Of a stretch of 64,000 bases of DNA, positions 1 through 64,000 are shown one piece after another. Positions within the stretch are counted from its first letter, which is position 1. The number at the start of each line of letters is the position of its first letter. A program made the position numbers and the translations under genes. The stretch covers positions 18,903 to 82,902 of IMG/VR virus record IMGVR_UViG_3300045116_000678. One strand, written 5' to 3'. Below the pieces are notes generated by a model. That model was not told the origin of the DNA and did no database searches. It saw only the letters and a program-made list of their open reading frames with translations. Origin of the DNA: a virus.

Positions 1-144
1 CCTCTGGAAGGGGTTGGCTCGATCGTACACCCGATTTAATTTTGTATGAAAAATATTCACAAAATAATTCGGTACCCCTTAGCCCCCCGGCAGCCTCGAG
101 TCTTGTAACCCTGCTACATTTCGTTGCAACAAACCGGAGCGAGC
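1..144. other. AT-rich upstream region
   Basis: No gene is visible. The first ~75 bases are clearly AT-richer than the rest of the window and could hold a promoter for the plus-strand gene at 145. A Shine-Dalgarno-like GGAGCGAGC directly precedes its ATG. No tRNA or attachment site is present, so the left end of the prophage is probably outside the window. Confidence 0.4.
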
Positions 145-759
145 ATGAGCACGTCGTTTGAGGACCTTGAACGCCGACCAGCGGCTGCAGTGCCCGCACC
201 GACCCTTCGCTTGGGCCGGCACGTGGTCGGGATGGCGTTCGCCGCCTTGGCCAACCCCATGCTGTACTTCGACAGCCGGCCGGTTTACCTGTGGGTCGCA
301 ACTTGGCTAGTCCCAGCGGTGGGCGCTGCATGCATCTTCGGGCTGCTCGCACTGTTCTTCACAGAGCGAGCGCGCCGATCCTGGCCCGGAAGCGCCATCA
401 TGTTGGCCTGGGTGCTGCTGGTCCTGCTACTTGTGGGCAACGGGATGAACTTCCGACAGATGCAGCAGGACGCAGCCGCGGCGCGCACGGCCGCGGGGCT
501 GAAACCTTTCACAGGGACCTTAGACACACCGCCAGCCCTAGCCGTGGCGCCACCTGCGCCTGCGGTCGACCCTGCCACTGCGGAGCACTACAAGCGCATC
601 TATGCCGCGCACCCGGACGCGAACGCTATTTCGGAGTCGCCGATGTTCCGTGCCTGGCTGGCTCGGAACTCCGATCGACAGAAAATATTCGATCAAGGAT
701 CCACCGAAGCGGTGATTGCCGTCTTCAGCGCCTACAAAGCCTCTGCCGGTCGCGATTAG
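145..759 (+). CDS. membrane protein with scaffold-like C-terminal domain
   Basis: 204 residues. I chose the ATG at 145 because GGAG lies just upstream; an upstream TTG in the same frame has no such site. Two hydrophobic segments (about residues 47-72 and 83-100) look like membrane helices. They are followed by an Ala/Pro-rich linker and a 57-residue domain (148-204) containing HYKRIYAAHPDAN. That domain is closely similar to residues 223-284 of the scaffold-like protein at 12373-13455. The gene is on the plus strand, convergent with the late operon, and overlaps the stop of the next gene by 4 bases. Its function is unknown. It could anchor a scaffold-type domain to the membrane or be a lysogenic conversion gene. 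Confidence 0.7.
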   Translation: MSTSFEDLERRPAAAVPAPTLRLGRHVVGMAFAALANPMLYFDSRPVYLWVATWLVPAVGAACIFGLLALFFTERARRSWPGSAIMLAWVLLVLLLVGNGMNFRQMQQDAAAARTAAGLKPFTGTLDTPPALAVAPPAPAVDPATAEHYKRIYAAHPDANAISESPMFRAWLARNSDRQKIFDQGSTEAVIAVFSAYKASAGRD

Positions 760-2708
760 GTCACGCCGGCGCGCTTTGCAGATCCGGGACCGAACTTGCT
801 TTCGAACTCCGCCGCCCGCTTCGGATTGCTCTTGAGCGAGGCGATGGCTTCAGCGTTTGGCACCGGCCACTGTTGCGGCGCCTGGTCCACTCGCTGCACG
901 TCCCCCGTCTGCTTGTTGTACCGGTAGACGCTGCCCTCGGTCGTGCTGCCGTCGGCGTTCTTCACCGCCGGCGTCACCTGCACGCCCCACTCCGACGGCG
1001 AGGACTTGCCCTGGATGGCCAGCAGCGCCGTCTGCGCGCGCGTGCGATCGGCCACCGAGGCCTTTGGGTCGAGCACCGTACGACGAAGCGACGCTTCATC
1101 CTGGGCCGCCGCGACCTGCGTGTCGCGCACCCGATTCTGGCCAGCGACCTCGTCGCGCCGGATCGCGTTGCTCTCGGCTGCGCGTCGATCCTCGGCGGCC
1201 ACGCGCTGCGTTTGCAACTGCGCCTGCTGCTGAGCGGCGATGGCATCGCGCTGGGCCTGCGTCCGGAAGCCCAGATCGGCCCGCTGCGTCTCAGCCGCCT
1301 GTCGCCCCGCTTCCATATCCGCTGCCGCTCGTGTCTGCACCGGCAGCGCCGCGGCGGCAATCGCGCCCTGGTCTGACGAGAAGCCGCGGCGAGGCGAGAA
1401 GGCGCCGCGCGCCGCGGCAGTGCGCATCGCGGCGCCGTCGAACATCGCCTGCGCAGCATCGGGCCCGGGGTTGCCGATCACCGACATGCCGCCAGGCTGG
1501 AACCCGAGTCCGCCGCCGGTGGCGCTGCGCGCCGCCAGCGTGTTCGCCGCGGCCATGTTCTGCGCGCTCACGGCGCCGCCCGGGCGAAAGCCTCGTGCCG
1601 CCTCCGGAGAATCGCCGTAGCTGTTGCCCGACCGAAACACACCGGGTGCTACTTCAGCAGCAGTTGCCGGTGCAGCGGCTGCCGGCGCTGCAGCGACGGC
1701 GGGCGTTGCGGCCGCACTCTGCGCCGGGGCGGCCATAGGAGCCGCAGCGCGGGGCGCAGCGGTCGCGGCAGCTGCAACGGCTGGTGCCGCAGCAGGCGCC
1801 GCGGTTTGCGCCGCGGCCGGGTCGAAGCCGAGGCCGAGGCCGGCACCAGAACGCTGCTGGTCCATGAACGGCGTCAGCGAGGTGGGGTCGGCGCCCGCAG
1901 GTACGAGCTTGGGCGCCAACGGCGCGGCATCGATGCCGGCGGCGCGCATGCCGCGCACGACGCTCTGGTCGTAGGCGTTCGCGGCGATACGCGCCGGGTA
2001 GGTGGTGGCATCCAGGATCCCTCGCCCCACCTTTTCGTTGAAACCCTTGGCGGTGTCCCATGCGGCGCCCACGGCCGCGCGATCGGCGCGCACCTGTGGA
2101 TCCGCATCCACGGGCGACGGTGCTGGGGCCGGTGCTGGCGCACCCATCGGTGCCGAGGCATACGGGCTGGGCGAGGGCTGCCGGTTGCCCGGGAAGGCGT
2201 TGTCCATGGTTGGGCCGGCGGCGACGCGCTGCGGCGCAGGCGCGGGGGATGGTGTGGCAATCTGCGTCGTGCCGGGCGTGCTGGCCGCTGCAGCGGCATC
2301 GCCGAAGGCGTTCGGGCGCTTGCGCTCGTCGTCGACCAGCCCGCCGTTGGCGAAGAACAGCTCCGGGTTGAAGCCCATTGGCCCGGCCACTGGCGTGTGC
2401 GTGGCGTCCTTGGCAGCATCCAGCGCCTGCACGCCGATGGCGTGGACCTGCTCCGGCGGGATCTCGAACTCGCCGTTGCTCAGGTGCACGTCGACCTTGC
2501 CTCCCTTCGGTCGAAACCCGCGCGCGCCGCCATTGCCAGCGCGCCGGAGGGCGTCATCGCCAATCTGCTCCGTGGAGTCAGCGGGCATGATGTAGCTGCC
2601 CTGCCGGACAGGCTTCTCGATGTCGTCCGATGTGCCACTGCCGGGACCGCGAACAGGGCCGCCATCGGCGTAGCGGTTCTTGGAGTGTTGAGGATGGAAC
2701 CCGAGCAT
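756..2708 (-). CDS. probable virion/tail-associated protein, Ala/Gln-rich
   Basis: 650 residues from the ATG at 2708, which has GAAGGAAAC a few bases upstream; the longer open frame lacks a ribosome site. The N-terminus holds short Gly-rich motifs such as YADGGPVRGPG and FANGGLVDD. A long low-complexity Ala/Pro-rich middle follows, then a Gln/Ala/Arg-rich coiled-coil-like stretch and a small C-terminal domain. Gly-rich N-termini like this are common in large podoviral virion or DNA-ejection proteins. It is the last late gene visible on the minus strand. A virion role is inferred from position and composition only. Confidence 0.55.
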   Translation of the reverse strand: MLGFHPQHSKNRYADGGPVRGPGSGTSDDIEKPVRQGSYIMPADSTEQIGDDALRRAGNGGARGFRPKGGKVDVHLSNGEFEIPPEQVHAIGVQALDAAKDATHTPVAGPMGFNPELFFANGGLVDDERKRPNAFGDAAAAASTPGTTQIATPSPAPAPQRVAAGPTMDNAFPGNRQPSPSPYASAPMGAPAPAPAPSPVDADPQVRADRAAVGAAWDTAKGFNEKVGRGILDATTYPARIAANAYDQSVVRGMRAAGIDAAPLAPKLVPAGADPTSLTPFMDQQRSGAGLGLGFDPAAAQTAAPAAAPAVAAAATAAPRAAAPMAAPAQSAAATPAVAAAPAAAAPATAAEVAPGVFRSGNSYGDSPEAARGFRPGGAVSAQNMAAANTLAARSATGGGLGFQPGGMSVIGNPGPDAAQAMFDGAAMRTAAARGAFSPRRGFSSDQGAIAAAALPVQTRAAADMEAGRQAAETQRADLGFRTQAQRDAIAAQQQAQLQTQRVAAEDRRAAESNAIRRDEVAGQNRVRDTQVAAAQDEASLRRTVLDPKASVADRTRAQTALLAIQGKSSPSEWGVQVTPAVKNADGSTTEGSVYRYNKQTGDVQRVDQAPQQWPVPNAEAIASLKSNPKRAAEFESKFGPGSAKRAGVT

Positions 2709-2776
2709 GTTGTTTCCTTCGGCGGACGAAGTCCGCCCAGACTGAGCCCCATCTTGGACTGTGGGCCTCAGGGGGG

Positions 2777-2791
2777 CGAACCCTAGAGGGG
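2777..2791 (-). repeat. CCCTNTAGGG repeat, copy A
   Basis: On the minus strand this reads CCCCTCTAGGGTTCG. It lies in the 85-base gap between the virion genes starting at 3819 and at 2708, about 70 bases before the latter. The palindromic core CCCTNTAGGG carries a one-sided TTCG tail. It is one of seven copies between 2.7 and 23.1 kb. Confidence 0.8.
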
Positions 2792-2793
2792 TG

Positions 2794-3819
2794 TCAGAGG
2801 CTGCTGCTGTCGTTACCGCTGATGGAAGCGCCGGCGCCAATGCCGTTCAGCGAGGCCGCCGCGGCGTCCGCAACCATCTTGGCGTGCGCGAGGGCCGCAT
2901 TCACGCGCTCGGTCAGCGTCTTGAGCTCGGCATCGAGGTTGGACCGCGAAGCGTCCAGCTTCAGCTGCGCATCGGTGATGGCAAGCCGCACTTTCGGCTC
3001 CAGCGCGGCCACCTCGGCTTGATACATCGCCGTGAGGCTGCGCGCGAGGTCGGTTTTCAGACCCACCAGGCCCGTCGCCAGCTGCATGGCAGTCTGTGGG
3101 CCCAGCACCAGCGTGCGGATGTAGTCGCCGGCGGCCGAGATGGCGCGCAGTCGAAGCTCGAGCACCTGCTGCACCGCGAACCGGGTGTTCTCCAGCTCGG
3201 CGCGGAAGGCGTTGATGGCGATGTCGCGGCTTTGCCCGGCCAGCTGGCGGCTGGCGTCGAGCCTGATGCCCTGCACGGCGCCTACCAGCGCACCAGGTGG
3301 AAGCGGGAAGCCGCGGTTGGCCCACGTGGCCATGGCCTCCGCCTCAGCCTGCGCGCTTTGCGCCAGGAAGCGGGCCTTGTCGCGCTCCCAGATCTGCCGC
3401 TCCACCTCGGCGTCGACGCCGGTGCCGCCGTCGATCGCGCGCTCCAGCCACGCCAGCGCCTTGTCCCAGAACGGCCCGGTGGGGAAGTTCTGCGACAGGA
3501 AGTCCTTGAAGCCCTGCTCGATCAGGTTCCCGATCTGCGCGTAGGCCTCGTCGTAGATCTCACGACCCTCTTCCGGGTCGGTGAGCGGCAGGTCGGGCTT
3601 CTCGGGCGGCAGATAGGAGGTATCCAGCACCGGCCCGGTGAGCTGCGGGGCATCCTCGGCCTCGGCCGCCGCGGCGTTGATGGCCGCGATCGCGTTGGTG
3701 AACCAGTTTTGCGCGTTCTCCCACTTGGCGTTGATGATGTAGGCGACGGTCGTTGGCGCTCCGACCCCGCCGCCTGGCTCGGGTACGGGGACGATGCCGC
3801 CAGGGGGTACGGTTGCCAT
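2794..3819 (-). CDS. late virion protein, unknown
   Basis: 341 residues. A Pro/Gly-rich N-terminus is followed by an almost entirely helical, Ala-rich body with no membrane segment or catalytic motif I recognise. The C-terminus is Ser-rich. It sits in the tail/virion part of the late operon, one base downstream of the previous gene. Composition fits a structural or DNA-ejection protein of a podovirus, but I cannot name a family. Confidence 0.55.
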   Translation of the reverse strand: MATVPPGGIVPVPEPGGGVGAPTTVAYIINAKWENAQNWFTNAIAAINAAAAEAEDAPQLTGPVLDTSYLPPEKPDLPLTDPEEGREIYDEAYAQIGNLIEQGFKDFLSQNFPTGPFWDKALAWLERAIDGGTGVDAEVERQIWERDKARFLAQSAQAEAEAMATWANRGFPLPPGALVGAVQGIRLDASRQLAGQSRDIAINAFRAELENTRFAVQQVLELRLRAISAAGDYIRTLVLGPQTAMQLATGLVGLKTDLARSLTAMYQAEVAALEPKVRLAITDAQLKLDASRSNLDAELKTLTERVNAALAHAKMVADAAAASLNGIGAGASISGNDSSSL

Positions 3820-3820
3820 G

Positions 3821-5296
3821 TCAAATTCTCCGGGTCAGGGCGAGCGGCAGGAAGTCGAGGCTGTCCACCTCGAATCGTGCGCCGTGTTCGTTGCTCAGTT
3901 GCAGGGTGGCGTAGTTGGGCCGCAGGCCCTTGCCGAGGGTGATGCGCTGCTGCGCCATGTGCTCGCTGTAGCTGCGCGTGCGGTAGGTGTACGCCCGGCC
4001 CTCGCAGAGGATCCGCAGCAGCATGTGACCGGAGCCGGACACGCCCAGATAGGCCTGCCCCACCGTCATCTTGTTGCCCTTGGCGAGCGCGCGCTCTCCG
4101 AGGTCGACCACTGCGCGGATCTCCGCGCCGGCGTCCGTGTCGCCGCCCAGTTCGTGCAGGCCGGCCGTCGACGCGCCGAAGTAGCGCCCGCCGATGTTCG
4201 CCATGCTGGCAAACGGGAAGCGCGCGTAGGTGGTCGAGCCGAAGCCGTCGAGGTTCACCGCCCAGGCATCGCCGCCAGCGCCATCGCCTTCACCGGCGCC
4301 CCAGTCCGGATCGTCTTCGTGACCTTCGCCCGGATCGGTGCCTACCGCTGCCCTGGGCTCGATCGTGAACTCGAGGTCCAGATCCAGCAGCATGCGTGTG
4401 AAGGTTTCCAGCTGCGGGATGAGGCTGAAGTCGAGGTCGAGGTCCAGCCGCAGGCCCGGGTCCAGCGCGAGCGTGAAGTCCAGGTCCAGGTCGAGCGTCA
4501 GCGACTCCAGCAGCATCGGGCCGCCGTCCGGGTTTTCAGGTGCCGGCGGCACGGTGTTCTGCGTGAGCACCGGGTCGAACACCTCGTCGTCGGCCGAGTA
4601 GAGCGAGGCCTCCAGCCACAGCGCGGCCGGCAGGCTCGCGATGGTGGCCGTGTGCACGGTCGCGCCGTCCATCTTCCACGTGACGACGTCGCCCGTGCGC
4701 TCGATGCGGAACACGGTCGCATCGGTGTAGGGGCCGCCCGGCGCCACATAGGAGCCGCTGCGGTAGACGCGAGCGGTACCGGCCTGGCAGAGGAATGCCA
4801 CGTCGACGTTGTTCGCCGGGTAGAGGCCCGCGCCAGCGTCCGGCGCGTTCATGCCGACCATGGCGCCGGCATTGCTCGCCCTGGCCTTGAACTCGGCCAC
4901 GAAGTCGCCCACCACCACGGCCGAAGACCGTGCGCCGGCGTTCCAGCCGAGGTTGCGACCGGGCACCGCCACCGTCTGCACGATCGTGCGTGGCGGGATG
5001 GCAGGGGTGGGCGGCACCGGAGGCACCCACACGCTGTAGGTCTCGGTGCTGCACACCCACGTGCTCGTGGCGCCGCCGCCGCCATCGGGCACCCAGACCT
5101 GCCGAGTCCTGGGGCCGAGGGGCGTTTCCTCCGTCACCGCGACATAGCGGCCGGAGGTGTTGTACCGCAGGCCGCACACCTGCTGCGTGCGTGTCTCGTA
5201 GTGGCCGGCGACGCCCGGCGAGCCCGGGACGCCCGGGTCCGCCACGGTCTGCGTGACGAGCTCGAGGACCGGTTTCTTGAAGAGGCTGTTAGTCAT
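3821..5296 (-). CDS. phage tail/fibre-like protein with lectin-like segment
   Basis: 491 residues. The N-terminus is Pro/Gly-rich, with several Tyr/Trp-containing beta-type segments. A stretch at about residues 150-250 alternates beta strands (around TWKMDGATVHTATI) as in concanavalin/LamG-like folds. A repetitive Leu/Asp segment follows (LDLDLDFTLALDPGLRLDL) and then a beta-rich C-terminal domain. Such modules are common in tail spikes and receptor-binding proteins. The start overlaps the previous gene by 8 bases, so the two are translationally coupled. The receptor-binding role is inferred. Confidence 0.55.
   Translation of the reverse strand: MTNSLFKKPVLELVTQTVADPGVPGSPGVAGHYETRTQQVCGLRYNTSGRYVAVTEETPLGPRTRQVWVPDGGGGATSTWVCSTETYSVWVPPVPPTPAIPPRTIVQTVAVPGRNLGWNAGARSSAVVVGDFVAEFKARASNAGAMVGMNAPDAGAGLYPANNVDVAFLCQAGTARVYRSGSYVAPGGPYTDATVFRIERTGDVVTWKMDGATVHTATIASLPAALWLEASLYSADDEVFDPVLTQNTVPPAPENPDGGPMLLESLTLDLDLDFTLALDPGLRLDLDLDFSLIPQLETFTRMLLDLDLEFTIEPRAAVGTDPGEGHEDDPDWGAGEGDGAGGDAWAVNLDGFGSTTYARFPFASMANIGGRYFGASTAGLHELGGDTDAGAEIRAVVDLGERALAKGNKMTVGQAYLGVSGSGHMLLRILCEGRAYTYRTRSYSEHMAQQRITLGKGLRPNYATLQLSNEHGARFEVDSLDFLPLALTRRI
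4392..4512 (-). repeat. Leu/Asp codon repeat inside tail gene
   Basis: Here the tail-fibre-like gene encodes an alternating Leu-Asp pattern (LDLDLDFTLALDPG and relatives) from near-repeated CTGGACCTCGACCT-type DNA. The in-frame repeats could expand or contract without breaking the reading frame. Confidence 0.6.
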
Positions 5297-7025
5297 GGGC
5301 GATCCTGCAATCGGTCAGCCAGGGCGTGGCGGGATAGGCCGACTGCAGCACGCCGTTGAGCTCTACAGCGGCCAGCTCGGCGAGGTGCGCCGGCAGGTGC
5401 CCCGGAGGCTGCTCCATCAGGTCGTCGCCTATGACGCCCCACTCCTCCCAGGTCTCGCCCTTGTCGATCGAGCGCCAGAGGGTCGCGGTGTTCTCGTCGT
5501 AGACCGTCACGGCCAGGGTGCGCGGCGAGATGGCCATGATCGGCCCGCACCGGAATTCGGGGGCCGGCAGCGTGCCGCGCAGCGTCAGCGTGGCGCCGTC
5601 GGTGGTGCTGTAGATGGTCGCCGGCGTGTTGTAGGCGTCGGTGGCGCTGCGCCGCACCAGCAGCACCTCGCCCTCCAGCGCCAGCAGCTGCTTGATGAGG
5701 ACGGCGCCGAAGTAGGTGCTGGTGCCTTCGTCCAGCGTCGACGTGGCGCTCATCACCCCGTCCGTGCCCACCGTGCCGAGCTTCACGCGCCAGCGCCAGG
5801 TCGTGGCCGACGTCGGGTACGGCACTTCGACCAGCACCACCGACAGCGCGCGCGACAGCGGCGCGGCCCACACGTTGACCGGCTGCAGCTTCGGGTCGTA
5901 GCTCAGGAACACGACGTCATCCTGGTCCAGCGCATGGTGGCTCACCGCGTAGTAGCTGTAGTCGGTGAGCGTCGACTCCAGGTCGGCCAGCTCGGCCGCC
6001 ATGATCGGTGCCCCCACCGCGGCCCAGGTCGCGCCGCCATCGGTGCTCTGCGAGACGATGGCCATGGGCTTCTTGGGCATGTCCTCCCACCCGGCCATGT
6101 CCGGGTCGATCGGCTCGTCGTCGCCGTGGTCCGTGTTGGGCACGAACTTCAGCGGGTAGAGGAACGTGTCCAGCTTCAGGATCCGCCCGGGCGCGAGCGT
6201 GCACAGCGTGGTGCCCAGCGGGTAGCTGTCCTCCACGACCACCGGCGCGCCGTCCGAGGTCTCCCACTCCGGCGGCATGCTGCCGGGCACGTAGCGGATG
6301 CAGGTGAAGGCATTGACGGCCTGGTCGCCGTCCATCTTCAGGTGCGAGACGCCCGCATACCAGCGCGGCGCGCCGCCGTCGTCCAGGTAGCCGGGCGGCA
6401 GCACGCGCACCGCGCCGCGCTTGTTGCTCACGGGCTCCTGGATGTAGTGGTCCACATACTCGGGCACGGTCGGCTCGGTGTCGTAGTGGATGAAGGACGG
6501 CCGCACGTTCTCGATGTCCAGCACCTGGTAGCCGAAGGAGCCGTTGGTGCCGTTGCGCGTCACGGCAATCGCCACCTTGTCGAGCCACCAGCGCAGCGCA
6601 TAGGCATCGGTGAAATTGATCGACAGGCCCTCGGGCGTGTAGCCCACGAAGTCGTTCACCTCGTCGCCGTAGGTCAGCGCATAGGCGATGCCACCCGTGC
6701 TGCTGGCCAGAAACTGCCGCGCGTCATCTTGCGTCGACGCTGGGCCGGCCGGGCCGACCTTGAACCATCGGCGGCCGTCCACAGAGCCAAAGACCCACTC
6801 TTCGCCGGTGGTGAGGTAGCCCAGCAGGTACAGGCGCGTCAGGCGCTCCTGCTTGCGGCGCACGTTCACGAAGAGGCCGTCGCGCGACACCTCCCACACC
6901 TGGTCCGGTGTGCGCTTCTTCTGCCAGTCGCCGCCTGGGCTGCGGTGCATGAAGGCGGCATAGCCGGCGGCCTCGCCACTGCAGAAGCCCTCGCGATAGC
7001 GCGTGGGGAAACTCGGCTCGGCCAT
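5289..7025 (-). CDS. tail/receptor-binding-like protein, beta-rich
   Basis: 578 residues from the ATG at 7025 (MAEPSFPTRYREGF); the longer open frame upstream shadows the next gene. TGATG overlaps the stop of that gene. The protein is rich in Trp, Tyr, Asp and Gly, with repeated Ser-x-Asp-x-Gly-like segments (STDGGATWAAVG, STTDGATLTLRG, SIDKGETWEEWG). These are BNR/sialidase-type Asp-box motifs typical of six-bladed beta-propellers. A carbohydrate-binding or depolymerising tail component is plausible. No catalytic residues could be assigned. Confidence 0.6.
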   Translation of the reverse strand: MAEPSFPTRYREGFCSGEAAGYAAFMHRSPGGDWQKKRTPDQVWEVSRDGLFVNVRRKQERLTRLYLLGYLTTGEEWVFGSVDGRRWFKVGPAGPASTQDDARQFLASSTGGIAYALTYGDEVNDFVGYTPEGLSINFTDAYALRWWLDKVAIAVTRNGTNGSFGYQVLDIENVRPSFIHYDTEPTVPEYVDHYIQEPVSNKRGAVRVLPPGYLDDGGAPRWYAGVSHLKMDGDQAVNAFTCIRYVPGSMPPEWETSDGAPVVVEDSYPLGTTLCTLAPGRILKLDTFLYPLKFVPNTDHGDDEPIDPDMAGWEDMPKKPMAIVSQSTDGGATWAAVGAPIMAAELADLESTLTDYSYYAVSHHALDQDDVVFLSYDPKLQPVNVWAAPLSRALSVVLVEVPYPTSATTWRWRVKLGTVGTDGVMSATSTLDEGTSTYFGAVLIKQLLALEGEVLLVRRSATDAYNTPATIYSTTDGATLTLRGTLPAPEFRCGPIMAISPRTLAVTVYDENTATLWRSIDKGETWEEWGVIGDDLMEQPPGHLPAHLAELAAVELNGVLQSAYPATPWLTDCRIAHD

Positions 7026-7603
7026 CAGACCACCTCGCGCGCGTCCCTGAACGCGGTCCAGAAGGGCTGCGGCACTGCGCCGGGCACGACGTCGAGGCTG
7101 AGCAACAGATTGCTGGTGATGGACGTGTCTACGAGGTTCTGGATGCGCAGCTCCAGCGTCACGGCCACCTCCGTGGCGCCGGTGTAGTCGGGAGCCGCGG
7201 CCGTGCCCGAAGCGATGGTCGTGCCATTCCGCTTCTTGGTGAAGGCCCCTGTGAAGAGGTCCATTTCGAAGAGAAGGTGCCCATCGGCCCCGAAACCGAA
7301 GGGGTCGATGTCGATCTGGTATTCCCATCCCGTGCTCAACACCACCTTGGCCTGGATGTAGTCCTGCGGCGAACCGCCGATGCTTGCCACATCCATTTCC
7401 AGCACGAACGCGCCCGGCGGAGACGGAACCGTCGCCGTGAAGTAGCACATCGACGGCGAGTTGAATGTGCTGTTGTAGAGGCCGCTCGCGCCGCGCTTGA
7501 GGCTGCTCGATCCTGCCCAGTTCGTGGCGGGCGCACCGGCGGACCCCAGCGCGGTGCCGGCCAGGGCCTGCCCGCTGCCGGTGAGTGCGTCGGTGAAATC
7601 CAT
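7025..7603 (-). CDS. late phage protein, beta-sandwich-like
   Basis: 192 residues with alternating beta strands and many Gly/Ser/Thr, resembling a LamG/concanavalin-like sandwich (around FVLEMDVASIG and LEMDLFTGAFTKKRNGTT). No signal or membrane segment. Its stop overlaps the start of the beta-propeller-like gene. It probably belongs to the tail or fibre assembly, by position. Confidence 0.5.
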   Translation of the reverse strand: MDFTDALTGSGQALAGTALGSAGAPATNWAGSSSLKRGASGLYNSTFNSPSMCYFTATVPSPPGAFVLEMDVASIGGSPQDYIQAKVVLSTGWEYQIDIDPFGFGADGHLLFEMDLFTGAFTKKRNGTTIASGTAAAPDYTGATEVAVTLELRIQNLVDTSITSNLLLSLDVVPGAVPQPFWTAFRDAREVV

Positions 7604-7607
7604 GGGC

Positions 7608-8018
7608 TTAGGCTTCGTTCACCAGGTTGAACACCTGAGCCGCGTACAGGCCCATGCTCTCGCCGGCCTCCACAGTGCGCGGGTTCGGGAAGCGCACCGC
7701 CACCATGTTCTTGCCGCCGGTGCCGGCCTTCACGTTGCTGCTGATGAGGAACGCACCGTAGAGTGTCTTGTTGGCCGTGAACGTCCAGGTGGACAGGCCT
7801 GCAGCGTTGTCCTGGGCGCCGCCGGCGGGCGCCCCGAAGACTGCCTGCGGCCGGTTGGCCTGCGAAAAGCTCGTGCACTCGGTGGCCAGCGCGGCAATGT
7901 TGGCCGCGGTCTCGGCACCATTGGGCGTGTAGTCGCCCTCGAACAGGCCGATGTACCAGCTTTGGCCGAGGAAGACGGTCTGCAGGATGTGGTTGGCGCC
8001 TTCGATGCTGGGCTTCAT
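7608..8018 (-). CDS. small late phage protein
   Basis: 136 residues from the ATG at 8018 (MKPSIEGANHILQTVFLGQ). The sequence pattern ...WYIGLFEGDYTPNG... followed by AVFGAP and TWTFTANKTLYGAFLIS resembles small beta-rich phage proteins found near tail-fibre genes. It lies 2 bases after its upstream neighbour. Exact role unknown. Confidence 0.55.
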   Translation of the reverse strand: MKPSIEGANHILQTVFLGQSWYIGLFEGDYTPNGAETAANIAALATECTSFSQANRPQAVFGAPAGGAQDNAAGLSTWTFTANKTLYGAFLISSNVKAGTGGKNMVAVRFPNPRTVEAGESMGLYAAQVFNLVNEA

Positions 8019-8020
8019 GG

Positions 8021-9238
8021 TCAGTTCTCCGTGATGAGCGGCCGGCGGCGCGCTTGGGTGGTCAAGGGCTGCACGCCCTGGCGGGTGTAGATGACGTGGG
8101 ACATGCCATCCCAGTCGCGAAAGAGGCACGCAGCGCGCGCCGCGTCGGCGAAGCGCACGGCGTCGTCTTGCACCGCCGTGGCGGTGCCGTCGCTGGCCCC
8201 GATCACCAGGCCCTTTGGCGACACCCAACAGACCTGCGTTTCGTCCGGGCTGCGCGCGCCGGATCCGGCCACGCCACCGAAGGGCAGGACGGGTACCGCC
8301 TGCGTGCCCATCAGGTCGCCCGCGAGCCAGTAGGTCTGGTCGGCGCACACGAACACGCCTCCGACGCACGGCTCCATGACGGTGATCGGGCCCGGCAGCG
8401 GGATGAAGCTCTGCGCAGGGTTGTAGAGCCCGTACCGGTACGGCTCGCTGAACAGCAGCGTGTTGCCGCGCGCCACCAGCATGCGGCCGTTGTAGTGCCG
8501 CACGATCTGGCCGGCCGGCAGCGGCTGCAGGAGCAGCGTCTCGCACCGTGGGCCCGCGCCTAGGCTGTCGACCGCGAGAGCGTTGCCGATCGGCTCCACG
8601 CGCGTGAGCACGTCGCCGTTCGGGCCGCTGGCGTAGGTCAGCGTGTCGGCCTGCAGGCCGGTGATGAAGAAGCCGCCGGCCTCGGGCAACACGACGCGCT
8701 GCACCGGTGTGGCGGCGCTTTCGGGATCCTGCGTCAGGCGCGTGAACGCGAACAGGTACTGGCCGGCTGCCATCGTGCCCTCGCCAGGGCGCGCGGAGAC
8801 GTTGGGTACCGGATTGGGCGCGGGTGCAGCCGGCATGCGGTCCTGGCCAGCGCTGATGCGACCGAGCGTCACGCCATCGGTCCAGTAGATGTCGCCCGTG
8901 GGCGCGCGCTCGAAAGACACCGGCTGGCCGCTCATGCCGTAGCGTACGACGGTGCGCTGCAGCGCCGCGCCTGATGTGCGCAGCTGCTCCAGATTGCCGT
9001 CGACCACAGCGTAGCCGTCCGGCTCGCCGTCACCCCAGACCGAGTGCGCCGGCGGCGTCAGGGGCGTGCTGTAGCCCTCCCGCAGACGAAAGAACCCGCC
9101 ATGGATGTCGATGTTCTCGCCGATGCGCAGGTAGGTGGCGCTGACGCGACCCTGCAGCGTGACGCCCAGCCGCGTCGCGTCAAGGCGATTGTTGACGCCA
9201 AGGAAGGTGCCGAGCGACAGGAGGGGTTTAGTAGCCAC
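8021..9238 (-). CDS. tail-associated beta-propeller-like protein
   Basis: 405 residues, GTG start at 9238 with CAGGAGAC upstream. Its opening (FLGVNNRLDATRL, then ENIDIHGGFFRLREGY) and its repeated short beta segments with Trp/Tyr resemble the architecture of packaged-DNA-stabilisation/tail-hub proteins of P22-like podoviruses. That comparison is structural reasoning from memory, not an alignment. A repeat copy lies 34 bases upstream. Confidence 0.5.
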   Translation of the reverse strand: MATKPLLSLGTFLGVNNRLDATRLGVTLQGRVSATYLRIGENIDIHGGFFRLREGYSTPLTPPAHSVWGDGEPDGYAVVDGNLEQLRTSGAALQRTVVRYGMSGQPVSFERAPTGDIYWTDGVTLGRISAGQDRMPAAPAPNPVPNVSARPGEGTMAAGQYLFAFTRLTQDPESAATPVQRVVLPEAGGFFITGLQADTLTYASGPNGDVLTRVEPIGNALAVDSLGAGPRCETLLLQPLPAGQIVRHYNGRMLVARGNTLLFSEPYRYGLYNPAQSFIPLPGPITVMEPCVGGVFVCADQTYWLAGDLMGTQAVPVLPFGGVAGSGARSPDETQVCWVSPKGLVIGASDGTATAVQDDAVRFADAARAACLFRDWDGMSHVIYTRQGVQPLTTQARRRPLITEN

Positions 9239-9271
9239 GGCGCCGAGTCTCCTGAGCGAACCGCGCGACGT

Positions 9272-9286
9272 CGAACCCTAGAGGGG
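9272..9286 (-). repeat. CCCTNTAGGG repeat, copy B
   Basis: On the minus strand this reads CCCCTCTAGGGTTCG, identical to copy A over 15 bases. It fills most of the 53-base gap between the connector-like gene and the beta-propeller-like gene, just upstream of the latter's ribosome site. Confidence 0.8.
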
Positions 9287-9291
9287 TTGGA

Positions 9292-9990
9292 CTACCAGCA
9301 GCGATTCACATGCGGCTCGTCAGCCCTGCTGTCCTTGCGGAGGTCGGCGTCCGGCCGCAGGCCGAAGTACTGTTCGAACAGGCCCAGCTCCCGCGACGCC
9401 CGCGATGCATCGAGCGTGTCCGCGTCCTGCTTGCTGTACGCGCGATAGAGCGCCCAGTGAACGAGAAACCGGTGATGGACAGGCGCAACCTCGGGCTTGG
9501 CGTTCTTGTTGTCCGCGCTGAACGGCTTCAGCGGCAGCCGAAGGCCTTCGAGGTGCAGAACGTAGTCGCGGCTGATGAGCGCAGGCAGCAGGATCCGCGA
9601 ATCTTCCTGGATGAGGTGCCTGGGCGCGTCGCGCTCGGTGCGCCAGTCCGGGTCGATCTCGTTCATGCGATCGAGCGACACCACCTCCAGCACGCAGCCG
9701 CGGCGCTCGGTCGTCACGGGCACCGTCGTGAGGTCGGTCACCCGGAAGAGCTCGGCCCGCGTGATCTCGAAGAAGAGCGTGAACGGGTAGCCGGACTGGC
9801 CGGGCACCACGCGCACCGTGGTGGCGTCGGGCAGGAGGCGCTTGCGGATAGCGGCCTCCTCCTGCGCCTCGGTCAGCCAGCTAGCGACCGCGGTATCCGA
9901 CCAGAGGACGTCGTCGGAGCGCCCGGTGACGTCCCGCGCCTGGTCGTCCGAATCCTCGCGGAAGGCCGCGATCAGCTGTTCGAGCGTCAT
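9292..9990 (-). CDS. head-tail connector / adaptor-like protein
   Basis: 232 residues. The N-terminus (MTLEQLIAAFREDSDD... then WLTEAQEEAAIRKRLL) and the C-terminal helical part with a lone Trp/Tyr-rich helix (VHWALYRAYSKQD) fit the head-completion adaptor family found after the capsid gene in tailed phages (DUF6682-like, from memory). Position, two genes after the decoration-like gene, supports this. It follows the 143-residue gene with a 1-base gap. Confidence 0.55.
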   Translation of the reverse strand: MTLEQLIAAFREDSDDQARDVTGRSDDVLWSDTAVASWLTEAQEEAAIRKRLLPDATTVRVVPGQSGYPFTLFFEITRAELFRVTDLTTVPVTTERRGCVLEVVSLDRMNEIDPDWRTERDAPRHLIQEDSRILLPALISRDYVLHLEGLRLPLKPFSADNKNAKPEVAPVHHRFLVHWALYRAYSKQDADTLDASRASRELGLFEQYFGLRPDADLRKDSRADEPHVNRCW

Positions 9991-9991
9991 C

Positions 9992-10423
9992 TCAGACCGG
10001 GCCGAACTGGTCGATCAGGCCGATGACGCGCGAGCGCATGTTGTCCAGGCTGAGCGTCTTGGGCACCGTCTGGTCGTACTTCGTCTTCGCGAAGTCCTGC
10101 AGCGCGTCCTTGTCCATCAGCTGCACCTGGTCGCGCAGGTCTTGGAGCTTGGCTGCATTCGCCTCCTGCTCCTTGCGCTTCTGTTCGGCCTTGGCCAGCT
10201 TGTCCGCCGTATCGTCCTTGGTGGCGTCCGTCTTCGTCGGCTTCTTCGCGTCGGCGGGCGCCTGTTCGAAGACGTCCGTGTGACGGAGGAACTTGCGGCC
10301 GACCTCGGCGGGCACCTCTCGCACTTGGTCCGTGACGAAAGTGAGGCCAGTGCCGTAGTTGCGATCGGTGAACTCCGGCCGACGGCCGATGTACTTGACG
10401 TGGACCGTGATGGCGTCAGGCAT
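9992..10423 (-). CDS. small head/late protein with coiled coil
   Basis: 143 residues. A short beta-type N-terminus (MPDAITVHVKYIGRRPEF) contains NYGTGLTF. A Lys/Ala/Asp-rich coiled-coil stretch follows (about residues 58-105), then a conserved-looking C-terminal helix. Such proteins occur next to capsid genes as minor head components. The function is unknown. Confidence 0.5.
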   Translation of the reverse strand: MPDAITVHVKYIGRRPEFTDRNYGTGLTFVTDQVREVPAEVGRKFLRHTDVFEQAPADAKKPTKTDATKDDTADKLAKAEQKRKEQEANAAKLQDLRDQVQLMDKDALQDFAKTKYDQTVPKTLSLDNMRSRVIGLIDQFGPV

Positions 10424-10451
10424 GTGGAACTCCTCGAGATGGGGGAAAGGA

Positions 10452-10469
10452 AAGGGGCCGAAGCCCCTT
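10452..10469 (-). promoter_or_regulatory. UUCG-loop hairpin
   Basis: A 7-bp perfect stem, with minus-strand arms AAGGGGC and GCCCCTT and a TTCG loop, sits in the 63-base gap between the decoration-like gene and the 143-residue gene. A short pyrimidine-rich run follows. It could be a weak terminator or an RNA-stabilising hairpin. Confidence 0.6.
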
Positions 10470-10486
10470 CCCTACTGGCGTCGCGC

Positions 10487-10960
10487 TCAGCGCGGGCCGG
10501 TGAGCTCGCCGTACACCAGCACCTTGATGTCGCTGGCCTTGGCGTTGGCGGCACCGGCGATGGTGAGGATCAGGCGGGCGGGCTTCGGCAGCGTCACCAG
10601 CTTCGAGCCGGCGGCGCGCACGCGGCCGGCGGCGTTGAGTGCGAGGCCGGCGCCGAAGTAGGCAGCGTCCTGGGGCACGCCTGCGTCATCCACGCCGTCC
10701 TCGTACTTGAAGCCGAGCGAGCCGGTGACGGCGGCGGTCATCGCAGTGGTGATGAGCGCCTGGGCGTCCTCCAGGCGCATGCCCTCGGGCAGGCCGCCCA
10801 GATCCACGACGTCGCCGATGGCGAGCGCAGCTGCGGAATCCGAGTTGTCGGCAGAGCCGCTGGCCAGCGTCTTCAGGCCGAAGGCGAGCGTCGACAGGTT
10901 GCCGTAGGGGTTCGGGCCGAACTGACGGCCGCGGAAGTGCTTGAGCTTGATGGTTGCCAT
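10487..10960 (-). CDS. capsid decoration-like protein
   Basis: 157 residues, Ala/Gly-rich, with no membrane segment. It lies directly downstream of the major capsid gene, the usual place for a decoration/stabilisation protein. The sequence around KLKHFRGRQFGPNPYGNLSTL and the C-terminal LILTIAGAANAKASDIKVLVYG suggests a small beta fold. The assignment rests on position and size. Confidence 0.5.
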   Translation of the reverse strand: MATIKLKHFRGRQFGPNPYGNLSTLAFGLKTLASGSADNSDSAAALAIGDVVDLGGLPEGMRLEDAQALITTAMTAAVTGSLGFKYEDGVDDAGVPQDAAYFGAGLALNAAGRVRAAGSKLVTLPKPARLILTIAGAANAKASDIKVLVYGELTGPR

Positions 10961-10993
10961 GTTGGCCTCCAGGGAAGTGGGGGAGTCAGTGGG

Positions 10994-11017
10994 GCGGGCC
11001 GGCCGAAGCCAGCCCGC
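10994..11017 (-). promoter_or_regulatory. strong UUCG-loop hairpin after the capsid gene
   Basis: Minus-strand arms GCGGGCTGGC and GCCGGCCCGC enclose a TTCG tetraloop, giving a 10-pair stem with one wobble-type pair. It sits in the 63-base gap after the major capsid gene. There is no T-run after it, so a 3'-end protector or partial attenuator is more likely than a classic terminator. Confidence 0.65.
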
Positions 11018-11023
11018 GGGCCA

Positions 11024-12319
11024 TCACTTGCGGGCGCCGATGATCGGGACCGCCGTGTCGATGACCGTCACGCCGTAGTCGGTGATTTCCTTGCCTTCGC
11101 CGGTGTCCACCTCGAAACGGATCTTCGAGACGCCGCGGATGGCGCCCAGCAGCAGTTCCACCTTGTCGCCGTGGTCCAGCTCCTTCTCGCTCCAGAAGAA
11201 CGGGATGCCGCCACGGTCTTCGCCAGCGCTGGCCATCGCTTCCGCGACCGCCTGGCCGCCGAGCAGGATGGCCCGGTCGATGGCGAAGTTGGTGCCGAAG
11301 CCGGCGGGCACGACGCACGTGCTTTCGGCCTCGCTGTCGAACGCTGCGCAGTAGCGGATCGTGTCGCCAGCGTAGAACCGGATGGGGCGGTTCTGCTTGA
11401 CGATCAGGATGCCGTTCCACAGACCCACGTCGCCGGTGAACAGCGGGTGGTTCTGCATGCGCGAGGCGCGGGCGAGCGCCGAGGCCTGGAACTGACGGAA
11501 GCTCGGGTCGGTGGCGAAGCCGCTGTACTGGGCGGGCGACACCAGCAGCACCCGCAGCGGGCTGTCGTCAGCGGCCGGATCGCCCTCGAACTTCACGACG
11601 GGCGGCGGCAGCGCGATCTGCTCCATGTAGGTGCGGACGGCGTCGACCGTGTCCATCTTGAACAGGTCGGTGGTCTGCAGGTCCACCTCGCCGGCGTTCA
11701 CCGTGAAGGGCTTGATGGCGCCGGCGTCGGCGATGAAGTGCCGGTTCTTGGTCGGCGCCTTCACGGGGTTCACCATGATCTCGGCGAAATCCGAATCGGC
11801 CTCGGTGGGCACGACCCACTCGATGTTGTTCTGGAAGCCACGGGCGCCGGCGGCATGGGCCAGCAGCGACTGGTCCACGTACTTGTCCATCAGGCCCTGC
11901 GCGACCGGGCGGCCGAGCGCGCGGAAGTCCGCCGGGCTGCGGATCTGCGTCATGACGTCGCCGAGGTCGACGGGGAAGCGCGCCTGGTTGACGCGCAGCT
12001 TGTCCTCGGACAGTTTCATGCCGACGCCACGGCCCTCGGCGACCTTGCTGCCCATGATCGGCTTGGCGCCGACCGGGTTCAGCAGGTGGAAGGTGACTTC
12101 GTCTCCGCGGTTCTTGCCGAGATCCTGGCAGCGCACGACGGGCATGTGCTGGGACGTCTGCTTGCGGATGGTGGCGACAGCGCCGGCCGTGCCCTTCGGC
12201 ATGGCACCCGTAAGGCGGTTCCAGGTGGAGTTCCGCTGGTTGTGGGTGGCGAACAGGCCGACCGCCTGTTGCACCAAGGCCTTCGGATCGCCGTAGGCCA
12301 TGTGGGTCTTCGTGGTCAC
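11024..12319 (-). CDS. major capsid protein, N4-gp56 type
   Basis: 431 residues, the right length for the N4-gp56/DUF4043 family of major capsid proteins. Family-type features include a leading AYGDPKALVQQAVGLFATHNQRN, a cluster GDEVTFHLLNP..., repeated Arg/Gln-rich helices and a C-terminal beta domain (KIRFEVDTGEGKEITDYGV). It is flanked upstream by a scaffold-like gene and downstream by a decoration-like gene. It would form the icosahedral head shell. Confidence 0.85.
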   Translation of the reverse strand: MTTKTHMAYGDPKALVQQAVGLFATHNQRNSTWNRLTGAMPKGTAGAVATIRKQTSQHMPVVRCQDLGKNRGDEVTFHLLNPVGAKPIMGSKVAEGRGVGMKLSEDKLRVNQARFPVDLGDVMTQIRSPADFRALGRPVAQGLMDKYVDQSLLAHAAGARGFQNNIEWVVPTEADSDFAEIMVNPVKAPTKNRHFIADAGAIKPFTVNAGEVDLQTTDLFKMDTVDAVRTYMEQIALPPPVVKFEGDPAADDSPLRVLLVSPAQYSGFATDPSFRQFQASALARASRMQNHPLFTGDVGLWNGILIVKQNRPIRFYAGDTIRYCAAFDSEAESTCVVPAGFGTNFAIDRAILLGGQAVAEAMASAGEDRGGIPFFWSEKELDHGDKVELLLGAIRGVSKIRFEVDTGEGKEITDYGVTVIDTAVPIIGARK

Positions 12320-12342
12320 TGTGGACCTCCTTCAGTGGGACA

Positions 12343-12365
12343 GGCGCCACCTCCCGGTGGTGCCG
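12343..12365 (-). promoter_or_regulatory. hairpin upstream of the capsid gene
   Basis: On the minus strand GCACCACC and GGTGGCGC pair around a GGGA loop with one mismatch. It lies in the 53-base gap between the scaffold-like and major capsid genes. A role in balancing translation or mRNA stability is a guess. Confidence 0.4.
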
Positions 12366-12372
12366 TTGGCAA

Positions 12373-13455
12373 TCAGAGTTGCCGGTTCAGGAAAGCCTCG
12401 ATCTGCGCGGGCGTCATGGATGCCATCCGCTCCGACATATCGGGGCCGCTCAATCCAGCGAGCTGCTCGTCCGCACTGAGCCCGGAGGGTCGGCCGCCCG
12501 GAAGGTCCGAGAGGCTGACCGGCACCGGCGTCGGTGCGGCTTGAGCCGCCGCCTTGGCCTGGGCCTTCACGTCGCCAGCGGGCGCCGTGTCGGCCTGGGC
12601 CGGAGCTCGTCCAGAGGACGCTTTGAAGGTGTCGAAGAGCTCGATGACCGCACCGGTGTCACCACCGGTCAGTACGTCGCGGTAGCCCGGCTGCGCGAAC
12701 TTGGGTTGCTTGGCAATCCAGTCCTGCAGCTCCTTGCTCTCGAAGATGGAATCGGCATCCGGGTGCGCCTTGTAGATCGCTTGGTAGTGCGCCTGGGTGT
12801 CGTTGGCGGCCTGCGACTGCTGGAAGGGCTTGAGCGCCTCCCCGACCTTCGCGTTCACCACCTCTGCCACCCGTGCCGCGACCTGCGCGTCCACCAGTTG
12901 CTGGATGCCTCTGGCCATCGCCTCCTCGGAGAAGTCCCCGAAAATCGCCGGGTCGACACCCTTGTCGATGGCCGCTTGCGCAGCCGCGACTTGGTTGTCC
13001 ACCGCGGTCGGCGCTTGTCCCGCGTCGACGCGCTGCTGGGCTTGGGCCCTGAGGCCTTCCAACTCCTTCAGCGCGGCGGCGTGGGCGCTTTCGGCCTGTT
13101 CGGCCTTCGCCTTCCATTGCTTCTCGCCGTCCCGCGCGGCCACCAGCTTCTCGTACGGGATGGTGTGGACACCATCCTTCGCCTGGATCACCGTCTTCGA
13201 CGGATCCTTCGGCTCGTCCAAGTCACCATCGGCGGCTGCCGCGGGCTTGCTCTCTTCCTTCGTCTGGTCCTTGACGCCGTCGGGGTTGGCTTCGCCTGCA
13301 GCAGGGGTCGCGTCGGGCTTCGCGTCCAGTTCCGGCTTGGTGCCGGTATCGCCCTGTTCGGCCAGTTCGAGGAGCTGGGCCGCCTGTTGCGGGGTGAGCG
13401 TGCCGTGCTCGGCGTGCTGCTGAATGAACTCGTCTTGTGCTGCTGTGATCGTCAT
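12373..13455 (-). CDS. capsid scaffolding-like protein
   Basis: 360 residues from the ATG at 13455 (MTITAAQDEFIQQH); the 19 extra codons upstream have no ribosome site. Highly charged, Ala/Gln/Lys-rich and helical, as scaffold proteins are. Residues 223-284 form a compact domain (HYQAIYKAHPDADS) that reappears in the membrane protein at 145-759. The C-terminus ends in a short amphipathic helix (MTPAQIEAFLNRQL) of the kind that binds capsid. It lies directly before the major capsid gene. Confidence 0.75.
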   Translation of the reverse strand: MTITAAQDEFIQQHAEHGTLTPQQAAQLLELAEQGDTGTKPELDAKPDATPAAGEANPDGVKDQTKEESKPAAAADGDLDEPKDPSKTVIQAKDGVHTIPYEKLVAARDGEKQWKAKAEQAESAHAAALKELEGLRAQAQQRVDAGQAPTAVDNQVAAAQAAIDKGVDPAIFGDFSEEAMARGIQQLVDAQVAARVAEVVNAKVGEALKPFQQSQAANDTQAHYQAIYKAHPDADSIFESKELQDWIAKQPKFAQPGYRDVLTGGDTGAVIELFDTFKASSGRAPAQADTAPAGDVKAQAKAAAQAAPTPVPVSLSDLPGGRPSGLSADEQLAGLSGPDMSERMASMTPAQIEAFLNRQL

Positions 13456-13797
13456 GCCTGTCCCGCCACATGTCGCCGTGGCCGCAAGGGGCAGCATTTG
13501 GGTGGCAGGCACGGGCCGAAGCCCGCGCCCACAGCCCTCCAGCTATGGGAACCTCCTCTCGGAGGCTTTGCCGCACCATCACGGTGGGGCGCTTCGCCTT
13601 CGGCTTTCGCGTCTGGCTTGGGCTGCACTTTGCCGGCACGCGGCGTGATCTGGAAACCCTACAGGGGGGCAGCTTTGACTGTGAGTCGCGCAAGCCATCA
13701 CGAACGCGCCAGCGGCCCGGCGGTTTAGCCTTTAGCACTTTCGCTTGACTCAGGAGACCAAAAAGAGGATTCTCACCGCGAGGACAAGGAGTAGAGT
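13456..13797. other. gap with hairpin, repeat copy C and moron promoter
   Basis: No supported gene. It contains a CGGGC-CGAA-GCCCG hairpin at 13512-13525 (UUCG loop on the minus strand) and repeat copy C. A TTGACT at 13745-13750 could be the -35 of the lipoprotein gene. An AAGGAGTAGAGT ribosome site precedes that gene's ATG at 13798. Base composition drops towards AT at the right end, where the moron begins. Confidence 0.5.
13653..13667 (-). repeat. CCCTNTAGGG repeat, copy C
   Basis: On the minus strand this reads CCCCTGTAGGGTTTC. It lies in the divergent gap between the scaffold gene (minus) and the lipoprotein moron (plus). Confidence 0.75.
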
Positions 13798-14904
13798 ATG
13801 AGAAGAACTTGGGTGCTTTTCTTACTGGCGTTTTCTAGCGTCTGGCTAGCCAGTTGCGGGTCGGACTATAAAAGGCCGCAACCTCCGCCCTTGGTCAAAT
13901 GCACTTCTGCAAAGGACTGCACTGACATACTTCCCATTGAGCAGAGTGTTTGCGGATGGAGCGCTGAATCCACGGTAGACACTGGCAAGTGGGGACGTGT
14001 TGGGGGGAGTCCGTCTTTGAACCAATGGCGACTCTACAACTTTGACGCACAGCGCGATGTTTCGGCGGTGGTCAAGGTTCACATCGAAACTCAATTGCCA
14101 GAAGCCCCCACCGAAAAATACATTCCGTATTTCCTCAAGGCGCGTCCCAAAGACGGCACTATCAAGGGGGGGCGTCCAGACTCAATCGACACAGCTGGAC
14201 CATACGCCTACCTCGGATGCGAGTGGGTTCGAAGAGTCGATAACACAATCATTCGGTACACGTACCAGGTAGTCAGCGCATGCTACGTGAACGACCCCAA
14301 CTGCCCGGCACAACCGCCCTATGAAAAGCCCGAGCAACGGCCTCCGGTTGAGGATGAGCTGGCTAGATGCGAGGTCGCATGCTCCAGCGGAGATCCGAGA
14401 AAATGCCTCGCCTACGATTTAAGCGCTCCTATCGCGTCAACACCAGCACGGCGGATGAATCAGATTGCCGTCCAGTTGCGTGACAACCCGATTCCATTCG
14501 GCGTAGACATGTCTCCGCTACTGGATGCAATTGACAACGCTACCGGGGCAAGCTGCAGAGGTCGGCAACTTACGATAGGTGAACAGGGGGAGGCGGTTGC
14601 GTTTGGGCAAGCCTGCAGGTTTCAGTTAGCCACTCCTGCAAAGACGCCCCCGGATCTTCAGCTCCTCATGCTGGACGTTCCAAACGTCGTGTCTGGTCAA
14701 TTCACGCGCGGAGCAACTGCGCCAGTGCTGCCCAAGATCCAGTGGAGCTCAGAGAATTCTCCGACCATTGACTACTATGCAAACGGATCCACTGGAGGCA
14801 AGACCGGCACCGAGTCGATAGCCGCAATCTACGTGGGAACATCAAGAATGCTGATCGCCGGAAAAGAGAAGTTCTGCGCCCGCGTCAACTACACCGGGGG
14901 CTGA
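13798..14904 (+). CDS. lipoprotein moron
   Basis: 368 residues with a lipoprotein signal peptide: Arg-rich start, hydrophobic core, lipobox LASC with Cys20. The mature part is Cys-containing and mixed alpha/beta, with no family I recognise. It is on the strand opposite the late genes, has its own ribosome site, and is clearly lower in GC than its neighbours. These are marks of a laterally acquired moron expressed in the lysogen. It overlaps the stop of the convergent gene by 20 bases. A role in surface change or superinfection exclusion is possible but unproven. Confidence 0.75.
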   Translation: MRRTWVLFLLAFSSVWLASCGSDYKRPQPPPLVKCTSAKDCTDILPIEQSVCGWSAESTVDTGKWGRVGGSPSLNQWRLYNFDAQRDVSAVVKVHIETQLPEAPTEKYIPYFLKARPKDGTIKGGRPDSIDTAGPYAYLGCEWVRRVDNTIIRYTYQVVSACYVNDPNCPAQPPYEKPEQRPPVEDELARCEVACSSGDPRKCLAYDLSAPIASTPARRMNQIAVQLRDNPIPFGVDMSPLLDAIDNATGASCRGRQLTIGEQGEAVAFGQACRFQLATPAKTPPDLQLLMLDVPNVVSGQFTRGATAPVLPKIQWSSENSPTIDYYANGSTGGKTGTESIAAIYVGTSRMLIAGKEKFCARVNYTGG

Positions 14905-15289
14905 CCCTAGCGCGGCCCGCGCGCTCGAGGATCTGCCTACACAGCAGCAACGCCGCGGCGGCGGGCCATGACGGGTTCGTGGGTGCGATGGGAAACGGGT
15001 TGTGCTCCCGGATGGACGCCTCGATGGCGATCGCCAGCCAGTACGGCATGGGCATCGGTTGCGGCGCGGGGCCCCGCATGGCCTCGGCAGGTCCGCCCAC
15101 CTCCAGCGGCTTGAAGACCTGCACGTCACCCCACCTGCCGAGTTCGCAGGCGATGAGCAGCGCGCCCTGCGGCGTGGCCGGCAACTTGTCCACCACCTCG
15201 CAGTAGTCGGGCAGAGCACCACCCTCGGATTCAAGGTGTGCGGCCAGCCAGGGCGGCACCATGATCTTGATCGGTTCGACTTCGTTCAT
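14885..15289 (-). CDS. small phage protein, unknown
   Basis: 134 residues from the ATG at 15289 (MNEVEPIKIMVPPWLAAH). An alternative ATG at 15322 adds 11 codons; neither has a good ribosome site. Trp/Pro-rich, no membrane segment, with a C-terminal Ala-rich helix. It lies among the morons between the portal and scaffold genes and faces the lipoprotein gene. Function unknown. Confidence 0.5.
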   Translation of the reverse strand: MNEVEPIKIMVPPWLAAHLESEGGALPDYCEVVDKLPATPQGALLIACELGRWGDVQVFKPLEVGGPAEAMRGPAPQPMPMPYWLAIAIEASIREHNPFPIAPTNPSWPAAAALLLCRQILERAGRARVSPRCS

Positions 15290-15304
15290 GCGCGCAAAGC
15301 ACCA

Positions 15305-15400
15305 AGCCCTGTGGTCTGACATCCCCGGTAGCGGCCGGTCCCCTTGCGGGGTGGGATGCCAGAGCACAGGGCTCTGTGGTTGATCGTCTTGGCCGCTACC
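15305..15400. promoter_or_regulatory. crossing inverted repeats, possible pseudoknot
   Basis: AGCCCTGT (15305-15312) pairs with ACAGGGCT (15366-15373). GGTAGCGGCC (15327-15336) pairs with GGCCGCTACC (15391-15400). The two pairings interleave, the geometry of a pseudoknot, and a CCCC-TTGC-GGGG hairpin (15340-15351) lies inside. This is upstream of the minus-strand small gene and 73 bases before the plus-strand moron. Confidence 0.5.
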
Positions 15401-15439
15401 CGTCGATAGGCCAATGGTCTTCCGGGGCGGCTGTGAAAC

Positions 15440-15454
15440 CGAACCCTACAGGGG
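15440..15454 (-). repeat. CCCTNTAGGG repeat, copy D
   Basis: On the minus strand this reads CCCCTGTAGGGTTCG. It lies 18 bases upstream of the plus-strand moron start at 15473, in the gap shared with the minus-strand small gene. Confidence 0.8.
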
Positions 15455-15472
15455 TGCTGTCAGAATCCTCCG

Positions 15473-16285
15473 ATGCCCAAGAGAAACGCGAAGTTCTCCG
15501 TTCTACAGCCCGACCGCCTAAAGGAACTGGTGGAGGCAAATCAACGAGCGTTGAACAATCTCGCGGACGCACTTGAGAGGTTTTCTCCGGAACAACTGCC
15601 TTTCCTTGAGCCGGTGCGAGCCTCAGCAAATAGGGTTGCTCAGACGGCGCGTGAAGTCTCCGAGGCGTGGGATCAACTACCCAATGAGTACCGAGCCGCC
15701 TTGCTTGTTCTCGCGCACGAAGGGTGGTATTTCGACCTGGAAGCGATGGAGTTCGGAACGCCTCTTGAAATCGCAAACAGCTTTCAGTCCGGCGATAGAG
15801 AGACAGCCGAGACTCATCTTTGTGACCACTATCGCGATCGTCTAAATGAGATCGAACAGCAACTGACGAAGTGGTTTCCCTCGCGTTTGGCCATATTCAG
15901 AGATGCGTTTCGCGCCCATCGGCAGGGGCTCTATTTCGCGTCAATCCCTCTGTTGCTGTCGCAGATCGACGGCGTGTGCCATGACCTCTCAGACTATTAC
16001 TTCTTCACGAAGCCACGCGGTGAAAGACGGACTGGCGTGTCGCCATTCATCGAGCAGAAAGGTCTAAGCGAAATCAACTTGGCGTTGCTTGCGCCGTTGA
16101 TGGCTGAGCACAGCATCCTCCTAGGTGAAAACCGACGCCCAGCAAATTTCTCCCAGTTGAATAGACATCAGGTATTGCATGGGGAGTCGCTGGACTATGG
16201 AAGCGAGCTCAACAGCTTGCGCTCCATCTCGCTCCTTCACTATCTGGCGTCCTGCTTGCACTACTTCGTCCTTCGCAAGAATTAG
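15473..16285 (+). CDS. HEPN-like moron, possible defence protein
   Basis: 270 residues, helical, no signal peptide. Near the C-terminus it has NRHQVLHGESLDYG followed by NSLRSISLL. Arg231-x4-His236 fits the R-x(4-6)-H active-site motif of HEPN ribonucleases. The 'RHxVLHG...YG...NSL' arrangement is one I associate with abortive-infection-like proteins. It is on the plus strand inside the late block, lower in GC, and begins 18 bases after a repeat copy. A superinfection-exclusion or toxin role is an inference. It could also be a non-catalytic HEPN-fold protein. Confidence 0.6.
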   Translation: MPKRNAKFSVLQPDRLKELVEANQRALNNLADALERFSPEQLPFLEPVRASANRVAQTAREVSEAWDQLPNEYRAALLVLAHEGWYFDLEAMEFGTPLEIANSFQSGDRETAETHLCDHYRDRLNEIEQQLTKWFPSRLAIFRDAFRAHRQGLYFASIPLLLSQIDGVCHDLSDYYFFTKPRGERRTGVSPFIEQKGLSEINLALLAPLMAEHSILLGENRRPANFSQLNRHQVLHGESLDYGSELNSLRSISLLHYLASCLHYFVLRKN

Positions 16286-16300
16286 GCTTGCACGTTCCGA

Positions 16301-18619
16301 TCAGGCGGCTTCCAGGTTGTCCGAGGTCCGCGCCGTCTCGATGCCCTGCCCTCCGTCGCCTGGCTCAGCTGCGCGCGGTGGGAATGTCGGACTGGTGTTC
16401 TCGCGCACGGGCGGCGCCGCAGCTGCCTCTTCCTGGGCGCCGGGCGCCGGCAGCATGGCCGGGCCCTGGCCCTGGATGTAGGGCGACTTGATGTTCATCG
16501 CCGCGGTCTGGGCAGGCACCGGGAAGTTCGGATCGTCGCCGCCGGGGTTGGGCCGCTGGTAGCCGGCGCCCTGCATGATGGCGTCGGCGATCGGCGCGAT
16601 CATGGGCATCTGGGCAACCTGAGCGCCGCCCTGCATCGCGGCGAAGGCCGCCTGCACGCCCACCTGCACCGCATCGGCCATCAGCTTGCGGATCTCGGCG
16701 TCGGTCTTCCGCTCCTTCATGTCGAGCTCGCGGGCCTTCAGGTCGTTGCCGGCCTTCACGAGTGCCTGCTGCACGGCTTCCTGGATGCGTCGCTCCACCT
16801 GCTCCGGCGTCTCTTGCGACCCGGCTGCCCGGATGGCCTCCACAACCTCGCGCTTGAACGGCACGTCCATGAGGCTGACCATGAACGGCATGACGGCGGC
16901 CTGGTACTGCTGCGGCAGGGACTTGACCGCCTCCGACATCGCGTTGAGCTGCTGGCCGCGGTAGCTGTTGGTGCTGGGCACGTCCTCGAGGGCCACCTTC
17001 AGGCGCGTGCGCTGGAGGTCGTTCGACAGGTAGGTCTGCCCGGTGACAGGATCCTGCTCGGGGCGGTTGATGACAACGGTGCGATCCTTGCGCACCGCGT
17101 CGCCCTCGATCACGACCACGGTCTGCTGGCTGCCGAGGTCTTCGACGATCATCGAGAGGAGCATTTCGCCAACCAGCGTACGGCCGGCGCGGAAGTTGTC
17201 CATGATGCGGCCGAGCGACTGGTTCGATTGCTCGACCTGGGTCTGCTCCTGGAGTCCAGATCGCGCGGTGCCCTTCTGCCCCATGAAGCCGGCCGTGACC
17301 GTGCTGACGCGCTGGATCGCGCCGCGGCTGTCCTCCAGCATCTTGTAGTGCTGCTCGGTCAGGGTGTAGTCGCGCTTCACTTCGAACCGCGCGCCTGGCT
17401 GCGCCATGTGCTGGGCATTGAGCACGACGTCGGCGTCGACGCGCGCGACCATGCGGCGGAACTGTGCGTCGGTCATATCCACCGCGCCCTTGGTGCGCTC
17501 GGTGCGCACTGCGGCCATACCCCAGCGCAGCTTGGCGATGCCGCTGTTCAGGCTGTCCTGCGGGAAGATCATGTCCCGCACGTAGCCGTACGGCACACGG
17601 GTCTCGTCCTCAGCGAAGCCGAAGAATGGGGCGTAGGGGAAGAAGCGATGGGTGTATGGGCTCGGCCCGTCGTGCAGGCAGTGAGGGCCAAGCCAGTAGC
17701 TGCGCCGCACGCGAGCCACAATCGCCCTTTGAGCCCGCACCAGCCCGCGCGCCAGGCTGATGTTGTGGGCAGGGTTGTCCTCGTCGTACTCCACGACACG
17801 GCCGTCCGGGGCGAAGAGGACGACGGCGTCCACCCAGCGGCGGTACCACAGCTCCGCCAGGCAGATCTCTCGGCTGGTCGGGTTGTACCAGCGGTCCTCG
17901 CTGATCGTCCATGCACGTGCCTGATCCCAAGCGTTGCGCAGCCCGGTCGATGCGCCGCCATCGAGAAAGCCTTGGGAGTAGAGGCTCCACCAGCCGCTGC
18001 CGTCCTTGCCCACTACGTCGATGAGTTCCGCATGCTCGGGGAATGAGCGCTTGAGGCGATCCGGCTGGAGCCACCGGGCCCGGCGGAGCCAGCGCCATTC
18101 CTCGGGGTCATCCGACTTCATGTCCCAGTGGATCTCGTTGCGGTGCACGGCGCGGCACCGATACGGATACTTGAACGGGTCGCTCTGCCGCGACACCTCC
18201 ACCCAGCCGATGCCCACGCCGATCTGGGGGCGGAAGGCGTCGCTGCAGGCGCGATCGGCCTTGGATTCGCGCTCGGCCTGGTTCAGCTTGTAGTTCAGCG
18301 CGTCAGCGACCTCTTGGCCGCCGGGCTCTCCGTTCGGGGTGACGCGCCAGTCGGTGCGGATCGTGGCCTCGTAGCCCTGGATGCTGAGCAGCGCCGGGCC
18401 CACCAGGTTCTCGACTGCCGGCGGGATGCCCAGCTGCTGCTGGCGGCGCAGCAGCTCGCTGTCCAGCTGGTTGCCGTCGGCGTAGTCCATCTCCTTGTCG
18501 GCGGTACCGCGCCACGGCGGCTGCATCTCGACCTCGTGCATGAACTCGGTGTATTCCGTCAGCGTCAGCGCCAACGGATCGGCGCCGGGCGCCGCAGGAG
18601 GGGTGGTGTGTTGCAGCAT
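16301..18619 (-). CDS. portal protein
   Basis: 772 residues from the ATG at 18619, with GAGGA 6 bases upstream; the frame opens 7 codons earlier without one. The length fits P22-type portals. An N-terminal segment has FMHEVEMQPPWRGTADKEMDYADG, followed by repeated Trp/Arg-rich strands. A long helical C-terminal part (about 590-690) would form the barrel, and the tail is disordered and Pro/Ala-rich. It lies right after the large terminase, as expected for the DNA-entry vertex. Confidence 0.85.
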   Translation of the reverse strand: MLQHTTPPAAPGADPLALTLTEYTEFMHEVEMQPPWRGTADKEMDYADGNQLDSELLRRQQQLGIPPAVENLVGPALLSIQGYEATIRTDWRVTPNGEPGGQEVADALNYKLNQAERESKADRACSDAFRPQIGVGIGWVEVSRQSDPFKYPYRCRAVHRNEIHWDMKSDDPEEWRWLRRARWLQPDRLKRSFPEHAELIDVVGKDGSGWWSLYSQGFLDGGASTGLRNAWDQARAWTISEDRWYNPTSREICLAELWYRRWVDAVVLFAPDGRVVEYDEDNPAHNISLARGLVRAQRAIVARVRRSYWLGPHCLHDGPSPYTHRFFPYAPFFGFAEDETRVPYGYVRDMIFPQDSLNSGIAKLRWGMAAVRTERTKGAVDMTDAQFRRMVARVDADVVLNAQHMAQPGARFEVKRDYTLTEQHYKMLEDSRGAIQRVSTVTAGFMGQKGTARSGLQEQTQVEQSNQSLGRIMDNFRAGRTLVGEMLLSMIVEDLGSQQTVVVIEGDAVRKDRTVVINRPEQDPVTGQTYLSNDLQRTRLKVALEDVPSTNSYRGQQLNAMSEAVKSLPQQYQAAVMPFMVSLMDVPFKREVVEAIRAAGSQETPEQVERRIQEAVQQALVKAGNDLKARELDMKERKTDAEIRKLMADAVQVGVQAAFAAMQGGAQVAQMPMIAPIADAIMQGAGYQRPNPGGDDPNFPVPAQTAAMNIKSPYIQGQGPAMLPAPGAQEEAAAAPPVRENTSPTFPPRAAEPGDGGQGIETARTSDNLEAA

Positions 18620-18627
18620 GTTCGTCC

Positions 18628-20214
18628 TCAAAGACGCCAATCAGGCGCCATTCCTTCTTCTTCGTCGGCCGTGGCGGTGGCCGAATCGAGCATCCCGAGT
18701 TCCTTGGCCTGAGCCCACTGTCGGAAGGCGTCCGCGCCCTCGCTGCAGAGGTTCCCCTTCTCGGGCTGGTCCACGAACCGGCTCTGCGCGCGATTGAACT
18801 TCTTGCGGTAGCCATCCAGGCGCTGGATGCCCAGGGCGCAGGCCTTGCGGTCCAGGAAGGCGCCCTTCATGTGCTTGCGCGTCTGGTGGATGCCGGTCAT
18901 CAGCTCTGTGATGCGCGGCACGATCTCGAAGCGCTGGCCGGGCATCAGGTCGGCCAGCATTTCTTTCGTGCTGCGGTTGTAGTCGCCCAGGCGCTTGTGG
19001 TCAGCGTCGTGCGGCAGGAAGTGACGGCCGAAGACATAGCCGCGCTTCTGCAGCTCGGTGACGTAGTGCCGCAGGTCCTCGCCGCGGGCTTCGTAGTAGC
19101 CGATGAAGCGATCCTGGCCGCGCAGGTCCTGGTGGAACCACACCGCGCACCCGTCGCTGTTGCCGATGTCCCAGAAGGTGTTCACCGGCAGGTCCAGCAC
19201 CGGCACATCCGTGATGCCGCCGCGCTTGCGCAGCGCGGTCATGTCCTTGGCGTAGTAGTTCCCCTCGGTGCTGATCTGGAAGGCCTCGACCGGCGTCGAC
19301 GGGTACTCCTGCCACATCCGCTCCTCGCGCCCGGAGAAGTCGGCCTCCATCGTGGCGACATACCAAGCGCGCTGGTCGATGTCGATGGTGCAGTCCATCT
19401 CGACCTCGACCCGATCGAAGTAGTCGTGCTGCTCCGTGGTGATCGCCACGGACCGCGAGTCCATGCGGTACTTCGGCTCCTGCCACCAAGCGTAGAAGTG
19501 GAACCGGTAGTCGCGCGGCGTGAGGGGCAGCTTGCCAGCGTGCGCAGCCTCGGCGCGCTGCACCATCTCGAAGAACTCGCCTTCCCTGCCCTCGGCCGTG
19601 CTCTCGATGACCAGGATGCCGTTGAGCGGCACGGCGGGGATGGAGCCGGTGACGACCTCGGCCGCCTTGTCGGGGAACTTGGCGCAGATCTTCCCGAACT
19701 CGCTGACGTGCAGGCGGTGGATCGTGCCCGACCGCATGGACGTGGCGACGCGCACGCTGCTGTTGTTGTGCGCGAAAAGCAGTTCTGTCGCGCTGTCGCG
19801 TGCGAGAGGGAACCGCTCACGGATCTCGACTGGCAGGCTGTCGTAGGCGAACTTGACCTTGTCCCGGAAGATGACTTCGGCAGCCTCGCGGTCCTGGGCG
19901 ATGATCCCGCAGCGCTGGTCGGAATTGAACAGGGCGTGGTCCAGCCAAAGGATCGCGATCAGGGTGGTGAAGCCCAGCTGCCGCGCCTTCAGGATCAGGT
20001 TCCGGTGCCACAGACGACGCACGAACCGCCGCTGAGCGCGGTTGGGCCGGAAGGGCATGACCATGGCGTCGTCGCCGTCGTCGTCGCCCTTCACCATGAT
20101 CTTGTAGAGGCAGCCGCTGAAGACGCGCCACTCCGGGTCCGCCAGGCAGCGCGCCAGCTCCGCGGCGTTGGTCGGCAGCGGAAGGAGCGGCTCGTCGTGC
20201 GTGATGGTGGTCAC
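18628..20214 (-). CDS. terminase large subunit (TerL)
   Basis: 528 residues, GTG start overlapping the small-subunit stop (GTGA) with AAGGAT upstream. The ATPase domain has a Walker-A-like KARQLGFTT (76-84), a Walker-B-type RLHVSE (167-172) and a coupling motif ESTAEG (204-209). The nuclease domain has DIGNSDG (Asp349) and HDADHKRLG (402-410), supplying acidic metal ligands. It packages DNA into the prohead and cuts concatemers. Confidence 0.92.
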   Translation of the reverse strand: MTTITHDEPLLPLPTNAAELARCLADPEWRVFSGCLYKIMVKGDDDGDDAMVMPFRPNRAQRRFVRRLWHRNLILKARQLGFTTLIAILWLDHALFNSDQRCGIIAQDREAAEVIFRDKVKFAYDSLPVEIRERFPLARDSATELLFAHNNSSVRVATSMRSGTIHRLHVSEFGKICAKFPDKAAEVVTGSIPAVPLNGILVIESTAEGREGEFFEMVQRAEAAHAGKLPLTPRDYRFHFYAWWQEPKYRMDSRSVAITTEQHDYFDRVEVEMDCTIDIDQRAWYVATMEADFSGREERMWQEYPSTPVEAFQISTEGNYYAKDMTALRKRGGITDVPVLDLPVNTFWDIGNSDGCAVWFHQDLRGQDRFIGYYEARGEDLRHYVTELQKRGYVFGRHFLPHDADHKRLGDYNRSTKEMLADLMPGQRFEIVPRITELMTGIHQTRKHMKGAFLDRKACALGIQRLDGYRKKFNRAQSRFVDQPEKGNLCSEGADAFRQWAQAKELGMLDSATATADEEEGMAPDWRL

Positions 20215-21149
20215 GGCGGATCCTTGCGACCCGTGTCGTGTTCGGGATCCTGGGCGACCGGCTTGAAGCCGTTCGATGTGCCGCCGGCGATTGCGTGCAG
20301 CAGGCTGGCCAGCGGGTCGACGCGCTGCTGGTTGTCCTTCTCGTACAGCCCGAGGTGCTTCGCCAGCTTCTCGATGGCGTCCAGCTTGGAGTGCATCTTG
20401 ACCTCAATGCCCTCCTTGGTCTGCTTGACGCCGGCGTACAGAGCCAGCGCGGCCGGAGACAGGCGGCGGGTGTCGCACACGAAGGTCTGCCCGAAGCCCT
20501 TGCCGAAGCAATGCGGGCATCCGGGGTGCGGAGCGCGATGCGGGTTGAAGCCGATGCCGCCTTTCGGGTCGAATTCCTCAGGCCCCTTGTTCTCCTTCAT
20601 CAGGCGCATCTGGTCGGCAGCGAACTCTTCTGCGGTGCGCTGGTAGCCGAAGCCCTCGCCGTGGCAGTGCCGGCAACAGCCCACCACGTATTCCACCAGC
20701 TCGCGAGCGTCAGCCGTGGCGATCAGCGCCAGCTCTCGGACCACGCGGTCCGCAGTGATGTGCGTGCGCTCCTGCTGCTGCTGCCGGGCCTCAGCGATGG
20801 CAGCCTGGATGTACGGTTTTGACAGGTTCTCCGACGCCATCTGGCGGGCCGACTCTGTGCTGTATCCGGCCCGCTCGGCCGCCTTGGTGGCATTCAGGTC
20901 CACCAGGTACTCGTCCACAAACCGCTGCTGTTTGGGCGTGAGGGCCACAGGCGCCGTTGGCTGCGTGCTATCGATTTCGGAGCGCTTCGCGACCTTCTTC
21001 GCTGCTGGCTTCGCCTTCGCCTCGACCACCGCTGCCGGATTCGGCTTCTTGCGCGCGAGCACGACCGCTGCCTTCTTGGGGGCGGCGGTGGGCTTGGTGG
21101 TCTTCTTGGGAGGAGGCGCCGGCTTCTTGGCCGGCTTGCGGGTTGCCAT
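20211..21149 (-). CDS. terminase small subunit (TerS)
   Basis: 312 residues from the ATG at 21149; a GTG at 21176 would add 9 codons. A long Lys/Ala/Pro-rich N-terminal tail precedes a Terminase_2-type DNA-binding core: LTPKQQRFVDEYLVDLNATKAAERAGYS, with helix-turn-helix. It is followed by a Cys/His-containing insert (CCRHCHGEGFG ... CPHCFGKGFG), a zinc-ribbon-like DnaJ-type CxxCxGxG pattern. The tail and Cys motif lengthen it beyond typical TerS. It recognises the packaging site and hands DNA to TerL. Confidence 0.85.
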   Translation of the reverse strand: MATRKPAKKPAPPPKKTTKPTAAPKKAAVVLARKKPNPAAVVEAKAKPAAKKVAKRSEIDSTQPTAPVALTPKQQRFVDEYLVDLNATKAAERAGYSTESARQMASENLSKPYIQAAIAEARQQQQERTHITADRVVRELALIATADARELVEYVVGCCRHCHGEGFGYQRTAEEFAADQMRLMKENKGPEEFDPKGGIGFNPHRAPHPGCPHCFGKGFGQTFVCDTRRLSPAALALYAGVKQTKEGIEVKMHSKLDAIEKLAKHLGLYEKDNQQRVDPLASLLHAIAGGTSNGFKPVAQDPEHDTGRKDPP

Positions 21150-21183
21150 GGCGCGCGAGTGTTCCTGCACCTTCACCCACGGT

Positions 21184-21198
21184 CGAACCCTATAGGGG
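21184..21198 (-). repeat. CCCTNTAGGG repeat, copy E
   Basis: On the minus strand this reads CCCCTATAGGGTTCG, with an extra C before it. It lies 35 bases upstream of the TerS start and 29 bases upstream of the divergent secreted moron. Confidence 0.8.
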
Positions 21199-21226
21199 GC
21201 GGCAGGCTGTCCGGCAAAATCGACCC

Positions 21227-21814
21227 ATGAAAGTGCTGCAGTCGTTTCTCATGGCGGTCGCCGTTGCTTCGTACGTCCCTGCCTATGCAGCCGAAGACGC
21301 TGAAGCCCTGAAAGCGCTGGTCGACCGGCAGAACAGCATCTGCAGAGGTGGCGCCGGCGGCGACCAGACCAAGATGGAGGCAGCCTGCGATGAGCGCGGC
21401 CGCAACATGGCGCGGCTCGAGCGCATGGGGTGGTGCTGGGGCCCGGCTGACCAGCCCGGCTACCTGCAGAAGTGGATACGCTGCCCCGGGCAAGCGGGTG
21501 CTCAAGCGCGGCAGCAGGGCGAGAGCCAGTCCTCCGACGACGCGCGGCTCGTCAGCTGCGCGAAGCAAGCGACGCTGCTACAAGACATCGCGAGGTGGCG
21601 AGATGCTGGCGTGCCGGCTGATAGCGGCCGCGCGTTCCAGCGTGCGATGGCCAGGGCCGCCTATTTGGAACTGCCCAAGGCATTCACGGACAGGCTGGGC
21701 GGGCTGTACGGTGACATCCACCACGGCCGCATGCTCGGGATGACCCCGAACGAGATTCTGGCGGATTGGACCGTGAAGTGCCGCAGCGCGGCTTCACTGC
21801 GGAAGCCTGCATAG
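21227..21814 (+). CDS. secreted moron
   Basis: 195 residues from the ATG at 21227 (MKVLQSFLMAVAVASYV). A typical Sec signal peptide ends near PAYAAEDAEA. The mature part is helical with several Cys (ICRGG, AACDERG, WCWG, KC), suggesting disulfides and a periplasmic place. It is on the plus strand opposite the terminase genes and preceded by a repeat copy. Probably expressed in the lysogen. Family unknown. Confidence 0.65.
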   Translation: MKVLQSFLMAVAVASYVPAYAAEDAEALKALVDRQNSICRGGAGGDQTKMEAACDERGRNMARLERMGWCWGPADQPGYLQKWIRCPGQAGAQARQQGESQSSDDARLVSCAKQATLLQDIARWRDAGVPADSGRAFQRAMARAAYLELPKAFTDRLGGLYGDIHHGRMLGMTPNEILADWTVKCRSAASLRKPA

Positions 21815-22052
21815 TAGTAGCAACTGCCGAGACAAAGAAAGCCCGCCAGGCGCAGGCCCGGCGGGCGAATCACGCGAGACAGGATCGCGCGAGGAGACAT
21901 CTGGCCGGCGCAGGCGCCGGGGTACGGCCAATCCGACTACGTGCGCAGTGCACGCTTGGCCGTGCGGTTCTCATCCCGCCCTGCATCCCCCGGGATGAGC
22001 GAGGGGTAATGATGGAGTGGCTTGCCCCCCACTCCCGCGCCAGGGCTGGCAC

Positions 22053-22430
22053 TCAACTCGGGGACCGTCGTTGCCGACCGAGCCCTGATAGTCGCCGCGC
22101 TGGGTGTTGAGCCGAACCCCTACAGGGGGCCGACAAGGTGGCTGGGGATGTCCGGCCGAAGCGCGCAGCCACGATGGCGCGGCCCACGGCCATGCGCATG
22201 GTCTGGCCCTCGATCCACGGCCCGGCTGGGATGCTGGCGCCAGGCCGGCCGACGACCACTGCGCACCAGATCCAGTCTTTCCCGGGCATGGGTGCCGCCT
22301 GGATGGCTAGGCGTTCCATCACCATGTCGATGTCGGGCCAGCGGGTGAGGTACTGGGTGCCGGCCGGCGCGTCCAAGGCCTGGGCGATCAGGGCTTCGAG
22401 GGTCTTGCTGGGGAGCTCGGAGACTTGCAC
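22053..22430 (-). CDS. DUF2591-like phage protein
   Basis: 125 residues. The opening MQVSELPSKTLEALIAQAL and the later VGRAIVAARFG resemble small phage proteins I know as DUF2591, made late and of unknown role. Repeat copy F overlaps the last ~20 codons, so the natural C-terminus may be shorter in relatives. The gene lies between the tRNA genes and the terminase operon. Confidence 0.5.
   Translation of the reverse strand: MQVSELPSKTLEALIAQALDAPAGTQYLTRWPDIDMVMERLAIQAAPMPGKDWIWCAVVVGRPGASIPAGPWIEGQTMRMAVGRAIVAARFGRTSPATLSAPCRGSAQHPARRLSGLGRQRRSPS
22113..22129 (-). repeat. CCCTNTAGGG repeat, copy F
   Basis: On the minus strand this reads CCCCCTGTAGGGGTTCG, one base longer on the right side of the core than the others. 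It lies inside the 3' end of the DUF2591-like frame. Confidence 0.7.
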
Positions 22431-22453
22431 CTGCCGATTCTCTCCCGCGTGCC

Positions 22454-22531
22454 TGGTGCCGCCACCACGGATTCGAACCTGGGGCCCTTCCCTTACAGGG
22501 GGAACGCTCTACCGGACTGAGCTATGACGGC
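22454..22531 (-). tRNA. tRNA-Thr(TGT)-like, atypical
   Basis: A 78-base cloverleaf: acceptor GCCGTCA pairs with TGGCGGC, then discriminator A and an encoded CCA. The D arm is GCTC...GAGC, the anticodon stem is TTCCC/GGGAA and the anticodon TGT would read ACA. Two oddities: position 33 is C instead of U, and the T stem has an extra base (CCAGG opposite CCGTGG). It may be a degenerate or specialised phage tRNA. It lies in the late part of the leftward operon. Confidence 0.65.
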
Positions 22532-22927
22532 TGTGGAGTGATGGTGGCCGGTGCTGATCCCCGGCGCGGCTTCTGCAGGTCGGAGCGAATCACGCCTTGC
22601 GATCCATGCCGCCCCTCTCCGCATCGGGGCGCCCAGCATGCGCGTTCACCATCGTGTCGAGGCACTGTGCGCTCCCCCAGGAACCCCCGGCGGCAATGCC
22701 TCGGCATGATGGCGCCCCGTCTTCCCGGGGCGCCAGCGCTGTTTTGCATCACGCCCGGGCAACTGGCCCAGTCTCAACGCTCTGCATGGGCCTCACCCCA
22801 ACCGGGGCATTTGCCGCGCCTTCCCTCGCAATGGGTGCCGGTTGCCGCCCGGCGCCGTCGCAGGTGTCCACGTTGGGGTCTGCGGCAGCGGCTTACCCCT
22901 TGCGAGGGCGCTCTCTCTACGGTTGTC
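22532..22927. other. gap between the two tRNA genes
   Basis: 396 bases with no gene I can support. It holds a strong stem at 22710-22735 (TGGCGCCCC / GGGGCGCCA, 9 bp) and smaller GC-rich dyads, consistent with processing signals around a tRNA transcript. Confidence 0.4.
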
Positions 22928-23004
22928 TGGTTGCGGGAACCGGACTTGAACCGGCGGCCTCCGGGGTATGAGCCCGGCGCTCTAACCAACTGAGCTAGCC
23001 CGCG
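22928..23004 (-). tRNA. tRNA-Met(CAT), initiator-like
   Basis: 77 bases with anticodon CAT and an encoded CCA. It carries initiator marks: an unpaired C1/A72 at the acceptor end (CGCGGGC...CCCGCA) and three consecutive G-C pairs at the base of the anticodon stem (GGG/CCC). The D stem (GCTC/GAGC) is elongator-like, and 7-66 is a C/T mismatch. The 5' end overlaps the stop region of the gene at 22982-23527. Confidence 0.85.
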
Positions 23005-23527
23005 GCGCGAAGTCTCCAGCGTTGGCGGCCGCCTTCACAGCCCTACAGGGGGTGCCGAACAGCTGCCCCTGCTCCGGGTCGACCTTCTCGGCAAGGGCCT
23101 GCACCTGGCGGCGCAGTCGGAGGATCTCCTGCGCTTGCTCCGCGGCGATGGTGGCCATGTTGCGGCCCGTCTCGATCGCGGCAGCCTGCGCGGCGGCGCC
23201 GGCCTGCAGGTTGGCCAGCATGCGGTCCTCCCGCGGCGTCAGGTTCAGCACCTCGTCGCCGATTTCGAGCTTCACCATGCCATCCGGCATGACGGTCTTG
23301 CTCATCGGCCGCGCCGGCGGGTGCCGCGGTGCCGGCACGTAGACGCCGCGCTGCACCCGCAGGATGGCTCCATCGTCGGCCAGGGTGCCGAGGCGGTCAT
23401 CGATCACCGTGAGCTTGAGTCCAGTGAGCCCGGCGAGCGTCTCCCGGGTCACGATCTGTTCCTGGGCGTGCAGATCCTGCACGGCCTCCATAACCAGGGC
23501 GGTGGTCGATTTGCGGGTGTCAGCCAT
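22982..23527 (-). CDS. phage protein with HTH-like N-terminus
   Basis: 181 residues from the ATG at 23527 with GAGGAGAG upstream. The N-terminal ~70 residues (TTALVMEAVQDLHAQEQIVTRETLAGLTGLKL...VQRGVYVPA) look like a winged-helix DNA-binding domain. The C-terminal half is a Gln/Arg-rich coiled coil. The last codons overlap tRNA-Met and repeat copy G. A regulatory role, perhaps in late transcription, is plausible from fold and place. Confidence 0.6.
   Translation of the reverse strand: MADTRKSTTALVMEAVQDLHAQEQIVTRETLAGLTGLKLTVIDDRLGTLADDGAILRVQRGVYVPAPRHPPARPMSKTVMPDGMVKLEIGDEVLNLTPREDRMLANLQAGAAAQAAAIETGRNMATIAAEQAQEILRLRRQVQALAEKVDPEQGQLFGTPCRAVKAAANAGDFAPRASSVG
23038..23052 (-). repeat. 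CCCTNTAGGG repeat, copy G
   Basis: On the minus strand this reads CCCCCTGTAGGGCTG; the TTCG tail is not conserved here. It lies inside the 3' end of the HTH-like gene, 34 bases upstream of tRNA-Met. Confidence 0.65.
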
Positions 23528-24065
23528 CGTTCTCTCCTCGTTGAATCCTGTCCAGTGCCCACTGGGCGGCGTTCCGGTCCCGAGCGGGGCGCTCGGGGTC
23601 GTTCGCGATCTTGTGCCACACGCCCCGCTGGCGCGCGTGTGCCTCCTCGAAGGCCTGCGCCTTCTGCTCGAGCGTTGCGTTGTAGCTGCTGTCCAGCCAG
23701 GTGTGGCAACGCGCGCAGGCCCACACGCTGTACTGGTCGTCAGCCTTCCGGGCGCCTGCCTTGCCGTGAACCTGCAGGTTCGAGTGCGCGGCAACAGTGG
23801 TCTGACGGTCGTCGTTGCACACCCCAGGAACGCGCAGCAGGCAAGGCGCGTCGCGCGCAAGGTGGAGCAGCGCGCGGTTTCGCTGGGCCTCCGTCTTGGG
23901 CAGCGCACCTGCGAAGTCGCCGTCGTTGATCGCCACCATGCGCACGATGCGGCCGGGCACGGCGGCAATAGCTATCATTTTCATAGCTGACCGATCAGGC
24001 CGGGCGGGCGCCGCGGGCTGATTCCGCTTCCACTCCGACCGCCGCAGCGGAGCACTGCGCTTCAT
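23520..24065 (-). CDS. YbcO/DUF1364-like putative nuclease
   Basis: 181 residues; the start overlaps the SNF2 stop (ATGA). The core has CLLRVPGVCNDDRQTTVAAH, then WACARCHTWLD: two Cys pairs and His residues arranged as in YbcO/DUF1364, a small His-Me-type putative nuclease of lambdoid nin regions. The N-terminal extension contains the AT-rich dyad at 23970-23988. It probably acts in phage recombination or replication. Confidence 0.7.
   Translation of the reverse strand: MKRSAPLRRSEWKRNQPAAPARPDRSAMKMIAIAAVPGRIVRMVAINDGDFAGALPKTEAQRNRALLHLARDAPCLLRVPGVCNDDRQTTVAAHSNLQVHGKAGARKADDQYSVWACARCHTWLDSSYNATLEQKAQAFEEAHARQRGVWHKIANDPERPARDRNAAQWALDRIQRGENDG
23970..23988. repeat. short AT-rich dyad (mini-repeat)
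   Basis: AGCTAT-N7-ATAGCT, AT-rich against the surrounding sequence, inside the N-terminal coding part of the YbcO-like gene. It resembles short dispersed dyads that I associate, from memory, with Comamonadaceae genomes. Confidence 0.35.
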
Positions 24066-25840
24066 GCTGGCAGTGCCTCCAGGCCTTCCGGTGCGATGTC
24101 GGCCACCTGCTCTTCGGCGGGCGGCGCCACGCCGCGCTTGACCAGGAACTCGCGAGCAAGGCGGCGCAGGTGCCCTTCCCCGGTCTCGATGCGCTCAGCG
24201 AGCGCCGTGTCCGGGTTCCGCACGTTCTCGATCTGCTCCCGCTTCACGCCGAGCACCTCGGCCATGATCGGGTCGGCGCCGCTGTCCGACAGCAGGAAGT
24301 ACGCGGCGCAGTGGTCTTCCTGCCCGTCGCGGTGCAGCCGGCCCATGCACTGCTCGTGCACCCCCGGACTCCAGTCGAGCTCGCCGAAGACGGCGATGCG
24401 CGCGTAGCCCTGCAACCCGTCGACGCCGGCGCCGGAGCGCAGCGACATCATCAGGACGCGCGACTCGCCGGACAGGAACTGCCGCACCGCCTCATCCTTC
24501 TGGGCGGCCGACTCGCTGCCTGTGTACAGCACTGGCTCGTACTCGGCCAGCGCTTCGGCCCAGATGTCATAGACGGCGCGGTGCCAGCCGAACAGGACGA
24601 CGGGCTCGCCGCTCTCCAGCAGCAGCTTCACGAACTCGGCCACGTACGGCGCCTTCGCGATGCCGGTGGCCTGGCGCATCAGGGCATCGAACTCGCCCGC
24701 GGCCTGCATCTTCTGGCCGCGGTGCGACTCGCCGGCCTGCAGCACGATGCGCGCGAGCGCCACAGCGTCGCTCTTCAGGGCCTCCAGCGCCTTCTCGTCG
24801 GCGTCGATCTCGTGGATGATCTTCTCCAGCGGCGGGAGCTCGCGGCCGACGTCGGCGCGCGTGCGGCGCAGCATCAGGCCCTCGCGCCGCAGGTAGGCGC
24901 CGAATTCCTTGGCGTCGTCCAGGCGCGAGTTTCCGCCGGGCGCCGGCGCGCACCATTCGCGGATGAACTCGTCGTGCTCGCCAAGTGCGCCCGGGCACAC
25001 CACGTCCAGCACGTTGAAGAACTCGCTGCCGTAGTTGTAGATGGGGGTGGCGCTCAGGACGATGCGCTTCTTCGCCCGCTCGGCCACGTATTTGCACGCG
25101 ATGTAGATGGCGCTGCCGCTGCTGCGAAGCTGCTGCCCCTCATCGAACACCACGAACTGCACCTTGCCGGCCAGCTCGTCCGCCCAGCCACGCAGCTTGT
25201 GGTAGCTGGTGACGATCACGTCGGGGAGCATCGGCGGCAGCAGTTCTTGCTGCGCGGCGGGTTGCTTGCCTCGACCCTTGGGCGTCAGGTCGTAGGGCGT
25301 GCCCTTCTTCAGGATGTGCACGTTGAGGTGCGGCGCGAAGCGCTGCAGCATCTTCTTCCACTGGCGCGGCAGGTGCGCCGGGCATACGACCAGCGCAGGA
25401 AGGCGCCCCGGCTGGACAATCGCGGCGATCGCCGACACGGTCTTGCCCAAGCCGACGTCGTCGGCCAGGATGTAGCCGTCACGGACGTCGAGCATCTGCG
25501 CCGCCAGGACCTGGTATTCCCGTGCGGGCTCGGCCAGCGGCAGCGCCGGCGCGGCGACATAGCCAGCGAGCAGCTCGGCCAGGGCCTTCTCCGCCGCCTT
25601 GTGACGCTCGGTCAGGCCCGCGAGGATGTCTGGCCGGTCGACCTCCATCGGGAACCGGTCCAGAAACCACGCCAGCTCCCGCGTGTTCTCCGCGGATGCC
25701 GACAGGTGGATGTGCTCGCCGGCCACCTGGGGCGCGCGCGGGAATACGCGCTTCAGGCGCGTGCGCACGTGCGGCTCGCAGGTGATGCGCCACCGCTCAA
25801 GGGCGGGGACGTAGGTCACGGTGCCATAGGTCTTGCTCAA
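24062..25840 (-). CDS. SNF2-family helicase
   Basis: 592 residues. I chose the TTG at 25840: it overlaps the previous stop (TTGA) and follows AGAGGGG, whereas the longer frame shadows the nuclease gene. Motifs: ADDVGLGKT (Walker A, 126-134), VFDEGQ (motif II, 231-236), VLSATPIYN (motif III, 261-269), and a C-terminal motif-VI QCMGRLHRDGQ. The motif-II sequence DEGQ instead of DEAH is seen in phage SNF2 proteins. It is an ATP-driven DNA translocase coupled to the small nuclease upstream, probably for replication or recombination. Confidence 0.88.
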   Translation of the reverse strand: MSKTYGTVTYVPALERWRITCEPHVRTRLKRVFPRAPQVAGEHIHLSASAENTRELAWFLDRFPMEVDRPDILAGLTERHKAAEKALAELLAGYVAAPALPLAEPAREYQVLAAQMLDVRDGYILADDVGLGKTVSAIAAIVQPGRLPALVVCPAHLPRQWKKMLQRFAPHLNVHILKKGTPYDLTPKGRGKQPAAQQELLPPMLPDVIVTSYHKLRGWADELAGKVQFVVFDEGQQLRSSGSAIYIACKYVAERAKKRIVLSATPIYNYGSEFFNVLDVVCPGALGEHDEFIREWCAPAPGGNSRLDDAKEFGAYLRREGLMLRRTRADVGRELPPLEKIIHEIDADEKALEALKSDAVALARIVLQAGESHRGQKMQAAGEFDALMRQATGIAKAPYVAEFVKLLLESGEPVVLFGWHRAVYDIWAEALAEYEPVLYTGSESAAQKDEAVRQFLSGESRVLMMSLRSGAGVDGLQGYARIAVFGELDWSPGVHEQCMGRLHRDGQEDHCAAYFLLSDSGADPIMAEVLGVKREQIENVRNPDTALAERIETGEGHLRRLAREFLVKRGVAPPAEEQVADIAPEGLEALPA

Positions 25841-26226
25841 AATGCTGCCCCTCTGAGGTGGAGTACCTGAATCTGCTTGTCGTTCTCTTTCGAGACGTAC
25901 CGAGGAGCCGTACGGCCCCAGTGGCGCGCGGCGACCAGCACCACGGCCGAGACGTCGTCGCGCTTGAGGTACCTCGCGCACTGGCCGAGCGCCTGGCTCA
26001 ATGACCCCTTGGTCTTGGCCTCGATGACGATGCCGGTCGGCAACAGGAAGTCGAAGCGGTCGTCAGGGCCTGCCACGAACTCGTGTTGGAACTCCAGGCC
26101 GGCTTCGGTGAGCACCTTGCTGATGCCGCTGTGGAGATCGACCTCGTCCGCAAAGCGGTAGGCGAAGCGCGGCAGTTCTTGCGTCACGCGGCGCAGCACG
26201 AGAGGATTGGGCTTCAAGGCGGTCAC
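25837..26226 (-). CDS. small PD-(D/E)XK-like nuclease
   Basis: 129 residues. DRFDFLLPTG then IVIEAKTKGS gives Asp59 ... Glu69-Ala-Lys71, the D-x(n)-ExK core of PD-(D/E)XK nucleases. The fold resembles VRR-NUC or Holliday-resolvase-type domains. It overlaps the SNF2 start, so nuclease and motor are probably made together and may act as a complex. Confidence 0.65.
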   Translation of the reverse strand: MTALKPNPLVLRRVTQELPRFAYRFADEVDLHSGISKVLTEAGLEFQHEFVAGPDDRFDFLLPTGIVIEAKTKGSLSQALGQCARYLKRDDVSAVVLVAARHWGRTAPRYVSKENDKQIQVLHLRGAAF

Positions 26227-26717
26227 GCGAACACCCCCAGGATCTCGCCTGTCTCAGGGTCCACCTGCACGCGCTCCCAGTCCTCGTAGGTCATGAAGGT
26301 GACGCCGAGCTCCGTGGCGGCGAATGCCGTGACGCGCTCGATCAGGTCGCTGTAGCCCTTCACGCCCAGGTCCTCGGTGCTCACGCGCAGGCGCCGACGC
26401 ACCTTCTTGCCCGTCAACGGGTTCCGGGTCGTGAGGGTCTTGAAGCCCAGGTAGGTGGCGCGGAAGTGCTCCTTCCAGACCTCCATGGAGAACTGCTGGC
26501 CATGCGGCCGCGCCTGGGCGGCGATCGTGCGCAGCACCAGCCCGTGGTAGTACTTCCGCTGGCGATCGGTCTTGGCATCCTCGTGCAGCCGCACCTCGAG
26601 TTCCAGCGCGTGGCCGGCCTCCCACTGCTTCTTGCAGAATGGGGCCAGGGACTGGTTGAGGCTCTGCCGAGCCTGCTCGGCGTCGCGCCAGACCAGATGA
26701 AGCGCACTGCCGGCCAT
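26223..26717 (-). CDS. NinB-like recombination protein
   Basis: 164 residues from the ATG at 26717. The pattern KTDRQRKYYHGLVLRTIAAQA, then WKEHFRATYLG and LGVTFMTYEDWE, is that of NinB/Orf, which binds ssDNA and helps replace RecFOR functions in phage recombination. Its start coincides with the stop of the RusA-like gene. Confidence 0.8.
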   Translation of the reverse strand: MAGSALHLVWRDAEQARQSLNQSLAPFCKKQWEAGHALELEVRLHEDAKTDRQRKYYHGLVLRTIAAQARPHGQQFSMEVWKEHFRATYLGFKTLTTRNPLTGKKVRRRLRVSTEDLGVKGYSDLIERVTAFAATELGVTFMTYEDWERVQVDPETGEILGVFA

Positions 26718-27094
26718 CAGCCCTCCCCTCCAGCGTCCACCTGCACCTCGACCGCCCACTGTCCGGCGCGGCCCTGCCGCTGGGCGTACTGCCATTCGAT
26801 GGAAGGATCCGCGTCATCGCGGCCCAGCCAGTGCGCCACGGCGTCCACGGGTGCCTTCAGTGCGCCGCGCAGGTTGTCGTGCTCATCGAGCGGCTGCCAG
26901 GTGCCCGTGGCGCCGGGCGGCGATACGCGCGTCATCAGGACGCGCACGGGCCCCGCTGGCGGGGTGCGCGTCGCCAGCGCCCAGGCGATCGCCGCGCGCT
27001 CTGCCTTGACGCGGCGGTGCCGCACCATGTGATGCTCGCGGGCGTTCTGCCCGTTGGTCGTGCGCAGGGGCACCCTGATGGAGATCGGCGTCAT
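26717..27094 (-). CDS. RusA-like Holliday junction resolvase
   Basis: 125 residues from the ATG at 27094 (MTPISIRVPL). The motif LDEHDNLRGALKAPVDAVAHW, with Asp70, Asp73 and Asp84, followed by GRDDADPSIE (Asp93/Asp94), matches the acidic metal-binding pattern of RusA-type resolvases. It would cut branched DNA before packaging. TGATG overlaps the upstream gene's stop. Confidence 0.65.
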   Translation of the reverse strand: MTPISIRVPLRTTNGQNAREHHMVRHRRVKAERAAIAWALATRTPPAGPVRVLMTRVSPPGATGTWQPLDEHDNLRGALKAPVDAVAHWLGRDDADPSIEWQYAQRQGRAGQWAVEVQVDAGGEG

Positions 27095-27381
27095 GCGTCG
27101 GCTGAAAAATGGCGCGGCCTGCGTGCACGGCGGCCGCTGGCCAGCGCGGGCACCTTGCTTGCCGGCTCGGTGAAGGGTTCCGGAACGGCGATGCCGCAGT
27201 CGGCGAGTGCCGCATCCAGGTCCTGCAGCAGCCCACCGAAGTACTCCGGGCACTCGGTCTGCAGCTGGTCGGCTCGCCAGCGGGCGTAGCCGGCGTCCAG
27301 CTCAGCGAACCAGGTGAGGTGCTGCAACTGCGCCGCGCGGGCCGCGGCGGGGTCGATCACTTCAGCTCGCGACACGGTCAT
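27091..27381 (-). CDS. small phage protein, unknown
   Basis: 96 residues from the ATG at 27381 (MTVSRAEVIDPAAARAAQ). Helical, Ala/Gln/Asp-rich, with an Arg-rich C-terminal tail. Overlaps both neighbours by 4 bases. No family recognised. Confidence 0.5.
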   Translation of the reverse strand: MTVSRAEVIDPAAARAAQLQHLTWFAELDAGYARWRADQLQTECPEYFGGLLQDLDAALADCGIAVPEPFTEPASKVPALASGRRARRPRHFSADA

Positions 27382-27830
27382 GCTGCGACGGCCTCCAGCA
27401 ACCCTTCGAAGTCGTGCCAGCGGACGTCGCCGCGGCGCAACTTCAGGTCGAGCTCGCAAGCCGCGTCGATCACGCTGCGGCGCTGCAACGCGGGCAGCAG
27501 CCGCTCGCAGGCGTCAAGGCCGGCGGCGATCGATGCGCGCCGCTCGGGCGTGATGGTGGCCACCTCGGCCTGCTCGTAGAGGGCGTTCGCCGCGCCGCGA
27601 AGGATCCGCAGCTCGGGCTGCTCGTGATCGACGCCATCCCGCACGGCCGCGCCGAGGATCACCCAGAAGATGCGTCCGGCGGCGTTCACGAAGGCGTGGC
27701 CGTCGTCGCCCATGATCGCGTGGATCTGCGCGCGCACGCCGTCGTCGCGCCAGTTCTTCTCGATGAGCGCGCGGGCGATGAGGCCGACGCCGGCCGGCGC
27801 ACGCCCGAAGGTTCGAGCCTGGCGCTTCAT
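27378..27830 (-). CDS. small phage protein, unknown
   Basis: 150 residues from the ATG at 27830 (MKRQARTFGRAPAGVG). All-helical with regularly spaced Ala/Leu and a WRDDGVRAQIHAIMGDDGHAF stretch near the start. Soluble, no motif recognised. Part of the overlapped leftward operon. Confidence 0.5.
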   Translation of the reverse strand: MKRQARTFGRAPAGVGLIARALIEKNWRDDGVRAQIHAIMGDDGHAFVNAAGRIFWVILGAAVRDGVDHEQPELRILRGAANALYEQAEVATITPERRASIAAGLDACERLLPALQRRSVIDAACELDLKLRRGDVRWHDFEGLLEAVAA

Positions 27831-28000
27831 ATGCGGGCTCCCCGCCGGGGCAGGCCTGCAAAGGTCGTGGCGCGTTTGCGCGGCCGCACTGCGTGCGTCA
27901 GGTCGCCCGTGGTCTGCAGCGCGGTGATGATGGCGTGCTCCGGCACGTAGCGCCCGCGGCGCACGGCGTTCAGCAGCTGGTTGGCCTGTTGGCGGGTCAT
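27827..28000 (-). CDS. very small phage protein
   Basis: 57 residues from the ATG at 28000 (MTRQQANQLLNAVRRGRY). Basic and helical, with an Arg/Lys-rich C-terminal half, overlapping its neighbours by 4 bases on both sides. Below the length often used for gene calling. A nucleic-acid-binding accessory role is possible. Confidence 0.45.
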   Translation of the reverse strand: MTRQQANQLLNAVRRGRYVPEHAIITALQTTGDLTHAVRPRKRATTFAGLPRRGARI

Positions 28001-28215
28001 GCTGTCTCGGGTTCGGGGTGGAAGGCGGTGTCGTTGGCGGCGGCCGCTGCGGCGAAGTGCTCGGCACACACGGCCAGCCGGGCGCGGTGCATGTCGGCGT
28101 AGCGCGCGAGGTGGGCGCGGCCCTCTGCGGGCAGCACCGCGCGAGCGACGTTGTTGGCCGTCATCAGTTCGCGCTGGGCATCCACGGCCATGGCCGCCAC
28201 GTCGGTGAGCTTCAT
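27997..28215 (-). CDS. small phage protein, unknown
   Basis: 72 residues (MKLTDVAAMAVDAQREL). Helical and Ala-rich. Overlaps the replication gene's stop. No family recognised. Confidence 0.45.
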   Translation of the reverse strand: MKLTDVAAMAVDAQRELMTANNVARAVLPAEGRAHLARYADMHRARLAVCAEHFAAAAAANDTAFHPEPETA

Positions 28216-29153
28216 GCGGGTACTCCTTGGCGTTGTTCCACCGCCTGCCGCACACGGGCCGTGTACTGGGCGAAGGTCTCGCGGTTGGCGCTGAGGTCGT
28301 GCTCGTTCCAGCGACCCAGGCCGAGCTCGTCACCCTTGGCCTCGATGCTGGTGCGCGTGTCGTCCCAGGGCTTCTGCGGCATGCCGGCGCCGGCGGCGAT
28401 GGCTGTGGCCTCGCCCAACTGCCGCTTCACGATGCCCAGCAGGTAGGCCATGCCCTTCGGCGGCGTGGCCTTCACGCACGTCTCGGCGGCGGCCTCGAAC
28501 ACCTCCACCGGCACGCCCTTGTCGATGAGGGCCTGCAGCTCGGGATGGCTCGGGTTCACGCCGGTGACGCCCTTGGCCTTGATCGCCCGGCAGATCTCTC
28601 CGGCTTTCGTCGGCGTAGCCGAAACACCCCCACCCAGCGGCGGTAGATCTTTGTGGGGGGTATCTACTTGGGTATTGGTTCCGGTTCCGGTTCCGGTTCC
28701 GGTGTCGGGCACCCCGGGTGACTCCGGCTGGTGTCCTGTCGTTGTCCCGCGGGACACGGGCGGGACGGCGGCAGGCTTCCCACGGTTTCGGCTGCGGCGT
28801 TCCGACTCCTTCCGGCGGTACGCCAGCATCTCGTGCACGCGCTCCGCGAGGGTGTCGTGATAGAGGCGGCCGTCCTCCGCCAGCCACCAGCCGCGCATCA
28901 TCACCTCGCGCATGGTGTTCCACGCCCTGACAGGGATGCGGCACTTCGCGCGGATGACGGCCTCGTCGTTCGGCAGCGAGCCGCACGGCACCTGCGTCCA
29001 GGCGACCATCCACATCATGAGCAGCGCGTGCTGCGCCATAGGGACTTCTGCCGCCAGATCCCAGGTGTCGGACTGCTCCACTCGCTCGTAGTCGAGTTCG
29101 AAGCGCCAGCCCTTCGCGCGGGTGTCAGCGGGATATGGAACGGGGCGCGTCAC
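28212..29153 (-). CDS. DUF1376/DnaT-like replication protein
   Basis: 313 residues, GTG start at 29153. It lies where GGGGAC precedes, and the longer frame runs into the PP-loop gene. The N-terminal ~110 residues (WRFELDYERVEQSDTWDLAAEVPMAQHALLMMW, read in parts) match the winged-helix domain of phage replication initiators of the DUF1376 type. A Gly/Thr hexamer-repeat linker (DTGTGTGTGTN) and a helical C-terminal domain follow (FEAAAETCVKATPPKGMAYL), which may load the host helicase. Confidence 0.65.
   Translation of the reverse strand: MTRPVPYPADTRAKGWRFELDYERVEQSDTWDLAAEVPMAQHALLMMWMVAWTQVPCGSLPNDEAVIRAKCRIPVRAWNTMREVMMRGWWLAEDGRLYHDTLAERVHEMLAYRRKESERRSRNRGKPAAVPPVSRGTTTGHQPESPGVPDTGTGTGTGTNTQVDTPHKDLPPLGGGVSATPTKAGEICRAIKAKGVTGVNPSHPELQALIDKGVPVEVFEAAAETCVKATPPKGMAYLLGIVKRQLGEATAIAAGAGMPQKPWDDTRTSIEAKGDELGLGRWNEHDLSANRETFAQYTARVRQAVEQRQGVPA
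28677..28703 (-). repeat. (GGTTCC)4 hexamer repeat
   Basis: Four in-frame copies of GGTTCC plus GGT, read on the plus strand, encode the Gly/Thr linker of the replication protein. Multiples of six cannot frameshift the gene, so slippage would only change linker length. Confidence 0.85.
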
Positions 29154-29154
29154 A

Positions 29155-30033
29155 TCAGTCCCCACAGAAGCACGGCAGGGCTTCCTGCTCTGGATCGAAC
29201 ATATCCACTTGCTCGGTGGCGAAGCGCGCAAGTTCGGCGTAGCTCGGGCCGTCCTTCGTGAATCTGGCTGCCCGGCTCGACTTCGGCTCCTTGCTCTTAG
29301 TCTCGGCCTCCATACGGGCCCACCAGACGACCCGACCAGGTCGCTCGGCAATGAGGCTCAGTCGCTGCGCCGGAGGCTTGAGGAAGCAGAGGTCGCAGTT
29401 CCCGGCCAGCGTCCGCCCGTTTAGCGAAATCAGCTCAAGGTTGAAGGGCTGGGCCGCCCAGAACTCGCCTACGTCGCCAACGGCGATGCCGGCATCGGCC
29501 AGCGGGATGCACATCGTTTCCCTGGAGTTTTCGGTCGACGCTCCACGGTTTCTGATCTTGGCGACTCGGCGCTGCTCATCGGCGCGGATCCCGATGAACT
29601 GGTCCCAGCCGTCTGCCAGGTCCCACCAACCGAGGGACTTCAGGTAGCGGTGCATCGTGCGGATCTTGAGTTCGACGGTGCAGAAGCGGGTGACCGGGTT
29701 GGGCAGGAAACTGCGTGCGCGGATGAGCGCCTCGAATGGCTCGCCATCACGGCTTGCGGTGTCGAAGTCCACCACCTCGAAGCGGTGCTCTCCCTCTGCG
29801 TGGCGGTACTCGAGCCAGACGATGGTGATGCCCCATCGCCGCCCGCATTCGCGGACGAATCGCAAGGTGGCCTCGTCCTCCCGGCCGGTGTTGGCGAAAC
29901 ACACGATCAGCCACCGTTCGATGTCCTCGCGCGTGTTCGCCTGCAGCACCCGCCACAACATGTAGGCACTGGTGCGCCCGCCGCTAAAACTAAGGCAGGT
30001 GGGGCCGGTCAGCTTGAATGGGTCGAGACTCAA
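29155..30033 (-). CDS. PP-loop enzyme, PAPS-reductase-like
   Basis: 292 residues. I chose the TTG at 30033, preceded by GGGGGAG and overlapping the upstream stop as TTGA. It has the PP-loop SFSGGRTSAYM near the start, FANTGREDEATLRF, and a Cys-rich region (CDLCFLKPP). Proteins of this PAPS reductase/ATP-pyrophosphatase superfamily are common in phages. The Cys pair could bind an Fe-S cluster or zinc. The substrate is unknown. It might act in nucleotide or DNA modification, given the two methyltransferases next to it. Confidence 0.75.
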   Translation of the reverse strand: MSLDPFKLTGPTCLSFSGGRTSAYMLWRVLQANTREDIERWLIVCFANTGREDEATLRFVRECGRRWGITIVWLEYRHAEGEHRFEVVDFDTASRDGEPFEALIRARSFLPNPVTRFCTVELKIRTMHRYLKSLGWWDLADGWDQFIGIRADEQRRVAKIRNRGASTENSRETMCIPLADAGIAVGDVGEFWAAQPFNLELISLNGRTLAGNCDLCFLKPPAQRLSLIAERPGRVVWWARMEAETKSKEPKSSRAARFTKDGPSYAELARFATEQVDMFDPEQEALPCFCGD

Positions 30034-30548
30034 GAAGGCTCCCCCAGATACTCGCGCCACGGCACAACAGTGCCGTCAACCTTGAACCCCCAGCCGCGCG
30101 AAGGGCCCCAGGTGAAAAAGAGCGTGTAGACGCCCTGTGGCGGCACGTAGTCGATCCGGTGGAACGTGTCGATGGACAGGGCCACGGTGTCGCCGGCCTT
30201 CCGGAGGCGCACACCGTCGAACTCCTCCCGGCGCTGCTCGCCATAGAAGTGCATCAGGATGCACGAGCGGGACGGCCACGGGTGGCCGTGCTCGTGTTCA
30301 TCGTCGTCGGCGCGCAGGATCTTGTGGATGCGCATGCTTGGCAACTTGGGCCAGCGGGCTGGGGTCTGATCGCCGTTTTTGTCCTTGCCGTAGCCGTTGA
30401 AAAGCCAGTACCGCTCCATGTAGGTGCTGGAACCGTCGCGCGATGTGATGTGCGTATACGGCGTGCGCTGGGCGCGGCGGATCAAGTAGGCGGCCACCGG
30501 CCGGCGGGAGACGATGAAGGCGGCGCACCGCCAGAGAAGGGTTTTCAT
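30030..30548 (-). CDS. cupin-like phage protein
   Basis: 172 residues from the ATG at 30548 (MKTLLWRCAAFIVSRR). A beta-rich middle contains DDDEHEHGHPWPS, a His-x-His cluster, and later IDTFHRIDYV with a Trp-rich C-terminus, suggesting a cupin-type metal site. It overlaps both neighbours. An enzymatic role is possible but not assignable. Confidence 0.5.
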   Translation of the reverse strand: MKTLLWRCAAFIVSRRPVAAYLIRRAQRTPYTHITSRDGSSTYMERYWLFNGYGKDKNGDQTPARWPKLPSMRIHKILRADDDEHEHGHPWPSRSCILMHFYGEQRREEFDGVRLRKAGDTVALSIDTFHRIDYVPPQGVYTLFFTWGPSRGWGFKVDGTVVPWREYLGEPS

Positions 30549-32176
30549 TGCTTGGTGAGCTTCATAAGGACCACGTCCACAGCGGTGCCGTCGAACTGGT
30601 TGGCGAGCACGGGGGACCACTCCATGGCGCCCGCAAGGAACCTCTTTCCGCGGGCCGACGCGGGCAGGACGGCCACCAGCACGCCACCAGGTGCCAGCAG
30701 CGATGCCGCGAGCTCCGTGTGCAACTTCCAGCGGCCTTCGGAGAACGGCGGGTTCATCACGATGCGGTCATAGCGCGGGCCGCAGGGCCAGTGGTGGTCG
30801 GCCCACAGCAGAAAGTCCGCCTCGATGACGTTGAAGCCCTTGGCGCGCAGGATCTGGCAATGCAGCGGCGCGATCTCCACGCAGGTGAGACGATCCTTGG
30901 GCAACAGGTCGGCGAGCCCGCCCTGCCCTGCGCTGGGCTCAAGGACGGTGTGATCCGGCGCGATCTGGGCCAGCTCGACAGCCGCCTGCGCCACGGCAGT
31001 GGGCGTGGGGTAGTACTGGTGCGCCTGCTGATCGGGAATGCACCCCGTGGCGACGATGGAGGCGATTGACTCGCCGGCGTTGTATGGAAACTGCCAGTAA
31101 TGCGACACCGGGGCACCGCCGATGGCGCGAAGCACCTCTTCGGCCTGCTTGCGCGCGGCCTTCTCGCCCTCGCCATAGTGGAATTGAAGCGCCATTGGCA
31201 CGTCGCGGTACCGCTCCGGCCACGCGCCAGGCAGACGCTCGCGGACCTGGCGCATGCCCGACAGCAGTTCAAGGACCGCGAACGGCAGAGGCCGGCCCAT
31301 CATCACCCAAGCCTTTGGCTTGCTCTTCGGCTTTGTGCGGAACTCCGCTGGAATAGCCAGCGGGTAAAGGTGCGCCAGGACCTGGTTGAGCCGGTAGGCC
31401 ATGTCCGGGTGCACCTCGAGGTGCGCGGTGCCGACCTTGTAGACCCGGATGCGTAGCGCTCCGGCGTCCAGGTTCAGCCATTTGCCATGCTCCCGCCGCG
31501 CCCGGTCCACCACGACTGAGGTGCTGTTCCAGCGCGGGGCATCGCGGCCCATGAACTTCGCGATGACGGCCCGCAAATCGTTGATGATGCCCGCGCGGCT
31601 GTGGTCCACCGAGCCGTAGCTGCTGACCACATAGGACAGGATCATTCGGCGGTTGAATCCCTCCGGCGCATTGGTGACGTGCGTGTGAGACAGAGCGCGA
31701 AAGATCCCGTCGACCCGCTCGGCGAAGAACTGGGCTCGCATATTCAGCAAGTCGCCGATCGTGGCGCGTACGGTGGCCGCCTCGAACTCGGGCGTCTCCC
31801 GCTTCATGATCTGCTCGTTCCACTCGTCACGGCGCTTCTGCGGCATTGCGTCCAGCACGTCGGTCAAAGCGAGAGCCTTGGACCAGTAGGCCGCGTTCAA
31901 AGCCGAGATGGCCCCCTCGGGGTCGAACAGCTGCCGGGCCGACGATTCGAGCGAGATGCGGCCGCGGTCGTCGGTGCGGTTGCCTTCCAGGAAGTAGTGC
32001 AGCACGCTGTTGTGCGCCTCACCCTTCATGAACGCTGACACCTCGCTGATGCGCGCGCGGTGGTGCTGGTAGGCGCCAAGCAATGGCTCCAGCGCATCGG
32101 TGGTCGTCGGTGCGAAGAACGTACTGTCCGACACGAACTCACCGGTTTCGGCTTCGACTGTTGCAACGGCAGTCAT
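30545..32176 (-). CDS. DUF4942 plus N6-adenine-type methyltransferase
   Basis: 543 residues from the ATG at 32176 (MTAVATVEAETGEF). The N-terminal ~300 residues match the DUF4942 domain seen in phage proteins. The C-terminal ~170 form a Rossmann methyltransferase: VLEPSAGQGGLADLL (SAM-binding motif I) and RIVMNPPFSEGRW (catalytic NPPF). It probably methylates adenine in DNA, for protection from restriction. It overlaps the second methyltransferase gene. Confidence 0.78.
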   Translation of the reverse strand: MTAVATVEAETGEFVSDSTFFAPTTTDALEPLLGAYQHHRARISEVSAFMKGEAHNSVLHYFLEGNRTDDRGRISLESSARQLFDPEGAISALNAAYWSKALALTDVLDAMPQKRRDEWNEQIMKRETPEFEAATVRATIGDLLNMRAQFFAERVDGIFRALSHTHVTNAPEGFNRRMILSYVVSSYGSVDHSRAGIINDLRAVIAKFMGRDAPRWNSTSVVVDRARREHGKWLNLDAGALRIRVYKVGTAHLEVHPDMAYRLNQVLAHLYPLAIPAEFRTKPKSKPKAWVMMGRPLPFAVLELLSGMRQVRERLPGAWPERYRDVPMALQFHYGEGEKAARKQAEEVLRAIGGAPVSHYWQFPYNAGESIASIVATGCIPDQQAHQYYPTPTAVAQAAVELAQIAPDHTVLEPSAGQGGLADLLPKDRLTCVEIAPLHCQILRAKGFNVIEADFLLWADHHWPCGPRYDRIVMNPPFSEGRWKLHTELAASLLAPGGVLVAVLPASARGKRFLAGAMEWSPVLANQFDGTAVDVVLMKLTKQ

Positions 32177-32937
32177 GCGGCCTCCAGGAGCAGCGACGGC
32201 TGCCGCAGGCGCTCGGCCTGCATGCGTTTGCAGTCTGGGTTGAGCTCGCACGCCGCCCACTGCATGCCCAGCATCTCGGCGGCAATGCCCGTGGACAGGG
32301 AGCCGGCGAACGGGTCGATCACGACGCCGCCCGGCGGCACGCTGTACCGCAGCAGCGGCGCCAGGATGCCGAGCGGCTTCTGGGTCGGGTGGACCGCGCT
32401 GCCGTGCTCGTTCGGCACGAACAAGACGCTGGTGGCCAGCTTCGGGCCGCCGTTCTCGCTGACATAGCTGCTCGCGTCGCCGCACGCGATCGCGCGCGTG
32501 TGCGTGGGCTTGGTCTTGCGGCGCACCGTCTTGGCCACGGCGTCAAGCGTGAACTGCGGCTGGTGGTACACCTCGGCCCAGGCGCCGCGGTAGAACATGA
32601 CAGCGTGCTCGTGGACGCGGCGGAAGCGGTCGGCGTGAAAGCCTGTGCCGTTCTGCTTCTCCCACACTACATCCTGGCTGTAGCGAAAGCCGTGTGCCTC
32701 CATCTCTGCGAAGACGGTGGCGAGGTAGCGCATGGAGCCGAAGACCCAGACCGACGCCGCCGGCTTCAGGACGCGCGCAACGTGCGCCATCCAGCCATCG
32801 CAGCGGCGATCCCACTCCAACGACGTGTCGCCGTAGGGCGGGTCGGTGACGCAGGCGTCGGCCGAGGCGTCTGGCCATGAAGCCATGAGCTCGCGGCAGT
32901 CGCCCCATTGGCAGCGGTTGAGCCATTGCTCCATCAC
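32173..32937 (-). CDS. DNA methyltransferase, N4/N6 class
   Basis: 254 residues. The catalytic motif TDPPYGDTSL (DPPY at 32-35) comes before the SAM-binding motif VIDPFAGSLSTG near residue 213, the order of the beta class. No target-recognition domain larger than the middle ~100 residues is seen. Likely phage self-methylation against host restriction. Confidence 0.85.
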   Translation of the reverse strand: MMEQWLNRCQWGDCRELMASWPDASADACVTDPPYGDTSLEWDRRCDGWMAHVARVLKPAASVWVFGSMRYLATVFAEMEAHGFRYSQDVVWEKQNGTGFHADRFRRVHEHAVMFYRGAWAEVYHQPQFTLDAVAKTVRRKTKPTHTRAIACGDASSYVSENGGPKLATSVLFVPNEHGSAVHPTQKPLGILAPLLRYSVPPGGVVIDPFAGSLSTGIAAEMLGMQWAACELNPDCKRMQAERLRQPSLLLEAA

Positions 32938-33296
32938 GCAGCCTCCCGACGACGGCGCACGGCCTTGGTCTCGCGGAACTCGAACAGCGCAGCGTGGTCA
33001 GGATGGGCGAGCGCGAACAGGCGTGCCAGGTACGGCGTGTGCCAGTCGTTCAGCTTCCACGGCCCGGAGGCCTCCGCCAGCGCCGAGTTGTGGCGCAGCA
33101 CCTCGATGATGGTGCGCGCGCTGTAGTGCTGGAAGCCGCGGGCGACGACGCGCAGCGCCTCGCGCTCGAAGGCCACCCACACATGGCGATTGGGCGGCAG
33201 GTAGGCCAGGAACTCGGGGGTGAACATCTCGGCGTTGCGGTGCGCCAGCACCACGGCGTCGACGCGGCCGAAGTCGGAACTGTTTGCAGCGCTCAC
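32934..33296 (-). CDS. small phage protein, unknown
   Basis: 120 residues. Around VWVAFEREALRVVARGFQHYSARTIIEVLRH and WKLNDWHTPYLARLFALAHPDHA the sequence is aromatic-rich and helical, a pattern I recall from phage proteins next to methyltransferases, without function. Overlaps the methyltransferase gene by 4 bases. Confidence 0.5.
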   Translation of the reverse strand: MSAANSSDFGRVDAVVLAHRNAEMFTPEFLAYLPPNRHVWVAFEREALRVVARGFQHYSARTIIEVLRHNSALAEASGPWKLNDWHTPYLARLFALAHPDHAALFEFRETKAVRRRREAA

Positions 33297-33601
33297 GCCC
33301 CCGCCCTTTCCGATTCGGGGCCCTGAAAAGGCCCTGTCAGCGAGCGGAGAGCTTCGATACGCTTCTCCTCATGCATCAACTTCTCAGCGGCCATCGCGCG
33401 CCACGTCTTGCCGTAGCAGGTGAGGTAGACGAAGTCGCGCAGCAGCGTGGACGGGTCGGTACCGCTCATGGAGCAGTGCTGCCGGAATACCTGGTCAGTC
33501 GACTCGTCGACCTTGGTCTTCAGGTCTTCGGTCAGCTTCCCGAGCGGCCCGGCGATGCCTCGGGCGAAGGCCGGTTCATCGTTCTGGTCGATGGTGGACA
33601 T
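33293..33601 (-). CDS. small early phage protein
   Basis: 102 residues (MSTIDQNDEPAFARGIAG). Helical and charged, no membrane segment. Overlaps its neighbour by 4 bases. Family unknown. Confidence 0.5.
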   Translation of the reverse strand: MSTIDQNDEPAFARGIAGPLGKLTEDLKTKVDESTDQVFRQHCSMSGTDPSTLLRDFVYLTCYGKTWRAMAAEKLMHEEKRIEALRSLTGPFQGPESERAGA

Positions 33602-33628
33602 TTCGAGCTCGTGGTGGGTATGAAGTGG

Positions 33629-33808
33629 TCAGCAGACCGGCTGCAGCTCGGCGGCGCGCTCGCGGAAGGCGTCGACGAAGACGGCATGGCGCCAGCAGTC
33701 GGGCGCAAACGGGTTGGCGTGCTCCACGGTTTCACCGCGATCGGCGGCACTGGCCGCCAGTTCGGCGACCTGAGCGTGACTGAGGGTTGTGAGGGGCTGG
33801 ACGTGCAT
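33629..33808 (-). CDS. RMF/CrpP-like small protein
   Basis: 59 residues from the ATG at 33808 (MHVQPLTTLSHAQVAELA). The C-terminal half has HANPFAPDCWRHAVFVDAFRERA. This resembles ribosome modulation factor and the related CrpP/RMF-like proteins, where an 'NPF...W...W/F..GF' pattern binds the ribosome. It might help shut down host translation. The likeness is weak. Confidence 0.45.
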   Translation of the reverse strand: MHVQPLTTLSHAQVAELAASAADRGETVEHANPFAPDCWRHAVFVDAFRERAAELQPVC

Positions 33809-33848
33809 CAGCTGAACTTCGGTTGGCGGTGACGGTGGGGAGCCCGCG

Positions 33849-33895
33849 CCCTCGCGGGGTAGATTCCGGTCACCACAACACGGACCCCGCGAGGG
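33849..33895. promoter_or_regulatory. 12-bp perfect inverted repeat
   Basis: CCCTCGCGGGGT (33849-33860) and ACCCCGCGAGGG (33884-33895) are perfect complements, 23 bases apart. They lie between the minus RMF-like gene and the plus-strand gene at 33905. It could be an operator for the divergent pair or an RNA hairpin. Confidence 0.6.
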
Positions 33896-33904
33896 GCGGA
33901 CGAA

Positions 33905-34150
33905 ATGAATGCCAAGCCCGACCTGGCGGCGATGGAGCGGACCGTGGAATTCCTGATGGCGCAGTCGCTCGCGATGAGCGCAGTGATCCGCGTGCTCACG
34001 GCGAACCACCCGAATCCGCCCGCACTCCAGCAGGCCGCACCGCGGGCGCTGGAATACCTGCGCACGCAGCTCCTGCAGTCACCGTTTTCGGACGCGACGA
34101 ATCAGCGTGCGGAGGAAACGCTGCAAGCCCTGCTTGGAATGCCGCGCTGA
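33905..34150 (+). CDS. small plus-strand phage protein
   Basis: 81 residues with GGGGCGGACGAA before the ATG. Helical and Ala/Leu-rich (MAQSLAMSAVIRVLTANHP). It is on the strand opposite the surrounding leftward operon, and its 3' half overlaps an antisense frame. Function unknown. Confidence 0.5.
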   Translation: MNAKPDLAAMERTVEFLMAQSLAMSAVIRVLTANHPNPPALQQAAPRALEYLRTQLLQSPFSDATNQRAEETLQALLGMPR

Positions 34151-34277
34151 CGCCGAGCAGCGCGCGCGTAACGGCGGCGCTTCGCTCGATCCGCTGGGCA
34201 GCCTTGCCTACCGCCGTCTTGCTCGCAATGCGCGGGCGCAGCTGCCTCGCCAAGTGCCAAGACACGTGGTGGTTCAT
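33996..34277 (-). CDS. possible small protein, antisense to its neighbour
   Basis: 93 residues from the ATG at 34277 (MNHHVSWHLARQLRPRI), which has a very good AAGGAGG 10 bases upstream and starts 1 base after the Cro-like stop. The first ~50 residues look protein-like; the rest overlaps the plus-strand gene at 33905-34150. One or both of the pair may be real. Confidence 0.4.
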   Translation of the reverse strand: MNHHVSWHLARQLRPRIASKTAVGKAAQRIERSAAVTRALLGVSAAFQAGLAAFPPHADSSRPKTVTAGAACAGIPAPAVRPAGVRADSGGSP

Positions 34278-34278
34278 G

Positions 34279-34569
34279 TCAGGCTGCCTCCTTCGCGGCG
34301 GCAGCGAAGTCCAGCACCGGCCTGCCCTTCGGGTTGGGCCAGTTCTTGTCGGGGATGCGGCGCCAAGGTTCACTTGGGCGCAACTCCTCGCACGTCACCG
34401 CGCCGAAGGTGGCTTGCTCGATAGCAACGCTGTATTCAGGGCTAGGCAGCCGGTCCGCATAGCCGTGTTGCCACTGCCTGACTTGCGCGTCGCTTTTGGC
34501 GCCGATTGCCTGGCGCAGGTCGGCGACTGTCCGCGCGCCGTCGCTTTTGAGGGATTCGTCGAGTCGCAT
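34279..34569 (-). CDS. Cro/YdaS-like HTH repressor
   Basis: 96 residues from the ATG at 34569 (MRLDESLKSDGARTVADLRQ). The core, AIGAKSDAQVRQWQHGYADRLPSPEYSVAIEQATFG and ELRPSEPWRRIPD (read in parts), is the YdaS/Cro-type helix-turn-helix that binds DNA as a dimer. It diverges from the CI-like gene over operators at 34585-34634 and would drive lytic growth. Confidence 0.7.
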   Translation of the reverse strand: MRLDESLKSDGARTVADLRQAIGAKSDAQVRQWQHGYADRLPSPEYSVAIEQATFGAVTCEELRPSEPWRRIPDKNWPNPKGRPVLDFAAAAKEAA

Positions 34570-34584
34570 AATGACCCGAAGATA

Positions 34585-34634
34585 TAGCATTTGCTACATG
34601 GAAGCAATAGCTATCGCTAGTGTAGCAACTGCTA
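34585..34634. promoter_or_regulatory. three CI/Cro operators, TAGC-N4-GCTA
   Basis: Copies at 34585-34596 (ATTT spacer), 34608-34619 (TATC) and 34623-34634 (AACT). They fill the 75-base gap between the divergent cro-like and cI-like genes. Start-to-start spacing is 23 and 15 bases. The strongly AT-rich gap around them also holds the promoters. Confidence 0.88.
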
Positions 34635-34644
34635 CTGTTGCTCC

Positions 34645-35337
34645 ATGAACGACGACCTCATGGATTGGCGAAGAGAGCGCTTGCAGGCCGCGTCAGATAA
34701 GGCTGGCGGCGATGCAGAGTTGGGGCGAATGCTTGGCCACAAATCTGGGGCCCAGATCGGCCACATGCTTTTGGGACGCCGCCCGGTGACCGAGAAGACC
34801 ATTCAAAAGGTTGAAGGCTTACGGGGTTTCGCCGGCTGGTTCGGATCGACTCAACTTGTTCAGACGGCCAAACAAGCTGCATCTGTCAACACCCCGTTCC
34901 TACCGGGTTTTGAGCCACTGAGCATTCCCCTCTTGGCCAACTCAGGCAGCATGGGGCCTGGCAGCGATCAGCTGCACGATGAGGTGGTCATCGGGCGCCT
35001 CACGGTGTCGCCGGACTGGGCACTCCGCGTCGTGAAGCCGACGAAGCTGGAGCATTTGCGCTTCATCCACGGGTATGGCGATTCGATGGAGCCCACCTTC
35101 ACGGATGGTGATGTACTCCTCGTGGACCTAGGCGTGCGCGACCCAAAGATCGACGGCGTCTATGTGCTCGAAGCCAATGACCGCATCTACATCAAGCGGG
35201 TGCGAGAACGCCTGGACGGCACACTCGAAATCAGCAGCGACAACCCGACGGTGAAAACTGTCGATGTGCTCGACGGGTCGACACAGGTAACTGTCCATGG
35301 TCGCGTGGTCTGGCGCTGGAACGGAAAGAAGATGTGA
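34645..35337 (+). CDS. CI-like repressor, S24 family
   Basis: 230 residues. The N-terminal HTH (about 22-60: DAELGRMLGHKSGAQIGHML) binds operators. The C-terminal LexA-type domain has Ser147 in YGDSMEPTF and Lys184 in IYIKRV, the Ser-Lys dyad of autocleaving repressors. Cleavage would fall near LLANSGSMG (about 96-104). Keeps the prophage silent and responds to RecA/DNA damage. Confidence 0.9.
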   Translation: MNDDLMDWRRERLQAASDKAGGDAELGRMLGHKSGAQIGHMLLGRRPVTEKTIQKVEGLRGFAGWFGSTQLVQTAKQAASVNTPFLPGFEPLSIPLLANSGSMGPGSDQLHDEVVIGRLTVSPDWALRVVKPTKLEHLRFIHGYGDSMEPTFTDGDVLLVDLGVRDPKIDGVYVLEANDRIYIKRVRERLDGTLEISSDNPTVKTVDVLDGSTQVTVHGRVVWRWNGKKM

Positions 35338-35415
35338 TGCGAGCACTTCGCTGTACGGTCGGGGTTTGGTGATCGCAGAGCACCCGCCGGACTCCTTCCC
35401 CCTCCTAATCGTCTG

Positions 35416-35438
35416 AGCCCGCCCGCGCGGGCTTTTTT
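35416..35438 (+). terminator. terminator after the repressor gene
   Basis: AGCCCGC and GCGGGCT pair around CCGC, followed by a run of T. It ends the cI transcript 80 bases after its stop and isolates it from the rightward early operon. Confidence 0.85.
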
Positions 35439-35476
35439 GCGTCCATCACCGGCTCTGGCCGACATGGAGAAAACAA

Positions 35477-35513
35477 TAGCTTTTGCTATTGACTCCGAAT
35501 ATAGCGTTTGCTA
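35477..35513. promoter_or_regulatory. two further TAGC-N4-GCTA operators
   Basis: TAGCTTTTGCTA (35477-35488) and TAGCGTTTGCTA (35502-35513), 25 bases apart. They lie in the AT-rich stretch before the plus-strand early operon. They match the three operators upstream of cI, so the same repressor should also control this rightward promoter. Confidence 0.85.
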
Positions 35514-35650
35514 CATTTGCTCCATCGAACACGCAATACCACCCAGCCCCAGCGATCCGGGGGCAAACCAAACCGATGCGGGCGGGGGTTCTAGGGGCAG
35601 TGCTCCGCAGCGTGGCGCGATTCCCTTCACAGGCGAAACGAGGAGCGCAA

Positions 35651-35857
35651 ATGCACAACACCCCTGGGCAGCACGCCCACATTCACACAACCTTCCGGCC
35701 GGCGCTGACATCGATCGCCGACCGCGCCGCAATCGTCCCCTTCCCACTCGTCGCAGCGAACGACGAACTGCCGGTCGGCCCTGCGCCCACGGCTGAAGCC
35801 CTGGAGCGCGCGCGCAACCAAGGCATCCTCCGCGAGCAACTTCGGGGCGGCGTGTGA
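35651..35857 (+). CDS. small rightward early protein
   Basis: 68 residues from the ATG at 35651, with GAGGAGCG upstream (MHNTPGQHAHIHTTFRP). The C-terminus is helical and charged. First gene of the rightward operon. Its stop overlaps the next start. Function unknown. Confidence 0.55.
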   Translation: MHNTPGQHAHIHTTFRPALTSIADRAAIVPFPLVAANDELPVGPAPTAEALERARNQGILREQLRGGV

Positions 35858-36297
35858 GCAGGTCGCCAAACGAGGCGCCTCCAGTCCAGGGCGCGTTGCC
35901 CAAAGGCCTGGTCGAGTGGCTATCCAGCGGCGAGCGTGGCGTCAGCAGCAACACCATCGTCCAACACCTGACAGGCATACCTGCGTGCGGCTCCGACAAC
36001 CACGTCGGAGCGCCGCAGGATCCTGCCGACCTAGACCGCTGCCTGGCGCTGCTTGAAGCGGTGCCATTGCTTCGCGCATTCTTTGCGCACATGCGGACCT
36101 GCTCTCCCGAGTGGGCCGCGCTTGTCCCAATCTGGGATCGGCTTGAAGCCAGCCATCTGGCGGAGGCGGGGCTTGGCTGGAAAAAGGCGCGCAGCGCTCC
36201 GAAGACCTATGCGCTCATGCGGTCGGTCTTGGATCCAATCGCCCGAGAGTCGGAACTCAGGTATTGGGCATCTCGCTCAGGGCCGGGAGCCGCCTGA
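35854..36297 (+). CDS. early phage protein, unknown
   Basis: 147 residues, GTG start overlapping the previous TGA. The central pattern DLDRCLALLEAVPLLRAFF ... WDRLEASHLAEAGLGWKKARSA is one I recall from Burkholderia and Pseudomonas phages, without a function. Helical and soluble. Confidence 0.5.
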   Translation: MSRSPNEAPPVQGALPKGLVEWLSSGERGVSSNTIVQHLTGIPACGSDNHVGAPQDPADLDRCLALLEAVPLLRAFFAHMRTCSPEWAALVPIWDRLEASHLAEAGLGWKKARSAPKTYALMRSVLDPIARESELRYWASRSGPGAA

Positions 36298-36476
36298 TGC
36301 ACGCCCACAACCTGGACTTCCAACACGGCGTCGAGTGCACCGAGCGGGAGATGTCGGAGGAGGAAGCGCTGATCTTCTGCACCGCGCCTCCCAAGAACGA
36401 CGTGCCCCACGTGCGCGGCGAGAAGGTCGTGAAGCTGACCGCGCCGCCGCCCTCGGAATGGAGGGTTCTGCAGTGA
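36297..36476 (+). CDS. very small phage protein
   Basis: 59 residues (MHAHNLDFQHGVECTERE), the ATG overlapping the previous TGA. Charged, with a C-terminal VRGEKVVKLTAPPPSEW stretch. No family. Confidence 0.45.
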   Translation: MHAHNLDFQHGVECTEREMSEEEALIFCTAPPKNDVPHVRGEKVVKLTAPPPSEWRVLQ

Positions 36477-36574
36477 TCGCCACTCGCCTGACCGCAACAC
36501 CTGTGTTCGTCGGCACGGTTGACGCCACGCGCGACAGCCGCCGGCCCACACCGCGCAGCCTGGAGCAGGGCTAG
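36473..36574 (+). CDS. very small phage protein (33 aa)
   Basis: 33 residues, GTG start overlapping the previous stop. Basic, Thr/Arg-rich. Support is only its tight packing in the operon. Confidence 0.3.
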   Translation: MIATRLTATPVFVGTVDATRDSRRPTPRSLEQG

Positions 36575-36577
36575 GGC

Positions 36578-36721
36578 ATGCAGCGCAGCAGCACGGCACG
36601 CATCGAGCCCATCGGTGCCGCCCAGCCCATGTCCATCGCCGAGAAGGCCGTGCTCGTCGCTTCGGCTCTCGGCGGCCTCTTCGTCCTCTTCCTGATCGCC
36701 CTTGAAAGGTTAGCCCAATGA
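36578..36721 (+). CDS. small single-pass membrane protein
   Basis: 47 residues (MQRSSTARIEPIGAAQ) with one hydrophobic segment (AVLVASALGGLFVLFLIAL). The stop overlaps the next start by ATGA. A small inner-membrane protein of the early operon, role unknown. Confidence 0.5.
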   Translation: MQRSSTARIEPIGAAQPMSIAEKAVLVASALGGLFVLFLIALERLAQ

Positions 36722-37014
36722 CCGTTCGCCTCGCCTCCAGCAACTCGCGGCCCGTGCGTCGCGTCCGCGCCGGCACCGTGCCCGAAGACACCGCCTACCA
36801 CGAGCCTCCGGACCTCGGTGCCAGCGCCAGCACGCGCCGCGCCCTTGGCGGCTTCACCTTCGCCCCGGCCGCCAAAGATGAAGACACGGGGCACGGCGCC
36901 AGCCTGCTCGAGGACATCGCCATGACGGGCGGCGTGCTGGTCGTGATCGTCCTCGCGTCCATCGTCGTCTACGTCGCTCCCGACCTCATCGCATTCTTGG
37001 GAAATCTCAAGTGA
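36718..37014 (+). CDS. small membrane protein
   Basis: 98 residues. A basic, Pro-containing N-terminal part precedes one C-terminal membrane helix (GVLVVIVLASIVVYVAPDLI). Overlaps both neighbours by 4 bases. Function unknown. Confidence 0.55.
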   Translation: MTVRLASSNSRPVRRVRAGTVPEDTAYHEPPDLGASASTRRALGGFTFAPAAKDEDTGHGASLLEDIAMTGGVLVVIVLASIVVYVAPDLIAFLGNLK

Positions 37015-37829
37015 CCGCAGCGCTCGCCAAAGCCGAGCCGGCCGTCCTTGCCGCGGAAGCGCCGGTCGTATTGCCGCCGCGCAATGAGATTGCGACGGTC
37101 CTCTACGCCATCACGGCGGCGGCCAACGACCCGAATGTCGACATCGACAAGATGGAGCGCCTGCTCGGCATGCACGAGCGCATGCATGCGCGTGCCAATG
37201 AGCAGAAGTTCAACGCGGCGATGACCAAGGCACAGGCCGCGATGGCTCCAATCTCGGCCGACGCGGTCAATCCGCAGACCCGCAGCACCTATGCCAGCTA
37301 CGCGCAACTGGACCGCGCGCTGCGCCCCATCTACACAAAGAACGGCTTCGCGCTGAGCTTCGACACCGAAGACAGCCCGAAAGAGAACCACATCCGTGTG
37401 CTGTGCTATGTGTCGCACGCCGCCGGCCACGTGCGCACCTACAAGTGCGACATGCCGGCCGACGGCAAGGGCGCCAAGGGCGGCGACGTCATGACGAAGA
37501 CCCACGCCCAGGGCTCCGCGATGACCTACTCCCAACGCTACCTGTTGAAGCTGATCTTCAACGTGGCGATCGGCGAGCAGGACGACGACGGCAACGGTGC
37601 CAGCCCACCGCCCGGCGCCGATGGCATTCGGGAGGTGAGCGATGCCGACCGGCTCGCCGACTCCCTGTTCCAACGTCTGCAGGCGGCGAAGACCGACGGC
37701 GAAGCCGCTGCACTCTGGGCCGAAGGTGCAAAGGCGCTGGCAGCAACAAAGCGCCGAGATCTCTACGACGAGTTCAAAGGGAATGTCGTTGCCCACCGTC
37801 GGAAGCTGAAGGCAGGAGTTCGTCCGTGA
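37011..37829 (+). CDS. ERF-family ssDNA annealing protein
   Basis: 272 residues, GTG start overlapping the previous TGA. ERF-type core: STYASYAQLDRALRPIYTKNGFALSF, then HAQGSAMTYSQRYLLKLIFN and GEQDDDGN. It anneals single strands in phage recombination, with the exonuclease encoded next to it. Confidence 0.88.
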   Translation: MTAALAKAEPAVLAAEAPVVLPPRNEIATVLYAITAAANDPNVDIDKMERLLGMHERMHARANEQKFNAAMTKAQAAMAPISADAVNPQTRSTYASYAQLDRALRPIYTKNGFALSFDTEDSPKENHIRVLCYVSHAAGHVRTYKCDMPADGKGAKGGDVMTKTHAQGSAMTYSQRYLLKLIFNVAIGEQDDDGNGASPPPGADGIREVSDADRLADSLFQRLQAAKTDGEAAALWAEGAKALAATKRRDLYDEFKGNVVAHRRKLKAGVRP

Positions 37830-38758
37830 TCGTGCTGAACCACCCCCAAGGCAGCGAAGACTGGCTGCGTGCACGCTGCGGCGTGGCGACAGCTTCGCGG
37901 TTTTCCGACGCGCGCGAGCGTGTGGGCGGGCTCACCGACCAGCAGCGCATCTACGTTGAGGCATTGCAGCGCGGTGTGGACGAGCCTGACGCGCGCGCCA
38001 AGGCGGGCTACAAGTTGAAGCCGACGGCGGGGGCGATCACGCTGGCCCTCAACGGCGAACCGACCTCGGAGCCAGGTGCGGCCGCAATCAAGTACGCCTG
38101 GCTGATCGCGTTCGAGACCATCAGCCGCGAGCCGCTGGACGACACCTTCGTCACCTACGCCATGCGCCGCGGCCGGGACCTGGAGCCGCGCGCGCGGCAG
38201 GTCTACGAGACCCGCACTGGCGCCCTGGTCGAAGAAGTCAGCTTGATCCTGACCGACGACGAGCGCTTCGGCTACTCGTCGGACGGCTTCATTGACGACG
38301 ACGGAATGGTCGAAATCAAGTGCCCCCTGTCCTGCGAGAAGCTTGGGCAGGTCTGGGCCAGCCCAGAGACGGCGCACCTCGAGTACCTCGACCAGATCAA
38401 CGGCGGCCTGTGGATCACCGGCCGGAAGTGGTGCGACCTGGTCGTCTATTGCCCGTGGCTTGAGCCCGTCGGCAAAGACCTTTTCGTGAAGCGCATCTAC
38501 CGCAACGAGGAGGCGATCGAGGCCCTCGAGACGGACCTGGTCGGCTTCCTCAAGCTGGTCGACAGCTACCTCGCGATCCTGCGCACGCCCGCCAAGATGT
38601 CCGGCGCCCCGAGGGATGCCGCGCCCACTCAGCATGCGACCGCCGCCGAGCCCGCACCCTGGGAAGACAGCGGCACGCCCGCGCGCGCACTCCCACTGTT
38701 CGCCGATGCCGCGCCCGCTGCGCGGTCCGGCAATGCCGTTATCGACAACCCGTTCTGA
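37826..38758 (+). CDS. YqaJ/lambda-type exonuclease
   Basis: 310 residues, GTG start at 37826 with AGGAG upstream and a 4-base overlap with ERF. Core motifs: RRGRDLEPRARQVYE (Glu120), SSDGFIDDDG (Asp153) and VEIKCP (Glu163-x-Lys165), the D/ExK site of lambda-Exo/YqaJ. It resects double strands 5' to 3' to feed the annealing protein. Confidence 0.88.
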   Translation: MIVLNHPQGSEDWLRARCGVATASRFSDARERVGGLTDQQRIYVEALQRGVDEPDARAKAGYKLKPTAGAITLALNGEPTSEPGAAAIKYAWLIAFETISREPLDDTFVTYAMRRGRDLEPRARQVYETRTGALVEEVSLILTDDERFGYSSDGFIDDDGMVEIKCPLSCEKLGQVWASPETAHLEYLDQINGGLWITGRKWCDLVVYCPWLEPVGKDLFVKRIYRNEEAIEALETDLVGFLKLVDSYLAILRTPAKMSGAPRDAAPTQHATAAEPAPWEDSGTPARALPLFADAAPAARSGNAVIDNPF

Positions 38759-38766
38759 GAGGTCCC

Positions 38767-39870
38767 ATGTCCGAACTGTCCACCACCACCATCGGCGGCG
38801 AAGTAGCCGCCAAGCAGACCACTATCGCCGCCGCGGCCCTTGCGCTGTTCGCTCCACTGGAGACGGAGGTCAAGACGCTGGCGGAGCGCTACCGCAATGT
38901 CGCATTCGACATGAGCACTCCCAAGGGCTTCAAGGCCGCCAAGGACGCGCGGCTGGAACTGCGCGAGTCGGGCCGCTTCGCGCTGCAGCGCCTGCGCGAC
39001 AAGACCAAGGACCAGCTGAACGACTGCAAGAAGGTCGTCGACAGCGAGGCCGCGCGGCTGATCGAGATCGTGAAGCCGGTGGAGACCGCCATCGATGCCC
39101 AGATATCAGCGCACGAGACCAAGCTGGCCGCTGAGAAGGCGGAGCGCAATCGGGTTGAGGCCGAGCGCCGACAGAAGCACCTCGATGCCATCGCCAAGAT
39201 CGAAAGCTACGTCGCGAAGGCCGAAGGTCTGCCGATCGAGCGCATCGAAGCCGGACTGGGCTACGTGCGCGACATCGACGTGAGCGCGGCCGTCTTCGAG
39301 GACTTCGCAACGCGCGCCGCGGCGCAGAAGGATGCCACCATTCGCGCGCTGGAGAAGATGATCGTAGACGCGAGAGATCGCGCTGCCGCCGAGGCCCAGC
39401 GGATCGAAAACGAGCGCCTGCGAGCCCAGATCGCCGAACTGCAGAGCAAGCAAGCGCCGCAGCCTTCTCCCGCACCTGCCCCTGCTGCCCTGCAGCAAGA
39501 ACTGGCTCCCGCACCGCAGGCAGCGGCAGCGCCCCCCGCTCCCAGCCCCGTCGGCTACTCCACCGGCCGAGTGACGCGCGAAGCCGACACAGAACCGGCG
39601 CCCGCTCCGGTCCGTCAGTTCGAGGCCGGCGCAACCGCAGCAAACGAACCGGTGGTGTCCGGCAACCCGACGCTGCGGATCGGAGACATCGCCGCGCGGC
39701 TCGGCTGGACCATGACCGCGGAGCAGCTGCGCAGCCTGGGCGTGGAGCCCGCGACCCGCGAGCGCGGCGCCACGCTGTACCACGAGCAACAGTTCGCCGA
39801 CATCTGCGACGCCGTGGCGCGCCGCGCACAACAAGCGAAGGCCGAGCACGCGCAGCGCCTGGCCGCCTGA
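38767..39870 (+). CDS. coiled-coil phage protein
   Basis: 367 residues. Long coiled coil over about residues 20-235 (Lys/Glu/Ala-rich), a Pro/Ala-rich linker, then a small C-terminal domain (TLRIGDIAARLGWTMTAEQLRSL) that looks like a helical DNA-binding fold. It follows the recombination pair and may assist it. No family assigned. Confidence 0.55.
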   Translation: MSELSTTTIGGEVAAKQTTIAAAALALFAPLETEVKTLAERYRNVAFDMSTPKGFKAAKDARLELRESGRFALQRLRDKTKDQLNDCKKVVDSEAARLIEIVKPVETAIDAQISAHETKLAAEKAERNRVEAERRQKHLDAIAKIESYVAKAEGLPIERIEAGLGYVRDIDVSAAVFEDFATRAAAQKDATIRALEKMIVDARDRAAAEAQRIENERLRAQIAELQSKQAPQPSPAPAPAALQQELAPAPQAAAAPPAPSPVGYSTGRVTREADTEPAPAPVRQFEAGATAANEPVVSGNPTLRIGDIAARLGWTMTAEQLRSLGVEPATRERGATLYHEQQFADICDAVARRAQQAKAEHAQRLAA

Positions 39871-39891
39871 CCGTCACCCACAGGAGCCGCC

Positions 39892-40179
39892 ATGCCCCAA
39901 ACACGCACCGCACCGGCCGCCGTCAACGGTCCGAAGGAATTCAAGGTCATCCCGCTGGTCGACGTGCAGTCGAGCCAGGTAAAGGCGATCGGCTACGACG
40001 CCGGAACCAAGACCCTGGCCCTCACCTTTGCGCACGGCCCCGGGACCGTCTACCACTACCCGAACGTCGAAGCCGACCTGCACGCCGCCTTCGTCGCGGC
40101 CGAGTCGATCGGCACGTTCTTCGGCAAGCACATCAAGCCGCTGCCGTTCAAGAAGTTCGCGCCGCCCGCGGCCGACTGA
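39892..40179 (+). CDS. KTSC-domain protein
   Basis: 95 residues. VQSSQVKAIGYDAGTKTLALTF, then HYPNVEADLHAAFVAAESIGTFF, matches the KTSC domain (lysyl-tRNA-synthetase C-terminal-like), usual in phages and plasmids next to recombination genes. The exact function of the domain is not known to me. Confidence 0.75.
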   Translation: MPQTRTAPAAVNGPKEFKVIPLVDVQSSQVKAIGYDAGTKTLALTFAHGPGTVYHYPNVEADLHAAFVAAESIGTFFGKHIKPLPFKKFAPPAAD

Positions 40180-40196
40180 CCAGTTTCGGGCGACTC

Positions 40197-40243
40197 GTCG
40201 GCGGGCACCTCCTCCTCCCTTCCTCCTCGCATTTCCCGCCGAC
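40197..40243 (+). promoter_or_regulatory. inverted repeat with anti-SD-like loop
   Basis: GTCGGCGGG (40197-40205) pairs perfectly with CCCGCCGAC (40235-40243). The 29-base loop is almost pure pyrimidine with CCTCCTCCTCCC and TCCTCCTC, complementary to Shine-Dalgarno sequences. It lies 48 bases before the RdgC start, which itself has no clear ribosome site. Possible RNA regulator. Confidence 0.5.
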
Positions 40244-40290
40244 CCGCGCGAGCGGCGCCCTCTTTCTTCAACTCATCGCAGCCATTCACC

Positions 40291-41196
40291 ATGCGCTTCA
40301 AGAACGCCATCAACTTCCGAATCGAGCCGACTTGGCAGGCCGACCATGGGTGCGCACTGGAAGGCCTCGCCCCAGCGGCCTTCGTGCCCTGCGGCCCCTC
40401 GCAGGAAAGTGCCGCCGGCTGGGTGCCGCCGCGCGGGCAGGAACACGGCTCCCTGCTTGAATCCGTCGACGGCCAGTGGCTGCTCGTCTACATGGTCGAG
40501 AGCAAGGCGCTGCCCGCCTCCGTCGTCCGCCGCAAGGTGGACGAGCGCGCCGCGCAGATCGAGGCCACCACCGGCCGCGCGCCAGGCAAGAAGGAGAAGA
40601 AGCAGCTCAAGGAGGACATCACGCACGAGCTGCTGCCGCTGGCCTTCACGCGCCATGCGCGCACGGCGGTGTGGATCGACCCCGACCAGCGCCGCCTGAC
40701 GCTCGACACCTCGAACATGGCGCGCGCCGATTCGGTGGTCACGGCCCTGGTGCAGGCGATCCCCGGCTTTGCCGTGGGTGCGGTGCATACCCAGGTGGAG
40801 CCGGCCAGCGCCATGGCCGGCTGGCTGGCCACACAGGATCCGCCCTCTGGCTTCACCATCGACAGGGAGTGCGAACTCAAGGCCACCGACGACTCCAAGG
40901 CCGTGGTGCGCTACGGCAAGCACCCGCTGGACATCGAAGAGGTCCGCCAGCACATCGCCAGCGGGAAGCGGCCCACGCGCTTGGCCATGACCTGGGAGGA
41001 CCGCGTGTCCTTCGAACTGACCGAAGGCGGGCAACTGCGCAAGCTGGCCTTCCTCGAAGGCGTATTCGACGGCGGCGAATCGAAGGGCGGCAAGGGCAGC
41101 GACGAGAACTTCGACACCGACGCCGCCATCGTCACCGGCGAGCTGGGACAGCTGCTGCCCGCCCTGATCGACGCCCTCGGTGGGGAGACGTCGTGA
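40291..41196 (+). CDS. rdgC: RdgC, recombination-associated protein
   Basis: 301 residues, the normal RdgC length. MRFKNAINFRIEP, then QWLLVYMVESKALPASVVRRKV and IDRECELKATDDSKAVVRYGKHPL, are RdgC signatures. RdgC forms a ring on DNA and restrains RecA. Here it is phage-encoded, between KTSC and a peptidase, so it may favour the phage's own ERF pathway. Its stop overlaps the next start. Confidence 0.9.
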   Translation: MRFKNAINFRIEPTWQADHGCALEGLAPAAFVPCGPSQESAAGWVPPRGQEHGSLLESVDGQWLLVYMVESKALPASVVRRKVDERAAQIEATTGRAPGKKEKKQLKEDITHELLPLAFTRHARTAVWIDPDQRRLTLDTSNMARADSVVTALVQAIPGFAVGAVHTQVEPASAMAGWLATQDPPSGFTIDRECELKATDDSKAVVRYGKHPLDIEEVRQHIASGKRPTRLAMTWEDRVSFELTEGGQLRKLAFLEGVFDGGESKGGKGSDENFDTDAAIVTGELGQLLPALIDALGGETS

Positions 41197-41837
41197 TGTG
41201 GGAAACAAAACTCTCGATGCTCAAGCGCGGCATCGACCTGATGGAGCGCTTCTGCGCGGCCAATGACCTCCAGGTGCCGCCCGTCGTGGCAACCGATCGG
41301 CGGGCCTGGAACTTCGACGCCTGCGCCTACTACCGGCCGATCGAGATCCACATCTGTCCCTATAGGTGCGCGGCGATCGGCTACGCCGGCATGCAGTGGT
41401 CGTTTCCAGGCCATTCCGTCGACCGCACACCCTATGGCGTGATCGCCCACGAGCTCGGCCACCATGCCGATTGGGTCAGGAGCGACCAGAAGGGCCGCTA
41501 CTTCGGCGATTTCAGCATTGCCATGCGCAAGCGCTGTGCGGAAGCGCCGCTGACGTCCTACTGCCCAAACGACGCAGAGTGGTTCGCGGAGATGTTCCGG
41601 CTGTTCGTCACGAACCCGGATCTGCTGTCGCATCTGCGGCCGCGCACCCACGCAGATCTGTTGGAACACTTCAAGCCAGTCTTCGAAGACGCCTGGAGCC
41701 AGCGACTGCACGGCGCACCTGATCGGACCATCCTGGCCATCCGCCGCAAGCTGGATCCGAAGCGGCCAGTGCGCAAGGCTCACGAGCCGTCAGACCGCAA
41801 CTACCGCGACAGCGGATTGGAAAGAGCGGCAGCGTGA
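41196..41837 (+). CDS. putative zinc metallopeptidase
   Basis: 213 residues from the ATG at 41196, overlapping the RdgC stop. It has HELGHH (His85-Glu86-x2-His89) and a downstream acidic helix NDAEWFAEMF (Glu128/Glu132) that could give the third zinc ligand, as in gluzincins. No signal peptide, so it is a cytoplasmic peptidase-like protein. Substrate unknown; perhaps an anti-host-defence or regulator-cleaving role. Confidence 0.7.
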   Translation: MWETKLSMLKRGIDLMERFCAANDLQVPPVVATDRRAWNFDACAYYRPIEIHICPYRCAAIGYAGMQWSFPGHSVDRTPYGVIAHELGHHADWVRSDQKGRYFGDFSIAMRKRCAEAPLTSYCPNDAEWFAEMFRLFVTNPDLLSHLRPRTHADLLEHFKPVFEDAWSQRLHGAPDRTILAIRRKLDPKRPVRKAHEPSDRNYRDSGLERAAA

Positions 41838-41839
41838 CG

Positions 41840-42196
41840 CTACTTTTTCCAGACCAGCGGCACGATCACGGCTGCGGCAGCTGCGAGTGCGCTGACAGCG
41901 GCGGCGATGGCCGCAACCATTCCCCAGCGGGCAGACCGCTCAGCGGCTGCCGTCGAGCGTTGCTGCGCAGTGCGGGCGATCTCCGCGGCCGCCTCGGATT
42001 GAGCATGGTCATGGCGAGCCAGCCACAGCTCGGCAGCCGTCCCAGCTTCCCCGACGAAATGGCCGTCGTTGAGGGCCGTGCGGATTTCGAACGCATCATG
42101 CTCAGCCGCGAAGGCGTCGAAGTCAGCGGCGGTGTAAGCGCTGAATCCCCCGGGGACCACGTGCATGTGGCCATTTCTGTCGCGATAGGTCGCCAT
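41840..42196 (-). CDS. tail-anchored membrane protein, moron cassette
   Basis: 118 residues: a soluble N-terminus (MATYRDRNGHMHVVPGGFSA), a coiled-coil-like Ala/Arg/Gln stretch and a C-terminal membrane helix (about 93-115). It shares the middle pattern '...G-x-FVG...' and the TAAAERSARW junction with the protein at 42449-42829, so the two look like paralogs. Minus strand inside a plus-strand operon. Possible superinfection-exclusion protein, inferred only from layout. Confidence 0.6.
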   Translation of the reverse strand: MATYRDRNGHMHVVPGGFSAYTAADFDAFAAEHDAFEIRTALNDGHFVGEAGTAAELWLARHDHAQSEAAAEIARTAQQRSTAAAERSARWGMVAAIAAAVSALAAAAAVIVPLVWKK

Positions 42197-42199
42197 CTT

Positions 42200-42445
42200 T
42201 CAATCCGTATCGAGGTCGAATTCCATCTGGGTCTGCCGGATGACGCGCGCCACGTCGAGCCGGTAATGCGCGCGCTGTGCACCCACAGGCACATACCAGT
42301 TCGGCTCGCCCGGGCCAGCGTCGGCCCAGCGCACGCCGTTGGTGTGGACGTCCGTGACTTGGCCAGCCATGCCGTGCAGCGCCTCGATGCGCTCGATCAG
42401 GATCTCGCGCAGTTGACGCGCGGTGCGGGTGGGCTTGAAGGGCAT
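42200..42445 (-). CDS. small soluble protein of the moron cassette
   Basis: 81 residues (MPFKPTRTARQLREILIER). Helical N-terminus; the second half has WYVPVGAQRAHYRLDVARVIRQ. No membrane segment. It sits between the two paralogous membrane proteins on the minus strand. Function unknown. Confidence 0.55.
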   Translation of the reverse strand: MPFKPTRTARQLREILIERIEALHGMAGQVTDVHTNGVRWADAGPGEPNWYVPVGAQRAHYRLDVARVIRQTQMEFDLDTD

Positions 42446-42448
42446 GCG

Positions 42449-42829
42449 TCAGCCCACCCACTCTTTGATAAACGGCCAGCCTGCTACCAGCAGTGCAGCC
42501 ATCGATACCGCGATCGCCCACCCTGCCCAGCGGGCAGACCTGTCGGCGGCGTCGGCTGCCCGCTCTGCCGCGGCAGTCGCGCGCTCCTCCCTGTCAACCC
42601 TCGCGCCTTCAGAAAAACGGTAAGCCGCCGCCCTGGCGCGCTCGACGTAGATCTCGACAGAGGTCCTTTTTTTTCCAACGAAGTACCCGCGGGCAAGGCG
42701 CTCTTCGAGTTCGTCAACCGGGTCGTCTTCGCCAGCGAAGGCAAGGTCTTTGTTGGCAGCGTGCTCCCGGTGCAGGGAGGCCCAGCGGTCGATGTCTCTG
42801 TGGTCGAGCCAGTTCGCTTCGTCAGCCAT
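42449..42829 (-). CDS. tail-anchored membrane protein, paralog
   Basis: 126 residues from the ATG at 42829 (MADEANWLDHRDIDRWAS). Soluble charged N-terminus, Arg/Ala/Glu-rich coiled coil with AAERAADAADRSARW, then a C-terminal membrane helix (about 103-121). Same architecture as the protein at 41840. First gene of a three-gene minus-strand cassette that interrupts the rightward operon. Confidence 0.6.
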   Translation of the reverse strand: MADEANWLDHRDIDRWASLHREHAANKDLAFAGEDDPVDELEERLARGYFVGKKRTSVEIYVERARAAAYRFSEGARVDREERATAAAERAADAADRSARWAGWAIAVSMAALLVAGWPFIKEWVG

Positions 42830-42855
42830 CTTCGTCTCCTCGTAGCTGTTCCAGC

Positions 42856-43629
42856 ATGATGCCACCACTCGAAATCAGCACAAACCCGTGCCCCGTGCAT
42901 GAGGTATCGCCTGCCGGTGATGAAGTGCAGCCATCGCCCAAGGGCGATGCGCGCGAGCGCCCGATACTCTTCTCCGCGCCCATGGTGCGCGCCCTGCTGG
43001 CCGGCACGAAGACGCAGACGCGGCGGGTTGTCAAGCTCCCTCACAACAACCGTCTGGGCCAGTGGGAGGTGTTGCCATGGGGCGGGCCGAATGGTGGCCG
43101 AACGCGCGGCGGCGAAATGGTGCCCTTCCAAAACGTGATCGGGCACAGCCGCACCGGCGACATTGTCGGCTGCCCCTACGGCCAGCCCGGCGACCGGCTG
43201 TGGGTACGCGAGACGTTCTTTGCGTGGGGCCGCTGGGAATCCCGCTTCAGCTCAAAGAAGAACCGCGACGAGTGGCACTTCGTGGACGAGACCCTCGTCA
43301 GCGGGCACGCCTACCGCTACGCCGCCGACGGCCTCTGGCCAATAGCCGCCCGGCCTCGCCTGGCCGGAGCGAAGCCAAGCTGGTGGCAGCGCCCGGCGAT
43401 CTACATGCCGCGGGTGGCCAGCCGGATCGCGCTGGAGGTCAGCGGCGTGCGCGTCGAGCGGCTGCAGGACATCAGCGAGAAGGACGCGCTGGCTGAGGGC
43501 ATCGAGCATTTCGTGCCTGATGACCCCCGCAAAGAGTATCGGCTGCTCTGGGAAGACATCAATGGCGCCGGCAGCTGGGGCGCCAATCCCTGCGTGTGGG
43601 TAGTCGAGTTCCGGAGGATCGCACCGTGA
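42856..43629 (+). CDS. ASCH-domain protein
   Basis: 257 residues (ATG at 42856 or 42859). RPILFSAPMVRALLAGTKTQTRR is the ASCH-type opening, followed by YGQPGDRLWVRETF and ISEKDALAEGIEH. Phage ASCH proteins bind RNA or modified nucleotides; some are hydrolases. Its stop overlaps the next gene's GTG. Confidence 0.75.
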   Translation: MMPPLEISTNPCPVHEVSPAGDEVQPSPKGDARERPILFSAPMVRALLAGTKTQTRRVVKLPHNNRLGQWEVLPWGGPNGGRTRGGEMVPFQNVIGHSRTGDIVGCPYGQPGDRLWVRETFFAWGRWESRFSSKKNRDEWHFVDETLVSGHAYRYAADGLWPIAARPRLAGAKPSWWQRPAIYMPRVASRIALEVSGVRVERLQDISEKDALAEGIEHFVPDDPRKEYRLLWEDINGAGSWGANPCVWVVEFRRIAP

Positions 43630-43898
43630 GCGGCCTGTTCCTCACCGATGAAGAGGTCGACGACATGTGCGCCGGCCTGAGCACCAACGCTGTGAAGGTG
43701 CGCCGCCTGCGCGCCCTTGGCCTGGTGGTCAACGTGAAACCCAACGGGCGGCCCCTGATCGTGCGTTCGCACGCCGAGGCTGTCATGAGCGGCCGGCCCA
43801 AGATGGAAGCCGCCGCCCAGCCGCAGGAGGCCGAGCCGGCACCGGCCGCCAACACCGCCGGCATCGTGGCCCTCTTTGGCCGCAGGAAGGCTGCCTAA
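43626..43898 (+). CDS. DUF4224-like protein before the integrase
   Basis: 90 residues, GTG start at 43626. LFLTDEEVDDMCAGLSTNAVKV and RALGLVVNVKPNGRPLIVR match DUF4224, a short protein usually encoded right before phage integrases. An excisionase or integrase-regulating role is inferred from that recurring place. Confidence 0.7.
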   Translation: MSGLFLTDEEVDDMCAGLSTNAVKVRRLRALGLVVNVKPNGRPLIVRSHAEAVMSGRPKMEAAAQPQEAEPAPAANTAGIVALFGRRKAA

Positions 43899-43899
43899 G

Positions 43900-45015
43900 A
43901 TGTGCTCCATGGGGCGACGCCGAAAGTTCGATGACGGACTCGAGCCGCGGGTCTACCTGAACCACGGCGCCTACTACTACGTCCACCAGAACGGCAAGTG
44001 GGAGCGGCTGGGCACCGACAAGGACGAGGCCAACCGCAAGGCCCGGATCCACAACGACCCGGGCAGCCTGTACGGCACGATGGTCTACTGGCTCGACCAG
44101 TTCCTGCTGCACTGCGAGGAGCGCGTGCGGCGCAAGACCATGAGCCAGCGCACGCTGGACGATTACCGGGACGCCATCCTGCCGCCGACCGAGACGCGGG
44201 CCAGGGGCGCCCTGCGGGTCTACTTCCCGCCGCCGCTGGCGCCGCAGCAGGTCACCCCCGCCATGGTGCAGAACTTCCTGGCCACCATGGCCGAGCTGGG
44301 CCGCCCCACCCCTGCCAACCGCGAGCGCGCCTGCCTTTCCGCGTGCTTCGGCTGGCTGCTGCGCACGGGCAAAGTGCCAGGGCTGGCCAGCAATCCGTGC
44401 CTGCGCTCGGCGGGCGTGCAGCGCAACGCCGAGAAGCGGCGCGCGCGCTACGTCACGCACGACGAGTTCCGCGAGGTATACGCCGTCGCCGGCGCCAGCG
44501 AGCGCCTGATGATGGAGCTGACGTACCGCACTCTGCAGCGCCCGGAAAGCGACATCGTTCTGTGGACATCGGCCAACCTGGTGATGGAGGCTGGCCGGCG
44601 CGTGCTGGTGCACGTCCAGAACAAGACCGGCACCGAGATCCGCATCGCCCTGCCCGACAGCGTCAACGCGCTGCTGGACCGCGCCCTGGGCACCGAGGCC
44701 AACGTCGTGCGGCTGCGGCAGCCGCTGGTGCAGCGCCTGGACGGCGAGAACTACACGTACGACGGCCTCAGCTCGATGCTGCGCCGGTCGATCGCCGTGG
44801 CCAACGAGCGGCGCCTGGCGCGCAAGCTCCCGCCCATGGCGTCCTTCGGCTTCCGCGACCTGAAGGGCAAGGGGGCCACCGACATGTGGCTGGCGGGCGT
44901 GCCGATCGAGCGCATCCAGCTGCTCTGCGGCCACAAGTCGAAGACCACCACCGAGGTCTACATCAAGCAGCGCTGGCGCGAGACGGCCCAGCCCAACATG
45001 GTCGAAGTCGGGTAG
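43900..45015 (+). CDS. int: tyrosine integrase
   Basis: 371 residues from the ATG at 43900, 10 bases after AGGAAGG; ATG 43909 is an alternative. An N-terminal arm-binding part precedes a core-binding SAM-like domain. The catalytic domain has the first Arg region (TYRTLQRPESD), FRDLKGKG with Arg319, LLCGHKS with His345, and Tyr354 in EVYIK. The usual His of the HxxR motif is Phe316 here, a variation seen in this family. It ends 145 bases from the tRNA-Asn fragment it presumably targets. Confidence 0.9.
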   Translation: MCSMGRRRKFDDGLEPRVYLNHGAYYYVHQNGKWERLGTDKDEANRKARIHNDPGSLYGTMVYWLDQFLLHCEERVRRKTMSQRTLDDYRDAILPPTETRARGALRVYFPPPLAPQQVTPAMVQNFLATMAELGRPTPANRERACLSACFGWLLRTGKVPGLASNPCLRSAGVQRNAEKRRARYVTHDEFREVYAVAGASERLMMELTYRTLQRPESDIVLWTSANLVMEAGRRVLVHVQNKTGTEIRIALPDSVNALLDRALGTEANVVRLRQPLVQRLDGENYTYDGLSSMLRRSIAVANERRLARKLPPMASFGFRDLKGKGATDMWLAGVPIERIQLLCGHKSKTTTEVYIKQRWRETAQPNMVEVG

Positions 45016-45021
45016 CCTGCG

Positions 45022-45107
45022 CTGCCAAATATCCAGTGGTTTCGCACCCGGAATTGCACAAAAAATGTGCAGAAATGGGCCTCCGATCTGCTTCCAGTAT
45101 TTGGCAG
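45022..45107. promoter_or_regulatory. inverted repeats between integrase and attachment site
   Basis: CTGCCAAATA (45022-45031) and TATTTGGCAG (45098-45107) are perfect complements, with TGCACA-A5-TGTGCA (45055-45071) between them. Such dyads near the integrase are candidates for arm-type integrase or excisionase sites. Confidence 0.55.
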
Positions 45108-45159
45108 TGACCGGCCCGATCTCCAGCATCCATGCGGGCTGCGGGCCCGAAACAACCGG

Positions 45160-45207
45160 GGACTGTTAATCCGTAGGTCCCTGGTTCGAGCCCAGGTCGG
45201 GGAGCCA
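45160..45207 (+). other. attR: 3' fragment of tRNA-Asn
   Basis: 48 bases match the 3' part of tRNA-Asn(GTT): anticodon arm ACTGTTAATCC, T arm GGTTCGAGCCC, acceptor 3' strand and encoded CCA. No matching 5' half precedes; upstream is phage sequence. This is the duplicated core left by integration into tRNA-Asn. The intact gene should be at the other prophage end, left of the window. Confidence 0.85.
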
Positions 45208-45230
45208 AATGAAAGGCCGCATGGCCATTA

Positions 45231-45272
45231 GCCCCGCTGCTACAGTTTCTGTAGCGCGGGGCTTCTTCTTTT
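45231..45272 (+). terminator. tRNA-Asn terminator
   Basis: GCCCCGC and GCGGGGC with the inner pair GCTACAG/CTGTAGC form a ~14-bp stem with TTT loop, followed by TTCTTCTTTT. It lies 24 bases after the tRNA-Asn CCA, the expected place for the original tRNA transcript end. Confidence 0.85.
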
Positions 45273-45696
45273 CTGCGACGATTTCGCCGATGTAATGGCG
45301 GATGTAAGGCGATTTTTGGGTCGGGGCAGAACTGAGGACGGGGAGAAAGCGCAGGTGCCATCCTTCAGCCAGGTCAACGCCTGCTCGTCGACTAGCCTTT
45401 ACCGGGCCCGGTGCGACGGCGGGGACGTGGAGCGAATCAGGAGTCTTTGCAGCGGCTGACCCGACGTGCGCGAGAACGTGCAGTGGACTCCCAAGCACGA
45501 CTACAAGCTGAAGTCGTCACTCGACGCGAAGGAGTGCCGGAGGCGCGCGAAAGCGACTTCGCCTCCCACAATGTGGACTGATGACTGGCAAAGCATCCAG
45601 CATTTCCAACCAATCCCGCACACAACTGAACTTTCTTGCAACGTTAGTGCACTTACTGCTAGCAAGGAAAACTTGCAAGCTGCAGAATCCGCGCCT
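45273..45696. other. gap after the attachment site
   Basis: Chromosome-like or decayed sequence with no supported gene. A long plus-strand frame covers its right part, but its upstream half does not look like protein. The first confident coding is the small antitoxin-like gene at 45697. Confidence 0.4.
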
Positions 45697-45936
45697 ATGG
45701 ATACCTCCATGCGCCTTTGTTTCTCGATGGGTCCTTTCGACCTCGTGAACGAAGAGCCTGTACTCTTTCGCCAAATCGACCACCCGACTCCTTCCAAGAC
45801 TGGACTGAAGCCGGGGGAGTTTGATCGTGAGCGCATGTCAAAGGCCCTAGCTGGCCCAAGCATCACCATCCCGCAGGGTCTGTCTGCCGACGAAATCGGG
45901 GCTTTCATCCTCGACGCTGCCGCGCGGATGAAATGA
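45697..45936 (+). CDS. antitoxin-like small protein
   Basis: 79 residues from the ATG at 45697 (MDTSMRLCFSMGPFDLV); the start is uncertain, as no good ribosome site is visible. The C-terminal helix LSADEIGAFILDAAARMK is typical of short partner proteins. The stop overlaps the downstream start by ATGA. Likely partner of the next gene. Confidence 0.4.
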   Translation: MDTSMRLCFSMGPFDLVNEEPVLFRQIDHPTPSKTGLKPGEFDRERMSKALAGPSITIPQGLSADEIGAFILDAAARMK

Positions 45937-46385
45937 CCTTCACCGTCGGGTTTAAGCGGAAGTTTGCATTCGAGTACGAGCAGCGCCTGGGCAAGGCGGA
46001 TCGGACTGCGATCAACGTCTTCATCGCTACCTTCGTTCAGCATGGTCTAGCCGACCAAACAAGATACGTGGGGCGCGTCTCCCCGTCTTGGATGAACATC
46101 CCGACCGATCATCCCAACTACAAGTACGCCCAGGAAAACCACCTTTGGCATTACCACATCGGTATTCCGAAGTACCAAGGCGCTCAGGCGTGGGGGAAGA
46201 CTTCCGATTGGATCTTGCATTTCCAGTGGCAGGATCGCGGTGATCGCGTGGAGCTGGTCGACCTGTACGCTCACCATGACCAGGATGGAAAGTTTCGGCT
46301 TCCCACCGCGGACTACCTGGAAGACGACCCAGCGGCGGCTGCACCTGAGCCGATTGCCCAACCACCAGATCCTCCATCGGTCTGA
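45933..46385 (+). CDS. putative toxin, RelE/ParE-like size and context
   Basis: 150 residues with a basic N-terminus (MTFTVGFKRKFAFEYEQRL) and a beta-rich middle: HLWHYHIGIPKY, WILHFQWQDRGDRVELVDLY, GKFRLP. Arrangement of a small antitoxin-like gene then this one with ATGA overlap fits a type II toxin-antitoxin pair. The 'YHIG ... LHFQW ... LVDLY.H' pattern is shared by a family I recall without a proven role. Isolated from neighbours by a strong terminator. Confidence 0.5.
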   Translation: MTFTVGFKRKFAFEYEQRLGKADRTAINVFIATFVQHGLADQTRYVGRVSPSWMNIPTDHPNYKYAQENHLWHYHIGIPKYQGAQAWGKTSDWILHFQWQDRGDRVELVDLYAHHDQDGKFRLPTADYLEDDPAAAAPEPIAQPPDPPSV

Positions 46386-46395
46386 GCCATCGAAC

Positions 46396-46418
46396 AGCCC
46401 GCCCCGCGCGGGCTTTTT
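46396..46418 (+). terminator. terminator after the toxin-like gene
   Basis: AGCCCGC and GCGGGCT flank a CCCGC loop, followed by TTTTT, 11 bases after the stop. Confidence 0.85.
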
Positions 46419-46507
46419 CTCGCCCGCAGCCAACTATTTCACGCGCGCTATGGAGGAATCTGACGGAAACTGAGCGTCCTCCCTGGCCGACCTCCAAGCG
46501 GCCTTCG

Positions 46508-46533
46508 GCCCACCCTAATCGGTGGGCTTTTTC
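46508..46533 (+). terminator. second rho-independent terminator
   Basis: GCCCACC and GGTGGGC flank CTAATC, then TTTTTTC. It stands 85 bases before the convergent ParB-like gene's stop. Confidence 0.8.
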
Positions 46534-46618
46534 TTGCATGGTGAGGGTTACCGGTTGCTGTCGGCTGTCTCCGCCGTCGTAGCCCCGCAGCGGGGCAACT
46601 GTCGATCCCGCACACCTG

Positions 46619-47497
46619 CTACGCATCAATCGATGTCAGCTCCACCAGCTTGGCAAACTCTTCCAAGATTTCGGGGTAGTGCCTCTGCATGTAATGCATC
46701 ACACGTTCGTTATCGATCATCTTCACGACATACCCCCTCGCCAACATCAGGTTCAACATGTCTTCCCCGTGAGACTGCTCGGCTATCTTGTACTGCGCGA
46801 GCAAATTAGACATCTCGGTTTCCATGCGCAGTAGCTGCTCCTGAGATAGGGCGCGACGACCTAACGGCCGCTTTCCGGCGACCAAAAGCTCTGGCGAAGT
46901 CGCCGCGAGCAGTGCCCTGGCATATGAGGCACTGACGCTGTTTGCGGACACCATCAATTCCGCGCATTCAATCTGTCGGGTGGGCTTCATTCTTCGCAGC
47001 GCGACCGGGACTTCGGGAGAGAAGTTGACGTCCTTCAGTATGGCTACGACCTCGTCGCAAATTCCGTCAAGCAGGGTACTTTTCTTCTGCAGCAGCGAAA
47101 CGTCGATCGATAGACCCTTGGCAAGTTTGGCCGGAGGAATGCCGCGATCTACCGCGCGACGGATCATCAGATGCTCTTGAATCGTCGACAAACGGCTAAT
47201 GCGGTTGTTGTACGTGAAAGTTTCGTCGTCAGTGGCGATGAGGCATGGCACCTCGAGAATTGAAAGCTCCTTAATGACCTCCAATCGCAAGTGACCATCC
47301 AGAACAAGGTGATGCCCAGTTTTCTTATCCACACCAGACACCGATAGAGGTTCGATCAGTCCGATCTCTTGGATTGACTCGCGAATCTGTCGATACTTGG
47401 GAATCAGCTTGTTCTTCGGATCGAGCTTTACCGATGGGAGTAGCGCGCTCACCGCAATCATGATTGGCTTGGGAAGAAAGGCCAACAGGGTGCTCAT
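46619..47497 (-). CDS. ParB-like protein 2 (RepB C-terminal type)
   Basis: 292 residues. ParB/Spo0J N-terminal core: SIQEIGLIEPLSV, HHLVLDGHLRLEVIKEL, followed by a helical DNA-binding middle and a C-terminal helical domain. It overlaps ParB-like protein 1 by 4 bases. With the recombinase it forms a three-gene set found on mobile elements. In this setting such proteins may act on recombination-site recognition instead of plasmid partition. Confidence 0.75.
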   Translation of the reverse strand: MSTLLAFLPKPIMIAVSALLPSVKLDPKNKLIPKYRQIRESIQEIGLIEPLSVSGVDKKTGHHLVLDGHLRLEVIKELSILEVPCLIATDDETFTYNNRISRLSTIQEHLMIRRAVDRGIPPAKLAKGLSIDVSLLQKKSTLLDGICDEVVAILKDVNFSPEVPVALRRMKPTRQIECAELMVSANSVSASYARALLAATSPELLVAGKRPLGRRALSQEQLLRMETEMSNLLAQYKIAEQSHGEDMLNLMLARGYVVKMIDNERVMHYMQRHYPEILEEFAKLVELTSIDA

Positions 47498-48396
47498 ATC
47501 GGGCCTCCCATACGGACCACTCGCTCGGCGAGGTAAGCAGGGAGCGTGTCTAGTCCTTCCAGCCGCAAGACGTTTACCAAGTTCTCATCGGTGAACATCT
47601 TGCGCAACGCGCCGAGAATGAAGAACAGGCGCTGCTGGGCCAGTGATGATTTCCGGACCATCATGCGCTGTCTCTCAACTTCCTTTTTGTAGGCGCGGAC
47701 TAGACTTGAACTACTGACATCCGCTCGGCGACGTGGCGGTGCTCTTGCAATGCTCCTGCCCAGGAATTGGCGCCGCTCAATCAATTTCTTGGCGTACATC
47801 AACTGTGGCCCGCGCAGTTGCCCCGATTCATACGAGTCTTGCATCGCCAACTGCACAGCCTTGTCGTCGTCACCTGCCCCGACGATCAGCAGTGCGACAG
47901 TAATTGGGATCTGCCCCCGGCCTACTGCAACGAGCAGCCGTTCTTCCCCCTTGTCTGCAAGCTCCAAGATTTGGCGGACATAGCCTTCGTGCATGTCGAT
48001 CTTCTGGGCGATCTCCCGTGGAGAACAGCCCTTGTCGCGAAGAAGCACGATGCCGTTCAAAAGCTCCATGGGTTTGTGTCGGCGCCGAGCGATGTTCTCC
48101 GCCAAGCTCATCACGAAAGCATCCTCGTCGGAGACTGTCACCACAAGCGCCGGTATGCTGGACTCTCCCAATCTCTGGAATGCCTTCATGCGGCCCTCGC
48201 CGCAGATCAAGACGTAGCGTTCTGCGCCATCCGGGCCGGGCCCAGGCGTCACGGTGACGGGCTTCTTCAGCCCCACCACACCAATATTCTTCACGATGAC
48301 GTCGAACTTCTGTTGATCCCGCTCACGAGGGTTCAGAACTTCGATTCGATTCAGCGGAATCATCCGCAGTTCAGGCAGAGAGAGGTTGGCGGTCAT
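47494..48396 (-). CDS. ParB-like protein 1
   Basis: 300 residues. MIPLNRIEVLNPRERD, GLKKPVTVTPG and LICGEGRMKAFQRLG are ParB box motifs. The middle has an HTH (SPREIAQKIDMHEGYVRQIL) and the C-terminus is basic and helical. The start overlaps the recombinase stop by ATGA, so all three genes are one operon. Confidence 0.8.
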   Translation of the reverse strand: MTANLSLPELRMIPLNRIEVLNPRERDQQKFDVIVKNIGVVGLKKPVTVTPGPGPDGAERYVLICGEGRMKAFQRLGESSIPALVVTVSDEDAFVMSLAENIARRRHKPMELLNGIVLLRDKGCSPREIAQKIDMHEGYVRQILELADKGEERLLVAVGRGQIPITVALLIVGAGDDDKAVQLAMQDSYESGQLRGPQLMYAKKLIERRQFLGRSIARAPPRRRADVSSSSLVRAYKKEVERQRMMVRKSSLAQQRLFFILGALRKMFTDENLVNVLRLEGLDTLPAYLAERVVRMGGPI

Positions 48397-49955
48397 GCAG
48401 CCCTCTTGAGTCGCGTGCGCGCTGCCATCTTGTAGAAGTAATCCAAGCTGTCGAAGCGGTAGCTTTCAAGCTCGATCGGATTCCGCTCGCCTAGCCTGAT
48501 GCGCGGACAATTGATGTCCAGCCTCGGTAGTAAGTAGTAGTCGAACGCAGACCGGTTGTCCTGGTTCAAACGTATGGCAACTGTGAGGTCAGGATTCAGC
48601 CCGGTGTCGAATCTGATCTTCCAGAAAAGGCTTCCGCTCTCGACCTTGTGGCACCGCGCCAGCACAACAGAGACATCAAACTCGTCGTTCACCCGCAGCA
48701 TGTCGGTGTCGGTATCTCGCTTCACTTTCCCCCCGATGGCCTCGATCCGCGATTCCGCGTCGCTCACAACAGCAGGGTGCAACTGCCGAAGAATGCGATT
48801 GATCTCGATGTACTGAAAGTCTCGAGCAGGCGTATATCCAACCAAGTGATACGCGCGAATGAGGCTGCCAAAGCGAGACGCATAAACCGAGGATGAGGGC
48901 ATTCCTTCGGTTGAGTTGATGATCAAACCTGACAGGGCCTGGCGCTCTTCGTAGAGCACGCGAAGCCGTGTGATCAGTTCTTCATCGGTCAGCCGCCGGG
49001 AGCGCGCCCGAATGATTCCCTGTGCCGTGTAGAAGACCTCTTTTGCGACGATCGGGGCAAAGGCGTCTTCACGGCGGATCCACATATCGGACGGATTGAC
49101 TACACGCAGCTTGCGAAGCTTGAACGAAACGCGGTTGTAGACATTGCTTCCGATGTACTTTTCGTTGATCAGCACCCCATGAACCGTCGCCCTCGACCAG
49201 GATCGCCCAAGATCAGTAAGGATCTGCATCGAGTTGAGTCTGCCGGCTATTTGATTCTCCTGCAGTCCGTCCCTGACAAACCACGCATAGATCTGGCGAA
49301 CCGTTTCAACCTCGTTGTCTGGGCCAGGGACCAAGATCACCCGGTCGGTCTGAAGGCTCTTTTGCTCACCTCGATCGAGCAGGCCCTTTTGCTGGCCGAG
49401 TTGATCGATCAGCAACCGTCGAAGTCCGAATCCCGCAGGGCCACCCTGGCGAAAGCCCTCCTCGACGAGCCTGCACTGGCCAGCAAACACCTTTGCGGAC
49501 AGTTCACGGCTGTATTCGCCGGCCATCGCACGTTTGACGCCTTTGACGATGGTCGAGACCGGCGAGCCATCGTTCTCGAACTGCTCAGCGCAATAGATGA
49601 CCTGAATGCCCGCCCGTTTGCAGATGTACTCGTAGTACGCACTTTCGTCAGCATCTTGAAAGCGACCCCAGCGACTCACGTCATAGACGAGGATCATCGA
49701 ATAGCCCGGTCGTCCTGACTCGACGTCCTGAATGAGTTGTTGCAGTGCAAGCCTTCCCGCGATGCGAAGGCCGCTCTTCCCCTCATCCGCATATGTCTTC
49801 ACGACTTCTATGCCGCGCTGCCTGGCGTACTCCCGGATTCGGTCCGTCTGGTTCTGCGTGGAGTACTGCTGATGTTCGGTCGACATCCGCACATACTCCG
49901 CGGCGCACACTCCTGAGGAGTGGCTTTGCGGGATGTCGGCGCGCAATGCTTCCAT
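48393..49955 (-). CDS. large serine recombinase
   Basis: 520 residues from the ATG at 49955, 8 bases after GAGGGG. Resolvase domain: AAEYVRMSTEHQQYSTQNQ with Ser25, then VYDVSRWGRFQDADE. It is followed by the Recombinase domain (AGEYSRELSAKVFAGQCR, GGPAGFGLRR) and a long C-terminal region without the usual Cys zinc ribbon. The operon partners are two ParB-like genes. It probably moves the cassette itself. Lower GC than phage region 1. Confidence 0.88.
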   Translation of the reverse strand: MEALRADIPQSHSSGVCAAEYVRMSTEHQQYSTQNQTDRIREYARQRGIEVVKTYADEGKSGLRIAGRLALQQLIQDVESGRPGYSMILVYDVSRWGRFQDADESAYYEYICKRAGIQVIYCAEQFENDGSPVSTIVKGVKRAMAGEYSRELSAKVFAGQCRLVEEGFRQGGPAGFGLRRLLIDQLGQQKGLLDRGEQKSLQTDRVILVPGPDNEVETVRQIYAWFVRDGLQENQIAGRLNSMQILTDLGRSWSRATVHGVLINEKYIGSNVYNRVSFKLRKLRVVNPSDMWIRREDAFAPIVAKEVFYTAQGIIRARSRRLTDEELITRLRVLYEERQALSGLIINSTEGMPSSSVYASRFGSLIRAYHLVGYTPARDFQYIEINRILRQLHPAVVSDAESRIEAIGGKVKRDTDTDMLRVNDEFDVSVVLARCHKVESGSLFWKIRFDTGLNPDLTVAIRLNQDNRSAFDYYLLPRLDINCPRIRLGERNPIELESYRFDSLDYFYKMAARTRLKRAA

Positions 49956-50085
49956 CGGGTAACCCCTCGAGCACAACTGGCTGGTTCAGAAAATCTGTGC
50001 GCCAAGCAAGAGGGCGCAGCGCAGGCGGCACGCTCGCACAGTAACAGGACTCTGCAGGAAACTCGATCAAGTCTTCTCTTTGCAA

Positions 50086-50520
50086 TCAGTCCGCAATGGC
50101 TGCGATCGGGATGAGTTGGACGAGCCAACTCTGCGCGGCGGTGGCCTCACCACCCCACAGCCGTGCCAAACAAAAAAGCCCGTGGGGTGGCGGCCAAGCT
50201 GAAGACACGTCAACCTTTGCAATCGAATTGAAATCGTCAGTGCGACGACGGTTTCGCTCCCGCTGCTGCTCGCGATTTGAGGCGACGTATTCAGGGTGCT
50301 CGCCGCGATACTTCCTCCAGTACTCTCTATTTTTCTCTCGCCAGACCGACTGAGCTTCGAGCTGTTCCTGGTGGTAGTCAGGATCTGTTCTGCGTTTGGT
50401 TCGTTGCCACAAAAGCTTTCTTGCCTTCTGGCAGGCAATGTCTGAACAGTACGCCTGTCTGGGTGCCCGAGGGTTGGGGTCGTATGGCCTGCCACAGGCG
50501 CTGCACCACCGCTTTTCCAT
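50086..50520 (-). CDS. zinc-finger protein of the recombinase cassette
   Basis: 144 residues. Cys6, Cys9, Cys25 and Cys30 (CSACGRP ... YCSDIAC) suggest one zinc site. A strongly charged helical part follows (VWREKNREYWRKYRGEHPEY, NREQQRERNRRR), suited to DNA or RNA binding. I recall this protein type next to ParB/recombinase sets. Its place upstream in the same direction supports membership. Confidence 0.65.
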   Translation of the reverse strand: MEKRWCSACGRPYDPNPRAPRQAYCSDIACQKARKLLWQRTKRRTDPDYHQEQLEAQSVWREKNREYWRKYRGEHPEYVASNREQQRERNRRRTDDFNSIAKVDVSSAWPPPHGLFCLARLWGGEATAAQSWLVQLIPIAAIAD

Positions 50521-50763
50521 GGCTGCTCCTTGCGCCCTTCAGGGCCAACACAAGAGAGAGCCCAAATTGTCGAAGCTGCCGCGCCGGGCTCTGGGGCGCC
50601 AGCAGCTGATGGAAAACCGCCTCACCGCGGCTTGGGCTGATCTAGGACTTGGAGCGCCCGGTCGGCCCACGGACCTACTGTCCTCGCTCGACTTGAAAGG
50701 GGCGCGGACTCCTAGTTGTCCGCAGTGAGAACAATCCCACCAGGAATTGCGAACGGGATGTGG

Positions 50764-51498
50764 CTAGAAGAGGCCGACGGCTTCAAGTTGCGCAGCTGGT
50801 GGACCCGCAGGCGCCGCGTCGAACACCTCGTGCGGCGTGAGCTTGATGAGCGCCCTCGCCTCCTCGACCGTGCCTTGCAGCCACCGGTCTACTTCGCCTC
50901 GTTCAAGCAGCACTAAGCTGCGCTTGTCCTGTTTGTCGGGGCCGAGACGCGGATCAGGTTTGTGCATGCGCTTCATCAGCGGGTGCGCGTCGGCGTTGAC
51001 GGTCACCATGGAATAGCTGGGCACCACCTCGCCCGTCGCTGGGTCAGTCCACTCGCTCCATAGGCCCGCCACGCTCCACGGCTGACCATCAGCGCGGAGG
51101 AACCGCCACCAGACATTCGCGCCAGTTTCCCAGTTTGGCTCGAAGAAAAGCCGGGCAGGAACTATGCAGCGTTGGCCCTTCTTCCATGCCTCGCGGTAAG
51201 TCGGCCGGCTGGCGATCGTCTCCTGACGAGCGTTCACGGTGCTGATTCGCTTGGGCTTCTCGCCCGGGCCGCGTGGCCGGCTCATCGGGATGCGAGTCTC
51301 GCTGTCCGGAGGAATCATCCCCCACTGAGCCAGTTGCGCCCTGCGCTCGCCCTCGCCATCCAGGCGCACGATCGGCCCGGTCGAGAGCGGGAACAGTTCG
51401 CGCGCCCTGAAGAGGCCCGACGGCATGCGCTTGCCGGCGCCGATCTGCCAGAAGTCCTCCAACTCGCGCATCTCTGGTGGGATGTAGCGGGTGCACAT
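50764..51498 (-). CDS. SRAP/YedK-family DNA-protein crosslink sensor
   Basis: 244 residues. Met1-Cys2-Thr-Arg gives the catalytic Cys2. STVNARQET (Asn89, Arg91), Glu120 (LFFEPNW) and His179 (KRMHK) match the SRAP active site that crosslinks to abasic sites. The start has no Shine-Dalgarno, but MCTRY fixes it. A dyad ATCAGC-N7-GCTGAT (51499-51517) lies right before it. Confidence 0.9.
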   Translation of the reverse strand: MCTRYIPPEMRELEDFWQIGAGKRMPSGLFRARELFPLSTGPIVRLDGEGERRAQLAQWGMIPPDSETRIPMSRPRGPGEKPKRISTVNARQETIASRPTYREAWKKGQRCIVPARLFFEPNWETGANVWWRFLRADGQPWSVAGLWSEWTDPATGEVVPSYSMVTVNADAHPLMKRMHKPDPRLGPDKQDKRSLVLLERGEVDRWLQGTVEEARALIKLTPHEVFDAAPAGPPAAQLEAVGLF

Positions 51499-51517
51499 AT
51501 CAGCAGCATACGCTGAT
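51499..51517. promoter_or_regulatory. dyad before the SRAP gene
   Basis: ATCAGC and GCTGAT, 7 bases apart, directly upstream of the SRAP start. Possible operator or start-site hairpin. Confidence 0.4.
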
Positions 51518-51631
51518 CAGTCCGAGCATCTCAGAGCTGGTCATATAATGCCTTAGTTCTCATTGTTGAGCACTATTCCTACGTCGCGCCGATTTCTCTG
51601 CTGGACTCTCACCGGTCAGAGGAGTCTCTGA

Positions 51632-51829
51632 ATGAAACCCGACCATCCACTTGGCGAAGAATTTTCCGACTGGGCCGAGCTAACCGATCAGTATCGCGCT
51701 CGGCTGGAGCAGGCGTCGCCTCAGAAGATTCCACACCGGAGCCAGTTGGCCCGCATGGTGAAGCGTTTGCGGGCCCTTGCGACCGCAGCCACCGAGGCGG
51801 TCGCGCGACAGACTCCACCACCCCGCTGA
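51632..51829 (+). CDS. small helical protein
   Basis: 65 residues with AGAGGAGTCTC before the ATG (MKPDHPLGEEFSDWAELTD). Charged and soluble. It follows a clear ~130-base upstream gap that could carry a promoter. Function unknown. Confidence 0.6.
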   Translation: MKPDHPLGEEFSDWAELTDQYRARLEQASPQKIPHRSQLARMVKRLRALATAATEAVARQTPPPR

Positions 51830-51929
51830 CCGCTCAGGGCTGAAGGCGCGCTAGAAACTCGGCCCAGAGAGCGTCGAAGAGCATGCCAAGAAGGCTGGCA
51901 TTGGTCCAGCGTTGCAGAAAACGCCCAAG

Positions 51930-52085
51930 TTATCGCGCTGACGGCTCAGAGAGGGTTTGGATTGTCGATTCGATCGCGTTGCGCATGGCTGCGTGCCCGG
52001 GCGGCTCCCTCAGCCACACCAAGACCAGCCACAACACGCCGACAGCAAGCACGACGCAGCTCGCGAGCGCGTAGATCAACAGCAT
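51930..52085 (-). CDS. very small membrane protein
   Basis: 51 residues from the ATG at 52085 (MLLIYALASCVVLAVGV), with GAGGGG 6 bases upstream; a second ATG at 52091 is an alternative. One long hydrophobic segment, then a charged tail (REPPGHAAMRNAIEST). Too short for usual gene filters. Confidence 0.6.
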   Translation of the reverse strand: MLLIYALASCVVLAVGVLWLVLVWLREPPGHAAMRNAIESTIQTLSEPSAR

Positions 52086-52133
52086 TTCCATCCCCTCGAA
52101 GAGTTGAGCCAGGAAACGATTGGCTCGCGTGAT

Positions 52134-52352
52134 TTATGAAGACCGGCTCGACCCGGCTGTACCAGGCTGTACGTTCCGGATTGTCCCGCCGGGCTCCAGC
52201 CAAGCAAGCGCCGCCTCGTCAGGGGTGAGACCAAGCAGATCCGGATTGTTCGCGATCTCGCGCGCCACTTCGTCCAGTTCGGCCGGATCAATGGTCCTCC
52301 AGCGCCGTTGTAGGCGATGTGCGCAGAGAGCGATCCAGATTTCGCGATCCAT
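52134..52352 (-). CDS. small LexA-adjacent protein
   Basis: 72 residues (MDREIWIALCAHRLQRRW). Helical with Trp/Arg-rich patches; WLEPGGTIRNVQPG near the end. The start is 8 bases from the LexA-type box, shared with the divergent gene. Function unknown; perhaps damage-inducible. Confidence 0.5.
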   Translation of the reverse strand: MDREIWIALCAHRLQRRWRTIDPAELDEVAREIANNPDLLGLTPDEAALAWLEPGGTIRNVQPGTAGSSRSS

Positions 52353-52359
52353 GGTGATA

Positions 52360-52375
52360 CTGTATGAAAATACAG
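52360..52375. promoter_or_regulatory. LexA (SOS) box
   Basis: CTGT-ATGAAAAT-ACAG fits CTGT-N8-ACAG exactly, with an AT-rich spacer. It lies between divergent starts at 52352 (minus) and 52378 (plus). LexA would silence both until DNA damage. Confidence 0.75.
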
Positions 52376-52377
52376 GT

Positions 52378-52770
52378 GTGTTCGCAATCGTTTATCGCTG
52401 TCGATTCCATGGTGCGCGGCTCGATGCCGACGCCATCCGCGCCAACCCCCTACAGGGAGACCTCATCGTGCACCGCCGGGGAATGGGCCGAATCGCCAAG
52501 TTGGTGGCCGCAGACGGGGAAACCTACCTGACCCCGCTCATGGACAAAGTTCGCCTGCTCGACCTGAACGAGCGCGGGCTCCTGATTGCCGGGCGGGAGA
52601 GGTATCCGGGCAGAAGCGACAAGCGAGATGGGCCGACCTATCCACAGGCTTGGTGGTGCATCCCGGCTCCACGGCCAGTGCTGAGGCCCGATACGCGCCC
52701 ACAGCAGCTCAGGGAAGCAGCCGAGATAGGCCGCACGATGGTCAACCACTACTCGCGACGCAGAGGCTGA
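52378..52770 (+). CDS. LexA-controlled protein, unknown
   Basis: 130 residues from GTG 52378, directly after the box; an ATG at 52351 would place the box inside the gene. FRFHGARLDADAIRANPLQGDLIVHRRG-type pattern (read in parts) and LTPLMDKVRLLDLNERG, then WWCIPAPRP. I recall relatives near SOS genes but no function. Confidence 0.55.
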   Translation: MFAIVYRCRFHGARLDADAIRANPLQGDLIVHRRGMGRIAKLVAADGETYLTPLMDKVRLLDLNERGLLIAGRERYPGRSDKRDGPTYPQAWWCIPAPRPVLRPDTRPQQLREAAEIGRTMVNHYSRRRG

Positions 52771-52837
52771 GGCTCAACAGCCGTTCCTGATCCTCGATAC
52801 TCCCACGACCTAGCTCACCTTTTAGCCGCGCTCCGGC

Positions 52838-53824
52838 ATGACACACAACAACAACTTCGACGCGATCCGCCTCATCGCTGCTTTAACAGTACTAGTCAGC
52901 CACCAGTTCCCCCTTACAGGCCGGACCGAACCGATGGCCCTGGATCCCTACCGATTCGGGACGATAGGAGTGGTGGCGTTCTTCTCGATCAGCGGCTACT
53001 TGGTGATGACCAGTTGGTCGCGAGATCCACGCATAGTCGCATTTGCGGTCAAGCGGCTATTGAGACTGTGGCCCGGCCTGGCTTTGGTCACAGTGGTCCT
53101 CACGGTGCTTGCGATCTGCTTCCAGCCCAATCGCTGGCCCGAGGCAATCGAGTTTCTGCGCATGAACTTAGTCTTCGTGCAACGTGGCGGAAACTACTTC
53201 CAGTCAAACCCGATCGCGATCCTCAACGGCCCGACCTGGACGATCCCAATTGAGGCGTTCTGCTACTTCGCATTGGTGATCGCGGCGCTGATTTTCCGCA
53301 GGTCGCTGCCCCTCGCACTTATTGCCTTTGTCGTGGTCGTGGGGAACTACACGCGCAGGCTCACGGATGCATCTCTGATCGAGAAGGCTCAAGCCATGGG
53401 CCATCCAACATTTGCGCCGTGGCTCGTTGCAATCTTCATGTTCGGAGCGTTATTCAGCCTTTGGCCGCGTCTCCAACGCTTATGGCTCGTATTCGTAGCC
53501 ATCGGCCTCGCAGCGCTTTGGGCCGGACATAGCTCGCTCGCGCTGTTGCTTGCCGCGCCCCCATTGCTTGTTTGGGCGGGACAGAAGTCGTGGCCTTTCT
53601 TCCGGCACGCCGGGCGCTTCGGGGATTTTTCCTATGGCATATACCTCTGGGCGTGGCCTGTGCAGCAGTCGGTAGTCGTTCTGCTTGGAAAGGATGCGTC
53701 GATATTCGCGCATCTGTTCTTGTCAATGTCTGTCACCACCGCGCTTGCAGCATGCTCGTGGCATTTTGTCGAAGAGAAAGCGCTCAAGCAGAAAGACCAG
53801 GTTAGACCAGCCGAGCCCAGGTAG
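52838..53824 (+). CDS. acyltransferase-3 membrane protein, O-acetylase-like
   Basis: 328 residues with ~10 hydrophobic segments. The start has FDAIRLIAALTVLVSHQF (catalytic-type His after the first helix), then FFSISGYLVM and, at the end, GIYLWAWPVQQ and WHFVEEKAL. These match OafA/acyltransferase-3 enzymes that acetylate surface polysaccharides. In prophages such genes alter the O-antigen and block further phage adsorption. Confidence 0.85.
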   Translation: MTHNNNFDAIRLIAALTVLVSHQFPLTGRTEPMALDPYRFGTIGVVAFFSISGYLVMTSWSRDPRIVAFAVKRLLRLWPGLALVTVVLTVLAICFQPNRWPEAIEFLRMNLVFVQRGGNYFQSNPIAILNGPTWTIPIEAFCYFALVIAALIFRRSLPLALIAFVVVVGNYTRRLTDASLIEKAQAMGHPTFAPWLVAIFMFGALFSLWPRLQRLWLVFVAIGLAALWAGHSSLALLLAAPPLLVWAGQKSWPFFRHAGRFGDFSYGIYLWAWPVQQSVVVLLGKDASIFAHLFLSMSVTTALAACSWHFVEEKALKQKDQVRPAEPR

Positions 53825-53876
53825 TAGTTGAACGACCACAACAAGCGCCGCCCAACCGTCCTAGACCTCCAACTCC

Positions 53877-54410
53877 CTAACTTCCAACGCCTCTCGCCGG
53901 CCGTCTACCTTTCCGCTTTGCAGGGACGATGAGCTTTCGAAAGGTCTGGTACGCCTTGTCCTTCTCAGCTTCCAGGCATGCGAAGAACTGCGCCTGATAT
54001 TCCGCCGTCTTGCGGTACAGCATCTCGGCGTGCGCCTGCTCGGCCTCGTAGATCCTGGCCTCCCTCAAGCCGGTCCCTTGATGTTTGACGAGGGATCGGC
54101 GCAGCGCCCAGCTATCTAGCTCGATCCATGAGGACTGCGGCCCCTTGTGTCCCTTCGGCCGAGTACGCAATAGCCAAAACTCGAATGCGCCGCAGGTCCA
54201 CCGGAAGTGGGCCTTGCCGCGCGGCCATTCGAACCCATCGGGGATGAGCCCTTCAGCCTGCAATTGGGCAGCGGTCCCAGTCCACCAGTCCCAAGCCCGA
54301 GCGAAGATCTCGATCTGCAAATCTTCGACGGCTGGCGTCGCGCACCCGTTCGCAGATCCTAGATCGAGCGCAGCCACGCTCCCAGATTTGTGAGGTAGCC
54401 GCTCAGTCAT
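53877..54410 (-). CDS. small protein, unknown, operon A
   Basis: 177 residues from the ATG at 54410 (MTERLPHKSGSVAALDLGS). Central WPRGKAHFRWTCGAFEFWLLR; helical, charged C-terminus with Lys/Arg tail. Last of four overlapping minus-strand genes. Trp-rich patches could bind nucleic acid. No family known to me. Confidence 0.5.
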   Translation of the reverse strand: MTERLPHKSGSVAALDLGSANGCATPAVEDLQIEIFARAWDWWTGTAAQLQAEGLIPDGFEWPRGKAHFRWTCGAFEFWLLRTRPKGHKGPQSSWIELDSWALRRSLVKHQGTGLREARIYEAEQAHAEMLYRKTAEYQAQFFACLEAEKDKAYQTFRKLIVPAKRKGRRPARGVGS

Positions 54411-54693
54411 GGGCCGCCCCCTTGAGACACTGGTCGTGCAAGAAGCGTTGAAAGGCTTTGTCACTGGAGGCAGCGGCGATCCGTCCGTCAGTCGGAACGA
54501 TCTCCGCCTTGTCGAACAGCTCCCACAGGTGATAGAGGTGATAGTCGAGCTTCTCCACAGCAGCCGGAGCTAGTTGCAGAGGATGGGCGCCACCTGGTGT
54601 GGTGCAGTACTTGGCAGCAGCAAGACGGCCGAGCATCTGCAGGTTGAGCTTGCACGCTTGTCGGAAGCCTTCGGGGCTGGCGTAACTAGCCAT
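54403..54693 (-). CDS. small protein, unknown, operon A
   Basis: 96 residues from the ATG at 54693 (MASYASPEGFRQACKLNLQ). Helical, with Tyr/His-rich KLDYHLYHLWELFDKAE. Overlaps both neighbours by 8 bases. Unknown. Confidence 0.5.
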   Translation of the reverse strand: MASYASPEGFRQACKLNLQMLGRLAAAKYCTTPGGAHPLQLAPAAVEKLDYHLYHLWELFDKAEIVPTDGRIAAASSDKAFQRFLHDQCLKGAAHD

Positions 54694-55021
54694 GGCGCAC
54701 CTCCGACAGGAAGCGCTGCAACTGAACGTCGTTTCGCGCCTGCTCAACCGAACGGAGATCCACCATCGGGGCCGTCTTCAGCATCTCGTACACCTGGCTC
54801 AAAAGACCCAGCAGCTCATCCGCGTGACTGTCCGCGATCTTGTAGTGCAGCCAGTTGTGCGGCTTCATGGTGAAGGCGTCGCGATGAATCATCACGATCT
54901 TATCCATGCAGCTTCGGCGGAAGTCGGCCTCCGACAGGGTCGGGCCGTCGTATGTCGCAGAACCTGGAGTCCGCGCCTGAACCTCTGCGCTCTTGGGGTC
55001 ACGACGTGTTGGCCTAGGCAT
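54686..55021 (-). CDS. small protein, unknown, operon A
   Basis: 111 residues from the ATG at 55021 (MPRPTRRDPKSAEVQART). Basic N-terminus, then helical MIHRDAFTMKPHNWLHYKIAD. Unknown. Confidence 0.5.
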   Translation of the reverse strand: MPRPTRRDPKSAEVQARTPGSATYDGPTLSEADFRRSCMDKIVMIHRDAFTMKPHNWLHYKIADSHADELLGLLSQVYEMLKTAPMVDLRSVEQARNDVQLQRFLSEVRHG

Positions 55022-55271
55022 GGTCCGCCTCCGCGCTGAACACAACGTCGACGAGCTTGGCAAGCTCATCTGCCATATCGCCGCAGGCCCACATGAAGCT
55101 GTCTTGAATATCTTCGCTGTGGTTGCGGAACGACGCCCCTCCCTCTCCAAACGTCATATGAAGAAGGGCACTCAGTTGCTTCGACACTGCAGATAGCCTG
55201 TCGAAGTCGTCCATGTGTGAATTTCGAGCGAGCGGGGATGCCCATTCCGGGGCGACAATTGAGGTAGCCAT
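55014..55271 (-). CDS. small protein, unknown, operon A
   Basis: 85 residues with AAAGGAA upstream of the ATG (MATSIVAPEWASPLARNSH). Helical, acidic, with DMADELAKLVDVV. First gene of the four-gene set. Confidence 0.55.
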   Translation of the reverse strand: MATSIVAPEWASPLARNSHMDDFDRLSAVSKQLSALLHMTFGEGGASFRNHSEDIQDSFMWACGDMADELAKLVDVVFSAEADHA

Positions 55272-55308
55272 GGTGCACGTTCCTTTCAGGGTGAGTGCGT
55301 TGTGGTTA

Positions 55309-55400
55309 GAACGGCTGCAGGGCTCCTACCCCCTGTGGCCGTTCGCCTTTGTGCCTCGGATTTAGCTGGTTTTTGATGCAAACCAGATCCCGCCCCGAGG
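55309..55400. promoter_or_regulatory. two stacked hairpins
   Basis: GAACGGC (55309-55315) pairs with GCCGTTC (55338-55344), with CAGGG/CCCTG inside. Then CCTCGG (55354-55359) pairs with CCGAGG (55395-55400), with CTGGTTT/AAACCAG nested. They fill the gap between operon A and the ribbon-helix-helix gene; terminator-like or leader RNA structure. Confidence 0.55.
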
Positions 55401-55408
55401 CTCAGCGG

Positions 55409-55594
55409 TCATTCGTTCTTCGGCTCCTTCGCCTTGTCGATCTTGTCGCGCACCCATGGCGCACCGCCGAGCCGCTGCAGTTTTTCCTTCTGCGCTTCGG
55501 AGAGCTTGATCGTGATCGGGGATGTGGCCGGGGCGCCCGCAACCTGAGGCTTAGGGCCTCGACGCGGGGGCTGTGCCGGTTTCTTCTCGTCCAT
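55409..55594 (-). CDS. ribbon-helix-helix regulator
   Basis: 61 residues. A Pro-rich N-terminus then ITIKLSEAQKEKLQRLGGAPWVRDKI: a beta strand followed by two helices, as in CopG/Arc proteins, DNA-binding as dimers. The start lies 10 bases from a 10-bp inverted repeat, so autoregulation is likely. Confidence 0.65.
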   Translation of the reverse strand: MDEKKPAQPPRRGPKPQVAGAPATSPITIKLSEAQKEKLQRLGGAPWVRDKIDKAKEPKNE

Positions 55595-55603
55595 GCGTTA
55601 AAT

Positions 55604-55634
55604 GGTACACCTATTTCCAATATATAGGTGTACC
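55604..55634. promoter_or_regulatory. operator of the ribbon-helix-helix gene
   Basis: GGTACACCTA and TAGGTGTACC are perfect 10-base arms, 11 bases apart, with an AT-rich middle (TTTCCAATATA) that may hold the -10. Directly upstream of the regulator gene. Confidence 0.7.
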
Positions 55635-55661
55635 TGTTTGCACTCGTAAACCCGGACCATG

Positions 55662-56027
55662 CTACTCGCGCCGCTTCTTGAACGGCCGCTTCCAAAAGTG
55701 GTCAGGACCTGGCCCCTTGGCCAGCAGCCGCGCTGTCAGTTCCATTGGGCTGAGCGGCTCGGCGTCCTCAGTTTCCGGCGCAGGCAATGAGTGCCGGTCA
55801 GGATTCTTCCGCTCCTGGGTCTGGCTTTCGATGAAAGGAAGTTCGAATGCCGCGTCCATGACAGCCGCAAACTGCACCTCCAGGCGCGTAGCATCGATGA
55901 TTCGGTCTGCTATTGCGCACTTCGCTGTAATGCGAGCCTTGTCGTTATCACTTAATAGCGCTCCTGGTGGGAGCGATTCCAGCTCGGCGAACAGGGCGTC
56001 TCGCAGCGTCTTGATGTTCGGCATCAT
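55662..56027 (-). CDS. small acidic phage-type protein
   Basis: 121 residues (MMPNIKTLRDALFAELESLP). Start by ATG 56027 or 56024, with AGAAGGA upstream. N-terminal helices, then a Pro-rich tail ending in a basic patch (WKRPFKKRRE). Overlaps the 3' end of the Myb-like gene by 80 bases in another frame. Confidence 0.5.
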   Translation of the reverse strand: MMPNIKTLRDALFAELESLPPGALLSDNDKARITAKCAIADRIIDATRLEVQFAAVMDAAFELPFIESQTQERKNPDRHSLPAPETEDAEPLSPMELTARLLAKGPGPDHFWKRPFKKRRE

Positions 56028-56715
56028 GAAGAATCCTTCTAAGTTTGTTGCGCAGCGCTATGGCCTCTCGCGCCTCCTGCGGCAGAAGGTGATGGAAGTG
56101 ACCAATGGACGCCAAGTACGTTCGGTCCTTGCGCAGGCCGAGTCGGTGAGCAAGTCTTGCAATCGAAGTAATCCTTCGACCCAACATCCGCGAGATGAAG
56201 GTGTTGGAATTGATCGGCCACAATCGAACAACGATCTCAATCTCTTCGTTGCTCCACCACGACCGCTCGGGAGCGCGGTAACCCAAGTCGTACAGGAAGC
56301 GCTCGACACTCTTTCGACTGCGACCGATCAGCATGCCAATCTCGTCCGGCGCGAGGTCAACCCGCAGTCGCTCCACCAACCTGCGTTCTTCATCTGACCA
56401 TTGGCTCACTAGTCGAGGGGCAACACCCTCGGCCATTTGGCTTTTGATCAAGCTCTTGACCGACGTTGTGGTACGACCAAGAAAGCGCGCAATTTCTGTG
56501 TGCGTAAACTCATGCCGAAGTCGTAGCAATAGCGCCTTTTCCTCTTCTGTCCAAGACAGGTGAATTTGCCGCTGAAGGTGCTGGACGCGCACTTGATACT
56601 TGACGGAGCCCAGAGAACGCCCGAGCAAGGCACTGATCTCGTTATCGGTGCAATATGGACGCCACTCTGCAAGCAATGCAAGTTCGTCTCGACTCCAAGG
56701 AGCGATCCTTTTCAT
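55948..56715 (-). CDS. protein with four Myb/SANT-like repeats
   Basis: 255 residues. Four repeats of ~48 residues begin near 7, 55, 106 and 153, each opening with Trp and acidic residues (WSRDELALL, WTEEEKALL, WSDEERRLV, WSNEEIEIV). Each then has a second and third helix with 'LGR...SV/SI' (ALLGRSLGSVKY, FLGRTTTSVKS, LIGRSRKSVER, MLGRRITSIAR). This is a tandem helix-turn-helix of Myb/SANT or homeodomain-like type, suited to long DNA sites. The basic tail carries PVRRAG. Function unknown. Confidence 0.7.
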   Translation of the reverse strand: MKRIAPWSRDELALLAEWRPYCTDNEISALLGRSLGSVKYQVRVQHLQRQIHLSWTEEEKALLLRLRHEFTHTEIARFLGRTTTSVKSLIKSQMAEGVAPRLVSQWSDEERRLVERLRVDLAPDEIGMLIGRSRKSVERFLYDLGYRAPERSWWSNEEIEIVVRLWPINSNTFISRMLGRRITSIARLAHRLGLRKDRTYLASIGHFHHLLPQEAREAIALRNKLRRILHDAEHQDAARRPVRRAGIAPTRSAIK

Positions 56716-56873
56716 TTATGCGCCGGTTCCTAGCCCACTCGGACGGCGGACTATGCGCGCCGGCTGCGCTTGAGCCACCTAGGGCAATGCCTCTACCTTT
56801 GCAACCCTCTTGGTGATGAGGCTCGTAATCGCGCGCTGCGACATCCTGCACTCACCACCGGAGGGCTCCATTA

Positions 56874-57089
56874 GTGACCAAAATCTATCTTCTCAGTGCA
56901 CTACTCGCACTTTGCGGCTGCGATTCAACAAACTGGGAATCCGCGGGCCGACAGGACGGGTATGCAGTCACGGTCAACACGACGTGTAAGTTCCGGTCCA
57001 CCATGGTGCATGGGAAGTTCGAAAACGCGGACTACGCCAGGGGATACAGCCGCGGCGCCCAAGATGGAGCCGCCGCGGTAGCGACGTAA
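56874..57089 (+). CDS. small lipoprotein-like protein
   Basis: 71 residues, GTG start 9 bases after GGAGG. Short hydrophobic stretch with a lipobox-like LCGC (Cys16). The mature part has DGYAVTVNTTCKFRS and GYSRGAQDGAAA, a pattern shared by small exported proteins of unknown role. Confidence 0.55.
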   Translation: MTKIYLLSALLALCGCDSTNWESAGRQDGYAVTVNTTCKFRSTMVHGKFENADYARGYSRGAQDGAAAVAT

Positions 57090-57141
57090 GGATGCGAGCG
57101 TTTGAGGTAGCCCAGGCCGGCGGCACATTTCCTCGTGACCG

Positions 57142-57158
57142 GTCGAGCAGTGCTCGAC
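57142..57158. promoter_or_regulatory. hairpin between the lipoprotein and membrane genes
   Basis: GTCGAGCA-G-TGCTCGAC, 8-bp arms, no T-run. Could be part of convergent termination. Confidence 0.45.
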
Positions 57159-57178
57159 AAGTTCTACCCGGGCATATT

Positions 57179-57580
57179 TCAGTGCGGCAAGTCGAGAGGA
57201 GATAAGGCATGAGCGCCGACCCGGCGCTCCTCCAACGCCTTTACCTTCTCCTCAAGCTCTTCGCGCTTGGCATTGCGTGCGACGAGCGCCTTTTCAGTCT
57301 GCTCAAGGAACAGGAAGACAAATCCTGCGCACAGGTTGAAGAAGTGCAGGAGCAACAGCAGGACTGCGCCCCGTGTAACGGGCCCACTGCCCAGCCAGAA
57401 CGTGAGGATCCCGAGCGGCGAGTTGACGAAAAGCACAACGTAAAAGGCGCGATTCAGCCACCGTGTCCACAGCTGCCGCAGCCACTCACGCTTCTCCGGC
57501 TCCATGTTGGCCAGCGTCATCGTGACCGTGAAGACGGCAATGAAGACGCCCAAGATCGACACAACGGTTGTCACCTCCAT
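57179..57580 (-). CDS. membrane protein with coiled-coil tail
   Basis: 133 residues with a strong GAGGAGGG before the ATG. Three hydrophobic segments (about 4-24, 44-62, 73-94), then a coiled coil (REELEEKVKALEERR). Inner-membrane protein, role unknown. Confidence 0.65.
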   Translation of the reverse strand: MEVTTVVSILGVFIAVFTVTMTLANMEPEKREWLRQLWTRWLNRAFYVVLFVNSPLGILTFWLGSGPVTRGAVLLLLLHFFNLCAGFVFLFLEQTEKALVARNAKREELEEKVKALEERRVGAHALSPLDLPH

Positions 57581-57678
57581 GCCATCCCTCCTCGGTGGTA
57601 TGTGCGCATTAGTTCACTTGACCCGAACAGCGACCGGGCAGATCATGTAACTATACGCAACACAACGAGGAGAACGAC

Positions 57679-58026
57679 ATGAGGATTGCTATCGGGTTGA
57701 TCTTGGCTGCCGCTTCCTTCGGCGCGAGTGCCTATTGCACTGGGTCCGGAGCCTTCCGCCAGTGCTCGGACGGTAGCGGCAACAGCTACAGCGTCCAGCA
57801 GTTCGGCAACACGACCTATGTGCAGGGTCACAACGCACAGACTGGCTCAAGCTGGAATCAGACCAGCCAGAACATCGGTAGTACAACCTACCATCACGGG
57901 ACGGCCGCCAACGGGAACAACTGGAACGGCACGACCCAGCACATCGGCAACACCACCTATCACAACGGCATCAACAGCCAGGGCCAGCCATACGCGAGGA
58001 CTTGCAATCAGTTCGGCTGCAACTGA
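57679..58026 (+). CDS. secreted repeat protein
   Basis: 115 residues with GAGGAG before the ATG. Signal peptide ending near GASAYCTG. The mature part has three degenerate ~22-residue repeats with GNTTYV, GSTTYHHG and GNTTYHNG. Cys residues at both ends could form a disulfide. Asn/Thr/Gly-rich, likely extracellular or periplasmic. Lower GC than neighbours. Confidence 0.65.
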   Translation: MRIAIGLILAAASFGASAYCTGSGAFRQCSDGSGNSYSVQQFGNTTYVQGHNAQTGSSWNQTSQNIGSTTYHHGTAANGNNWNGTTQHIGNTTYHNGINSQGQPYARTCNQFGCN

Positions 58027-58268
58027 CTTCGGGCTCTACTAACCCTGTTGAGGTTGCGTTGTTCCTACTTGTCGCCCTGCTACACGCAGTGCCCGTTCTC
58101 TTGACCGCGGCGATTACGCGCCGCGCGAAGCCTGTGTGGATTGCGGGCGGAATCATGGCTATCTTGGCTATCGCAACCGGAGCTGCCAAATTTGCCGGCG
58201 TGGACTTGTTGGCAATCGGCGGTGGCATCTGGCTGGGGTTGGAAATGTGCGAAAAGCCAGATCGGTGA
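58002..58268 (+). CDS. small membrane protein
   Basis: 88 residues if the ATG at 58002 is used, overlapping the previous gene by 25 bases. A TTG at 58059 with GAGG upstream would give 69 residues. Two hydrophobic segments (about 18-38 and 45-66) then VDLLAIGGGIWLGLEM. Unknown. Confidence 0.45.
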   Translation: MQSVRLQLTSGSTNPVEVALFLLVALLHAVPVLLTAAITRRAKPVWIAGGIMAILAIATGAAKFAGVDLLAIGGGIWLGLEMCEKPDR

Positions 58269-58318
58269 AGGAGTACGCTGGAAGCCAAGGACACCGAAGT
58301 GATTCAGTGGGCAACTGG

Positions 58319-58552
58319 TCAGGTCTCCACTCCCTCAACCATTCCCCGGTGCTCTCTCAGCAGCCGGTTCAACTCCTTCATGAGCCGCTGATCCTCCCGC
58401 CACTTCCCGCCCTTGTACGGGTTACGCGCGACCTTCGCCTTTCCCTCGACCGTCTTGGGCCCGGTGGACTTCTCCCACGGCCTCCATCGCTGGATCGCCT
58501 CTCTCTGCTTTGCTCGTCGCTCTGGCGTCCAGCCAGCCGCAGGGTTGCCCAT
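58319..58552 (-). CDS. small phage-type protein
   Basis: 77 residues: GWTPERRAKQREAIQRW then PWEKSTGPKTVEGKAKVARNP, a conserved-looking basic pattern I recall from phage genomes next to the gene below. Overlaps that gene by 131 bases in a different frame. Last gene of the region-3 operon. Confidence 0.6.
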   Translation of the reverse strand: MGNPAAGWTPERRAKQREAIQRWRPWEKSTGPKTVEGKAKVARNPYKGGKWREDQRLMKELNRLLREHRGMVEGVET

Positions 58553-59105
58553 GGCTATGCTCCAAAAGTGTGCTTTCTGCTACATCAGTGTTGATCACGC
58601 CCGCGCCCGTGCGCGTACTTGTCGCAGAACCGGCGTTGTTGACCTGCTGCTGGCCGCCGTTGTTCACGTTGGCCTGCCTCGCGATCACAGTCGTTCTCGG
58701 GTACTTCAGGTCGACCAGCGCTGAGATCGTTGCTCTGCTCCCCGCCTGGGCCTTGAACGCCAGCCCCATGAACGCCTCTAGGTGTCTTTGGTAGTTCTGG
58801 TCCTGTGCTCGGCGGGCGAGGTTGACGAACATGGTTTGCAGAGCGGTAGCCTGAGCTACCAACATGCCCTCCAAGTCCGAGAGGTCCCCCGCTCTCACCC
58901 GGCCGACGGTCTCCTCCAAGGATCGGACCGTGGACATGATGTCCACCTCGTCCTTTGACCCGATATAGCCCTGATACGGCTGGATGACCGAGGCGGCGTT
59001 GATGGCCGGATCCGTGATCATGCGGCCCAGAGTCTGCGAGCCCGTCTCGTCAGGCCGGCTGGTCACCTCGAAAGCCCCGGGCTTGGGGCGGCTCTTGGCG
59101 GTCAA
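58422..59105 (-). CDS. phage-type structural or accessory protein
   Basis: 227 residues from TTG 59105 (8 bases after GGAG, overlapping the previous stop as TTGA). The middle has LVAQATALQTMFVNLARRAQD and LVDLKYPRTTVIARQANVNNGGQQQVNN (read in parts), a recurring phage pattern. The C-terminal 44 codons overlap the small gene in another frame. Function unknown. Confidence 0.55.
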   Translation of the reverse strand: MTAKSRPKPGAFEVTSRPDETGSQTLGRMITDPAINAASVIQPYQGYIGSKDEVDIMSTVRSLEETVGRVRAGDLSDLEGMLVAQATALQTMFVNLARRAQDQNYQRHLEAFMGLAFKAQAGSRATISALVDLKYPRTTVIARQANVNNGGQQQVNNAGSATSTRTGAGVINTDVAESTLLEHSHGQPCGWLDARATSKAERGDPAMEAVGEVHRAQDGRGKGEGRA

Positions 59106-59623
59106 TGCAGGTGCTCCGGCGTCGACTGCCCGCGGATGATGGAGGTCGCATACATCCGGATTTGCTTGCGGGTGTTGTCGACCAGAGGGAGCCATTCGCT
59201 CGGGACGAAGCTCTTGGCCTGTTCCAGCTCAACGGCGTGCTTGGGGTCCTCTTCGGCATGCAGCCGAAGCGTCCGGGCCAGCTTCTTGCCGAATTGACGC
59301 TCGATCGCTTCGACAAACTCCAGCGAGATGGGCTGATCTTCAAGAGCCTGCATGTATCCCAACAGCGCCACAGGGTGGACGTGCAGGATGAGGTAATAGG
59401 CCATTCCAGCCATCGCTGCGACACCGTAGTGCAGATTGCCGGTGTACCCGTCCAGATCCTCCAGGAGCCACTTGGCGTGGTCCTTCTCGTCGGCCAGGTG
59501 CTTGACGAAGAACGCCTTCAACTCGGCCTCCCATCCGTCATCACGAAGTGTTCCGATTGCCTGGGCCAGGAGAGGTTCGCTCGCGACGATGAGCTGATAG
59601 CAGTTGGCTAGATGTTCACGCAT
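59102..59623 (-). CDS. heme-oxygenase-like di-iron protein
   Basis: 173 residues, all helical. Candidate ligands: His42-x3-Glu46-x2-His49 in KHLADEKDHAKW and His122 to His129 in LHAEEDPKHA. These fit the heme-oxygenase-like di-iron/ferritin-like fold (TenA/HDO type). In an operon of phage-type genes this is unusual. Reaction unknown. Confidence 0.6.
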   Translation of the reverse strand: MREHLANCYQLIVASEPLLAQAIGTLRDDGWEAELKAFFVKHLADEKDHAKWLLEDLDGYTGNLHYGVAAMAGMAYYLILHVHPVALLGYMQALEDQPISLEFVEAIERQFGKKLARTLRLHAEEDPKHAVELEQAKSFVPSEWLPLVDNTRKQIRMYATSIIRGQSTPEHLH

Positions 59624-59625
59624 GA

Positions 59626-60732
59626 TCAGAAGAAGAAGCTGGCGCCAGCACCGGCAGCGGCACTGCTGGCGGCGGACGAACCATAGGCGTACAGGGCAGA
59701 AGCAGCCAGGCCAGCAGCAGCCTGGGTATTGGCAGCCTCCTGGGCGTTCTGTGCATTCACTTGTCCAAGCTGCGAGTTGTATTGGCCCTGGGTGGCTCCC
59801 AGGAGGTCTGGCCCGCTGGTCTGCCCTTGCTGGCCTGGCGTGTTGAACGTGGGGTTTGTGACCTGGGACCCGTTTCTCAGGGCGCTCAGCTCTTGAAGAG
59901 GCAGGTTGCGTAGATACGCGCGCTGCTGAAGCGTTGCGGCGTTCCCAGCAAGGGCTTGCTGGAACATCTGGTTTTGCAGCTGCGAGCCAGCCAGCTCTGC
60001 GGCAATGTCGGCGTCGTTGCGTTGCTTGCCGAACTGGCTTTGCTGCGTGGCCCAGCCTTCGGAACCCACTGTCAGGCCCATGTTTGCAAGTTTGGTGTCG
60101 AGGGCGGCCTGCTGCTGGTCGAGACTTTCTCGATTGCGCTGTTTGATCAGGTTCGCGGCACGGTCCCAGCCATCCATGCCGGTCATGCTGTTGATGTCGA
60201 TAAGCCCTGACGTATCAAACGGCTGTGCCATGGAGTCGCGTACCCGATCCATGGCACTTCCCTGCAGGTCGGCCATCCCCAGGCTGGTGCGGTTGTACGC
60301 ATCGAGGAGTTGCCGCCCGGTGTCGGACAACTGGATCTCAGACGACCACTTGTCCGGGTTGATCATGTAGTCGTTACGATCAGGCGCCTTCAGTATCGCC
60401 CCGGTCGCTTCCATGTACTTGCGTACCTGTGGATTGAGCTGGAGCCCGCGCTCCTGATCCTGATAGCGTTTCAGCGCTGCGTCATACCCGGCTTGGTCGA
60501 ATCCATCGCCCTGGTGGTAGACCAACGAACCATAAGGGGTGACTTGGTCGATGCGGTTGGCCTGAGTTTGCGCGCGGGCGGCATTGAGGTTGCCGGCAGC
60601 TTGGGCGTTCGCTTGGCCGACGTAGTCAGGTGCGGCGGGCGCTTCGGACTTGCCACCGTACAGGCGCATGCGGCCGGCCGAAGGCTGAAAGGCCCGAGGA
60701 TCGTGCTCGGGGATGTCGAGGAGGTGCTTCAT
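59626..60732 (-). CDS. probable virion/ejection-associated protein
   Basis: 368 residues. VGQANAQAAGNLNAARAQTQANRIDQVTPYGSLVY and repeated GTN/Gln-rich segments (read in parts) look like internal virion or DNA-ejection proteins of T7-like podoviruses. The C-terminus is Ala/Ser-rich (ALYAYGSSAASSAAAGAGAS). Overlaps the AlpA-like stop by ATGA. Confidence 0.6.
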   Translation of the reverse strand: MKHLLDIPEHDPRAFQPSAGRMRLYGGKSEAPAAPDYVGQANAQAAGNLNAARAQTQANRIDQVTPYGSLVYHQGDGFDQAGYDAALKRYQDQERGLQLNPQVRKYMEATGAILKAPDRNDYMINPDKWSSEIQLSDTGRQLLDAYNRTSLGMADLQGSAMDRVRDSMAQPFDTSGLIDINSMTGMDGWDRAANLIKQRNRESLDQQQAALDTKLANMGLTVGSEGWATQQSQFGKQRNDADIAAELAGSQLQNQMFQQALAGNAATLQQRAYLRNLPLQELSALRNGSQVTNPTFNTPGQQGQTSGPDLLGATQGQYNSQLGQVNAQNAQEAANTQAAAGLAASALYAYGSSAASSAAAGAGASFFF

Positions 60733-61004
60733 TGGGCTTGGCGGCGTTCCATGGCTGCGCGAAGCAGAGCGTTGATTTCGTGCTCCACCCAGCCCTTTGC
60801 GTGTTCGCCCAGGGAGATGGGCTTGGGAAACGTTCCACGCCGGATGCGGCTGTAGATCGTCGAGCGGGACAGTCCAACCCGGCTCATCACCACGGGTAAC
60901 CGCAGGATGCGAATGGGCGGGTCCTCATCGGCATGGCCGGCCGCGGGTAGCCGCGACCGTCCGTGACTGGCCGTGAGGGAATGCGTGTGGACGTCTTTGG
61001 ACAT
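60729..61004 (-). CDS. AlpA-like regulator
   Basis: 91 residues from the ATG at 61004 (start uncertain). ILRLPVVMSRVGLSRSTIYSRI and GTFPKPISLGEHAKGW match the AlpA/MerR-type HTH of phage and satellite regulators, including excisionase roles. Overlaps the virion-like gene. Confidence 0.75.
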   Translation of the reverse strand: MSKDVHTHSLTASHGRSRLPAAGHADEDPPIRILRLPVVMSRVGLSRSTIYSRIRRGTFPKPISLGEHAKGWVEHEINALLRAAMERRQAQ

Positions 61005-61061
61005 GGATGGATGGTCGACCCAAGTGCTCGCCACATCTACGCCGAAGCTGACCGTTGCTCG

Positions 61062-61337
61062 TCAGCGCCCGGCGTCCCTCGCCATTTCTATCCACGAAGC
61101 CAGGTCCGATATCCGATAGCTGACCCTGCCGCCGTTCATTCCGAGCGCATAGAAGGTCGGGCCGTTGCCCGACTGCCGCATCGCCTTGAGACTCGCCGCC
61201 GAGTACCCCAGCAGTTGGGCGGCATCCTTCTCGTTCACGCGTCCATCTCCAGAGACACACATCCGCTCTCGGGCAGCGAATGCCCCGAGGAGGTCCGCAG
61301 TCGCCTGGATCGACTGAGCAATCGAACCCTGAGTCAC
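61062..61337 (-). CDS. small HTH/excisionase-like protein
   Basis: 91 residues, GTG start overlapping the TubC-like stop. VNEKDAAQLLGYSAASLKAMRQSGNGPTFYAL has a winged HTH like excisionases. Probably DNA-binding. Confidence 0.6.
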   Translation of the reverse strand: MTQGSIAQSIQATADLLGAFAARERMCVSGDGRVNEKDAAQLLGYSAASLKAMRQSGNGPTFYALGMNGGRVSYRISDLASWIEMARDAGR

Positions 61338-61723
61338 AGCCGGCCCCCATTTCCCTCGCGCGCGCGTACTGGACGTTTTTCAGCGTCGCGGTACACGACC
61401 TGGAAGTACTTCAACAGTTCGGGCTTCAGCTCGTCCGGGGTGTTGATGCAGTCCTGCCGCATCTCCTCCCGACGCTCAGGACTGTCTCCCCAGCAATCGC
61501 AGGCCCGCATGGCAGCGCGGATCAGCTCGTCCTGAAGGCGTTTGGCCTGGGCCTGGCACTGCTCCAGGTATCGGACGACCTCCTGCTTGTTGGCCCTGAG
61601 GATCTGCCGCTGGCTGTCGTGCAAGGTGCTGGCCGGGCTCACAAGGAGTCGACCACCCTCCCCCAGCTCAACGGTGAAGCCCTGCGCCCAGAGGTCGCTC
61701 AGGATGGAATGTGGCGAGGTCAT
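61334..61723 (-). CDS. TubC-docking-like protein
   Basis: 129 residues. MTSPHSILSDLWAQGFTVEL...LLVSPAS resembles the small TubC N-terminal docking domain seen in integrated elements next to primase/helicase genes. The rest is helical with CDCWG. ATGA overlap with the helicase. Confidence 0.55.
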   Translation of the reverse strand: MTSPHSILSDLWAQGFTVELGEGGRLLVSPASTLHDSQRQILRANKQEVVRYLEQCQAQAKRLQDELIRAAMRACDCWGDSPERREEMRQDCINTPDELKPELLKYFQVVYRDAEKRPVRAREGNGGRL

Positions 61724-63003
61724 CAGATCGCCTCCACGTCCGTCGAAGATTCCGAAGGTTTCGAAGATTCCAAGATTCCGGAGACGGAACCTTCGGAACC
61801 TTCGACGTTTGGCGTCGAGCCAGTCCGTGAAGATTCCGAAGATTCCACGTCCGAAAAACTGGAGCCTTCGGAATCTTCGGAATCTTCGGAACCTTCGGTG
61901 GTGGGGCTGGAATCTTCGGGGAAAGTCACTTCGTGGCCTGGTAGACGCCAGTACCAGCCGCCCTGCATGCCGCCCTTCTTGCGCACGACGCTCAGCTTCT
62001 TGGATGCCGCCCAGATCTGTTTCTTGGTGAACCCAGCAGCCTTGAGAGGCTTGCTCGCGGTATCAGCCTCGGTCCACGTCGCAGCGGAAAGCTCCTCGCG
62101 CAGCATCGAGCTGGCATCGGAGGTGTCCTCCCCGTCGTCGTCGCTGGGGTCCGTCAAGAGATCGCGAGCGGTCCCCTCGACAGCCTTGCCCCAAGCAATC
62201 CGGCTGGCTTCGATGCCGCCCATTACCTCGATCTGCTCAAGGTGGTATTCGAAGCCGCCGTCGTCCGGACCGATGTTGGACTTGGCACGGGCGAGAATCC
62301 GCGCGTCCTGGCCATCCTCGCCCTTAACCTTGGCAGCGACCATAACCACCCGAGCGACCGCGGAGAAGGCCACGCTGCCGACCACGCGCTGCGCCGGGTC
62401 TTGACCCTGCCCGCCCTTGGCGAAGTGGGTGATGCCAACGATGGCGCACCCGCATGTCGCGGCAAGGTCCACCAAGGGCTGGAGCGATCGGCGCACCTCG
62501 GTGTTCTTGTGACTGTCACCGTTGACCGCTGAAACGACCGGATCGACCAGCACCATGCGCACATCGCCGATGTGCTCTATGGCCTGCGTCAATTGGGACA
62601 GGTCTCGGGCCGGGTCGAACGGCACCAGCTCGCCGTCAATCCTGGTCCCCTGCACGAAGAACACCCGCGCTGGATCGCCGCCGGCCGCGACAATGCGGGG
62701 CAGCAGCGTGTCGGCTGCATCATCCTCGCTGGAGAAGATCACTGCGTTGCCCTTAGCGCAGCGTGCGCCATCGGGCCACACACCGCCAATGGTCACCGTT
62801 GCGACCATCGTGAGGCCCAGGGTAGTCTTCCCCTGCCCAGGCGCACCAGCGAGCAAATGGAACTTCCCATTCGCCAGCCAGTGCCGCCACAGCCAGTCAA
62901 TGGGCTGGGGGTTGAGCTGGCTGCCACAGACGATGGCGACGGCGTTGTTCGGGTCCATGGTCGCTGCCCTGGCAGCCTCGATGTTCTTGAGCACGGCGTT
63001 CAT
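61723..63003 (-). CDS. RepA-like replicative helicase
   Basis: 426 residues. Walker A GAPGQGKTT (53-61), Walker B VRMVLVDPVVS near 148, and IVGITHFAKGGQ (RepA/DnaB-like HFNK region). The C-terminal ~100 residues are acidic with Ser/Glu/Asp repeats (SEDSEDSEG). Together with the Toprim primase it would drive replication of the element. Confidence 0.82.
   Translation of the reverse strand: MNAVLKNIEAARAATMDPNNAVAIVCGSQLNPQPIDWLWRHWLANGKFHLLAGAPGQGKTTLGLTMVATVTIGGVWPDGARCAKGNAVIFSSEDDAADTLLPRIVAAGGDPARVFFVQGTRIDGELVPFDPARDLSQLTQAIEHIGDVRMVLVDPVVSAVNGDSHKNTEVRRSLQPLVDLAATCGCAIVGITHFAKGGQGQDPAQRVVGSVAFSAVARVVMVAAKVKGEDGQDARILARAKSNIGPDDGGFEYHLEQIEVMGGIEASRIAWGKAVEGTARDLLTDPSDDDGEDTSDASSMLREELSAATWTEADTASKPLKAAGFTKKQIWAASKKLSVVRKKGGMQGGWYWRLPGHEVTFPEDSSPTTEGSEDSEDSEGSSFSDVESSESSRTGSTPNVEGSEGSVSGILESSKPSESSTDVEAI
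61738..61920 (-). repeat. acidic Ser/Glu/Asp codon repeats
   Basis: GAAGATTCC-type units recur on the plus strand, encoding Glu/Ser/Asp runs (SEDSEDSEG, VEGSEGSV) at the C-terminus of the helicase. In-frame trinucleotide-multiple units could vary in number. Confidence 0.7.
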
Positions 63004-63830
63004 GCCTGCACCTCCACTTTTCCGGCGAGCCGGTGCAGATCGTTGTGGTCTGAGTCGTTCGGGCCACGCGGCAGGCCCGTGAAGTCAGGTACGGCCAGCA
63101 AGCCACCGACGGCGCGCGCAGCTTCCGTTGCTGCCGTCAGGCCCGGATTTCCAAGAGTCGTGTGGTCGTCGTCGGCCGCGATTACGAGCGTGATGCAGGG
63201 AAACTTGGCGCGCAGCGCTCTCGCCACGGGCAATAGGTTGCCCGCGTTAAACGCCACCGCCACGGCATGGCTGGTGTCCTCGTGGATCGTGGCGCCCGTT
63301 GCGTACCCCTCGCAGATCACCAGGCGGCCGGATGGCTTTCCGATCGAGCAATAGCAGCCCTTCACCCGTCCTCCCGGCATGAACCGCTTCTCGCCGTCCG
63401 GGGCGATACTCTGCAGGCTCCACAGACGTCCTTCTGCATCACGCATCGGGATCAGAAGCGTATGTCCGCCTTCGATCCGGATGCCGTGTGGCTGGACGCC
63501 CTTGTTGGTCAGGTAGGTATGTTCCGTGACTGGCTCCGCAGCGGCCCACCGCAGCGCAGCAGCCTCGGCCGTCTCAGCCTGGCGCTGTCGCTGCTCCGCG
63601 TCGTGCTGGCGGCGCAGGACATCCATGCGGCGCCGGAAGGCTTCACGCTCAGCAGGCGTCAGCTCCCGGTCATTCCTGCGCGTCTCGACATGCCCGCACC
63701 GGAAGCAGTGGGCCACGCCGTGACCCTCCCCGGCGCATGTGATGCCCATGGTCTTATCCTTGGCCGAGCGTCCGCAAGCGGGGCAGGAGACGCGGTAGTC
63801 ACCTGGGGCATATTCGTTCCAGTCGATCAT
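63000..63830 (-). CDS. zinc-ribbon Toprim primase
   Basis: 276 residues from the ATG at 63830 (MIDWNEYAPGDYRVSCPACG). Zinc site Cys16, Cys19, Cys42, Cys45; Toprim with Glu174 in VICEGYATGA and Asp220-222 in IAADDDH. Makes primers for the helicase encoded downstream; the two genes overlap. Typical pair of phages and satellites. Confidence 0.85.
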   Translation of the reverse strand: MIDWNEYAPGDYRVSCPACGRSAKDKTMGITCAGEGHGVAHCFRCGHVETRRNDRELTPAEREAFRRRMDVLRRQHDAEQRQRQAETAEAAALRWAAAEPVTEHTYLTNKGVQPHGIRIEGGHTLLIPMRDAEGRLWSLQSIAPDGEKRFMPGGRVKGCYCSIGKPSGRLVICEGYATGATIHEDTSHAVAVAFNAGNLLPVARALRAKFPCITLVIAADDDHTTLGNPGLTAATEAARAVGGLLAVPDFTGLPRGPNDSDHNDLHRLAGKVEVQA

Positions 63831-64000
63831 GCTGCACCTCCGATCAGGCGCAGGAGCGCGCCCAGTGCAGCGAGATCCGGGCATCGCCGAGCAGCGCCCA
63901 CCCGAGTGACCACGTATCCTCCGTCGGCCATCTCAAACACCTCATGGCCGAGGAGCGCGAGACGGGCACGCAGTGTGTCGAGGAGTTTGGTCTCAGACAT
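63827..64000 (-). CDS. very small protein at the window edge
   Basis: 57 residues with ATG exactly at 64000 (MSETKLLDTLRARLALLGH), stop overlapping the primase start by ATGA. Complete as seen, but an upstream start outside the window is possible. Function unknown. Confidence 0.5.
   Translation of the reverse strand: MSETKLLDTLRARLALLGHEVFEMADGGYVVTRVGAARRCPDLAALGALLRLIGGAA

Follow-up and report, generated by a model that had tools for sequence, protein, structure and literature searches.

A large serine recombinase encoded with two ParB-type proteins, a candidate mobile recombination module of proteobacterial genomes and plasmids

Several described systems have features in common with the locus studied here. 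Large serine integrases (phiC31, Bxb1 and SPbeta YokA) share the catalytic domain and PF07508 with its recombinase, and the Ccr recombinases of SCC elements belong to the same class and show a similar accretion of defence and other cargo. RIT elements consist of three genes, all tyrosine recombinases, and likewise form a conserved set of overlapping genes that is mobile as one small unit, whereas the trio described here comprises one serine recombinase and two ParBs. In pdif/Xer modules and integron cassettes, toxin or defence cassettes are bounded by short, directly oriented sites, those of Xer being laid out in 11+6+11 arms. The CTP-clamp proteins ParB, RepB, Noc and KorB share the ParB_N fold and, with one of the two ParBs (ParB1), the GEGR and ENxARR motifs. 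Short repeats are also found at large deletions of the Agrobacterium plasmid pAtC58, where, according to a review (PMC4231840), Morton et al. 2013 found repeats of 9-13 bp that flank the deletions, are enriched on pAt and lie outside known transposable elements; no recombinase is named there for them.

The locus lies in a window of 64,000 nucleotides, the whole stretch of DNA that was analysed, which is part of an IMG/VR contig. As an earlier sequence-only reading had described, the genes for a large serine recombinase (LSR) and two ParB-type proteins form one operon with a Cys-rich gene upstream (Table 1); LSR and ParB1, and ParB1 and ParB2, overlap by 4 bp (ATGA) each, and the Cys-rich gene is 110 bp upstream of LSR with no overlap. 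The lower GC content claimed for the unit is real (0.56-0.57 versus 0.65-0.70 in the left part of the window), but it stretches over about 45-62 kb of the window and is wider than the trio unit alone. That reading also set the unit between an att-type junction and SOS genes. The junction turned out to be the property of a neighbouring prophage with a tyrosine integrase, which occupies the left part of the window and ends at tRNA-Asn, with the trio beyond the tRNA, and this tRNA was therefore rejected as the attachment site of the trio. The SOS genes come down to one, SRAP, rather than several. An imperfect dyad was noticed by eye at 50521..50590.

Table 1. Features of the trio locus and its surroundings in the window
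Feature	Coordinates	Strand	Basis
Large serine recombinase (LSR), 527 aa	48393..49976	-	Pfam, PHROG integrase, AlphaFold/Foldseek, invariant S32 region
ParB1, ParB_N + RepB-like	47494..48396	-	Pfam, PDB profile match, invariant columns
ParB2, RepB-family ParB-like	46619..47497	-	Pfam PF07506, Foldseek to Noc/ParB/KorB
Small Cys-rich protein, 144 aa	50086..50520	-	Alignment of 34 relatives
Upstream edge of conserved unit	50521..50590		Homology to next copy (L085) stops
Downstream edge	46396..46618		L085 homology stops at ParB2 stop; G024 homology runs on to hairpin
Terminator hairpin	46393-46417		Reached by G024 homology
SRAP gene, passenger	50764..51498	-	Common to G024 copy
ORF, outer edge of 6.4-kb block in common with G024	52120..52770	+	Comparison with G024
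tRNA-Asn	45129-45207		End of neighbouring prophage
Tyrosine integrase of neighbouring prophage	43876-45015		Beside tRNA-Asn

The recombinase matches PF00239 (E=5.8e-24) and PF07508 (E=2.4e-20) in Pfam and an integrase family in PHROG, and its resolvase-type catalytic domain, with the active-site serine present (YxRMS, the S32 region being invariant in 51 relatives), is predicted to be intact. Matches to serine integrases by profile, Pfam and Foldseek cover only about the first 325 residues, with the predicted structure aligning to the SPbeta integrase over about 315 residues in Foldseek, and no Pfam match was obtained after residue 324. The protein has no CxxC motif, and neither a zinc ribbon nor a coiled coil was found in its C-terminus by Pfam, the CxxC check or Foldseek. 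The last ~200 residues, modelled by AlphaFold with fair confidence as helices and a beta-rich part and unmatched in Foldseek, appear to form a different C-terminus in place of these elements. Because the C-terminal zinc ribbon with coiled coil is absent, we class the LSR as a variant and not as a canonical serine integrase, from which its fixed ParB partners also set it apart. Its CcrB match is weak (56.7 bits versus a cut-off of 900), with scores below the equivalog level for CcrA/B/C, and it differs from the SCC recombinases in its ParB partners and its sites as well.

ParB1 contains ParB_N (5.9e-10) and RepB (5.5e-13) domains according to Pfam, matches the Spo0J, Noc, ParB and KorB structures in a PDB profile search and retains the CTP-clamp motifs in invariant columns; from the motifs and the profile match we predict it to be a ParB-type DNA-binding CTPase. 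ParB2 matches RepB (PF07506, 3.8e-36), and its predicted structure is ParB-like, with Foldseek matches to Noc, ParB and KorB. Unlike the known clamp proteins, the pair shares an operon with a recombinase, the CTP-clamp motifs of ParB2 are altered and degenerate, and no ParA was seen, either annotated as an immediate neighbour of the trio in those plasmid records whose features were listed or among the window ORFs around it. In one beta sub-branch, iteron-like 9-bp tandem repeats (ATTTCGCTN) occur in two clusters at the far end past ParB2 and would be compatible with the loading of a DNA clamp; none of these arrays were seen at the window copy. The Cys-rich protein has no Pfam match and contains a CxxC...C(x4)C pattern conserved in 34 aligned relatives. 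Its gene, found at 96 of 163 loci (nearly all beta-branch genome loci), lies upstream of the operon in the beta branch; the alpha branch and a Pseudomonas megaplasmid have at this place a divergently transcribed gene of an unrelated protein family, which reads like a helix-turn-helix regulator.

The sequence-only reading had mentioned similar sets in other genomes, and we indeed found relatives of the trio in hundreds of them: 76 contigs of the viral database, at least 584 stretches of genome contigs and dozens of plasmids, chromosomes being common too. The order LSR-ParB1-ParB2 is kept nearly always in loci that extend far enough. When LSR and ParB2 were searched over the same 301 related genomes, 32 of the 33 ParB2 matches (E<1e-30) were ~1.8 kb from an LSR match, so that the ParB-like genes are tied to the recombinase and almost never found unlinked, and the cohesion of the trio is clear at the sequence level. 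The trio is often found in islands and at prophage ends. In contrast to phage integration modules, it is near-absent from sequenced phages, the single one of 50,697 phage records with ParB2 being a faecal fragment of 7.5 kb, and a phage origin was rejected, as was a defence system of known type, given no convincing PADLOC match. A literature search returned no description of a serine recombinase paired with partition-type clamp proteins and no papers on the trio, and the LSR-ParB1-ParB2 unit is apparently undescribed so far.

Pairwise comparison of 145 modules showed that homology starts at the accessory gene, slightly ahead of it or slightly inside, and ends no more than a few tens of bases from the ParB2 stop, the DNA on both sides being unrelated. 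For example, one pair (L116/L122) has 93.6% identity over 3,903 bp between unrelated flanks, and homology is confined to the module in the same way in L136/L147, L134/L142, L088/L091 and L085/window. The modules of pAtC58 and pAt1D1460 (L200/L201) are 96.9% identical over 3,904 bp with nothing in common beside them. In some groups, homology runs 0.2-1.5 kb past ParB2. Because copies of nearly the same sequence have unrelated DNA on either side and their homology stops right outside the module, these comparisons indicate that the trio is mobile as a unit of ~4 kb, in some cases together with cargo. Identical Methylibium copies were rejected as evidence of mobility, being within a much larger identical chromosome/plasmid stretch.

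On balance, we lean towards the reading that the trio and its small DNA-binding-type partner are a self-contained mobile recombination module. The LSR, catalytically intact and lacking the canonical zinc ribbon or coiled coil, would perform strand exchange, and the ParBs may be CTP-dependent clamps that load onto repeats close to the end of the element. They would cooperate with the zinc-finger protein (beta) or the divergent HTH protein (alpha) to provide site recognition, synapsis or direction control, replacing what ordinary large serine integrases carry in their own C-terminus. That the ParBs help to form or choose the recombination complex, as the sequence-only reading had suggested, is a plausible hypothesis. 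Segments that lie between its sites, among them toxin/defence cassettes, may likewise be moved or deleted by the module.

Such sites were recognized in Rhizobiaceae as a 28-bp consensus, SSY-CTTGA-nn-GGA-n-TCGAACC-nn-CGrCC, that resembles an antisense tRNA T-arm. It is present at both module ends in pAtC58 and pAt1D1460, and the 80-kb Aminobacter plasmid pANY103d has its sole site at the left end of the module. With one mismatch allowed, pAtC58 contains 15 sites, all on one strand, and controls near zero; in pAt1D1460, the strand of the sites switches between two arcs. Only 21 exact matches were found in 249 Pseudomonadota genomes, far sparser than on these plasmids. AbiEii, two different Fic genes and a VapBC cassette (at three places, 99.2-99.5% identical) have boundaries exactly at the site in plasmid places without the trio.

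Laboratory derivatives of C58 add deletions with ends at these sites. The pAt of GV2260 (NZ_CP067029) is shorter by 83,846 bp, which is to the base the distance between sites 327474-411320, and that of GV3101::pMP90 (NZ_CP067039) is shorter by 175,596 bp, again to the base the distance between sites 235724-411320; with 105 pairwise site distances, we calculate the chance of each exact match to be about 2e-4. Each junction contains one hybrid site, the crossover being mapped to 5 bp at the left-hand border of the conserved part, within GCTCT in one junction and GCTCTTGA in the other. All three deletion sites are of the GCT core class, and conservation of the site is limited to one side of the crossover. 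The shortened pAt of GV2260 retains the trio as well as several of the sites. The repeats that the review PMC4231840 reports from Morton et al. 2013 are of 9-13 bp, whereas the present comparison gives a site of 28 bp, junctions exact to the base and a candidate enzyme. Since the module is flush with sites at both ends in two contexts, and the lone Aminobacter site is at its left end, we infer that the trio LSR may act at the Agrobacterium sites, and propose it as a candidate recombinase for the pAtC58 deletions.

Only tentatively would we go further and see a new class of recombination machine, in which ParB clamps replace the DNA-recognition part of the LSR, together with a Rhizobiaceae cassette system whose dispersed one-sided T-arm-like sites allow toxin/defence cassettes and large plasmid segments to be exchanged or deleted. 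Six Agrobacterium plasmids have the site with no LSR match on the same plasmid, and therefore a host enzyme may act and the trio may itself be a passenger cassette, moved like VapBC, Fic and AbiE by a separate host- or plasmid-encoded recombinase at T-arm-like sites, comparable to pdif modules and chromosomal XerCD. Sites on plasmids without the trio and the movement of recombinase-less cassettes at them speak for this explanation, but we consider it unlikely. The conserved part, SSYCTTGAnnGGAnTCGAACC, is one-sided, unlike the two arms of Xer sites, and the site is unrelated to dif and did not show the XerC/XerD arms looked for. In addition, trio modules of other clades move without it, and the module thus appears to have its own mobility. 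The site is absent from the window and, a point against the main reading, from the trio plasmids of Sphingobium, Pseudomonas, Roseomonas, Methylibium and Variovorax, and it was rejected as a universal attachment site.

An account of the trio as a conserved operon in fast-changing islands and plasmids, with sharp edges produced by ordinary shuffling at hotspots and prophage ends, seems to us improbable. Its frequency in these places would agree, as would the lack of terminal repeats in the beta branch, where terminal direct repeats were rejected on a mean longest common word of 5.94 versus 5.96 in controls, and neither a terminal repeat nor attB was found for the window's beta-proteobacterial branch, which also counts against the mobile-module reading. 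The larger block common to the window and its closest copy, G024 (LSR 99% identical), also fits: only 46396-52770 is in common, and the flanks differ. In four related genomes SRAP is present without the trio, the homology stopping at or just before the 3' end of SRAP. Genome comparison, proposed earlier as a way to the ends and target of the unit, gave sharp ends of the copies but no empty site, none with joined flanks for G024 being present among 81 relatives. A left-end hairpin (TCCATA..TATGGA) was rejected as a general end, being limited to 5 loci, as were enriched boundary k-mers as a common attachment motif, with nothing general emerging. Against shuffling, two-sided breakpoints recur just outside the module at 85-97% identity, site boundaries in Agrobacterium are base-exact, and there are tandem copies and an apparently intact catalytic domain. 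A role in partition/stability or incompatibility on plasmids and islands, with the recombinase resolving multimers, would suit the ParB/RepB domains, ParB-like folds and 9-bp iteron arrays, but is very improbable given that the plasmid records examined have no ParA annotated next to the trio, that the trio is also common on chromosomes and that its recombinase is an LSR of the large integrase type instead of a small resolvase.

The trio, which recurs in hundreds of proteobacterial genomes, links a serine recombinase with clamp proteins of the partition type and so raises the question of whether ParB clamps can work in recombination rather than in segregation. It likewise raises the question of which enzyme is behind the large pAt deletions known from stocks of Agrobacterium C58, GV3101 and GV2260 among them, and it could explain the spread of toxin-antitoxin and defence cassettes among Rhizobiaceae plasmids.

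The pAt plasmids of two C58 derivatives have each lost DNA exactly from one dispersed 28-bp tRNA-T-arm-like site to another, with a hybrid site at the junction, the loss amounting to 83,846 bp in GV2260 (NZ_CP067029) and 175,596 bp in GV3101 (NZ_CP067039). Across the plasmids scanned (W01-W15), the sites show a strong strand bias, and in pAt1D1460 their orientation changes from one of two arcs to the other, as if tied to replication direction.

Toxin-type genes lie between sites. An 889-bp VapBC cassette with a direct site on each side occurs in three places at 99.2-99.5% identity, two of them within a single plasmid. On pAtC58, sites also flank genes for a GSU2403-type nucleotidyltransferase and a PIN-domain protein, another case of toxin-like cargo.

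Features and their positions
Feature	Sequence	Position
Sites involved in pAt deletions	pAtC58 (NC_003064)	235724, 327474, 411320
VapBC copies (L266-L268)	W04; W03	57.5 kb, 84.3 kb; 227.6 kb
Nucleotidyltransferase and PIN-domain genes (L286)	NC_003064	292743-298411
454-aa protein	L139	13290-14654
Large ORF	L139	14820-18305
tRNA-Asn piece (49 bp)	L275	3279-3327
Its counterpart	window	45208-45160
PHROG virion-structural match	window	59629-60732

In one beta sub-branch, 9-bp tandem repeats (ATTTCGCTN), possible ParB loading sites, form one or two clusters, ~50 bp apart, about 1.35-1.5 kb past ParB2 (loci L005, L007, L010, L064, L131, L139, L145, L146, L149, L157, L158, L162 and L240). At L139, ParB2 is followed immediately by a 454-aa protein with no Pfam match, then by the repeats and a large ATPase-like ORF.

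In Xenophilus E41 the SRAP gene is close to a phage-like end that carries a piece of tRNA-Asn, the same tRNA that adjoins the window's prophage integrase. Beyond this tRNA, the part of the window at 45.2-64 kb carries a virion-structural match along with genes for an acyltransferase, an ATPase of the AAA_25 type and a Toprim protein; this region is possibly a second prophage or satellite. Module copies stand in tandem or close by within single loci (L137, L129, L122/L150), as if accreted at a hotspot.
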